The position numbers were made by a program, and so were the translations under genes. Shown in pieces: positions 1-32,160 of a DNA stretch of 32,160 nucleotides. Source of the DNA: an uncultured Porphyromonadaceae bacterium. Its GTDB lineage: Bacteria; Bacteroidota; Bacteroidia; Bacteroidales; Muribaculaceae. The notes beneath the pieces were generated by a model, which was not told the origin of the DNA, made no database searches, and saw only the letters and a program-made list of their open reading frames with translations. The DNA is taken from the NCBI GenBank assembly GCA_946187345.1, contig CAMHQD010000026.1, positions 1 to 32,160 on the forward strand, read 5' to 3'. How positions within the stretch are numbered: the first letter of the stretch is position 1; every line of letters begins with the position of its first letter.

Positions 1-40
1 TGATGGTGGTCCATCGCGCGCGCCGTGTGCAACGGTTCAC

Positions 41-80
41 ACTTTGTACTTCGTACTTCGAACTTTGTACTTCGTACTTT
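41..80. repeat. Two tandem copies of a ~21-bp intergenic repeat
   Basis: The unit ACTTTGTACTTCGTACTTCGA (41-61) is followed at once by a second copy differing only at its last bases (62-80). It lies just beyond the stop codon of the minus-strand prolyl isomerase gene. It has no reading-frame role that I can see and looks like a simple intergenic repeat. No gene is visible in 1-86. Confidence 0.7.
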
Positions 81-86
81 GTCATG

Positions 87-1460
87 CTACTTGTTGTCGT
101 CTTGGTTGAGCCAATCGTAGCGGAACTCGCAGTCGCGCCATGCCGGTTCGATGTAGACGTAGGTTGTCCGTTGCTTCTCTTTAATCCAGTTGGTGATGAT
201 TTTCTGCTTCTGGTTTGCCTCACACATGTCCTTGATGGTCTGGTAATCCTCGCCGATGTCTGCCTTGTGCCCTTCGATGCGCTCCATCAGGCGGACGATA
301 CACACCTGGTCGCGGTGGGTTTTGGCGTTGTTCATCACAAACGGCTCGCTCACGTCACCCGGCTGCATCTTGTCGATAATCTTGCCCACCTCGGCAGGCA
401 GGTCTTGCATCTCGAAGCGGCTGCTATGGGTCTGTTCATTGAGCATAATGCCGCTATTGTTGCGTGAGTCCTTGTCTTGGGAAATGTAGAACGCGGCATC
501 CTTGAAGTCCAGTTTGCCGGCAACGATGTCGGTGCGCACCGAGTCAAGGCGGTTGATCGCGTCTATCAAATCGCTATCCGAAACCTTGGGGCGGAGCAGG
601 ATGTGGCGGGTGTTGATGCGGTCACCGCGCTTCTCAATGAGTTGGAGAATATGGTAGCCATCCTCGGCTTCCACAATGTTGCTCACACGCTTGGTGTCAC
701 TGAGGTTGAATGCCGCGGTGGCATACTCGGGCAGAAGCACCGAGCGGCTTTGAAAACCCGTCTCGCCGCCGTAGACGCTTGTCGCCTGGTCCTCGCTATA
801 GAGGATGGCGAGCGTCGAGAACTCACTCTCGCCGTTAGTCACGCGGGCGGCATAGTCACGCAGTCGCGCCTTCACCTCGTCAATCTCCTGCTGTGGAATG
901 GTGGGATTGACTGTGATAATCTGCACCACCACTTGCAGCGGGATATAAGGCAGGGAATCTTTAGGAATGGTGTTGAAGAACCGGCGCACGTCAGATGGTG
1001 TGGCCTTGACCTTCTCGGTGAGAGAGCGTTGCACCATCTGGATGGCATACTGGTCACGGAACATATCCATCAAGCGCTCGCGCATGAGCGGCATGGGCTG
1101 ATGGAAGTATTCCTCCACCTTCTCCTTGCTGCCGAGATTGGCGATGTAGTAATTGATGCGGCTGTCAACCTCTTTAGCCACCTGAGTGTCTTGCACCTGC
1201 ACCGTGTCGAGTTTTGCCTGGTGGAGGAACAACTTGTCGATGGCCATCTGCTCGGGAATGACACAATATGGATTACCGGCGAGTTCCACACGCTCATATT
1301 GCATGTTGAGGTATTGCTCCTCGACCTCGCTCTTGAAAATGGGCTCGTCGCCCACAACCCACACCACCTCCTCGGCGATATTGTTCTGGGCGGCGATTTG
1401 CGCCATGCCGGCGCCAAAGAGCAGCGCCATGGGCAACATCAGTTGTCTTGCTGTTATCAT
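87..1460 (-). CDS. PpiC/SurA-type periplasmic peptidylprolyl isomerase
   Basis: The 457-residue protein has an N-terminal signal peptide (about residues 1-24, ending near AQIAAQ), a SurA-like chaperone N-domain, and two parvulin-type rotamase regions. The second begins near NTRHILLRP, a typical PpiC strand. Proteins of this family help outer-membrane and secreted proteins fold in the periplasm by prolyl cis-trans isomerisation. The start codon lies 3 bp beyond the stop of the upstream isomerase gene, so the two are almost certainly co-transcribed and perhaps translationally coupled. SurA of E. coli is similar in size (about 430 residues), but I cannot show orthology; Bacteroidales usually carry several such paralogs. 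The family call is secure. The exact substrate is unknown. Confidence 0.88.
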   Translation of the reverse strand: MITARQLMLPMALLFGAGMAQIAAQNNIAEEVVWVVGDEPIFKSEVEEQYLNMQYERVELAGNPYCVIPEQMAIDKLFLHQAKLDTVQVQDTQVAKEVDSRINYYIANLGSKEKVEEYFHQPMPLMRERLMDMFRDQYAIQMVQRSLTEKVKATPSDVRRFFNTIPKDSLPYIPLQVVVQIITVNPTIPQQEIDEVKARLRDYAARVTNGESEFSTLAILYSEDQATSVYGGETGFQSRSVLLPEYATAAFNLSDTKRVSNIVEAEDGYHILQLIEKRGDRINTRHILLRPKVSDSDLIDAINRLDSVRTDIVAGKLDFKDAAFYISQDKDSRNNSGIMLNEQTHSSRFEMQDLPAEVGKIIDKMQPGDVSEPFVMNNAKTHRDQVCIVRLMERIEGHKADIGEDYQTIKDMCEANQKQKIITNWIKEKQRTTYVYIEPAWRDCEFRYDWLNQDDNK

Positions 1461-1463
1461 CGT

Positions 1464-3407
1464 TTATCTGAGAGTGTCTAACACTTTCTTGTTGATTTTG
1501 ACCGGATACTTGGCTTTGAGTTCGTCAATCCACCGTTTCTCGAGCACGTCTTGATAGTCGCTTGTCACGCGTCCGCGGACATCGTCCAGACCGGTAGGCT
1601 GGTCGATGAGGCCGCCGTCAAGCACCATCGCGGTGGCGTAGTTCTTGTAGGGCATTTCCGTGCCGGCGCCAAACACGACATAGTCGGCCAACTTGTTGTC
1701 TCCCTTCTTGACGGTCATGCGGTCCATCTTGATGGCTCCGCCGTGGGCGTGGAAGAGTTTCTGCGCGATTGTGTCGACGGGCAGGCTGCGGTCGATGCCG
1801 GCCAGGCTGGCCTTGACCGCCTGCAGCACGCTGTCGTTGCGGGCGCTGAGGATGACGCCCTTGAAGCGGGGTTCACTCCAGAGGTAGTCGTCGCGGTGCT
1901 CGGCGTAGTAGCGCTCGAGGCCGATGGTGTCGGCGCTGGCGCCTTTCCAGATGCGGCGGTCGCTGATTTCAAAGAGCAACATGCCGTCGCGGTACTCGCC
2001 CATGAGGTTGCGGAAGTCGGCATTGTCTTCAATAATGTGGTTGGAGTAATGCTCCATCACGGCATTGTCGGCCTCGGAGGCGAGTTGCGTCTTGATATAG
2101 TCGATGGCGTAGGCGCGGTTGGTGATGGGCAGAGTGTCGAGTTTCGATGAGAGTTCGCCCACGCTGAGTTTGCGTCCGGCAAAGGAGCAAGCCGTCTGGG
2201 TTGACTTGCGCATCACGTTCTCGACAAACGCCTTGTTGTAGCCGCCGGCCTTGACCAAAGCCTTGTCAATCCATTTGTCCAGACCCTTATCCATCTTGAA
2301 GCCGTATTGAGCCTTCATGCGGTCGATTACCGCCTGACGCGGAGCCTTTGAGAACTCCTCATCGCTGGTGATGGTCTTGACGATGCGGTCGCGCAACTCG
2401 TCGAACGACGGCGTGGGGCGGCTGTCGATGCGCTTGATGATGTGGTAGCCAAAGACGCTCTCCACGGGGCGGCTCACTTCGCCGTTGGCCAGCGAGAATG
2501 CCACGTTCTCAAACTCGGGCACCATCCGTCCGCGTGTCACCCACGGCAGCATACCGCCGCGGCTCTTTGTCTGGAAGTCGTCGCTATGGCGGGCGGCCAT
2601 CTCGGTGAAGTCGGCACCGGCCTGGATAGAGTCACACACGAGTTCCATCTCGGCGAGCATGGCGGCCTTGATGCTGTCGTTGAGTTTGTTGCGGTCAAAC
2701 ATTTTGAGGATGTGGGCCGTGAGTACCGAGCCCTCATCGGGACGGTCGCCGTTGACGCGTATCATGTGCACGCCATATTTGGTGGCAAACGGTTGGCTGA
2801 TTTGCCCCACGGGCGTTTCAAAGGCCACGTTCTCCCATGCCGCGGGGAAAATGCCGGCCATCACGTAGCCATAGTGGCCCATGTTGCGCCTGACCGACGG
2901 GTCAACAGAGTAGTGGACGGCAATGCTGTCCCAACTCTCGCCGGCGAGGATGCGGCCACGCAGGCTGTCCATGAGAGCGAGTTGACGATGCTGCTCGTCG
3001 ATGGTCTTGCCCGGCATGAGCATCATGTGGTCAACATCGACATTGCGCAAATGGTGGGCATAGATGCGGTGGGCCTCACGGTCAATAACGCTGCTATCGG
3101 CCAAAAACGGGCCAACTATGTCCTTGCGGTAACCCTCCAGCTCATCGCGGAAGGCCTTGGTGGTGTCTAAGCCGGCGGCCTCGGCATCGGCCACCTTGAG
3201 CTTATAGGTGACAAAACGGTCAACATACTGGTCGAGGCTCTCTTTCTCAACCTGTTGCTGTGAGTTCTTGTTGTAAAGATAGTTGAACTCGCTCAAGTGG
3301 ACGTCCTTGCCATTGATGGTCATTAACACAGGGTCGCTTGCGCCCACCGTTAACAACGCGCCAACGCCGATAGCGCCGGCGAGCATGATTTTGCCAATTG
3401 TATTCAT
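1464..3407 (-). CDS. Large PpiC-type peptidylprolyl isomerase (two rotamase domains)
   Basis: The 647-residue protein begins with a signal peptide (about residues 1-24, MNTIGKIMLAGAIGVGALL) and is expected in the periplasm or tethered to the inner membrane. Two PpiC domains are recognisable by the repeated pattern of G-x-L-x-W/Y ... F-E-x-x-A-F ... G-x-x-S-x-P-x-x-x-x-x-G-Y/H-H-x-I (about residues 120-215 and 230-325). The C-terminal half (about 330-647) is a long region I do not recognise. It is the first gene of a two-gene operon with the smaller isomerase. A TAnnTTTG promoter box lies about 50 bp upstream of the start. The pairing of two isomerases suggests a shared role in folding outer-membrane proteins, which is inference from family knowledge. 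Confidence 0.85.
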   Translation of the reverse strand: MNTIGKIMLAGAIGVGALLTVGASDPVLMTINGKDVHLSEFNYLYNKNSQQQVEKESLDQYVDRFVTYKLKVADAEAAGLDTTKAFRDELEGYRKDIVGPFLADSSVIDREAHRIYAHHLRNVDVDHMMLMPGKTIDEQHRQLALMDSLRGRILAGESWDSIAVHYSVDPSVRRNMGHYGYVMAGIFPAAWENVAFETPVGQISQPFATKYGVHMIRVNGDRPDEGSVLTAHILKMFDRNKLNDSIKAAMLAEMELVCDSIQAGADFTEMAARHSDDFQTKSRGGMLPWVTRGRMVPEFENVAFSLANGEVSRPVESVFGYHIIKRIDSRPTPSFDELRDRIVKTITSDEEFSKAPRQAVIDRMKAQYGFKMDKGLDKWIDKALVKAGGYNKAFVENVMRKSTQTACSFAGRKLSVGELSSKLDTLPITNRAYAIDYIKTQLASEADNAVMEHYSNHIIEDNADFRNLMGEYRDGMLLFEISDRRIWKGASADTIGLERYYAEHRDDYLWSEPRFKGVILSARNDSVLQAVKASLAGIDRSLPVDTIAQKLFHAHGGAIKMDRMTVKKGDNKLADYVVFGAGTEMPYKNYATAMVLDGGLIDQPTGLDDVRGRVTSDYQDVLEKRWIDELKAKYPVKINKKVLDTLR

Positions 3408-3454
3408 TATTCAGTTGTTCGTTATTCTCGAATGATATAACGTTTTAATCGACG

Positions 3455-3462
3455 CAAAATTA
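3455..3462 (-). promoter_or_regulatory. Bacteroidota -7 box for the isomerase operon
   Basis: On the minus strand the sequence reads TAATTTTG, matching the TAnnTTTG box of the Bacteroidota primary sigma factor. It sits 48 bp before the start at 3407. No clear TTTG -33 element is seen at the expected spacing. Confidence 0.5.
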
Positions 3463-3481
3463 TGTTTTTTACTTTTTTTAT

Positions 3482-3513
3482 GGTTTAGGGGTTGAGCGGT
3501 TTAGGGGTTGAGC
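3482..3513. repeat. 16-bp perfect tandem repeat (2 copies)
   Basis: GGTTTAGGGGTTGAGC occurs twice head to tail (3482-3497, 3498-3513) in the spacer between recQ and the isomerase operon. It is followed by a short GCGC-TATC-GCGC inverted repeat (3517-3528). Confidence 0.7.
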
Positions 3514-3577
3514 CTCGCGCTATCGCGCTCGGGGATAATAGATTTGTCTCCGGAACGGCCAGACCCTACATTTATTC

Positions 3578-3597
3578 CCATTTGCGATAGCAAATGG
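3578..3597 (-). terminator. Perfect 8-bp hairpin after recQ, weak terminator candidate
   Basis: CCATTTGC and GCAAATGG flank a 4-base loop, 23 bp beyond the recQ stop. There is no T-run after the stem, so it may be an mRNA-end stabilising hairpin rather than an intrinsic terminator. Confidence 0.3.
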
Positions 3598-3620
3598 CTC
3601 AATCTCTCAACCTCTCAACG

Positions 3621-5798
3621 TTAATTTCCCATGTCGCTGAGAAACTTGATGCGCACCAAGCGTATCTCCTCGTCAGTAAAATCATCGCCGAGGGCATCGC
3701 GCGCATCGTCGAGGCTGTCGGTGCTGCTGGTGCGGAAGTAGTCGTAGATGTCATCCTGGATGTCCCTGTCCAATTGACGCTCCTCCAAGAAATAGTCAAT
3801 ATTGATGCGGTAGCCGGCATAGACGATGGCCTCAAGTTCATCGAGCAATTCCTCGAAGTCCATGCCTTTGCTCTCGGCCAAGGCGTCAAGCGAAATCTTG
3901 TGGTCAATGCAACGGATCAGTTCCGGACGGAAACTGCTCTTGCGTTGCACAGAGCGGACCACACGGAGGTCCATTGGACGCTCAATCTCGTTCTCGTCAA
4001 CATATTTCTTGATTAAGTCGACAAACTCTTGACCATACCGTTTGGCCTTGCCTGAGCCGACGCCCGGCAGGTTCTGCAACTCCTCGACGGTGATTGGATA
4101 GGTGGTGGCCATCGCGTCGATGGAGGGATCCTGGAAGATGACGTATGGCGGCAGTTTCTGCCGTGAGGCAACTTTCTTGCGCAAGTCCTTGAGTATGGCG
4201 GCCAACTCGGGATCCAGGGCGCCGCCGCCCTCATTGGAGTCGGTTGCCGTGTCATCAAAGTTGCGGTCTTCAACAACCATGAACGGCTCCTTGCTCTGCA
4301 GAAAACGGAGGCCCGCCTCGGTGAGCTTGAGCACGCCATAATTCTCGATGCGCTTCTCGATATATCCGGCAAGGATGCCCTGGTGAATTATAGCGTTTAG
4401 CAGTGTCTCATCCACGTCGGCCAAACTGCCGAAGCACTCGGCTTCCTCGTGGCGGTAACTCTGCACATCGGCTGTGGCCTTGCCCTTTAGCACATTAATA
4501 ATATAGTCGGCCTTGAAACGTTCGTTTAACTCAATGATGGCCTCAAGGGCGGCGCGCAACTCGTCGCCCGCCTCAACCTTCTTGGGCGGATTGAGGCAGT
4601 TGTCACAGTTGCCGCAGTATTCTTGCTCATATGGCTCGCCGAAGTAGTGCAGTAGTGTGCGCCGCCGGCAGACGCTCGACTCGGCGTAGGCGGCGGTCTC
4701 CTTCAGTAATTGCCTGCCAATCTCCTGCTCGGCCAACGGTTTGCCCTGCATGAACTTTTCCAGTTTGTCAAGGTCGCGATGAGCGAAGAAAGTGATGCAG
4801 CGCCCCTCGCCGCCGTCACGGCCGGCGCGCCCCGTCTCTTGATAGTAGCCTTCCAGGCTCTTGGGAATATCGTAGTGAATGACGAAGCGCACGTCCGGCT
4901 TGTCAATGCCCATGCCAAAAGCGATGGTTGCCACGATGACGTCAATCTCCTCCATCAAGAAGGCGTCCTGAGTGGCCGAGCGCGTGGCGCTGTCCATGCC
5001 GGCGTGGTAAGCCATGGCGCGGATGTTGTTGACGCGCAGCGTCTCGGCAAGTTCCTCCACGCTCTTGCGGCTCAGGCAGTAGATGATGCCACTCTTTCCC
5101 TCGTTGTCACGGATAAAGCGGATGATGTCACGGTCAACATGTTTGGTCTTGGGGCGCACCTCGTAGTAGAGGTTCGGACGGTTGAATGATGACTTGAAAA
5201 CCACGGCGTCTGCCATGCCCAGGTTCTTCTGGATGTCGTGTTGCACCTTGGGCGTGGCGGTTGCCGTCAAGGCGATGATGGGGCGTCTGCCGATGCTCTC
5301 GATGAGCGGCCGGATGTTGCGGTATTCCGGCCGGAAGTCGTGTCCCCACTCCGAGATGCAATGGGCCTCGTCGACGGCGTAAAAGGAGATAGGTACCGAG
5401 CGCAGGAATTCGACATTCTCGGTCTTGGTGAGCGTCTCCGGCGCGACATATAGCATCTTGGTGTTGCCGGCCAGCACATCCGCCTTGACCTGCTCCACGG
5501 CTTGACGCGTGAGCGACGAGTTGAGGAAGTGGGCCACGGCATCGTTCTCGCTATAATGGCGCATCGCGTCCACCTGGTTTTTCATCAACGCGATGAGCGG
5601 CGAGATAACTATTGCCAGGCCGTCCATCATCAGCGCCGGCAACTGGTAGCACAGCGACTTGCCGCCGCCGGTGGGCATGAGCACAAAGGTGTCACGCTCG
5701 GCCAGCACGTTGGCGATGACGGCCTCTTGGTTGCCCTTGAAGGTGTCGAAGCCGAAGTGCTCCTTCAAGTTTTCAATGAGTTCTTGTCGGTTAACCAT
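3621..5798 (-). CDS. recQ: ATP-dependent DNA helicase RecQ
   Basis: The 725-residue protein is a 3'-5' DNA helicase of the RecQ family, acting in recombination and fork repair. Visible motifs in order: Walker A (TGGGKS, about residues 43-48), DEAH box (143-146) followed by CISEWGHDFRPEY, motif VI (QETGRAGRDG), the zinc-binding RecQ-Ct region with its cysteines (SVCRRR, then YCGNCDNC), a winged-helix RQC, and an HRDC-like domain (about residues 535-600 with LPPYVIF and LPGVGSGKAKRYG). About 100 more residues follow than in E. coli RecQ (609), ending in an acidic helical tail likely corresponding to the helix-turn-helix extension of many Bacteroidota RecQ proteins. It lies 48 bp downstream of clpX on the same strand. 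Bacteroidota often carry more than one RecQ, so this is one paralog. Confidence 0.95.
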   Translation of the reverse strand: MVNRQELIENLKEHFGFDTFKGNQEAVIANVLAERDTFVLMPTGGGKSLCYQLPALMMDGLAIVISPLIALMKNQVDAMRHYSENDAVAHFLNSSLTRQAVEQVKADVLAGNTKMLYVAPETLTKTENVEFLRSVPISFYAVDEAHCISEWGHDFRPEYRNIRPLIESIGRRPIIALTATATPKVQHDIQKNLGMADAVVFKSSFNRPNLYYEVRPKTKHVDRDIIRFIRDNEGKSGIIYCLSRKSVEELAETLRVNNIRAMAYHAGMDSATRSATQDAFLMEEIDVIVATIAFGMGIDKPDVRFVIHYDIPKSLEGYYQETGRAGRDGGEGRCITFFAHRDLDKLEKFMQGKPLAEQEIGRQLLKETAAYAESSVCRRRTLLHYFGEPYEQEYCGNCDNCLNPPKKVEAGDELRAALEAIIELNERFKADYIINVLKGKATADVQSYRHEEAECFGSLADVDETLLNAIIHQGILAGYIEKRIENYGVLKLTEAGLRFLQSKEPFMVVEDRNFDDTATDSNEGGGALDPELAAILKDLRKKVASRQKLPPYVIFQDPSIDAMATTYPITVEELQNLPGVGSGKAKRYGQEFVDLIKKYVDENEIERPMDLRVVRSVQRKSSFRPELIRCIDHKISLDALAESKGMDFEELLDELEAIVYAGYRINIDYFLEERQLDRDIQDDIYDYFRTSSTDSLDDARDALGDDFTDEEIRLVRIKFLSDMGN

Positions 5799-5846
5799 GG
5801 TTCTTTGTTTTTGGGTAAGGGGCGGCTCTCTATTCTCTACTCAGAT

Positions 5847-7109
5847 TCAGTTGGCGCTGATGGCAGTGTCGAACATTGATTGCGCGAGTTGCCGCTTGGC
5901 GTACTCACGGGTGAGGTGGAACTCCTTGGCGCCGGAAGATGGAACCTCAAACATCGCTTGCATCATCACGGTCTCGAAGATGGAGCGCAGGCCGCGCGCG
6001 CCAAGTTTGAACTCGATGGCTTTCTCGACGACAAAGTCGAGCATATCATCGTCAATCTTGAGTGTGACGCCATCCATTGACATGAGTTTGATATATTGCT
6101 TGACGATGGCGTTCTTGGGCTCAACGAGGATGCGCCGGAGGGCATCCTTGTCGAGCGGCTCAAGGTTGGTGAGCACCGGCAGGCGTCCAACAATCTCGGG
6201 AATAAGGCCAAAGGCTCGCAGGTCTTGCGGAGCCACGAAGTGCAGTAACCGCTCGCGGTCCTCACGACTGATGCGTGCTCCGGCAGTGCCGTATCCCACC
6301 ACGTGGGTATTGAGGCGCATGGCGATTTTACGCTCGATTCCCTCAAAGGCGCCGCCGCAGATGAAGAGGATATTCTTAGTGTCAACGGCAATCATCTTTT
6401 GCTCAGGGTGCTTGCGCCCTCCTTGTGGCGGTACGTTCACCACCGATCCTTCAAGCAGTTTGAGCAAGCCTTGCTGCACGCCCTCGCCGCTCACGTCGCG
6501 TGTGATGGACGGGTTGTCGCCCTTGCGCGCGATTTTGTCAATCTCGTCGATAAACACGATACCACGTTCGGCATCGGCCACATTGTAGTCGCAAGCCGCC
6601 AGCAGCCGCGTGAGCAGGCTCTCAATGTCTTCGCCCACATATCCGGCCTCGGTCAGCACCGTCGCGTCAACAATGGCAAATGGAACCTTGAGCAGCCGCG
6701 CGATGGTGCGCGCCAGCAGAGTCTTGCCCGTGCCCGTCGGCCCGACGATGATGATGTTGCTCTTTTCAATTTCAACCTCGTCATCAGGGTCCTGGGCCAG
6801 ACGCTTATAGTGGTTATAGACTGCTACCGATAAGTATTTCTTGGCCTCGTCTTGTCCGATCACATATTGATCGAGATATTCCTTGATTTTCTCCGGTTTT
6901 GGCAGTTCCGTCAATCTCAAGCCCAATTCTCCGGTCTTGCGGTGCCGGAACTTCGCTTGCAACTGTTCCTGTATCATCTCGTTGGCTCGCTCGGCGCAGT
7001 CGTTGCAGATGTTGCCGGCCAATCCCGGTATCAGCAACTGCACTTCGCTCTCAGGACGACCGCAGAAACTGCAAAAGTCTTCAATATCGTTATTTCTTCT
7101 TCTTGCCAT
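5847..7109 (-). CDS. clpX: ATP-dependent Clp protease ATP-binding subunit ClpX
   Basis: The 420-residue AAA+ unfoldase unfolds tagged proteins and feeds them to ClpP. The N-terminal zinc-binding domain has four cysteines (C13, C16, C35, C38). Walker A reads GPTGTGKT, Walker B is FIDEIDKIA, and the sensor and C-terminal small domain (GARGLRSIFE) are intact. The length agrees with ClpX of other bacteria (about 410-425). The ATG start overlaps the clpP stop by one base (TAATG), implying translational coupling and balanced synthesis of the two subunits. Confidence 0.97.
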   Translation of the reverse strand: MARRRNNDIEDFCSFCGRPESEVQLLIPGLAGNICNDCAERANEMIQEQLQAKFRHRKTGELGLRLTELPKPEKIKEYLDQYVIGQDEAKKYLSVAVYNHYKRLAQDPDDEVEIEKSNIIIVGPTGTGKTLLARTIARLLKVPFAIVDATVLTEAGYVGEDIESLLTRLLAACDYNVADAERGIVFIDEIDKIARKGDNPSITRDVSGEGVQQGLLKLLEGSVVNVPPQGGRKHPEQKMIAVDTKNILFICGGAFEGIERKIAMRLNTHVVGYGTAGARISREDRERLLHFVAPQDLRAFGLIPEIVGRLPVLTNLEPLDKDALRRILVEPKNAIVKQYIKLMSMDGVTLKIDDDMLDFVVEKAIEFKLGARGLRSIFETVMMQAMFEVPSSGAKEFHLTREYAKRQLAQSMFDTAISAN

Positions 7110-7783
7110 TACTTCTTCGCTTTGTCGAGCACGCGGTCAATCATGCCGTAGTCAAGAGCCTCGGCGGCGGTCATCCAATAGTCGCGGTCGCTGTCGGCGT
7201 ACACACGGTCGTAGTCTTGGCCGCTATGATCGGCGATGATGCGGTAGAGTTCTTGCTTGAGTTTGATAATCTCACGGCTGGTAATCTCGATGTCGCTTGC
7301 CTGACCCTGGATGCCGCCCATCGGCTGGTGAATCATCACGCGCGAGTGCTTCAGGGCGTAGCGCTTGCCTTTCTCGCCGGCAACGAGCAACACGGCCGCC
7401 ATACTCGCGGCCATGCCGGTGCAGATCGTCGACACGTCACTCTGGATGTACTGCATCGTGTCATAGATGCCCAGACCGTCATACACCGACCCGCCCGGCG
7501 AGTTGATGTAGAGCGAAATATCTTTGCCTGGATCCGCGCTGTCAAGGTAAAGCAACTGTGCCTGAATTACATTGGCGGCATAACTGGTCACCTCGGTGCC
7601 CATAAATATGATGCGGTCCATCATCAATCGGGAGAACACGTCGAGTTGAGTAACGTTGAGTTGGCGCTCCTCCATGATGGTGGGGGAGATGTAGTCGGCG
7701 TTGATGTGGTGGCGGTATTGGTCCAGAGAGAGGCCGTTCATGCCAAGATGGTGAACGGCAAATTTACGGAAGTCGTCTTGCAT
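7109..7783 (-). CDS. clpP: ATP-dependent Clp protease proteolytic subunit ClpP
   Basis: The 224-residue serine peptidase forms the tetradecameric chamber used by ClpX. The catalytic triad is visible: Ser127 in GMAASMAAV, His152 in MIHQPMGG, and Asp201 in DSDRDYWM, with the same spacing as S97/H122/D171 of E. coli ClpP. An N-terminal extension of about 30 residues relative to E. coli may include a propeptide. The gene is preceded by a TACCTTTG promoter box and co-transcribed with clpX. Confidence 0.97.
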   Translation of the reverse strand: MQDDFRKFAVHHLGMNGLSLDQYRHHINADYISPTIMEERQLNVTQLDVFSRLMMDRIIFMGTEVTSYAANVIQAQLLYLDSADPGKDISLYINSPGGSVYDGLGIYDTMQYIQSDVSTICTGMAASMAAVLLVAGEKGKRYALKHSRVMIHQPMGGIQGQASDIEITSREIIKLKQELYRIIADHSGQDYDRVYADSDRDYWMTAAEALDYGMIDRVLDKAKK

Positions 7784-7823
7784 AATAGTGCTTTGTCGTT
7801 AAGTTCTATTTGTGAAATGTTTT

Positions 7824-7831
7824 CAAAGGTA
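7824..7831 (-). promoter_or_regulatory. Promoter -7 box for clpPX
   Basis: The minus strand reads TACCTTTG, a textbook TAnnTTTG box, 41 bp before the clpP start. An A-rich stretch lies upstream. No convincing -33 TTTG is seen. Confidence 0.6.
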
Positions 7832-7873
7832 CAACTTTTTTTTGAATTACCATAACTTTTTATAGTTTTTTTA

Positions 7874-7909
7874 CAAAAAAAGTGCCGCCATCAATGACAA
7901 CACTTTTTG
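7874..7909 (-). terminator. Candidate intrinsic terminator between tig and clpP
   Basis: On the minus strand, AAAAAGTG and CACTTTTT are separated by 16 bases and the right arm runs straight into a T-run. The stem is AU-rich, so termination is probably partial. It lies between trigger factor and clpP, upstream of the clpP promoter box. Confidence 0.45.
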
Positions 7910-7964
7910 TTTGAATGTGGGGTCACAATTAATTGCATCCGTCGCAATTCCGGTACTTATAAAC

Positions 7965-8005
7965 ACTGATTGCCATGAATTATCCATTAATCCAAGGCAA
8001 TCAGT
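7965..8005. repeat. Perfect 10-bp inverted repeat with 21-bp spacer
   Basis: ACTGATTGCC (7965-7974) is mirrored by GGCAATCAGT (7996-8005). It lies in the 263-bp spacer after the tig stop. It could be an mRNA 3'-end hairpin or a protein-binding site. There is no T-run. The spacer holds no gene. Confidence 0.5.
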
Positions 8006-8046
8006 ATAGTATTGCTCCTCGTTTACAAGAGGTGGAGGGAGGCTCT

Positions 8047-9456
8047 TTACTCGGCGGGAGCGTCGTCGGCGGTGGTGAAGGCGACCTCGTCCGTGGCGGC
8101 CTGCGGCTGCTGATAGAGGGCGTTGAACTCGTCGACGCTCACCTGCTTCTCGTCAAGGGTGACGGCCTCACGGATGGCGGCGAAAAGTTTCTCGGTGCGG
8201 GCGCGGTCGCGGATGTCACGGCTCATGCGCTCGTCCTCAAGGATGCGGTGGGCATAGTTGTCCACGATGTCCTCGGGAGCGTTGGCCAAGCCATACTGTG
8301 CGAGTTGGTCGCGCGATATTTGGCGAGCCATCTCAAGCAGGTCGGCACTCTCAATCTTGATGCCGAACTGCTCCATCAGGTGGCCCTCCACGAGTTGCCA
8401 ACGCAGCGCGGGACGTGCCTGCTCAAACTCCTCGTCAATCTTCTCGGCGGTGGCTCCCTCGTTCACGCTCACGAAGTAGCGTTTGAGGAAGGCCTCAGGC
8501 AACTCAAGTTCGCCGGCTTGCTGCATGATGGCGGCGCGGGCGTCGATGTCGAAGCGATAGTCGGCCTCGCGAGCCAATGCCGCGGCCAAGTGCTCGCGGA
8601 TCTTGCCGCGGTACTCCTCCTCGGTGGTGGCGACATCCTTGCCCAGCACCTCGTCGAAGAACTCCTGATTCATCTCGGCAGGCTCGGTAACCATAATCTC
8701 GCTAACCACAAACTTGAAGTCGCTGGTGTTGTCTTTAACCTCCTCGTAGTCACGGTCGAGAAGCGACGCGAGGCGCGAACGGCTGTCGCCGGCAATCTCC
8801 TTGGGATTGATGATAATCTCGTCGCCAACCTTCACTGCCACGAGGCGGTCACGCTGCGCGCTGTCGAACGACTGGCGCGGTACAATCATAGCCTTCTCCA
8901 CGGTGATGCCACCCTCCAAGGGGTCGCCATTCTCGTCAAGTTCGGTGAGTGAGCCGGTGAGGTGGCTGTCTTCCTCGCTGAGTTCACCGGGCACCTCACG
9001 GCCGTAGCGCTTGCGGTCATTGGCCACGTTGTCGTCAATCATCTGTTCGGTGACGGTGATGGTGTAGTGTGGGATAGAGAGGTTCTTGTCAACGGCGACG
9101 TTAATCTCGGGCGAGATACCCAAGTCGAACGTGAACGAGAACTCCTTCTCGGTCATCAAATCCACCTTCGTATTCTCGTTGAGCATAGGCTCTCCGAGCA
9201 CGTTGATTTTGTTGTTGATGATATAGTCCTGCAGAGCCTTGCTCACCATGCGGTCAACCACACGCGACATGGCCTGGCCGCCGTAAACCTTCTGAAGCAG
9301 AGCGGCGGGCATGTGGCCGGGGCGGAAACCCTTCATCGGGCGCTGACGGCCCATCTCGTTGAGGGTCTTCTTGTACTCGGCGCGGTAGTCGTCCTCGACG
9401 AGCGAGATTGTCAGGGTAGCGTTGACATTGTCAATCTTGTTGAAATCTACTTTCAT
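8047..9456 (-). CDS. tig: Trigger factor, ribosome-associated chaperone
   Basis: The 469-residue protein has the trigger factor order: N-terminal ribosome-binding domain with the signature GFRPGHMP (near residues 43-50, consensus GFRxGKxP), a central FKBP-like region (about 150-250) and a helical C-terminal chaperone domain. It binds nascent chains at the ribosome exit tunnel. The loop has His in place of the usual Lys. The C-terminus is Ala/Asp/Glu-rich. Upstream of clpP-clpX on the same strand, as in many bacteria, so folding and degradation functions are grouped. A TAATTTTG promoter box lies about 65 bp upstream. Confidence 0.93.
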   Translation of the reverse strand: MKVDFNKIDNVNATLTISLVEDDYRAEYKKTLNEMGRQRPMKGFRPGHMPAALLQKVYGGQAMSRVVDRMVSKALQDYIINNKINVLGEPMLNENTKVDLMTEKEFSFTFDLGISPEINVAVDKNLSIPHYTITVTEQMIDDNVANDRKRYGREVPGELSEEDSHLTGSLTELDENGDPLEGGITVEKAMIVPRQSFDSAQRDRLVAVKVGDEIIINPKEIAGDSRSRLASLLDRDYEEVKDNTSDFKFVVSEIMVTEPAEMNQEFFDEVLGKDVATTEEEYRGKIREHLAAALAREADYRFDIDARAAIMQQAGELELPEAFLKRYFVSVNEGATAEKIDEEFEQARPALRWQLVEGHLMEQFGIKIESADLLEMARQISRDQLAQYGLANAPEDIVDNYAHRILEDERMSRDIRDRARTEKLFAAIREAVTLDEKQVSVDEFNALYQQPQAATDEVAFTTADDAPAE

Positions 9457-9520
9457 CTGTAATAATGCGATTTATAGCGATTTATAGCGTTATTTGCGAA
9501 TTGTGGGCACAAATCGCCTG

Positions 9521-9528
9521 CAAAATTA
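9521..9528 (-). promoter_or_regulatory. Promoter -7 box for tig
   Basis: The minus strand reads TAATTTTG, matching TAnnTTTG. The inferred leader of about 55-60 nt contains a short direct repeat, CGATTTATAG twice (around 9474-9493). Confidence 0.5.
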
Positions 9529-9713
9529 CAAAAAAACCTTGAATTCTCGAAAATATTTATGATATTGGTTTTTGTTTTAGTTCATTTCCTCACGACATTT
9601 TTGAATATCTCCGAAAAATAAAGATTTCCATCTATTATCGCCTGTTTATAATTTTTAATGCGGAATTAATAAAAAGAAAGACGCAAATAGGTGAAAATAG
9701 TCGAGATTTTTTG

Positions 9714-9721
9714 TACCTTTG
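9714..9721 (+). promoter_or_regulatory. Promoter -7 box for the kinase-like/Cys-rich/radical SAM operon
   Basis: TACCTTTG lies 24 bp before the ATG at 9746 in an AT-rich divergent spacer shared with tig. The leader would be only about 20 nt. Confidence 0.6.
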
Positions 9722-9745
9722 CGGTGACAATACAATTCATTTTTT

Positions 9746-10414
9746 ATGACAACAGGTGTTGACGATAAAGTGATAGTGGAAGTGCCCATTGTTGTGTGCA
9801 TCGGGCGTCAGTTTGGCTGTGGCGGTCGCGAGATAGGGCGGCGCGTGGCTGAGTTGTTGAATTTGGACTACTACGACACCGCCCTTCTTGATGAGGCGGC
9901 AAAAGCCAGTGGCGTGTCGGCAAGCATCTTTGAGGCGGCTGATGAACGTATGCCGCGTGTTGCGCCGGGACTGTGGCCCATCAACATGGGGTTGAATGCC
10001 GGCGCGTATATGACCAACGACAACCCTTTAGGCGACCAGACGGTATATCGTGCGCAGTGCAAGGTTATCATGCAACTTGCATCACGTGGAGGTTGCGTCA
10101 TCGTGGGACGAACGGCCGACTATGTGCTGCGGCAGCCCGATGCGCCACTATGTCGCGTGGTGTCGGTATTCCTGCACGCGCCGATTGAGGCGCGCGTGGC
10201 GCGTATGCTTGCGCGGGGGGACGCGTCCGACGAGAAGTCGGCGCGGCGCATCGCGGCGGAGCGGGATGAGGCGCGTGCCGATTATTATAACTTTTATACT
10301 AATGGCGGCTGGGGCCATGCGGCCACCTACGATTTATGCCTAAACTCCGCGCTCGCAGATGATGACGTGGCCGCGAGTCTCATCGCCCATTTTGTCATAT
10401 CCACCAACAGTTGA
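9746..10414 (+). CDS. Cytidylate kinase-like family protein
   Basis: The 222-residue protein resembles the cytidylate-kinase-like P-loop family common in Bacteroidota and Firmicutes. The nucleotide-binding loop is the family's variant GRQFGCGGREIG (residues 20-31) rather than a canonical GKS/T Walker A. Later family features are a REASRGGCVIVGR-like strand (here ASRGGCVIVGRTADY) and the Arg-rich lid (RVARMLARGDASDEKSARRIAAERDEARADYY). No signal peptide is seen, so it is cytoplasmic. It is the first gene of a three-gene unit with a Cys-rich protein and a radical SAM enzyme; 30 bp separate it from the next gene. True substrate and activity are unknown; CMP kinase activity should not be assumed. 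Confidence 0.82.
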   Translation: MTTGVDDKVIVEVPIVVCIGRQFGCGGREIGRRVAELLNLDYYDTALLDEAAKASGVSASIFEAADERMPRVAPGLWPINMGLNAGAYMTNDNPLGDQTVYRAQCKVIMQLASRGGCVIVGRTADYVLRQPDAPLCRVVSVFLHAPIEARVARMLARGDASDEKSARRIAAERDEARADYYNFYTNGGWGHAATYDLCLNSALADDDVAASLIAHFVISTNS

Positions 10415-10444
10415 AAAATAATAATCATTAATAACATATAAAAA

Positions 10445-11008
10445 ATGGCTTACGGAAAAATTATTTGTGAGGAATTGAAAGCAATCAGGAGGCGCATCGC
10501 GGTTGAAAATGGGATCGAGTATGCGCCTGTGGAGTGCCACCATGAGGGCGAGTGTAGCGGCACATGTCCCGCATGTGAGGCTGAGGTGCGCTACCTTGAG
10601 GGCGAGTTGCGTCATCGCAGTCGTCTGGGGCATGCCATCATGCTGGGCGGTGTGGCTGTTGGCCTATCGGCATTGAGTTCGTGCACTGATTGCAGTGGAA
10701 TCGGACAAGTGGACGGTTACATGGAGCCCGACACTTGCGATGTGGTCATAGATAATCCCGATACGTCCGGCACCGATGAAGTGCTTGTGGGCGAAGTTGT
10801 TGCCGAGGATGTCATGCGACGCGATTCAATGAGTGAGGCACGCCAAATGCCGGTTATTAAAGAAATCCAGATTGTCGGTCAAGATACTTTGGCTGAAGTC
10901 GCTGAGCCAAAGAGTAAAGAGGTTACCTCTCCGAACGATAATAATGTGCAAATCCATGGTGAGGAGGAGGAAACTAACCCTCAACCCCGAGATTCTGTAG
11001 CCAAGTGA
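10445..11008 (+). CDS. Cys-rich protein with internal lipobox-like segment, partner of radical SAM gene
   Basis: I do not recognise a characterised family. The 187 residues fall into three parts. Residues 1-57 are basic and helical and hold a compact four-cysteine motif, C31-x5-C37-x3-C41-x2-C44. Residues 58-83 look like a signal peptide or membrane segment (basic RHRSR, hydrophobic GHAIMLGGVAVGLSAL, then LSSC with Cys80). Residues 84-187 are acidic, low in complexity and end in NPQPRDSVAK. Cys80 resembles a lipobox, but a lipoprotein signal preceded by 57 residues would be unusual. The stop overlaps the GTG start of the radical SAM gene, so the two proteins are made in a fixed ratio. It may be the substrate or carrier of that enzyme (inference). 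TIGRFAM-type rSAM/lipoprotein pairs are known in Bacteroidales, but I cannot confirm membership. Confidence 0.75.
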   Translation: MAYGKIICEELKAIRRRIAVENGIEYAPVECHHEGECSGTCPACEAEVRYLEGELRHRSRLGHAIMLGGVAVGLSALSSCTDCSGIGQVDGYMEPDTCDVVIDNPDTSGTDEVLVGEVVAEDVMRRDSMSEARQMPVIKEIQIVGQDTLAEVAEPKSKEVTSPNDNNVQIHGEEEETNPQPRDSVAK

Positions 11009-11631
11009 GTGCTGAGATTGAGGCTCCGCTCATCGGTGTGTCTCGTCACCGTTTGGCGGTGGATGGCAAGGGAGTGACATCGCTCGTGGCTTTCCACGGA
11101 TGCACTTTGCGTTGCCGTTTCTGTCTGAATCCGCATTGCCTTGTCCCCCAACGCGTCTCGCGCCGCGTGACGCCGCGGGCACTTGTCGATGAGCTGATGA
11201 TTGATAACCTTTATTTTCTTGCCACCGGCGGGGGAGTGGCATTTGGCGGTGGTGAGCCTTGTCTGCGCAGCGAGTTTATAGAGAAGTTCCGCGCGTTGGC
11301 GCCACCGCGTTGGCGCATCACGATAGAGACGTCGCTCAACGTCGACTCTCGGCATTTGGAGCGCTTGCTCCCAATCGTCAATGAATATATCGTTGACATT
11401 AAAGATTTAGACGCAGGCGTTTATCGTAATTATACCGGAGGCGACGTGGCGCGCGCGACTGATAACCTGCGTTGGCTGCTCTCTCACGACGGTATGGCCG
11501 CGCGCGTGATAGTGCGTGTGCCGCACATTCCCGACTACAACACACCCGACGGTGTCGCTCGCACAATCGCTACCCTCTACGCGATGGGCGTTGTCAACAT
11601 CGATGAGTTCCACTACCGCCTGCCCCAATAA
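11005..11631 (+). CDS. Small PflA-type radical SAM protein
   Basis: The 208-residue protein carries the [4Fe-4S]/SAM motif C33-x3-C37-x2-C40 in HGCTLRCRFC, the GGGEP SAM-binding motif (within VAFGGGEPC), an ETSLNVD strand and a VDIKDLD segment, all typical of glycyl-radical-enzyme activase-like proteins. No SPASM or second cluster domain is present. GTG is chosen as start because it overlaps the upstream TGA (GTGA), there is no nearby ATG in frame, and the protein is complete from this point. No glycyl radical enzyme is encoded nearby, so the target is unknown; the adjacent Cys-rich protein is the obvious candidate. Convergent with the gene at 11665. Confidence 0.85.
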   Translation: MSAEIEAPLIGVSRHRLAVDGKGVTSLVAFHGCTLRCRFCLNPHCLVPQRVSRRVTPRALVDELMIDNLYFLATGGGVAFGGGEPCLRSEFIEKFRALAPPRWRITIETSLNVDSRHLERLLPIVNEYIVDIKDLDAGVYRNYTGGDVARATDNLRWLLSHDGMAARVIVRVPHIPDYNTPDGVARTIATLYAMGVVNIDEFHYRLPQ

Positions 11632-11664
11632 TAAATGATATGACGACAAATAGTATGCGGCTTG

Positions 11665-12171
11665 TCATTCGTTGTCGTAGTCTTTGTATTCCTCATCGTC
11701 TTCATAGTATTCTTCATTTTCGTCATCGTAGTCATCGGCCGATGAGGCGTTATAGTATTTTGCGCCGCGTTTGTAGCCTTCGGCGTATCCGTCGCGGTAG
11801 CCGCGGGCGTATTGGCTGCCGTGGGGAACGTACTGCTCGCGTTTGGCTTTGGGCACCGTAGCGTTGTAGCGTTGGCCATATTCTCCGGTCTGAAAACCGG
11901 CGCGGTGACCGTCGCGCTTTCCGGCGTCAAATGCCTCCTCGGCTTCGGTTTTGGTCTCGACGGTTTCAGTCTCATCAGTTTCTGTCTCATAAACCGATAC
12001 GGTGAACGGGAGTGACACGTCGGGATAGTGGCGAAAGGGGGTGATGGCGATTGTGTCGATTTGTTGCGGCGTGTCGCGGCTCGCCAGGTGGTCGATACCC
12101 AACACGAGAGCCGCCAGCAGTGGCGTGACCAGGCCGATGATGACGATTGTTTTGGCTATACGGAGTCTCAT
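11665..12171 (-). CDS. Membrane-anchored protein with Gly/Tyr repeats and acidic tail
   Basis: Unrecognised. The start at 12171 is preferred over an upstream ATG at 12267 because the protein then opens with a membrane anchor (RIAKTIVIIGLVTPLLAALVLG) and overlaps the patatin gene less. The 168-residue product has one N-terminal transmembrane segment, a Thr/Glu stretch (ETETDETETVETKTEAEE), then two Gly/Tyr/Arg-rich repeats spaced by four residues (AGKRDGHRAGFQTGEYGQRY and ARGYRDGYAEGYKRGAKYY), and an acidic Tyr/Asp/Glu tail. The GYxxGYxxG periodicity resembles short glycine-zipper-like stretches. No function can be given. It follows the patatin gene on the same strand. Confidence 0.65.
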   Translation of the reverse strand: MRLRIAKTIVIIGLVTPLLAALVLGIDHLASRDTPQQIDTIAITPFRHYPDVSLPFTVSVYETETDETETVETKTEAEEAFDAGKRDGHRAGFQTGEYGQRYNATVPKAKREQYVPHGSQYARGYRDGYAEGYKRGAKYYNASSADDYDDENEEYYEDDEEYKDYDNE

Positions 12172-12235
12172 GAGTCGATAATTGTCGCAAGAGGCAGCCA
12201 CGAGATGGCCGCACCCCCGGACGTGTTGATGCTTT

Positions 12236-13129
12236 TTATGCGAAGGCGCGGCGAGCGGCGGCGACACCGAGGTCGTAGGTGGCCTGCATCTTGGCAGGGT
12301 CGCTGCTCAGGCGGCTGATCGGCAACGGCTCGTCGGGTTGGATAACAATTGCGGCGCCGTCGCGCGCACGCCGCGCCACATACTCGAGTTCCTCGTTGTA
12401 CATCTCGTGACGGCGGGCCATTGCGTTGAGCAATGCAGGGTAGCGGCGCAGCATGATACGTGCGAGCCACATCAGCGGATTGGGCTTCTTGACGAAACCC
12501 ACGGGTTGGGTGAGCACAACGATGTTGCGGTCGTAGCCTTGGCATTCCATATATCGCAGGGGGATGCTGTCGCTGATGCCGCCGTCGAGCAGTTTCATGC
12601 CGTCGAGTTCCACGATGCGGCTCACCATCGGCATGGACGATGAGGCGCGTATCCACTCGTACAGCACCTCGCCGCCCTGCTTGATTGGCCGGTAATGGGG
12701 CTTGCCGGTGAGCACGTCTGTGGTGACGATGTGGTAGTCGACGGGCGAACTCTCGAAGGCCTCGTTGTCAAACAGGTCGTACTCGCGTGGTACGGTGTGG
12801 AAGGCGAACTCGGCGTTGAAGTAGTCGCCGGTGGTGAGCAGTGACCACAGGCCGCAATAGCGCCGGTCGCCGGCAAAGCGCTGGTTATAGCGCAGGGCGC
12901 GGCCGCTCTGACGGCTGACGTAGTTCACGCCGAAGGCCGCGCCGGCGCTCACGCCCACCACGCCCTGCACCTCGATGCCCAACTCGAGCATCACGTCCAT
13001 CACGCCGGCGCTGAACAGCCCCCGCAGCGCGCCACCCTCGAGCACGAGGCCGGTGCGGTCCCGTGGGGCCTCCCCCCACCCCCTCTTGAAGGAGGGGGCT
13101 ATGGGTAGTTGATTTTGCTGTTGGCTCAT
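12236..13129 (-). CDS. Patatin-like phospholipase
   Basis: The 297-residue protein is a patatin-family serine hydrolase, acting on acyl lipids. Visible: the oxyanion segment EGGALRG (31-37), nucleophile elbow GVSAG with Ser61 in VVGVSAGAAFG, and catalytic Asp182 in LLDGGISDSIPL. No signal peptide is present. The start at 13129 overlaps the upstream stop as ATGA, so translation is coupled to the SusD-like gene. An upstream in-frame ATG at 13324 was rejected because it would lie entirely within that gene. Residues 8-22 (PIAPSFKRGWGEAPR) are encoded by a G/C-rich palindrome (13079-13098) that looks like an inserted repeat. Function in the cell is unknown. Confidence 0.88.
   Translation of the reverse strand: MSQQQNQLPIAPSFKRGWGEAPRDRTGLVLEGGALRGLFSAGVMDVMLELGIEVQGVVGVSAGAAFGVNYVSRQSGRALRYNQRFAGDRRYCGLWSLLTTGDYFNAEFAFHTVPREYDLFDNEAFESSPVDYHIVTTDVLTGKPHYRPIKQGGEVLYEWIRASSSMPMVSRIVELDGMKLLDGGISDSIPLRYMECQGYDRNIVVLTQPVGFVKKPNPLMWLARIMLRRYPALLNAMARRHEMYNEELEYVARRARDGAAIVIQPDEPLPISRLSSDPAKMQATYDLGVAAARRAFA
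13079..13098. repeat. GC-rich palindrome inside the patatin coding sequence
   Basis: CCCCCTC and GAGGGGG form a perfect 7-bp inverted repeat around a 6-base loop. It falls in the N-terminal coding region before the conserved patatin fold, encoding an unconserved Pro/Gly/Lys peptide. Similar CCCTCCTTnnAAGGAGGG palindromes occur as intergenic repeats in bacterial genomes. Confidence 0.6.
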
Positions 13130-16100
13130 TGCTTGGTGATGGTGCAGGTGGAGCGGGTGTCGCACTTGAGCGAGAGCGAGATGTGATAGGCGCCGGCCTC
13201 GGTGATGGTGAGTTGTGGACCATTGGTGACGATGTCGCCGGTTGTGCCGCCCCAGTTCATCTCCCAGTCGTGGTTGGCCCGGAACTTGAACTCGCCGGCG
13301 GTGAGCTCGGCAGAGCACTCCCAAGCGCCGGTGGACTTGTTGAACGTCATGTCGAGGTCCGTGTCGCCGTTGGCGGTGCCGATAATGCTCACCGAAGTGA
13401 TGGAAGCCACGTTATAGAGCATATTGCCCAAGTCGACATTCACGCGATAGAAGCCCGCTTCGGCAGTGAAACTGTCGCCTAACTCTTTCAAACCATTGGC
13501 CGTGCCATCGCTGCCAAAGGTGATACCTTCCCACGAGAACTCATCGCTGCGGAAAGTGTAATAACCGTCCAAGTAAGCATAACCGACGTATTTGCCATTG
13601 GTGGCGCCTGTGCGGTACATCGGGTCGGCAGGGCTACCCCAACCGTTGTGGTTGCCGGCGATGAAGATGTAGGGGAAGTCGTATTTATTGGCTTCCTCGA
13701 GTTTGAATGTCATCATCCACGGGTCGAAGATGAGAGTGAGAGCCTCGGGCAAGGTGTCGGCAATGGGGGTGAGTGTGGTCAAGTCACCTTTCCTGTTGTC
13801 GGTAACGGTGCCTTGCGGCAGACCATATTGTATGCCATTATCATCGGTAATGAGCCACCGGTCGCCTTGTGCCAAATCAATCTTATAAGAGTCGGTGCCC
13901 TCGATTTGCTCCATCGCCTTGCCGCCCACGGTGTACTGCCGACCGCTCAGGTCGTTGTGGACCACGCGGACGCTGCCGGCCAGATTGGCGTTGTCAGGCA
14001 GGGTGAAGTCAAGCGTGAAGTCGTTGTCGGTGTGGTCGGTCAGTCCGAGATTATCGAGAGCCTGCTTGAAGTCAGACGAGTTAACCCATCCATCCTTATC
14101 TGCCGTGACTTCGTCAGTTAAACCATTGCTTTTCAGTAGCACCTTGCTCGCGGCAGGGGTCGCCCCATTGTAGTAATGCGGCACGTAGAGGCGGTAGCCG
14201 CCGGCGGTGGGCGCGTTGAAGTCGATGTCTTCGGCCGCAGTGATGTAGAACTTGCGGCTTGTCGGGTTGCCGGTGGAACTCAGGAAGACGTACCGCCCGG
14301 TGATGTCGTTGAAGAACACGGTGTAGGTGCCGGCTGCGACGGGGATGTTGTTGCCGTCCTGTATGCCGGTGCCAAACGGGAATGTCGCGCCGCCCCAATT
14401 GATGTCCCACGCATCGTTGGCCGTGAACTTAACATTGGTGTCGGCATCGAGAGTGACCGTTGCCCACCAGTCGTGATTGTCGTGGCCGCGCAATGGCTTG
14501 AGTGGCGTGGCCGACGTGCTCCAAGTGTTGAAGTCGCCGGCAAGGGCGATAGTGGAGAAAGACTGCGGCGTGGTGTCAAGTCTGGTGAATGTGATGTGCT
14601 GTGAGCCGTTAGTGGAGCACTCCATGGTGATGGTGTAGATACCTGTTACTGTCGCGCGGAATTGCCTGTTATCAAAGTCTTCCTGCTTGATGCCGCCGCA
14701 TAACTCTTGCCATGCGTAGTAGGAGATTTGATTCGCATCATCCCATGAGCCGGGCTTATTGATGAACTTAAACATATCGCCGGCGGTCATCAACGATGTA
14801 TAGGTCAGCGTTGTGACTATCGTGTTGGAATAACTGCTCTCAAAAGCCACATCAACAGGATAGAGCGGAGCGAGGCTCGTGCCGATTGCCTCGGGGTTGT
14901 TGTCCCACTGCCGGTCGCCGATGTCGCTGCCGATGATATACCACTGCTGTGGCGCTAACGCGTTATAAGGCTTGACGTTGCGCACCACAGAGTTGGAGAT
15001 GACCTGCGTGCCGTCGTATGTCGCCACGCAGCGGAAGTGGACGGTGACAATGTCCATCGACGACAGGCGGTGGCTGAGCATCAGGTTGATTTCCTGCGGA
15101 TTAACAACAAAGTCGGTGCCGTTGATATTTGAGTTTTGGTTGAGCGAAATCGGTTGCGGGAACTCGCCGTCGGTGTCCATCTCGATGCGGTAGGTCGGGG
15201 TCACAACCGGGTTACCATAGTCCGGACTGTCCCATTCAAAGGCGAAGAACGGTTCTGACTGGAGGCTGATGACATCGGCCGCGCCGGTCTCCAACCTCAG
15301 TTCGAACGTTTCGGGCACTTGATAATCGTAGCCGGGGTTCTGAGTCAAGTTCGGATTTTGCTCCATCGCCATTGCGGGGATGGGAAAGAGGTTGAGCGCG
15401 GCGGGGATGTCTTTGCCTTCAAATGTGCCGCCTTTCCACTGCCAATTATAGTCGGTTTCACCGCCATATCGGCCAAAGCGGATCAGGTCCATGCGTCGGC
15501 GACCCTCGAAGTAGAACTCGCGGCTCCACTCGTCGAGGATACCATCGAGCGAATAACTGCGCATGAGCGTCGCGCCGGCGCGTGTGCGCAGGGCGTTGAT
15601 GGCGTCGGCCGCCTCGGCCGGCGTCACGCTGCCACCGTCCTGGCGCGTGAGAGCCTCGGCGAGCGTGAGGTAGGCCTCGGCCTTGCGCAGCAGGAACACG
15701 TCGGCATCGGCAATCTGCGCATTGGACGATAGCGAGCCGTCGGTAGTGAAATTGGTGAACTTCGCCACGGCGAAGCCATTGTGAAAGTTTTGCCAGTCGG
15801 TGTTGTAGAGAGTGCGGTCCTTGCTGTTGAGCAGCGCGCGGTCATCACCGGCTGTCACGGCGTTCTCATAGCCTCTGGCGGAGGGTATCTCATTATCGGC
15901 ATAGTCACCCTCGGCAAAGAATTGTCTCACCAGTTGCGGGCGAGCGCGTAAGCCGGCCCAACACTGGTAATAGAGGCCGTTGTTGGTATAATGCCACGGG
16001 TGTTCATCCATGTCAGAGTCGAATGTGCCGGCAATCAAATACATTGACGTGCTCCACGACGTCCAGAACGTCTTGCGCGAATCGTGGATGAGCGGCATGA

Positions 16101-17121
16101 GGCACTCGCGGGCGGCGTCGGTGCGGTCGTTGTCGCCCATGAAGAGACGTTGATAGGCCGAGAAGTTCCAGTTCTGGCCGTTGACCTCATGGTTGCTCCG
16201 GCCGGTGACGAGTTCGTAGGGTGAGTTGATGACAAGGCGGGCGTAGGTGGCGGCGTCTTTCCAGCGTGCGGTGCCGGTGTACACCTCGGCATTGAGATAG
16301 AGGCGCGCCAGCAGCAGCCACGCCGCGGCGCGGTCCACGCGTCCGTAGTTGGCGCTGCGGCTGGTCTTGGACGACGGCTCATCAAGATTGTCGAGCGTGG
16401 CGAGCAGTTCACTCTCCACCCAGGCGAATACCTCGGCTCGCGACTTCTGCGGCGGTGTCGTCTCGCCCGGGGTGACGGTGACGGGCACGTTGCCCCACGC
16501 GTCAAGCAGCATCTGGTAGTTGAGCGCGCGCAGCAGGCGCACCTCGGCGGTGGCTGTCGCGTCGAGTTCGCTATATTTGGCAAGGTATTCGTTGCAGAAG
16601 TCGATGCCTTTGTACAGACGTAACCAGTACCCGGCCAGTTGTGGCGTTGAGGGCGTTGAGATATTGAGATTGAGATCCTCTATACCAAAATCGTTCCATG
16701 CGCACATTGCCTCGTCACTCGTCAACTCGTTTAGGTTCCACATCTGGCGGTAGAATGCCGATGTGCCGCCATCAAAATTCGGCACCCAACAGCCGCCGTC
16801 TCTGCCGCCGTCGCCGCTCACCGAGAAGTTGGCGTAGCAGCGCAGCAGTAGTGCCGCCGCGTCGGCTTCGTCGCCGGTAACGGTCGGCGTGGTGAGAATG
16901 GTGTTTAATACGGTATTCACGTCGCCCACGTCAACGTTGCCGTCGCCGTTGGTGTCGATAAAATATTGCTTGCTGCCCCCGAGGATATTGCCGAGGACGG
17001 TGTTGACGTCGCCAACGTCCACAGCGTTGTCGCTGTTGACGTCGTTAAAGTTATTGAGTGTGACACCGGCGCCGGCAGTCAGTGCCGCGCTGAGCATCGT
17101 GATGAGTAATGTCCGCTTCAT
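13126..17121 (-). CDS. Dockerin-like + SusD + SusE/F-like fusion protein
   Basis: The 1331-residue exported protein begins with a signal peptide (about 1-18) that lacks the lipobox Cys of ordinary SusD lipoproteins. Residues 25-75 hold two EF-hand-like repeats (DVNSDNAVDVGD and DTNGDGNVDVGD, each followed by VNTVLxxIL), as in type I dockerins. Residues ~80-600 are a complete RagB/SusD glycan-binding protein; its C-terminal signature is clear (EFYFEGRRRMDLIRFGRY, then LFPIPAMAMEQNPNLTQNPGY). Residues ~600-720 look like the SusE N-terminal domain (FELRLETGAADVISLQSEP), and 720-1331 contain several SusE/F-type carbohydrate-binding modules with repeated Trp motifs (AGDFNTWS, AWDINWGG, GNHNGWGS, DWEMNWGG). 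SusD and SusE/F are normally separate. No SusC transporter is adjacent. The last codons overlap the patatin start. Likely binds glycans at the cell surface (inference). Confidence 0.88.
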   Translation of the reverse strand: MKRTLLITMLSAALTAGAGVTLNNFNDVNSDNAVDVGDVNTVLGNILGGSKQYFIDTNGDGNVDVGDVNTVLNTILTTPTVTGDEADAAALLLRCYANFSVSGDGGRDGGCWVPNFDGGTSAFYRQMWNLNELTSDEAMCAWNDFGIEDLNLNISTPSTPQLAGYWLRLYKGIDFCNEYLAKYSELDATATAEVRLLRALNYQMLLDAWGNVPVTVTPGETTPPQKSRAEVFAWVESELLATLDNLDEPSSKTSRSANYGRVDRAAAWLLLARLYLNAEVYTGTARWKDAATYARLVINSPYELVTGRSNHEVNGQNWNFSAYQRLFMGDNDRTDAARECLMPLIHDSRKTFWTSWSTSMYLIAGTFDSDMDEHPWHYTNNGLYYQCWAGLRARPQLVRQFFAEGDYADNEIPSARGYENAVTAGDDRALLNSKDRTLYNTDWQNFHNGFAVAKFTNFTTDGSLSSNAQIADADVFLLRKAEAYLTLAEALTRQDGGSVTPAEAADAINALRTRAGATLMRSYSLDGILDEWSREFYFEGRRRMDLIRFGRYGGETDYNWQWKGGTFEGKDIPAALNLFPIPAMAMEQNPNLTQNPGYDYQVPETFELRLETGAADVISLQSEPFFAFEWDSPDYGNPVVTPTYRIEMDTDGEFPQPISLNQNSNINGTDFVVNPQEINLMLSHRLSSMDIVTVHFRCVATYDGTQVISNSVVRNVKPYNALAPQQWYIIGSDIGDRQWDNNPEAIGTSLAPLYPVDVAFESSYSNTIVTTLTYTSLMTAGDMFKFINKPGSWDDANQISYYAWQELCGGIKQEDFDNRQFRATVTGIYTITMECSTNGSQHITFTRLDTTPQSFSTIALAGDFNTWSTSATPLKPLRGHDNHDWWATVTLDADTNVKFTANDAWDINWGGATFPFGTGIQDGNNIPVAAGTYTVFFNDITGRYVFLSSTGNPTSRKFYITAAEDIDFNAPTAGGYRLYVPHYYNGATPAASKVLLKSNGLTDEVTADKDGWVNSSDFKQALDNLGLTDHTDNDFTLDFTLPDNANLAGSVRVVHNDLSGRQYTVGGKAMEQIEGTDSYKIDLAQGDRWLITDDNGIQYGLPQGTVTDNRKGDLTTLTPIADTLPEALTLIFDPWMMTFKLEEANKYDFPYIFIAGNHNGWGSPADPMYRTGATNGKYVGYAYLDGYYTFRSDEFSWEGITFGSDGTANGLKELGDSFTAEAGFYRVNVDLGNMLYNVASITSVSIIGTANGDTDLDMTFNKSTGAWECSAELTAGEFKFRANHDWEMNWGGTTGDIVTNGPQLTITEAGAYHISLSLKCDTRSTCTITKQ

Positions 17122-17145
17122 TTGTTATAGTCGTTAGTCGAATAG

Positions 17146-17208
17146 TCGAATGCTCGAATAATCGAGTGGTCGAGAAAATTATGAATTATGCATTATGAAT
17201 TATGCATT
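17146..17208. repeat. 63-bp direct repeat, copy 1
   Basis: This copy matches 17915-17977 at 60 of 63 positions. It contains TCGA-rich DNA followed by two tandem ATTATGAATTATGC units. The nitroreductase stop codon and its last few codons (MHNS) lie inside it. Confidence 0.8.
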
Positions 17209-17882
17209 AATTTAACGCCGGAGCCTATTTCAAAGTGGAGTTTGACGATGCCCAGGTCGATGGTGGAGTATGGGCCCCAGGCGCTCTCCTCGGCAACAAC
17301 CGTGCGGCCGTCGGCCTGCAGGGTGAAGCGGAACTTCTGCTGGTTGATTGCGGTGGGGGCCAGCAGAGCGGCATTCACTCCGGCGACAAACCAGTCGGGC
17401 ATCTCGCCACCGGGCAACAACGACTTGGCAACCTGGTCGATGCGCTTGATGCGGTGGGGCGCACCCTCGGGGTTGACGCCGTAGCCTATAGAGATGACGC
17501 ACGTGAGTTTCTCGTCGTCACGGATGTCAACGCGGTCGCGGTTGGTACGGTAGGTGAGCGCCACCCAACACGTGTTCAGACCCATGCGTTGCGCCTCGAG
17601 CACGATGCGCTCGCCGTAGTAGCCGGTGAGTTCGTCAAGGCCGGGCAGCCGCTTGTCGCCCACGATGGCGATGTAGTGGTCGGCGTTGCGGAACTTGCCG
17701 TAGTGCAGCAGGCTGGTGCCGAAGGCCTTTGGGTCGTCGGTGATGAGTTGGATGCGCAGGCCGCTCGCGGCGTTACAATCGTCGATTACCGCCTGCAAGG
17801 CTGCGACAACGTCTGCCTCAAGCGGCCTCTTCTGGTACGCGCGGATGCTATGTCGCTGTTCTATTGCTTCGAGTAGTGTCAT
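17193..17882 (-). CDS. Nitroreductase family protein
   Basis: The 229-residue protein is a flavin-dependent nitroreductase-family member, with the N-terminal signature EAIEQRHSIRAYQKRPLE (FMN-phosphate contact Arg-His-Ser-x-Arg), an AxxxGLxxCW-like strand (QRMGLNTCWVALTY), and a GYGVNPEG...HRIKR segment. The double-domain layout with a second LAPTAINQQKFRF segment near residue 180 recalls the putative TM1586-like nitroreductase family, in which the domain order is shuffled. It probably reduces nitro or quinone compounds using NAD(P)H and FMN, cytoplasmic. The C-terminal residues are encoded by repeat copy 1, suggesting the repeat replaced or trimmed the original gene end. Flanked on both sides by the 63-bp repeat. 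Confidence 0.85.
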   Translation of the reverse strand: MTLLEAIEQRHSIRAYQKRPLEADVVAALQAVIDDCNAASGLRIQLITDDPKAFGTSLLHYGKFRNADHYIAIVGDKRLPGLDELTGYYGERIVLEAQRMGLNTCWVALTYRTNRDRVDIRDDEKLTCVISIGYGVNPEGAPHRIKRIDQVAKSLLPGGEMPDWFVAGVNAALLAPTAINQQKFRFTLQADGRTVVAEESAWGPYSTIDLGIVKLHFEIGSGVKLMHNS

Positions 17883-17900
17883 TTATAGTTATTTTTTTTT

Positions 17901-17932
17901 GATTATTCGAGCAATCGAATGCTCGAATAATC
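17901..17932. repeat. Perfect 12-bp inverted repeat before the nitroreductase gene
   Basis: GATTATTCGAGC (17901-17912) is mirrored by GCTCGAATAATC (17921-17932) with an 8-base loop. It overlaps repeat copy 2 and lies 19 bp before the nitroreductase start, between a run of A on the minus strand and the repeat. On the minus strand the stem is followed by A, not U, so it is not a standard terminator. Confidence 0.7.
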
Positions 17933-17977
17933 GAGTGGACGAAATAATTATGAATTATGCATTATGAATTATGCATT
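17915..17977. repeat. 63-bp direct repeat, copy 2
   Basis: Second copy of the repeat at 17146-17208, three mismatches. It begins exactly after the stop codon of the lipoprotein gene and spans most of the spacer to the nitroreductase. Confidence 0.8.
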
Positions 17978-18655
17978 TTAAAATCGGGCGCCGGGCTTGT
18001 TGACATCCATGCCACCATGCACGATGTCGTCGGCTGTGTAGTCGATGCGCTTGATGAGTTTGCCCTTGTTGTCGTAACTGTACACCGAGTAGCCCGACGG
18101 CTTGGGAAATCCGCCGGCGTCAATCGCCTCAAGCAGTTGGCTGAAGATGCCCGTGAGACGGTCGCGCACTACAAGTCCATCGCCGGCGAGTTGGTCGTCA
18201 TAATATTCGATGATGTTGACCGACTTGCTGCTGTGGGCAAAGGAGATTTTCACACACCAGCGGCTGCGCTTCGTGTCCTCCTCACGCAGCGCCGTGGTCG
18301 GATAGTTGCCCAATCCGAGTTCAACGGCGGCCGCGACAAGCCGCTCGTGGGTGTCGCCCAGCACGCTTGTCACGTTGTCGTAACTGATAGCCTTGCGGTC
18401 GCCGAGTTTGCGGCCGTATAGATAGGTGAAGTCGCTCTTGCGGTTGAAAGTGATGAAGTAAACCTCGCTCTCACCGCTACCGGTGTCATACCGCTCAAAC
18501 CGGAAACTGTCAAGCGTGTCGTTGAGTGCCACAGGACTGTTGGGCAGTAACTTGGCGTCACCCTTTGGAGTTTTGGCCGGCCTCTTGGCACAGGCGATGA
18601 AGACGGCTCCAACGGCCATAACGGCTACAATAGTAAGAATCATGCGGAGTTTCAT
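17978..18655 (-). CDS. Putative lipoprotein of unknown function
   Basis: The 225-residue product has a lipoprotein signal: basic MKLR, a hydrophobic core (MILTIVAVMAVGAVF) and the lipobox FIAC with Cys22, so it is predicted to be lipid-anchored in the periplasm or outer membrane. The mature part alternates charged and aromatic segments and contains a KxDFTYLYGRKLGDRKAISYD stretch, but I do not recognise a family. The stop codon abuts the 63-bp repeat. It is 43 bp downstream of the DUF5103 gene, probably in one transcript. Confidence 0.75.
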   Translation of the reverse strand: MKLRMILTIVAVMAVGAVFIACAKRPAKTPKGDAKLLPNSPVALNDTLDSFRFERYDTGSGESEVYFITFNRKSDFTYLYGRKLGDRKAISYDNVTSVLGDTHERLVAAAVELGLGNYPTTALREEDTKRSRWCVKISFAHSSKSVNIIEYYDDQLAGDGLVVRDRLTGIFSQLLEAIDAGGFPKPSGYSVYSYDNKGKLIKRIDYTADDIVHGGMDVNKPGARF

Positions 18656-18698
18656 ATAGTAGTTTTTTTCAGTTAATATTTTATGTGGAGCCAGACCG

Positions 18699-20012
18699 CT
18701 ACCTGCCCGAGGTGATGATTCCGAACGCTATCATGCGGTCATAACGCTCGCCGCTCGGGTGATAGTACACCTTCACGAGATACTCGTTGGAAGTCTGGTA
18801 TTTATTACCCTCGATAGGTGCCGCGAGTGTGTCGCCGGTACCATCTGGACGATAGATGTATTGATAATTATATGCCCCTTGCTTGAGCAACAAAGTGCCG
18901 TGATAGCACCCCGTGGAGGCATCATAGTTCAGGCGTGTGGCGGCAGGTGAGAGACCTCGAGTGAGTTCCCCGTCAATGTGGATGCTGCCACCCGTCACAG
19001 GGCCGCCGGTGTCGAGCGTGAAGTGAGTTAACGCATAGTCGGCCGTGAAACACGCGTTCTCGCGATTGGTGTCGGCATTGCGGATAGTAAAATGCCCGTG
19101 CTGCGTCTGGTCATAAAGATATTGCGATGACCGGCGCGGCTTGTCTTGCCGCAACGTCACGTGGTAGTAAGGGTCAAAGTACTCCCAACGTTCTACGCCC
19201 ATATTGAGCGTGTGAGCGCTAACCGTCTCAAAGCGGCGATACTCATTGCCCGCCTCGAAAATGAGTTCCGGCCGGTGCTCATACGTCACTTTGTCCGGAG
19301 CGACCATAGTCGGCGCAGTCACCACAGCACTCGTCGCGTCACGGTTGTTCTGTGAGATGACAAGCGTCAGGTCACGGTACGGGTCGGCAATCATGCCGGG
19401 CCGGCCGGTGACATCAATCGTCAACTGCTGATGTTCGTCATTATAATCAATGTCAGTGCGCGACGTTACATCCAGTCGGGCGCTCGCGATGTTCTCACAC
19501 ACCGAGAACCGCCGCTGCACAATCACACGCTCCGGGTCGTCCTGCTCGTAAACCGACACCACATAGTTTCCGCTCTTGGTGATACGCAGTCGATCGTTCG
19601 GAATGTCAAACGAGTAGTTGAAGTAATGTGTGAACGTCGCCTCACACTGCACCCAGTCCTCAATGTCGGCTATGTTAAAGCCGTCCACCCACTCGCTCTC
19701 CACCAGCGATGCCGTCGGGTTCCACATCGCGTCGCAATGCGTCACACTATAACGCAGGTAATGCACGTCATAGTCCAGCAAGTCAAAACTCATCGTTAAC
19801 CGTTGGTCCGAGCCAAGCACAATAATCGGCGGGAAATACGGATTCTCCGGCGGAGCCAGCGTCACGCTGGCCACCATCGGGTCAATATTCAGGTCACGCG
19901 TGTCGCCGCTTGCCACGCCGGGTGGCGTGGCTGTGATAGTTACCGTTGTTATAGACAATGCGGCAACTGCAGCCACCATTCGTATTGTATCAAATTTTTT
20001 CATTTTAGGCAA
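18699..20012 (-). CDS. DUF5103 / T9SS plug-like protein
   Basis: The 437-residue exported protein (signal peptide about residues 1-29) matches the DUF5103 family: an N-terminal beta-domain with PPENPYFPPIIVLGSDQRLTMSFD, YSVTHCDAMWNPT, FNYSFDIPNDRLRITKSGNY and VVSVYEQDDPERVIVQRRF. A C-terminal domain follows with YNYQYIYR and a SNEYLVKVYYHPSGERYDRMIAFG end. In Flavobacterium a member acts as the Plug of the type IX secretion translocon; members also occur in Bacteroidales that lack T9SS, so T9SS should not be inferred from this gene alone. A second possible start three codons downstream (MKKFD) gives a cleaner signal peptide. Preceded by a TAACTTTG promoter box. Confidence 0.8.
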   Translation of the reverse strand: MPKMKKFDTIRMVAAVAALSITTVTITATPPGVASGDTRDLNIDPMVASVTLAPPENPYFPPIIVLGSDQRLTMSFDLLDYDVHYLRYSVTHCDAMWNPTASLVESEWVDGFNIADIEDWVQCEATFTHYFNYSFDIPNDRLRITKSGNYVVSVYEQDDPERVIVQRRFSVCENIASARLDVTSRTDIDYNDEHQQLTIDVTGRPGMIADPYRDLTLVISQNNRDATSAVVTAPTMVAPDKVTYEHRPELIFEAGNEYRRFETVSAHTLNMGVERWEYFDPYYHVTLRQDKPRRSSQYLYDQTQHGHFTIRNADTNRENACFTADYALTHFTLDTGGPVTGGSIHIDGELTRGLSPAATRLNYDASTGCYHGTLLLKQGAYNYQYIYRPDGTGDTLAAPIEGNKYQTSNEYLVKVYYHPSGERYDRMIAFGIITSGR

Positions 20013-20043
20013 AAGTCTTCAGTTCGTTGAGTCTGGCCTTGCA

Positions 20044-20061
20044 CTAACCGCTGATGGTTAG
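20044..20061. repeat. 6-bp hairpin in the DUF5103 leader
   Basis: CTAACC and GGTTAG surround a 6-base loop within the inferred 5' leader on the minus strand. Role unknown. Confidence 0.4.
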
Positions 20062-20073
20062 ACAAGAGAATGA

Positions 20074-20081
20074 CAAAGTTA
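20074..20081 (-). promoter_or_regulatory. Promoter -7 box for the DUF5103 gene
   Basis: Minus strand TAACTTTG matches TAnnTTTG, 62 bp before the start at 20012. Confidence 0.55.
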
Positions 20082-20142
20082 CACTAAAATTCTAAACCCT
20101 GCAATAACCATAAGCAAAAATATTGCCAATCATGCGACTGTA

Positions 20143-20174
20143 TTTGCAGGAACCAAAAAAAAGTAGTAATTTTG
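20143..20174 (+). promoter_or_regulatory. tRNA-Arg promoter
   Basis: TTTG (20143-20146), exactly 20 bp, then TAATTTTG (20167-20174): a full Bacteroidota -33/-7 pair, 43 bp before the mature tRNA start. Confidence 0.75.
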
Positions 20175-20216
20175 CACCCGATTTCGGCGGCCGCAGGTCG
20201 GCTGTCGGTCAGAGTC

Positions 20217-20290
20217 GGTTCCGTAGCTCAGTTGGATAGAGCAACAGCCTTCTAAGCTGTGGGTCTTGGGTTCGAGCCCCAACGGAATCA
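20217..20290 (+). tRNA. tRNA-Arg (anticodon TCT)
   Basis: A complete 74-nt cloverleaf: acceptor GGTTCCG/CGGAATC (one G-U pair), D-stem GCTC/GAGC with AGTTGGATA loop, anticodon stem ACAGC/GCTGT around CTTCTAA (anticodon TCT, reading AGA), 5-nt variable loop, T-stem TTGGG/CCCAA with TTCGAGC loop, discriminator A. CCA is not encoded. It has its own promoter and terminator. An integrase gene starts 178 bp downstream, so the tRNA 3' end is the probable integration site. Confidence 0.97.
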
Positions 20291-20293
20291 CGA

Positions 20294-20317
20294 GGGGCTT
20301 TTTTGAGCCCTTTTTTT
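20294..20317 (+). terminator. Intrinsic terminator after tRNA-Arg
   Basis: GGGGC...GCCC hairpin with T-rich loop immediately followed by seven T residues, starting 3 bp after the tRNA. Confidence 0.7.
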
Positions 20318-20323
20318 GTTGGT

Positions 20324-20394
20324 TGGGTGTCAGGGGGTTGTGGGGGTAAATGTCGGGGAGATTGGAGGTTAGGCGGGGAAAGGGTGTCACGGGG
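20324..20394 (+). other. G-run tract between tRNA and integrase (G-quadruplex candidate)
   Basis: Seven runs of three to five G lie on the plus strand within about 70 bp (324-326, 333-337, 342-346, 355-358, 375-378, 382-384, 391-394 of the 20 kb block). The opposite strand is correspondingly C-rich. No gene is visible. It occupies the likely attachment/arm-site region of the element. Confidence 0.6.
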
Positions 20395-20408
20395 TGTGTT
20401 TGGTTTTA

Positions 20409-20440
20409 TTTGGTGGTGTGACAAAAAAGCGGTACATTTG
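20409..20440 (+). promoter_or_regulatory. Integrase promoter
   Basis: TTTG (20409-20412), 20 bp, TACATTTG (20433-20440): perfect Bacteroidota promoter pair, 28 bp before the ATG, so the leader is about 20 nt. Confidence 0.75.
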
Positions 20441-20467
20441 CGGTGCCGTTTTTTTATAGTGTACCGC
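20429..20467. promoter_or_regulatory. 8-bp inverted repeat spanning integrase -7 box to start codon
   Basis: GCGGTACA (20429-20436) and TGTACCGC (20460-20467) are perfect inverted copies. The left arm overlaps the -7 box, the right arm ends one base before the ATG at 20469. It could be an operator or an mRNA hairpin hiding the start codon. Confidence 0.55.
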
Positions 20468-20468
20468 A

Positions 20469-21602
20469 ATGGATAAATTTCCTACTATCTCGCTGAGGTT
20501 TGACCGGCGAAAGACCGCCGCCAACGGCGGCAAGGGCACCGTGGAGGTGCTTGTGAGTTACAAGGGCGCGAAGTTGTATGTGCCCACCGGTGTGAGGGTG
20601 GCGGCCGCGTCTTGGCGCGATGGCCGTGTGGTGTCGCACCGTGACGCCGTGATGCTGAATAAGCAGGTGACGGACGTGGTGGGGCGCGTGCACCGTGAGG
20701 CGTCCAGGCTGTGGGACGAGGGGGCGTTCTCGCTGGACGGGCTGCGCTCGGCGTTGCGCCAGGCTCCGGCCGGTGTGCCGCCGGTGGAGTGGATCGCGGC
20801 GCAGGTGGAGAGCCGCCAGGTGAGGGAGAGCACAAAGAGGAACCACCGCGCGCTTGTCCACAATCTGATTGAGTACGGGCTGTTCCGGGCGTGGACGGAC
20901 TTCACGCCGGCGGCGGTGATGGCTTACGACGCTTGGCTGCACGGCCGTGGTTTGGGCCAGGGGACGGTGCGCAATTACCACAAGCGGCTGAAGGTGTATC
21001 TGACGATCGCGCGGCGTGACGGGCTGCTTAACGGCGACCCGTATGACGGCATCAAGATTGAGCGGCCGAAGCCGGTTCGCCGCAAATATCTGACGGACGA
21101 GCAGCGGGCGGCTTTTGAGGCGAGGCCGCTGACGGGGGCTTTGGCCAAAGTGAGGGATTTGTTTATGTTCCAGTGCTGGACCGGCATGGGCTATGCCGAC
21201 ATGGCCGAGTTCGATGCCGGGCGTGACCTTGTCACGGAGGGCGGCGAGACGTTTATTGTGGGCACCCGCCAAAAGACCGGCACCGGCTATCGGATAATGC
21301 TGCTTGACAAGGCGAGGGAGATTTTGGAGCGTTATGGCGGGCGGCTGCCGGTGATGACCAACCAGAAGTACAACTATTTTCTCAAGGTGGCGGCGGCCGG
21401 CATCCGTGACGACATAACGAGCCACATGGCGCGCCACACGTTCGCCACGTGGGCGTTGCGCAACGGCGTGCCGATAGAGGTAATCAGCGCGATGTTGGCC
21501 CACACGAATATCAGTGTGACGCAGATTTATGCCGAGCAACTTCAAGAGCATGTGAACGAGGAGTACCGGCGTTTGAACCTTATGGCCACAACAAATGATT
21601 AA
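20469..21602 (+). CDS. Tyrosine recombinase/integrase of the mobile element
   Basis: The 377-residue protein has the Bacteroidota integrase layout: N-terminal arm-binding domain (about 1-95), SAM-like core-binding domain (about 105-190), and catalytic domain (200-360). Catalytic residues: Lys269 (RQKTG), His319-x-x-Arg322 (HMARHTFATW), His345 (LAHTN) and nucleophile Tyr354 (TQIYAE). The first catalytic Arg, expected in TGLRYSD, is Gly241 here (TGMGYAD), as in CTnDOT-type integrases that lack Arg I. It lies next to tRNA-Arg, which probably holds attB. It would integrate and excise the element. A strong terminator follows. Confidence 0.92.
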   Translation: MDKFPTISLRFDRRKTAANGGKGTVEVLVSYKGAKLYVPTGVRVAAASWRDGRVVSHRDAVMLNKQVTDVVGRVHREASRLWDEGAFSLDGLRSALRQAPAGVPPVEWIAAQVESRQVRESTKRNHRALVHNLIEYGLFRAWTDFTPAAVMAYDAWLHGRGLGQGTVRNYHKRLKVYLTIARRDGLLNGDPYDGIKIERPKPVRRKYLTDEQRAAFEARPLTGALAKVRDLFMFQCWTGMGYADMAEFDAGRDLVTEGGETFIVGTRQKTGTGYRIMLLDKAREILERYGGRLPVMTNQKYNYFLKVAAAGIRDDITSHMARHTFATWALRNGVPIEVISAMLAHTNISVTQIYAEQLQEHVNEEYRRLNLMATTND

Positions 21603-21622
21603 TTAGGTAAAAAAGTTTTGAG

Positions 21623-21654
21623 CGGCTGCCCCAAATTGGGGCGGTCGTTTTTTT
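21623..21654 (+). terminator. Strong terminator between integrase and repressor
   Basis: A nearly perfect 12-bp stem (CGGCTGCCCCAA / TTGGGGCGGTCG, with G-U pairs) is followed by seven T. It ends at the stop of the convergent repressor gene and could act in both directions. Confidence 0.8.
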
Positions 21655-22330
21655 AGTATAGAGCCACGTCAACGCGGGCGATTACTTTGAAGATGTCGCC
21701 GCGGATGTCGGCCACCGGCAGGTCAAACGGCGGGAACTCGTTGTTGAACGAGACGCAGCGCACATGGCCGTCGCGCTCTGAAGGGTATAGCCGTTTGACG
21801 ATTGGCCCGTCGGCGGTCATGATGGCATAGACGGCTCCCCATTGTATAGATGATGTGACGCGCTGCAGGGCAATCCACGCGCCGTCCGGTATTGACCGGC
21901 GCGGGTTATCGCGGTCGAGCATCGAGTCTCCCCTGACGCGCAGGAAAGGTATGTCAACCCGGTTGGGCACACCCGGCACGGCCATAAAGCCGGCGGCCTG
22001 ACTGATGGCGAATTGCTCCATGCCGGTTGCCGCCGGCAGTCCGCCCTGGATTGTGGCGTTGTCGAAGTACGGGTTTGCGGCGATGGCTACGCCGTCGCCT
22101 GCCGTTGTTGTACCCTCGCCCGTTAGCATCTCGCCCTCGCCCGTTAGCAGCCACGTGCGCGACAACTCTGGAAATGCAGAGAGAATATTAGATAATTTAT
22201 CAAGGGATGGTTGGTGGCGAAGTTTAGACATATAGCCATTTGACAAGCCACAAAGAGTCTCAAATTTGTTTACGCTCAGCCCTTTTTGATTAATAAAAAG
22301 CACAAGCCTTTGTTTTACAGATTGTTCCAT
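21653..22330 (-). CDS. S24-type phage repressor (HTH + LexA-like peptidase)
   Basis: The 225-residue protein has an N-terminal helix-turn-helix (about residues 5-60, with NKFETLCGLSNGYMSKL) and a C-terminal S24 peptidase domain with the catalytic dyad Ser136 (RVRGDSM) and Lys179 (GPIVKRLYPS). A possible Ala-Gly self-cleavage site is A113-G114. CI-like: it should hold the element silent and be inactivated by RecA-stimulated self-cleavage after DNA damage, inferred from the family. Residues 62-75 contain a seven-residue tandem duplication (TGEGEML type) in the linker, encoded by a 16-bp DNA repeat at 22113-22128 and 22134-22149. It is divergent from the early genes and separated by palindromic operator candidates. 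Confidence 0.9.
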   Translation of the reverse strand: MEQSVKQRLVLFINQKGLSVNKFETLCGLSNGYMSKLRHQPSLDKLSNILSAFPELSRTWLLTGEGEMLTGEGTTTAGDGVAIAANPYFDNATIQGGLPAATGMEQFAISQAAGFMAVPGVPNRVDIPFLRVRGDSMLDRDNPRRSIPDGAWIALQRVTSSIQWGAVYAIMTADGPIVKRLYPSERDGHVRCVSFNNEFPPFDLPVADIRGDIFKVIARVDVALY

Positions 22331-22339
22331 ATTCTTCTT

Positions 22340-22382
22340 ATTCGGATTGCGTCCGAATTACGTTTTTTTTGATAATTTATCA
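22340..22382. promoter_or_regulatory. Two palindromic operator candidates next to the repressor start
   Basis: ATTCGGA and TCCGAAT (22340-22346, 22352-22358) form a 7-bp inverted repeat with a 5-bp spacer. TGATAATTTATCA (22370-22382) is a 13-bp palindrome. They lie between the repressor start and the early promoter. The 12-mer GATAATTTATCA also occurs inside the repressor gene at 22191-22202. Confidence 0.5.
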
Positions 22383-22390
22383 GGAAAATA

Positions 22391-22422
22391 TTTGGAAAAT
22401 TTGGATAATTGCTCTATCTTTG
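22391..22422 (+). promoter_or_regulatory. Early (lytic) promoter
   Basis: TTTG (22391-22394), 20 bp, TATCTTTG (22415-22422). Drives the genes from 22494 on. Starts 8 bp after the second operator palindrome. Confidence 0.75.
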
Positions 22423-22431
22423 CACCGTGGT

Positions 22432-22465
22432 TTTGATTAAAGCGGTTAACCGTGACTTAATCAAA
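22432..22465. promoter_or_regulatory. Nested palindrome in the early transcript leader
   Basis: TTTGATTAA (22432-22440) and TTAATCAAA (22457-22465) enclose the perfect 10-bp palindrome CGGTTAACCG (22443-22452). It lies right after the predicted transcription start, so it could be an operator that blocks elongation or an RNA hairpin. Confidence 0.55.
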
Positions 22466-22493
22466 TGACAAAATTAAGAAAATTAATTAAGGT

Positions 22494-22694
22494 ATGCAAA
22501 AGAAAATCAACATCACCGCCACGTTGCATGAGGTCGCCGAGACGGGCAAGCCCTGGTTGGCGAAAATCGCCGGTCGCAACAGCGTCACCACGCTGGGCAG
22601 CCTGCGCTCCCGCATCTGCGACCTCGCCCTGCCGCTCAAGGTGACAGTCAGCGACAACAACACGATGGCGATGGTGACACGCAGAAACGACTAA
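22494..22694 (+). CDS. Small early protein, possible Cro-like regulator
   Basis: A 66-residue basic protein, first gene after the early promoter and divergent from the repressor, the usual place for Cro. The sequence (KINITATLHEVAETGKPWLAKI ... LGSLRSRICDL ... KVTVSDNNTMAMVTRR) shows no obvious helix-turn-helix, and I do not recognise the family. The alternating hydrophobic pattern suggests a small beta-rich fold. Function unknown. Confidence 0.6.
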   Translation: MQKKINITATLHEVAETGKPWLAKIAGRNSVTTLGSLRSRICDLALPLKVTVSDNNTMAMVTRRND

Positions 22695-22723
22695 CTAACT
22701 ATCAACAATCAAATAACAAGGTT

Positions 22724-22900
22724 ATGAAAACGCTTTATTTTATCATGTTCGCGGCACTGATGATTATCGCCGCGTGTGAGCCGCAGACGCCGCTGGCGAT
22801 GGCCTACTGGGCCGGAACGTGTGTGACGCTGATGGTGGGAATGTACTGCCTGAAGGACGAAGTGTTGAACGACAAAAAGGACAACGACTATGGCCACTGA
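22724..22900 (+). CDS. 58-residue small membrane/lipoprotein
   Basis: The short gene encodes a signal-like N-terminus (MKTLYFIMFAALMIIAAC) with a lipobox-like IIAAC at Cys18, then a second hydrophobic segment (AMAYWAGTCVTLMVGMYCL, about 25-43) and a charged tail. It may be a two-segment membrane protein or a lipoprotein. The ATG lies 29 bp after the previous stop, and its end overlaps the next gene by 11 bp, which supports it being real. Role unknown. Confidence 0.55.
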   Translation: MKTLYFIMFAALMIIAACEPQTPLAMAYWAGTCVTLMVGMYCLKDEVLNDKKDNDYGH

Positions 22901-23150
22901 CTTGTCAACCCGAACTATCCGGCTGCTTGAGCGAATTTCCCGGCAACTGGAGGTGCTTACCGACCGCGTGGGTGGCGATGACGACATGGTGGTTGTCAAG
23001 GTCGCCGCCGAGATGCTGGGCAAAACGGAAAACGCGGTGCGCCAGATGGTGTGTCGCGGGGCGTTGGACGCCGAGCACTCCGCCACGGGGCGGCTGCTAT
23101 TCCGCCGCGGCTACCTGAGGGAGGTCGCCAACCGAACGAAAGAATCATAA
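22890..23150 (+). CDS. Helix-turn-helix (excisionase/MerR-like) protein
   Basis: The 86-residue protein has an N-terminal coiled-coil-like helix (LSTRTIRLLERISRQLEVLTDRV) followed by a HTH_17/excisionase-type DNA-binding region (VVKVAAEMLGKTENAVRQMVCRGAL ... GRLLFRRGYLREV). Such proteins act as excisionases or transcription factors. Being in the early operon of an element with a tyrosine recombinase, excisionase is plausible but not shown. The ATG overlaps the preceding gene. Confidence 0.65.
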   Translation: MATDLSTRTIRLLERISRQLEVLTDRVGGDDDMVVVKVAAEMLGKTENAVRQMVCRGALDAEHSATGRLLFRRGYLREVANRTKES

Positions 23151-23439
23151 AATTTTGCCCCGACCGCCGAAAGCCGGTAAAATAGAGCAACCGGCTGTCG
23201 CATTACTACTGAGCGAGGGAGCGTTACCCTCCGGCGGTCCTATTCAGGTCAAACCGCCCGCCATTGCGGGCAGGTGACGCGACAAGGTCATTGACGTGTT
23301 GTGTGAAAAATCCGCCGGCGAGCCGTGCCGGTGGTGGCCGAACGTGTGGCGGCCCACATGACCACACGTAGTGTTTAACGATTAATCGGTCGGCATCAAG
23401 TGCCAGGCGGGGCACACAGTTGTCCGCCATTGTTTGTCA

Positions 23440-23577
23440 ATGACGTTTGTTTGTCAAGATGCCGGCCACATTATAGGCGGGGAGCGTCCGAGCGTAGGGA
23501 TTAAAGCCTCGGAGGAACGGGCGCACAAAGGGGGGTCGCACCTCGCCCCGCCACTACGTTTTTCTTTCATAATTTAG
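23440..23577 (+). CDS. Candidate 45-residue small protein
   Basis: ATG frame encoding a basic peptide with GGERPSVGIKASEERAHK and GGSHLAPPLRF. The AHxxGS part has a recognisable counterpart in the frame at 24210-24240 (AHNAGSLPSKPRHT), and B-segment DNA at 24037-24066 gives GGSLRPSPRHT, so the three repeats keep one reading frame at this point. No ribosome-binding site is obvious. It could be a real small protein or a by-product of a structured RNA repeat. Confidence 0.3.
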   Translation: MTFVCQDAGHIIGGERPSVGIKASEERAHKGGSHLAPPLRFSFII

Positions 23578-23588
23578 AATCTTTTGCG

Positions 23589-23620
23589 CCCGTCCGTCCG
23601 TGACGGATAGACGGGTTTTT
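23589..23620 (+). terminator. Repeated terminator-type hairpin, copy 1
   Basis: CCCGTC/GACGGG outer stem (6 bp), 2-nt bulges, inner stem TCCG/CGGA, loop TGA, then five T. Copy 2 at 24094-24125 has the same geometry with an inner stem CCTG/CAGG, that is, two compensatory pair changes. Confidence 0.65.
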
Positions 23621-23623
23621 CAC

Positions 23624-23647
23624 ACGGCAGCCGTGGCCGCGACACGG
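23624..23647 (+). repeat. 24-bp direct repeat, copy 1
   Basis: Identical to 23739-23762, exactly 115 bp apart. It contains CCGTG/CACGG, able to form a hairpin, and is followed by TGTTTTT, so it may be another terminator. Confidence 0.8.
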
Positions 23648-23707
23648 TGTTTTTCTTTTCATCACAATTAGTTTAATGGGTTATTAATTTGGTTAACGGA
23701 ACCGCCC

Positions 23708-23732
23708 GCCCGTCCGTGAGGATATGACGGGC
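23708..23732 (+). repeat. Degenerate copy of the CCCGTC/GACGGG hairpin
   Basis: GCCCGTC and GACGGGC form a 7-bp stem around an 11-base loop. There is no inner stem and no T-run, unlike the two terminator-type copies. Confidence 0.5.
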
Positions 23733-23837
23733 AATTATACGGCAGCCGTGGCCGCGACACGGAGTTTTTATAGTCGAATAGGGGAGCCGAGAGCGGCAGA
23801 AGAACCCGACCCTCGCGCAGGGTACTTTGTCTTTTAG
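23724..23837 (+). CDS. Candidate 37-residue small protein
   Basis: ATG frame beginning MTGNYTAAVAATRSFY and ending AGYFVF. The same AAVAATR peptide is also encoded in the upstream repeat (23606-23663, where a GTG could start a 23-codon frame), because the two share the 24-bp DNA repeat. Coding status uncertain; hairpin function of the same DNA is an alternative. Confidence 0.3.
   Translation: MTGNYTAAVAATRSFYSRIGEPRAAEEPDPRAGYFVF
23739..23762 (+). repeat. 24-bp direct repeat, copy 2
   Basis: Identical to 23624-23647; followed by AGTTTTT. See that entry. Confidence 0.8.
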
Positions 23838-23911
23838 AATTTGTAAAAGCGTTTATTGACGCTCGTTCACGAAAACCAAAGGGCAAAGCGTCGATACGCT
23901 TTTTAGGTAAT

Positions 23912-24019
23912 ATGTCGTTGGGAGGCTTCGGCCTCCCTTACAGGGTGAGACCTCGGCCCCGGAGGTTGATGAGCGGGGATGAAGTCAATGTCACGCCGAA
24001 AGGCGCGCTCTTTGGATAA
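23912..24019 (+). CDS. Candidate 35-residue small protein
   Basis: ATG frame with GGFGLPYRVRPRPRRL and SGDEVNVTPKGALFG. The frame is open upstream for about 45 more codons (to 23778) without an ATG. The final VNVTPKGALFG matches VNSQPPKGTLQGF in the next repeat (about 24170-24207), so the peptide similarity extends across repeat units. The GGGAGGC-TTCG-GCCTCCC hairpin lies within its first codons. Coding status uncertain. Confidence 0.3.
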   Translation: MSLGGFGLPYRVRPRPRRLMSGDEVNVTPKGALFG

Positions 24020-24033
24020 TCTGGGAACCAATA

Positions 24034-24051
24034 GGGCGGGTCGCTCCGCCC
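24034..24051 (+). other. Hairpin with conserved GTCGCT loop, copy B
   Basis: GGGCGG-GTCGCT-CCGCCC, a perfect 6-bp stem. A related hairpin with the same loop and a different stem occurs at 24219-24234; a third, less regular one (GTCGCA) is at 23530-23550. Confidence 0.55.
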
Positions 24052-24093
24052 CTCACCACGGCACACAGTAGTTTCATTAAAAGGTTAGTTTTT

Positions 24094-24125
24094 CCCGTCC
24101 ACCTGTGACAGGCCGACGGGTTTTT
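24094..24125 (+). terminator. Repeated terminator-type hairpin, copy 2
   Basis: Same geometry as 23589-23620: 6-bp outer stem CCCGTC/GACGGG, inner stem CCTG/CAGG, TGA loop, five T. GACGGGTTTTTCACACGGC is identical for 19 bases in both copies. Confidence 0.65.
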
Positions 24126-24218
24126 CACACGGCTTCGCCACTGCCCCTCTGTGGTTGTATGAGAGAGGGGTGAACAGTCAGCCCCCGAAAGGGACTCTCC
24201 AAGGATTTTGCGCACAAT

Positions 24219-24234
24219 GCGGGGTCGCTCCCGT
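24219..24234 (+). other. Hairpin with conserved GTCGCT loop, copy C
   Basis: (G)CGGG-GTCGCT-CCCG(T). Loop identical to copy B at 24034-24051, stem bases exchanged at two paired positions. Confidence 0.5.
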
Positions 24235-24352
24235 CGAAGCCACGACACACATTAAGTTTTAGTAAAAGGTTAGTTAATAATTAGTTTGTATTGTTTGTAT
24301 TGATAGATTTGAACGGACAAGAAGCAATTTCTACATGTCAAAGAATCTCTTG

Positions 24353-24386
24353 CCCCGGCCCTGCCGGGAGGCGCCGCCGGGGTTTT
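24353..24386 (+). terminator. Candidate terminator before the recombination genes
   Basis: CCCCGGC/GCCGGGG 7-bp stem with a 16-base loop, then TTTTC. On the plus strand it would end transcripts coming from the repeat array. Confidence 0.5.
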
Positions 24387-24487
24387 CATTAAGGCTGTTT
24401 TCATGGAACTATATACGATGCCAACGGAGCGGTATCCCCGCGTGAAGGCAATAAACCGGTGACAGGCGGCAACAGACCGCCACTCAA

Positions 24488-24573
24488 CGGGGCCAACGGA
24501 TAGTGCGGAGCGGCGTCCTCCACCACCACCCACCACGTCGCCGCCTGGCCGGGTTCGACTCCCGGAGCCCCGA
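24488..24573 (+). other. tRNA-like 3' end (T-arm and acceptor), no full cloverleaf
   Basis: CCGGG-TTCGACT-CCCGG (24549-24565) is a perfect T-arm with consensus T-loop, followed by AGCCCCG-A (24566-24573). CGGGGCC at 24488-24494 can pair with it over six bases, giving an 86-nt unit, and GCGGCG/CGCCGC forms a long-loop arm between. No D-arm or anticodon arm can be drawn. It may be a leftover tRNA 3' end from an integration event or a tRNA-like RNA. Confidence 0.35.
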
Positions 24574-24616
24574 CAAAGAAGCATCTTTTCTCAGGCTTTG
24601 GCTTGATTGTTGATGT

Positions 24617-24637
24617 GGCGCCGCCTGGCGCGGCGCC
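24617..24637 (+). other. Perfect 8-bp GC hairpin upstream of the RecT-like gene
   Basis: GGCGCCGC-CTGGC-GCGGCGCC followed by TTTC, 68 bp before the start at 24705. Possible attenuator or weak terminator. Confidence 0.5.
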
Positions 24638-24704
24638 TTTCAGCAATCAGGACGGAGGCCGGGAGAGAGCGATATTATTAACCGTTTTAACATCAACAAT
24701 CATT

Positions 24705-25487
24705 ATGGCAAAAGCAACAAGCAACGAACTGACGGTGCAGGAGAGCCGCGAACTGCTGTCCTCGCCCGTGTATCAGACCATCAAGACCTTTGAGGTGCAA
24801 CAGCGCATGGCGCAGATGTACGTCTCCTCGACCATCGTTCCCGCGGCCTATAAGGGCAACGTGGGCAACTGTGTCATCGCCATCGACATGGCTCAGCGCA
24901 TGGGCGCGAACCCACTGATGGTGATGCAGAACCTCTATGTGGTGAACGGCAATCCGGCGTGGAGCGCGAAGTTCCTCATCTCGTGCATCAACACTTGCGG
25001 CCGTTTCACGCCGCTGCGCTATGAGTACAAGGGCAAGCCCGGCACGAAGGACTACGGCTGCCGCGCCTATGCCTACGAGACGAGTGACAAGGAGCACAAA
25101 GAGCCGCTCTATGGCGTGTGGGTGACGATGGACATGGCCGAGAAGGAGGGCTGGACGCGCAAGACCGGCAGCAAGTGGCTGACGATGCCCGACATGATGC
25201 TCATCTACCGGGCGGCGGCGTTCTGGGCACGTGCCTACGCGCCGGAGATTTCGATGGGTTTCCTGACCAAGGAGGAGACCGACGACGGCGTGAACCCGCG
25301 TGTTGTCGACTTTGAGGACGTGACAATTCCCACCGTCGACCCGCAGGCTGTCGAGGCTGAGGCCGAGCCGGTGGCGGAGCCTCAGGCCGAGCCGCAGCCC
25401 GCCACACCCGCCGACGCGGTGCGCGCGGCCATGGATCGCCAGACGCGTCCGCGTGTGGACACCACCACGGGCGAACTGTTCGACTAA
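24705..25487 (+). CDS. RecT-like single-strand annealing protein (putative)
   Basis: The 260-residue protein has the look of phage RecT-type annealing proteins: a central conserved stretch VPAAYKGNVGNCVIAIDMAQRMGANPLMVMQNLYVVNGNPAWSAKF (matching the family's pattern of 'amelArrmGldPl...l..v.G.p.ls...l'), a KGWTRKTGSKWLTMPDMMLIYRAAAFWARAYAPE segment, and a Glu/Pro/Ala-rich disordered tail ending GELFD. The start at 24705 (MAKATSNELTVQE) is chosen over an upstream frame extension at 24603 that has no similarity and would read through the hairpin. Directly followed by a YqaJ exonuclease, the standard recT-exo pair for phage recombination. Annealing activity is inferred. Confidence 0.72.
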   Translation: MAKATSNELTVQESRELLSSPVYQTIKTFEVQQRMAQMYVSSTIVPAAYKGNVGNCVIAIDMAQRMGANPLMVMQNLYVVNGNPAWSAKFLISCINTCGRFTPLRYEYKGKPGTKDYGCRAYAYETSDKEHKEPLYGVWVTMDMAEKEGWTRKTGSKWLTMPDMMLIYRAAAFWARAYAPEISMGFLTKEETDDGVNPRVVDFEDVTIPTVDPQAVEAEAEPVAEPQAEPQPATPADAVRAAMDRQTRPRVDTTTGELFD

Positions 25488-25495
25488 ACTTCCAC

Positions 25496-25541
25496 GCCCG
25501 CTCCCGCAACTGAAAACGACGCGTAGGTGGCAGGGGCGGGC
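25496..25541. other. 9-bp inverted repeat between the RecT-like and exonuclease genes
   Basis: GCCCGCTCC (25496-25504) pairs with GGGGCGGGC (25533-25541), one G-U pair, long loop, no T-run. Possibly an mRNA-stability or processing hairpin. Confidence 0.45.
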
Positions 25542-25580
25542 AAATCAACAATCATCAACAACCAACAAAAAACCAGAGCA

Positions 25581-26546
25581 ATGAGTTACAACATTATTCG
25601 TCCGGCCACCCACGCCGAGTGGCTCGCGCAGCGCTCGCGCGGCATCGGCTCGAGCGAGGTGGCGACAATCCTGGGTCTCAACCCCTTTGACACGCCTTAT
25701 CAGTTGTGGCGCCGCAAGCGCGGCATCGACGGTCCCGTTCCCGAGAACGACGCCATGCGCGCCGGTCATATCCTCGAGGGCGCCGTGGCGACCTACTTCG
25801 AGCAGGAGACCGGCCACACGGTGATCAAGGCCAGCGACGGCGACTGGCTGGCCGTGGACAGTGACCGCGACTACATGCGCGTCTCTCCCGACCGCACCTA
25901 CTGGGTGGACGAGCAGGGCAAGCGCAACGAGGCCAACAAGGGCATCCTCGAGTGCAAGACCACGCAACTCGATGTCGACGCCGACGACCTGCCGGCCCAC
26001 TGGTTCTGCCAGTTGCAGTACCAGTTGGGCGTGATGGGCTACACCAGCGGCACGCTGGCGTGGCTGACGCGCGGCCGCAAGTTCGGCTGCAAGGCCGTCA
26101 CGTTTGACGCCGACCTCTACGGTTATATTACCGAGAGTGTGGAGCACTTCTGGCTCGACAACATCGTCGGCGGCCGCGAGCCGGACATGTCGGGTGTGGA
26201 CGACGTGCTGCTGCGCTGGCCTCTGCACACGGCCGGCAAGACAATTGAGGCCACTCCCGAGTTGATGGACAGTATCACGACAATCAAGTCTCTGAAGCCA
26301 CAAATCGACACGCTCACCGAGCAGAAGAAAGAGGCCGAGGAGTTGATAAAGGCGGCCATGCGCGACGCGGACAGCCTCGTGCTGCCCGGCTCGAGCGGCA
26401 CGGCCAGGGGCGACGTGCTGGCCACGTTCCGCGCGCCGAAGCCCGGCCGCAAGTTTGATGAGAAACTGTTCAAGGCCGAGCACCCCGACCTCTATGAGGC
26501 CTACTGCCGCGAGCAGCAGGGCGCGCGGCGTTTCCTGGTCAAGTGA
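25581..26546 (+). CDS. YqaJ-type viral recombinase / exonuclease
   Basis: The 321-residue protein matches the lambda-exonuclease-like YqaJ family: N-terminal WLAQRSRGIGSSEVATILGLNPFDTPYQLWRRKRG, acidic metal-site segments ... MRVSPDRTYW ... GILECKTT (E-x-K of the PD-(D/E)xK fold) and WFCQLQYQLGVMGY. A C-terminal coiled-coil-like helix (SLKPQIDTLTEQKKEAEEL) and basic tail follow. It resects double-stranded DNA ends to make 3' overhangs for the RecT-like partner upstream. Start at 25581 (MSYNIIRP), the longer in-frame extension from 25527 lies in intergenic DNA. Confidence 0.88.
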   Translation: MSYNIIRPATHAEWLAQRSRGIGSSEVATILGLNPFDTPYQLWRRKRGIDGPVPENDAMRAGHILEGAVATYFEQETGHTVIKASDGDWLAVDSDRDYMRVSPDRTYWVDEQGKRNEANKGILECKTTQLDVDADDLPAHWFCQLQYQLGVMGYTSGTLAWLTRGRKFGCKAVTFDADLYGYITESVEHFWLDNIVGGREPDMSGVDDVLLRWPLHTAGKTIEATPELMDSITTIKSLKPQIDTLTEQKKEAEELIKAAMRDADSLVLPGSSGTARGDVLATFRAPKPGRKFDEKLFKAEHPDLYEAYCREQQGARRFLVK

Positions 26547-26547
26547 G

Positions 26548-26724
26548 ATGGAGATATGCGCCACCGACTTGAGAACGATTGTCAGATACCTGGAGGACGC
26601 GGCGGCGTTTTACCGTCGCCGCGCATCCATAGCCAGGGAGCGCGACCGCGCGCGGCTGATCATGCGTCTGACCCGCAAACTGAAACGTAAAATCCCGGCC
26701 GAAAAGGCCACACTACCCATGTGA
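26548..26724 (+). CDS. 58-residue basic helical protein
   Basis: Short gene starting one base after the exonuclease stop. The product is strongly basic and helical (FYRRRASIARERDRARLIMRLTRKLKRK), so it may bind nucleic acid or be structural. Unrecognised. Its end overlaps the possible GTG start of the VRR-NUC gene. Confidence 0.55.
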   Translation: MEICATDLRTIVRYLEDAAAFYRRRASIARERDRARLIMRLTRKLKRKIPAEKATLPM

Positions 26725-26729
26725 AAGGA

Positions 26730-27167
26730 ATGACTACCAAAGAGCGATTTGAACAGTTGATGGCGCGGCACAACGTGAGCGCGCCGCGAGCCCACAGCGA
26801 CCTCGAGCACCGCCTGCAGGCCGCCTGCGTCCAATGGTTCGCGCTGGCTCACCCCGCGCTGCGCCACAACCTGTTCGCCGTGCCCAACGGCGGCCGCCGC
26901 GACGCCACCACCGGCGCGCGCCTCAAGGCCGAGGGCGTGCTGGCCGGCGTGGCCGACCTGATTCTGCTGCGCCACAAAGACATCTACGGCGCGCTGCTGC
27001 TCGAACTCAAGACGGCCACCGGCCGGCAGAGCAAGGCGCAGCGCGACTGGCAGCGTGCCATCGAGCGTGACGGCTACAAGTACGTCATCGTCCGCTGCAT
27101 CGACGACTTCATCCGTGAAGTCGAGCAATACCTGTCACCGGCAACAACGACCCCGCAACCATGTTGA
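26730..27167 (+). CDS. VRR-NUC domain nuclease
   Basis: The 145-residue protein carries the VRR-NUC fold of the PD-(D/E)xK superfamily: SDLEHRLQAACVQWFAL, VPNGGRRDATTGARLKAEGVLAGVADLIL (with the catalytic Asp), and LLLELKTATGRQSKAQRDWQRAI (E-x-K and Q). Phage members are Holliday-junction or structure-specific nucleases. The ATG at 26730 is given as start; a GTG at 26721 that overlaps the upstream stop is an alternative giving three more residues. It belongs to the recombination block with RecT-like and YqaJ proteins. Confidence 0.85.
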   Translation: MTTKERFEQLMARHNVSAPRAHSDLEHRLQAACVQWFALAHPALRHNLFAVPNGGRRDATTGARLKAEGVLAGVADLILLRHKDIYGALLLELKTATGRQSKAQRDWQRAIERDGYKYVIVRCIDDFIREVEQYLSPATTTPQPC

Positions 27168-28051
27168 GAAAAGAGAAAGGATTCAGCAAGTGGTGGAAAG
27201 ACTTCAGCGACCACGACCTCTACCGCCACCCGATTGCAAGCCGCGTGTTCACCGACCTGTGTCTGCGCGACGGCGACCGGCGTCTCACGGGCACCACCGT
27301 TGAGCGGCTGATGGCCGCGCTGCAGTTGAGCAAGCCCAGCGTGCTGAAAGCGCTGCGCCTGCTCGAGCAGGCGGGTTTCATCTACCGCGAGGTTGACTCC
27401 GAGTGCCGCAACCGCAACGTCATCCGCCTCAACTTTGGCAGCACAGCAAGGGCCGAAAGCGGTAAACAAGATTTACCGACTGAGGTAAACGAAATTGACC
27501 AAAGCGGTAAAAAAGATTTACTCGGTAAACGAAATTTACCGTCGGTAAACGAAATTGACCAAAGCGGTAAACGAAATTTACCAAGTTCGGACAATGAGCC
27601 GGAAAAAGCGGTAAACGAAATTTACCAAGTTGGTAAACGAGATTTACCGACACACCTTATTAATAGTAAAGAATTATTACAAGAATATATCGTCGACGAG
27701 ACGCGCGCGCGCGAAGGAGATTTTGTTGAGGAATTTTTCTCAAAGCGGGAGCAGATTGCGAGGCTGTGCCGTGAGCTCGGCGTGAGCGCCGACGAACTGC
27801 GGCGGGTCGCGCGCGAGGTGGCCGACGACTGGGAACTCACCGGCAAGCGTCATGACAACCGCGCCGACGCGCTCTCCCACCTGCTGTCGACAATCCGCAT
27901 CAAGGTCAAACTCAAAAAGCAAGAAAACAATGACACTGCAAGTAAACCAACTACTCGCGCCGAGGACGTCGCGCGCCTTGTCCACGGAGCCGCGGCAACT
28001 ATCGCCCGCCGTGAGAGCGAAGGTGGACCGGACACTGAGCCTGTTTGGTGA
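27161..28051 (+). CDS. Replication-initiator-like protein (winged helix) with iterons inside its gene
   Basis: The 296-residue protein has an N-terminal winged-helix region (about 15-85: DLYRHPIASRVFTDLCLRDGD..., LQLSKPSVLKALRLLEQAGFIYREVD), a repeat-rich linker (about 100-165), and a C-terminal helical domain (REQIARLCRELGVSADELRRVAREVADDWELTGK). That is the O-protein plan of phage initiators: DNA-binding domain, linker, interaction domain. The linker is encoded by eight 17-bp palindromic repeats (27461-27648) read in two frames, giving GKRNLP-type and VNEIDQ-type peptides. The start overlaps VRR-NUC by 7 bp; the end overlaps the next gene by 122 bp. Function as initiator is inferred from this organisation; no enzymatic motif is seen. 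Confidence 0.7.
   Translation: MLRKEKGFSKWWKDFSDHDLYRHPIASRVFTDLCLRDGDRRLTGTTVERLMAALQLSKPSVLKALRLLEQAGFIYREVDSECRNRNVIRLNFGSTARAESGKQDLPTEVNEIDQSGKKDLLGKRNLPSVNEIDQSGKRNLPSSDNEPEKAVNEIYQVGKRDLPTHLINSKELLQEYIVDETRAREGDFVEEFFSKREQIARLCRELGVSADELRRVAREVADDWELTGKRHDNRADALSHLLSTIRIKVKLKKQENNDTASKPTTRAEDVARLVHGAAATIARRESEGGPDTEPVW
27461..27700 (+). other. Putative phage replication origin: eight iterons plus AT-rich region
   Basis: Consensus GGTAAACGAAATTTACC (arms GGTAAA/TTTACC, 5-bp centre). Copies start at 27461, 27484, 27506, 27524, 27544, 27566, 27610, 27632; steps are mostly 22-23 bp (44 between the sixth and seventh), about two helical turns. Immediately after the last one lies an AT-rich stretch (about 27655-27700), suitable for strand opening. 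This mirrors the lambda origin within gene O. Confidence 0.75.
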
Positions 28052-28634
28052 CCGTGACGGCTTCCTCGCGAAGATGGCGCCTGTCAAGCAACTCGCCGCC
28101 GGCCGTGACCCGGAGCGCGCCCACTTCGGAGACGCCCCCAGCCTGGCCATCATGCGGCAGGCCTATGGCGACACCTTCCCCGGATCCTGGCTCATCGTCC
28201 AGTTGACGGACCTGATGGCCTACACCAACAACCGCTCGCTGCCCGGCGCCGACACTCTCGAGTATCTGGCCGAGGCAATCATGCAGGACTACTACTACCT
28301 CAAAGCGTCCGAACTTTTGCTGTTTTTCTACCGTTTCAAATTGGGTAGATACGGCAAGTTCTACGGCAACGTCGACCCCATGGTCATCATGCAGGGGCTG
28401 GAGAAGTTCGCCGCCGAGCGGCAGACGGCTATCATTGCCAAAGAGGAGGCCGACGAAAGGGCAAAGCGCGACAACAGAGAAAACGTCGTGTACCCTGTCG
28501 AGTGGTGCCGCGCCCATGGATTCCCACCCACCGACGACATCCACCGCTGCATCGAGATGATGATGCTATACAACTTCGTGGTTGACCTGTTGTGGAAAAT
28601 CCACTACCTCTACCTCGCGGTAACTAAAAACTAA
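27930..28634 (+). CDS. Protein overlapping the initiator gene; possible helicase-loader analogue
   Basis: The start at 27930 (MTLQVNQLLAP) is preferred over an in-frame ATG at 27852 because the earlier residues are arginine/serine-rich junk read from the initiator gene. The 234-residue product has a basic N-terminus (SPAVRAKVDRTLSLFGD), a helical middle (LAIMRQAYGDTFPGSWLIVQLTDLMAY, ADTLEYLAEAIMQDYYYLKASELLLFFYRFKLGRYGKFYG) and a C-terminus rich in hydrophobic residues (MMMLYNFVVDLLWKIHYLYLAV). I do not recognise a named family. Its place and size next to an O-like initiator recall lambda P (helicase loader), but no ATPase motif is visible. Confidence 0.6.
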   Translation: MTLQVNQLLAPRTSRALSTEPRQLSPAVRAKVDRTLSLFGDRDGFLAKMAPVKQLAAGRDPERAHFGDAPSLAIMRQAYGDTFPGSWLIVQLTDLMAYTNNRSLPGADTLEYLAEAIMQDYYYLKASELLLFFYRFKLGRYGKFYGNVDPMVIMQGLEKFAAERQTAIIAKEEADERAKRDNRENVVYPVEWCRAHGFPPTDDIHRCIEMMMLYNFVVDLLWKIHYLYLAVTKN

Positions 28635-28673
28635 AAACGAACAACTAAAAAACGAACAATTAAAAACGAAAGA
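28625..28673 (+). repeat. Short A-rich tandem repeats
   Basis: Three imperfect copies of ACTAAAAACGAACA-type units run from the end of the preceding gene to the ATG at 28675. Confidence 0.5.
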
Positions 28674-28674
28674 A

Positions 28675-28887
28675 ATGAACATTATGGCAATCTTTATCTT
28701 CGCCCTCATTTGGGCCATCGGCGCCGCTGTCGTCGCCCTTGTCGAATACGCCTGCGGCGAGCCCGCCACCACCACGCGCGACAAACTCCTCGCCGCCCTG
28801 CGCGTCATCGGCTCATGGGTATCCATCGCAATTCTCTGGAGCAAATACGGCCACGAGCAGGACACCGACGGTGGCCAACGCCACTGA
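28675..28887 (+). CDS. Small membrane protein
   Basis: The 70-residue protein has an N-terminal membrane helix (MAIFIFALIWAIGAAVVALVEYA) and a second hydrophobic segment (LAALRVIGSWVSIAILW), then a hydrophilic tail. A second ATG at 28684 gives a protein three residues shorter. No family is recognised. Phages often carry such proteins near early genes; role unknown. Confidence 0.55.
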   Translation: MNIMAIFIFALIWAIGAAVVALVEYACGEPATTTRDKLLAALRVIGSWVSIAILWSKYGHEQDTDGGQRH

Positions 28888-28894
28888 CCCATGC

Positions 28895-29080
28895 ATGAAC
28901 GAGGAATTAGAGAAACGCGCCGATGTGATAGCGTGCTTTGAGGCCGACCAATGGCCGGTAGCCAAGCGTGATGTTATCCGCCGACTGGTGCGTGCGGTGT
29001 GGCTGCAGGGCTACAAGCGCGGCCGCAGCGAGTGTTTAACATCAAAAACCAACGACGATGACAGTAAAGGAACTGATTGA
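28895..29080 (+). CDS. 61-residue small phage protein
   Basis: Start at 28895 (MNEELEKRADVIACFEADQWPVAKRDV). The product is helical, with an amphipathic middle (IRRLVRAVWLQGYKRGRSECL) and a polar tail. It overlaps the next gene by 23 bp. Unrecognised. Confidence 0.5.
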   Translation: MNEELEKRADVIACFEADQWPVAKRDVIRRLVRAVWLQGYKRGRSECLTSKTNDDDSKGTD

Positions 29081-29219
29081 AAATTTGCAGTGTTATGACG
29101 GTGAGTTGCCCGTCTTTGTGAAAGTGCCGGACGAAACGTGGCCGCTGCCGATTGACGCTTTGTGGCAAAAGAAAATTGAAGGTACTAAATTATTGCTGAT
29201 ATATGCAAACAACGATTGA
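29058..29219 (+). CDS. 53-residue phage protein (MTVKELIENL type)
   Basis: A small gene encoding MTVKELIENLQCYDGELPVF and VKVPDETWPLPIDAL, ending LLLIYANND. It resembles the tiny 'VKELIExLxxFDxxLPV' proteins that are common in Bacteroidota phages and have no known function. It overlaps the preceding gene by 23 bp and the next by 17 bp, in a different frame, consistent with the tight packing here. Confidence 0.6.
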   Translation: MTVKELIENLQCYDGELPVFVKVPDETWPLPIDALWQKKIEGTKLLLIYANND

Positions 29220-29541
29220 ACAAAGCGAGCGGCTTATGCTGCTCGGTGTGCCGCCCGTGACGGCGAGCAAAACGGACGACGCCTCGGGAGTGACCCCCGC
29301 GTGGACTACCGACGATTTGATGGACTTGCTGCCGGAGAGGGTCGGCGGCAATGTGTGGGCGGTCTCGACGCGCAAGACCCGAGGCGAGTACGTGTTAGAG
29401 TACACCTACAAGGGGCGTGTCCACCACACGCTGATAACGCACGCTCCGCGGCTGCTGGACGCGGCCTACGAGATGGTTGTTCTACTTATCAAAGAGCATT
29501 TCATTGACTATGGGACGACGTTGGACGATAGAACTGAGTGA
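29203..29541 (+). CDS. Conserved phage hypothetical protein
   Basis: The 112-residue protein starts with EQSERLMLLGVPPVTASKTD, continues with a TPAWTTDDLMDLLPERV region and ends LLDAAYEMVVLLIKEHFIDY. It is of a type seen in many Bacteroidota phages and elements, I believe, but without known function. Overlap with both neighbours indicates operon packing. Confidence 0.6.
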   Translation: MQTTIEQSERLMLLGVPPVTASKTDDASGVTPAWTTDDLMDLLPERVGGNVWAVSTRKTRGEYVLEYTYKGRVHHTLITHAPRLLDAAYEMVVLLIKEHFIDYGTTLDDRTE

Positions 29542-29899
29542 GCCGCAACTGCGGCTGCTTGCAAACGCCGTGGAGGACTGGCACCGGTTCCTCGCCGGTC
29601 AGACGGAGATGTCGCACGCGTGCGCCGTGCTCGACCACGGCATCGAGTTGAGCGAGCGGCTGGCGGCGTTGCAGCCGATGGTCACACCCAAGTTGACGCG
29701 CGGCGCGAGTTACTCGTGGGACGGCGGCGGCTGCCCGAATGAGCACCAGCGCAAAGCGATTGCGATGAGTTACTGCCTCTATCGCGAGTTCACCCACCAA
29801 CTGACGTTGGCGAGCGGTCGCCAGAGTTACAGCGTGTATCAGTCGCCGACGCTGACCTGCGAGGAGGGCGGCGAGTTGCCGATTGTAAGATTGAATTAA
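29510..29899 (+). CDS. Phage hypothetical protein (LTCEEGGE tail)
   Basis: The start at 29510 (MGRRWTIELSEPQLRLLANAVEDWHRFLAGQ) is chosen; an earlier in-frame ATG at 29477 would lie within the preceding gene. The 129-residue product is helical N-terminally, with a tail VYQSPTLTCEEGGELPIVRLN. The DNA coding for that tail is echoed at 31756-31801, where VYTSPRLTCEEQGE can be read, so a paralogous end once existed there. Function unknown. Confidence 0.6.
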   Translation: MGRRWTIELSEPQLRLLANAVEDWHRFLAGQTEMSHACAVLDHGIELSERLAALQPMVTPKLTRGASYSWDGGGCPNEHQRKAIAMSYCLYREFTHQLTLASGRQSYSVYQSPTLTCEEGGELPIVRLN

Positions 29900-30005
29900 C
29901 GCCGTACACGGCACGGGACACCCACGGGCGGTACCACCCTCGCAAACAATTTGCGTTGCGCCACGGGGCGTTTCCGTGCCAAAAACGGCAAAAAAAGATT
30001 GAACT

Positions 30006-30863
30006 ATGGATAACTACGAAGTCAAATACAATGCAGCACTTTCAAGAGCAAAGAAAGAATTACAAGCCTGTGGTTCACAAGATTGTGATGCAGCAAGGCA
30101 AATCTTTAGACTTTTCCCCGAACTTATGGAGAGTGAGGATGAGAAGATAAGGAAGGGTTTGATTGAGTATCTTAAAGCAGATATGGAATACAATCCTTCT
30201 CAACATGAATCTTTTTATGAGGAAAGTATTTCTTGGCTTGAAAAGCAAGGAGAGCAGAAGTCTAATGATGTGGAGCCAAAGTTCCACATGGGAAATTGGG
30301 TTGTTTCTAACAAAGATGGGAAGGTTTATACTGTCGGAACTACGTATTGTATTACTGGCGATAATATCTGCCTTCATGGTATTGACAGAAACCACAAATG
30401 GGTTAACAGAGACGATTTAGATAAAGAATATCACCTTTGGACTATCCATGACGCTAAGGATGGTGATGTGCTTGTGTGTGATATAAATAAAGCCGAAATT
30501 GGCGGTGATGTAGAAAAACTTCCTAACATAACTTCAACTATTTGTATATATCAGAATGTAGTAAAAGACAAGGACTATATTCACAGCTATTGTTCTTTAT
30601 ATGATGGAAGTTCTTTAGTAACTCAAAACAGAATGTATTACAATATGTTTGTATATAATATTCACCCAGCCACCAAAGAACAGCGTGACTTGCTGTTCCA
30701 AAAGATGGAAGAGGCAGGTTATGAATGGGACGGTGAGAAGAAAGAGTTGAAGAAGATTGAACCAAAGAAACTTGACCCCGACAAGGTGATTGCGTGGCTT
30801 GTAGCAAACATCATTGATTTTGAAAAGTATGTTAGACTTTTCAAAAAAGATTTCGGACTATGA
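30006..30863 (+). CDS. AT-rich phage accessory protein
   Basis: The 285-residue protein is of the widespread phage/element type with ESEDEKIRKGLIEYLK, EESISWLEKQGEQ, a KFHMGNWVVSNKDGKVYTV domain, HLWTIHDAKDGDVLV and HPATKEQRDLLFQKMEEAGYEWDGEKKELKKIE. The family's function is not known to me. Its DNA is strikingly AT-rich compared with the GC-rich genes on both sides, so it has probably arrived from another host lineage. A 106-bp spacer without a gene precedes it. Confidence 0.75.
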   Translation: MDNYEVKYNAALSRAKKELQACGSQDCDAARQIFRLFPELMESEDEKIRKGLIEYLKADMEYNPSQHESFYEESISWLEKQGEQKSNDVEPKFHMGNWVVSNKDGKVYTVGTTYCITGDNICLHGIDRNHKWVNRDDLDKEYHLWTIHDAKDGDVLVCDINKAEIGGDVEKLPNITSTICIYQNVVKDKDYIHSYCSLYDGSSLVTQNRMYYNMFVYNIHPATKEQRDLLFQKMEEAGYEWDGEKKELKKIEPKKLDPDKVIAWLVANIIDFEKYVRLFKKDFGL

Positions 30864-31102
30864 CACAAGAAGAAAAAGATTATTGTGAGTGTTGCGGCAT
30901 ACATGATAGTTGCGCTTATTTTAGTAGAGGGCTACAAAGGAAGTGCGAGAAACTTGATATATTTGCCGATGGGATGCAGGCTGGAATAGCCAAAGCCTTG
31001 TTATGGCTGGAAGTCGAGTGGGAGGATTTAGGCATAAAGTGGCTGCGAGGTGTACAGTCTGCTGAAATTATCGACCAATTTGAAAAAGCGATGAAACTAT
31101 GA
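30860..31102 (+). CDS. 80-residue Cys-containing phage protein
   Basis: ATGA overlap with the preceding stop. The N-terminus has a compact Cys cluster (YCECCGIHDSCAYFSRGLQRKCEK) that may bind metal; the rest is helical (MQAGIAKALLWLEVEWEDLGIKWL, IIDQFEKAMKL). AT-rich like its neighbour and possibly acquired with it. Unrecognised. Confidence 0.6.
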   Translation: MTQEEKDYCECCGIHDSCAYFSRGLQRKCEKLDIFADGMQAGIAKALLWLEVEWEDLGIKWLRGVQSAEIIDQFEKAMKL

Positions 31103-31443
31103 CACGACAAGAGATAGCGGAGGCTTACGCTAAAACCGAATTGCAAGACAATCACGCGCCGATTGAAGTGATTGTAGCGGCAGCATTCCTGAACGGTATA
31201 GACTATGAGCAACACCATCCCCGTTGGATTTCGGTTGAAGACGAACTGCCGCCGAAAAAGACAGGCGAGGCGAGCGATAAGGTGCTGGTCTACGAACCCA
31301 AAACCAATCGCATCGGCGCATCTTGGTACTTCCACTCGACTGGGAAGTGGTTCAACGGCTGGGATGTCACCCACTGGATGCCGTTGCCCGAGCCGCCCGA
31401 ACATTTTGCTGACGTCAGCAAAAAGAAAGGAGGTAAGCAATGA
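31099..31443 (+). CDS. DUF551-containing phage protein
   Basis: The 114-residue protein overlaps both neighbours by ATGA. The central WISVEDELPPKK ... SDKVLVYEP ... WYFHSTGKWFN ... THWMPLPEPP is typical of DUF551, a short phage domain with unknown function. A short N-terminal helix (RQEIAEAYAKTELQD) precedes it. Confidence 0.78.
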   Translation: MTRQEIAEAYAKTELQDNHAPIEVIVAAAFLNGIDYEQHHPRWISVEDELPPKKTGEASDKVLVYEPKTNRIGASWYFHSTGKWFNGWDVTHWMPLPEPPEHFADVSKKKGGKQ

Positions 31444-31679
31444 GGTGCAACAAGTGTAATGGGACCGGTGTCGTAGCCAACCCAAGATACTATCGTCACT
31501 CAAACGGTGAAGCATGGGAAATGGGAATACCCGCAACAAAGCCATGCAAGCACTGTGGTGGGAGTGGTTATATCATTGGCAATATAGGCGACATAGTAGA
31601 TCGCCTACGTGTTGCAGCCAATGGAGTGACTATAACTAAGAGAGAAGCAAAACAAATGCTTGATGCAATCTTAAAGTGA
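31440..31679 (+). CDS. DnaJ-like zinc-motif protein
   Basis: The 79-residue protein has two CxxCxGxG motifs (CNKCNGTG at the start, CKHCGGSG near 36-43), the pattern of the DnaJ cysteine-rich zinc-binding domain, followed by a helical tail (DIVDRLRVAANGVTITKREAKQMLDAIL). It lacks a J-domain. It may bind zinc and act as a small adaptor. ATGA overlap with the DUF551 gene. Confidence 0.65.
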   Translation: MRCNKCNGTGVVANPRYYRHSNGEAWEMGIPATKPCKHCGGSGYIIGNIGDIVDRLRVAANGVTITKREAKQMLDAILK

Positions 31680-31690
31680 GGAGATAAAAA

Positions 31691-31804
31691 ATGACTGTTT
31701 ATAAATATCCTTTACTGATAACTGACGAGCAGGTTATCAGTATGCCTTCAGGGGAGTGTACACCTCGCCCAGGCTCACCTGCGAGGAACAGGGCGAATAA
31801 ATAA
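31691..31804 (+). pseudogene. Chimeric gene remnant (DUF7352-like start joined to a foreign 3' end)
   Basis: The first 22 codons (MTVYKYPLLITDEQVISMPSGE) resemble the start of small phage proteins of the 'xxYKYPLxITDEQxIxMPxGA' type (DUF7352, as I recall). After that the frame shifts: bases 31756-31801 in another frame read VYTSPRLTCEEQGE and a stop, similar to the tail of the gene at 29510. The open frame itself gives a 37-residue product. Most likely a deletion fused the ends of two genes. Confidence 0.55.
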
Positions 31805-31823
31805 CAATCAAAATAATAAACCA

Positions 31824-32045
31824 ATGAGCAAGATTAAAGAACTGGCGAACGTCATGAACGCCGCTGCATCGGAATATGCGCGCAAACACAATATGCGAGG
31901 CGATGAGGCGATAGGAGCGTGGCTTGTGTTCGGCTGCGCAATGCTGAAAGAAATAGCGCGCGAGAACAACGAAGATGTTGAAATGCTGGCCCGACGCGTT
32001 TGCAACATCATAACGGCGACTATACGCATAAGTAAAGAGCAATGA
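31824..32045 (+). CDS. 73-residue helical phage protein
   Basis: Product SKIKELANVMNAAASEYARKHNMRGDEAIGAWLVFGCAMLKEIARENN..., helical and acidic/basic mixed. No family recognised. Its stop overlaps the next start (ATGA). Confidence 0.55.
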   Translation: MSKIKELANVMNAAASEYARKHNMRGDEAIGAWLVFGCAMLKEIARENNEDVEMLARRVCNIITATIRISKEQ

Positions 32046-32160
32046 GCAGCGGAACATTCGTAACGGTTGAACATTACTTCAACCGCTACCACTACCAGAG
32101 CAAGCAGCAACTCATCGACGACATCGCCAAGGCCAAGGCCGACCTCGCCAAAGCGCAAGC
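32042..32160 (+). CDS. Partial gene running off the window
   Basis: Start ATG overlaps the preceding stop. The visible 39 residues begin MSSGTFVTVEHYFNRYHYQS and continue with a helical KQQLIDDIAKAKADLAKAQ, a likely coiled coil. The 3' end is outside the window, so no family can be given. Confidence 0.55.
   Translation, partial: MSSGTFVTVEHYFNRYHYQSKQQLIDDIAKAKADLAKAQ

What the first reader, a model, noticed from the sequence alone, without database searches (positions are those of the whole stretch)
27461..27700. Lambda-style replication origin inside an initiator gene: eight iterons read in two frames
Eight copies of GGTAAACGAAATTTACC-like palindromes lie in the linker of a winged-helix protein gene with steps of about 22 bp, then an AT-rich stretch. 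Steps that are not multiples of three place five copies in one frame (G-K-R-N-L-P) and three in another (V-N-E-I-D-Q), so the DNA, not the peptide, is what is kept. The same layout is known for lambda gene O; I know of no described case for this Bacteroidota element.
Basis: partly seen in the sequence, partly recalled or inferred. Interest (0 to 1): 0.85.

Follow-up and report, generated by a model that had tools for sequence, protein, structure and literature searches.

The report
Phage origin inside its initiator gene
A prophage in a Bacteroidota-type bacterium keeps eight likely binding sites for its replication-starting protein inside the gene for that protein, a known viral layout; comparing relatives suggests that the matching site can be read from four amino acids of the protein.

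Summary
Eight 17-bp GGTAAA-N5-TTTACC dyads lie at 27461-27648 inside ORF 27161-28051, five in one reading phase and three in another, followed by an AT-rich stretch. They lie in the predicted disordered linker between a MarR-like winged helix and a helical C-terminal domain, beside RecT, YqaJ and VRR-NUC genes of a prophage with a CI-like repressor.

DNA, not peptide, is kept. Synonymous recoding never restores the array in 20,000 draws. In 29 related initiators with this iteron, steps are even modulo 3 but cluster at helical multiples (22, 33, 42-46 bp).

The layout is a known kind (lambda O, SPP1 gene 38, TP901-1), and this iteron is widespread (64 viral stretches, reversed control 0). It is therefore a new member, not a new system.

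Beyond the finding, in initiators fetched by their N-terminal domain, the in-gene half-site covaries with four residues at the start of the recognition helix. The window's SKPS fits GGTAAA. Many homologs show no detectable array. Binding and origin activity are untested.

The parts
27161..28051 (+). Replication initiator gene (296 aa): winged helix, disordered linker, helical C-terminal domain
   Evidence: phrog_186 E 5.2e-6, phrog_678 O-like E 6.3e-5; homologs L035, L040, L018 along the whole length; AlphaFold2 model
27179..27430 (+). MarR-like winged-helix DNA-binding domain (aa 7-90)
   Evidence: Model; MarR_2 E 1.7e-4 and HTH_36 E 2.1e-4, both below Pfam cut-off; weak profile matches to MarR-family chains
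27329..27370 (+). Recognition helix (aa 57-70), beginning S-K-P-S
   Evidence: Helix 58-70 in the model; the matching SKPT block is the best predictor of the iteron among 88 scored blocks in a related family
27461..27477 (.). Iteron 1 GGTAAACAAGATTTACC, phase 0
27484..27500 (.). Iteron 2 GGTAAACGAAATTGACC, phase 2
27506..27522 (.). Iteron 3 GGTAAAAAAGATTTACT, phase 0
27524..27540 (.). Iteron 4 GGTAAACGAAATTTACC, phase 0
27544..27560 (.). Iteron 5 GGTAAACGAAATTGACC, phase 2
27566..27582 (.). Iteron 6 GGTAAACGAAATTTACC, phase 0
27610..27626 (.). Iteron 7 GGTAAACGAAATTTACC, phase 2; 44 bp (two normal steps) after iteron 6
27632..27648 (.). Iteron 8 GGTAAACGAGATTTACC, phase 0
27656..27694 (.). AT-rich stretch, candidate unwinding element (21% GC)
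   Evidence: profile
27665..28018 (+). Helical C-terminal domain (aa 169-286), also found behind other N-terminal domains in the same genus
27930..28634 (+). DUF6633 gene, overlapping the initiator gene (start at the in-frame ATG 27930 is my choice; the ORF opens at 27852); candidate partner, possibly helicase loader (inference)
   Evidence: PF20338 E 9e-18; paired with the initiator in L018, L035, L040
26721..27167 (+). VRR-NUC nuclease gene of the same module
   Evidence: PF08774 E 6e-6; phrog_824 E 6e-41
25527..26546 (+). YqaJ / RecE-like exonuclease gene
   Evidence: PF09588 E 2e-19; phrog_434 E 6e-80
24603..25487 (+). RecT-like annealing protein gene
   Evidence: phrog_561 E 1e-73
21653..22330 (-). 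CI-like S24 repressor gene
   Evidence: PF00717 E 3e-10; phrog_4 E 6e-17

Best explanation
ORF 27161-28051 is the replication initiator of a prophage, and the eight iterons in its linker are the binding sites of its own winged-helix domain. Together with the AT-rich stretch just downstream they form the phage origin. Most likely a dimer binds each 17-bp dyad; the array, largely on one DNA face at about 22-bp steps, assembles a nucleoprotein complex; the AT-rich stretch opens; and the C-terminal domain, perhaps with the overlapping DUF6633 product, brings in the replicative helicase. Shown: the array, its placement, selection on DNA, the gene family and gene context. Supported by comparison: recognition of the iterons by this helix type. 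Inferred from lambda O and SPP1 gp38: dimer binding, opening, helicase loading and origin activity.
For: Eight dyads in the linker against at most 4 in 20,000 synonymous recodings. Adjacent 21% GC stretch. Initiator families and full-length homologs. The linker is disordered in the model and the recognition helix starts at SKPS. The same iteron lies in the genes of 29 representative initiators; with the window, 25 of 30 match phrog_678. Their steps are even modulo 3 (29/27/26 of 82) but periodic near 11 bp (R 0.70, 79 steps; for the 23 steps of 25-60 bp, 1 of 5000 random sets reaches it). In another family, fetched by its N-terminal domain, the iteron type follows the recognition helix (partial r 0.345, 1 of 5000 permutations; without the one iteron-selected member 0.366, 0 of 5000; SKPT is the top of 88 scored blocks), and SKPT/SRPT mostly goes with [GA]GTAAA. 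RecT, YqaJ and VRR-NUC genes lie upstream. Precedents, seen as passages: lambda, SPP1, TP901-1 and Tuc2009.
Against: No binding or replication data exist. The contig ends at 32160, so the phage is incomplete here and a second origin elsewhere cannot be excluded. Of 23 other homologs, chosen by matches to either domain, only L018 and L127 show a linker array above the synonymous null (20 shuffles each). Five genes in the initiator position beside DUF6633 in phage records show none by direct-repeat search. The nearest GGTAAA homologs, L035 and L040, are only about 30% identical. The window's own steps are not perfectly regular (18 and 20 bp among them). The model has low overall confidence (mean pLDDT 67, pTM 0.37).
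Confidence: 0.87

Rival explanations
1. The array is an operator: the winged-helix protein binds inside its own gene to block or adjust transcription of the replication operon, and the origin lies elsewhere.
For: The N-terminal domain resembles MarR-family regulators.
Against: Eight dyads followed by an AT-rich stretch in mid-gene are more than an operator usually needs (recalled); the initiator families and the lambda, SPP1 and TP901-1 precedents point to an origin. Both roles could coexist.
Confidence: 0.06
2. The repeats are selected as peptide (a G-K-R-N-L-P linker repeat), and the DNA similarity follows from it.
For: Five of the eight copies share one phase.
Against: Three copies read as V-N-E-I-D/Y-Q; synonymous recoding loses the array; TTA, GTA and CGA are used against the codon habit of the ORF; steps show no preference modulo 3 in 29 relatives or in 23 further arrays, 21 of them mixed-phase.
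Confidence: 0.01
3. The repeats are a recent neutral tandem expansion without function.
For: Copies 2-3 and 5-6 are 92% alike over 38 bp (family D1), so local duplication probably took part in building the array.
Against: Steps vary (18 to 44 bp) while the 12 half-site bases hold (11 or 12 of 12); other phages with different flanking domains have the same dyad in the same gene position.
Confidence: 0.02
4. The iterons serve copy-number control, incompatibility or partition of a plasmid-like prophage rather than initiation.
For: Iterons have such roles in plasmids (recalled).
Against: Prophage gene order with a CI-like repressor and recombination genes. I did not search the window for partition genes specifically.
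Confidence: 0.04

Closest known systems
Phage lambda O protein and ori-lambda (also Stx phages)
   Same: Iterons bound by the initiator lie in the middle of the initiator gene, next to an AT-rich tract; O is dimeric in solution (passages of PMC7466680, and PMC3985674).
   Different: Four iterons of 19 bp in lambda and six in the Stx phages, eight 17-bp dyads here; no Phage_rep_O (PF04492) match for the window protein at E 0.1; no lambda P-like gene appeared among the ORFs that I scanned.
SPP1 gene 38 / oriL; TP901-1 ORF13 and Tuc2009 ORF16 replisome organizers
   Same: Repeats within the cognate initiator gene act as origin (passages of PMC6316719, and PMC8965321).
   Different: Described there as direct repeats in Firmicutes phages; host phylum differs here, and I did not compare the proteins.
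GKESLP-type phage initiators in IMG/VR and GTDB contigs
   Same: Same GGTAAA-N5-TTTACC dyad, linker position, two-phase reading and about 22-bp step.
   Different: Other N- and C-terminal domains in nearly all; L035 and L040 share the window's whole architecture.
Geminivirus Rep and its iterons
   Same: Divergence of the Rep DNA-binding domain is said to correlate with iteron sequence and arrangement (passages of PMC6669703).
   Different: Rolling-circle Rep of plant viruses, with iterons in the origin region rather than in the initiator's linker; mentioned only as a parallel for covariation.

Membership tests
Phage initiator with in-gene origin (lambda O / SPP1 gp38 / TP901-1 kind) | Gene for a phage replication initiator with an N-terminal DNA-binding domain | tested here: met
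   phrog_186, phrog_678; winged helix in the model
Phage initiator with in-gene origin (lambda O / SPP1 gp38 / TP901-1 kind) | Several iterons inside the initiator gene | tested here: met
   Eight dyads, above the synonymous null
Phage initiator with in-gene origin (lambda O / SPP1 gp38 / TP901-1 kind) | AT-rich element next to the iterons | tested here: met
   27656-27694, 21% GC
Phage initiator with in-gene origin (lambda O / SPP1 gp38 / TP901-1 kind) | Helicase loader or helicase encoded beside it | tested here: inconclusive
   DUF6633 gene overlaps and is paired with the initiator in L018, L035, L040; its function is unknown
Phage initiator with in-gene origin (lambda O / SPP1 gp38 / TP901-1 kind) | Initiator binds the iterons | not testable with these tools
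   Only indirect: covariation of helix and iteron in relatives
Phage initiator with in-gene origin (lambda O / SPP1 gp38 / TP901-1 kind) | Replication starts there | not testable with these tools
   No reads or experiments available
Phage_rep_O sequence family (PF04492) | Significant profile match | tested here: not met
   No hit at E 0.1 for the window protein; 3 of the 30 scanned initiators match it
DnaD-like helicase loader family (phrog_186) | Profile match over the conserved domains | tested here: inconclusive
   E 5.2e-6 over aa 3-149, which includes the iteron-coded linker

The most novel reading that the evidence does not exclude
Phage initiators of this layout carry a readable DNA-recognition code. 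About four residues at the start of the winged-helix recognition helix set the half-site, and the same gene states the answer in its linker. In a family not chosen by iteron, P-T goes with GTAAA, Q-T with TCAA, K-Q-G with TTAAA, R at the third place with G at the fourth base, K-T with GTGTA. The sites are 6-5-6 dyads mostly about 22 bp apart, usually read in mixed phases. Initiator specificity and origin would then travel as one exchangeable cassette, with the linker encoding two messages at once.
Probability: 0.6. Interest if true: 0.75.

Novelty: new member of a known kind. Interest (0 to 1): 0.5.

Why it matters
The window itself adds a prophage of a Bacteroidota genome to phages whose origin is written inside the initiator gene. 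The wider point is larger: because protein and binding site share one gene, many uncultured phages may give matched pairs of DNA-binding domain and target without any experiment. That would make origin prediction for metagenomic phages, and a winged-helix recognition code, directly testable. It is also a clean case of DNA sites kept under a coding sequence, where helical spacing is conserved and reading phase is not.

Tried and rejected
Close relatives of the whole protein: none confirmed in viral contigs, genome contigs or the phages collection. Relatives came from whole-genome searches and from iteron and profile searches.

An exact window-type iteron pair in viral contigs gave 0; the general dyad pair gave 64 and the reversed control 0 (this control was run in viral contigs only).

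Peptide-repeat and neutral-duplication readings were rejected.

Negative or weak results. Of 23 other homologs, 2 show a linker array above the null (L134 also exceeds it, but with scattered sites); L035 was listed in that script but gave no row. BF1-TP2, BS-TP2, Dulem virus 40 and two further records show no direct-repeat array in the gene before DUF6633 (15 shuffles; no dyad search was run on them). In the A3 family 26 of 78 scorable genes exceed all 40 synonymous shuffles and 38 of 78 pass a limit of two. In the A5 family 39 of 53 exceed all 40, but most are near-identical lineages, and 32 of its 54 loci are contigs already found by iteron. Three of the 80 A3 loci (L146, L195, L197) are also contigs. 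Nearest-neighbour prediction from the rest of the domain (4.50 of 6 bases) is almost as good as from the helix (4.63), because relatives share helices. Two of 6 PT helices (L148, L168) had another best dyad. At the level of 17 distinct A3 helix types, R with G is 5 of 5 against 4 of 12 (p 0.03). In the A5 test three rows are weak (L238 and L244, 1 of 40 shuffles reaches the score; L235, 2 of 40), and I first left out L279 (SKPT with AATTAA, reached by 11 of 40 shuffles); with it the count is 2 of 2 against 0 of 10. The four-residue helix block was first picked by eye and then ranked among all blocks; that script gave division warnings, so the ranking was repeated without the one constant block and did not change.

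Rows dropped: of 91 stretches with the dyad pair, 83 had an ORF under the criteria (60 of 64 viral, 23 of 27 genome; among the genome rows L091 shows one copy and L098 none inside the reported ORF). Of 40 non-window clusters, 14 were left out by eye as not initiator-like or truncated (L065, L068, L085, L091, L095, L096, L097, L100, L103, L105, L107, L109, L110, L115), and L061, L039 and L099 were added from one large cluster, giving 29. The kept clusters hold 57 of the 64 viral and 11 of the 27 genome stretches. In one search, 23 of the 32 dereplicated arrays were used; nine with scattered or noisy sites were left out (L148, L165, L168, L172, L192, L196, L203, L207, L214).

Full report
WHAT IS THERE. 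The window is the whole of contig C26 of a 131-contig genome and carries Bacteroidota markers: SusD family and a type 9 secretion plug domain. From about 21.6 kb to the contig end it holds prophage genes among ORFs without a match: a CI-like S24 repressor (21653-22330, minus strand), RecT-like and YqaJ/RecE-like recombination genes, a VRR-NUC nuclease, the gene in question, and a DUF6633 gene. Near the end lies a weak match to Q-like antitermination proteins at 31440-31679 (phrog_127 E 1.3e-4).

THE ARRAY. ORF 27161-28051 holds eight 17-bp dyads GGTAAA-N5-TTTACC with steps 23, 22, 18, 20, 22, 44 and 22. Five are read in phase 0 and three in phase 2. Phase 1 would put TAA in frame, so an exact GGTAAA copy can use only two phases. 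The T-to-G variant (TTGACC) occurs only in two of the three phase-2 copies; in phase 0 it would be TGA, a stop. An AT-rich stretch follows (27656-27694, 21% GC).

DNA, NOT PEPTIDE. With the protein fixed and synonymous codons drawn at random over the array, 20,000 draws gave at most 4 sites of 11/12 or better (ORF codon usage) or 2 (phage-gene usage), against 8. TTA, GTA and CGA codons are common in the array and rare or absent elsewhere in the gene.

THE PROTEIN. It matches phage initiator families weakly but consistently (phrog_186 E 5e-6, phrog_678 E 6e-5). The AlphaFold2 model (15 sequences, mean pLDDT 67, so moderate) shows a winged helix (aa 7-90), a linker with pLDDT under 50 for nearly all of aa 94-182, and a helical C-terminal domain (169-286). 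The iterons encode aa 101-163, that is, they sit in the disordered part. The recognition helix (58-70) starts at S-K-P-S. Homologs along the whole length are L035 and L040 (viral contigs) and L018 (same genus), at 25-31% identity; in all three the initiator is followed by a DUF6633 gene.

THE SAME ITERON ELSEWHERE. A pair of GGTAAA-N5-TTTACC dyads 20-47 bp apart occurs in 64 stretches of viral contigs and 27 of genome contigs, from several phyla by record title; the reversed pattern gives 0 in viral contigs. Of these 91 stretches, 83 had an ORF for the pair. After clustering and leaving out 14 clusters by eye, 57 of 64 viral and 11 of 27 genome stretches lie in initiator-like genes, for which I used 29 representatives (see Tried and rejected). 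With the window, 25 of 30 match phrog_678 and 21 of 30 phrog_186. Their 80 exact iterons are in phase 0 (60) or 2 (20), never 1, and 14 of 29 arrays mix phases (exact copies counted). The 82 steps (copies with up to one mismatch) are even modulo 3 (29/27/26), yet they cluster at 20-24, 32-34 and 42-46 bp: near 11 bp R is 0.70 for the 79 steps up to 60 bp, and for the 23 steps of 25-60 bp only 1 of 5000 random sets is as periodic. Helical face is kept; reading phase is free.

HOMOLOGS NOT CHOSEN BY ITERON. L018 has six dyads of another type (TATCA...TGATA) at steps 22 and 23 with alternating phases, and L127 has three (GTACAA-like) in all three phases. So homologs keep an array in the same place but with another DNA word, and with other peptides. 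The remaining 21 of 23 genes show no linker array above the synonymous null, and five genes beside DUF6633 in phage records none by direct-repeat search. The layout is therefore common, not universal, and my detector may miss irregular repeats.

A RECOGNITION CODE. I then fetched initiators from viral contigs with only the N-terminal domain of another iteron-bearing family as query (best 80 of 153 kept; 3 of the 80 are contigs). An unbiased dyad search found arrays whose half-site depends on the start of the recognition helix: SKPT/SRPT mostly with [GA]GTAAA, TKQT with [GA]GTCAA, TKQG with [AG]TTAAA, TKRS/TRRT with GGTGAA, TKKT/SRKT with AGTGTA, TDRS/TDRG with GCGGAA, SKST with GGTGTC. In the 32 dereplicated genes with an array, out of 38 of 78 scorable genes, site similarity follows helix similarity after correction for the rest of the domain (partial r 0.345, 1 of 5000 permutations; without the iteron-selected member L146, 31 genes, 0.366, 0 of 5000). 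Of 88 scored four-residue blocks of the domain, the SKPT block is the best predictor. Pairs with the same helix but under 55% identity elsewhere share 4.9 of 6 bases (9 pairs); pairs with at least 55% identity elsewhere but at most 2 of 4 helix residues in common share 3.5 (64 pairs), as random pairs do (3.5). R at the third helix place goes with G at the fourth base in 6 of 6 genes, against 4 of 26 others (p 2e-4). In a second family, fetched with a query that stops before the helix (32 of 54 loci already known), it is 2 of 2 helix types against 0 of 10, one of the two (L244) resting on a weak array. The window's SKPS with GGTAAA fits, and it was not part of these sets. This is the best sequence evidence that the protein binds its own linker DNA. 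The permutation tests do not model descent in full, so the code is a strong correlation, not a proof.

MECHANISM. By analogy with lambda O and SPP1 gp38, dimers would bind the dyads, assemble a complex on one DNA face, open the AT-rich stretch and load the helicase. Array, position, family, selection on DNA and, in relatives, helix-site covariation are shown here; binding, opening and loading are inferred. DUF6633 as helicase loader is a guess from position only.

KNOWN OR NEW. Origins inside initiator genes are established for lambda and Stx phages (PMC7466680, PMC3985674; passages), SPP1 oriL in gene 38 (PMC6316719; passages), and TP901-1 and Tuc2009 (PMC8965321; passages). The review of Weigel and Seitz 2006 was seen only in reference lists; its content is recalled. 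So the window is a new member of a known kind. I found no paper describing the helix-iteron covariation for phage initiators in the listings, which cover open-licence PMC papers only and of which I opened seven as passages; the parallel that I saw is geminivirus Rep (PMC6669703).

Noticed in passing
27930-28634: A DUF6633 gene overlaps the initiator gene and is paired with it in L018, L035 and L040; in Bacteroides phages BF1-TP2 and BS-TP2 and in Dulem virus 40 it follows other genes in the initiator position. It may be a helicase loader or other replication partner.
   Followed up: partly
L010-L026 (same-genus genomes and a second contig of this genome, L023): The initiator's C-terminal domain occurs behind several different N-terminal domains in genomes of the same genus, which suggests exchange of DNA-binding modules.
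   Followed up: partly
L166 and L216 (viral contigs): In TTAAA-type arrays, copies in the phase where TAA would be in frame use a variant base (for example TACAA, TTCAA or TTGAA), so site degeneracy lets the array cross reading phases without stops.
   Followed up: partly
27566-27610: One step is exactly twice the usual 22 bp, as if one iteron had been lost or replaced between copies 6 and 7.
   Followed up: no
28622-28671: Seven copies of an AACTAAA-like unit lie around the end of the DUF6633 gene and before the next ORF.
   Followed up: no
17127-17209 and 17913-17977: Similar short tandem repeats (TCGAAT-rich, and ATTATGAATTATGC) stand on both sides of a nitroreductase gene in the chromosomal part.
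   Followed up: no
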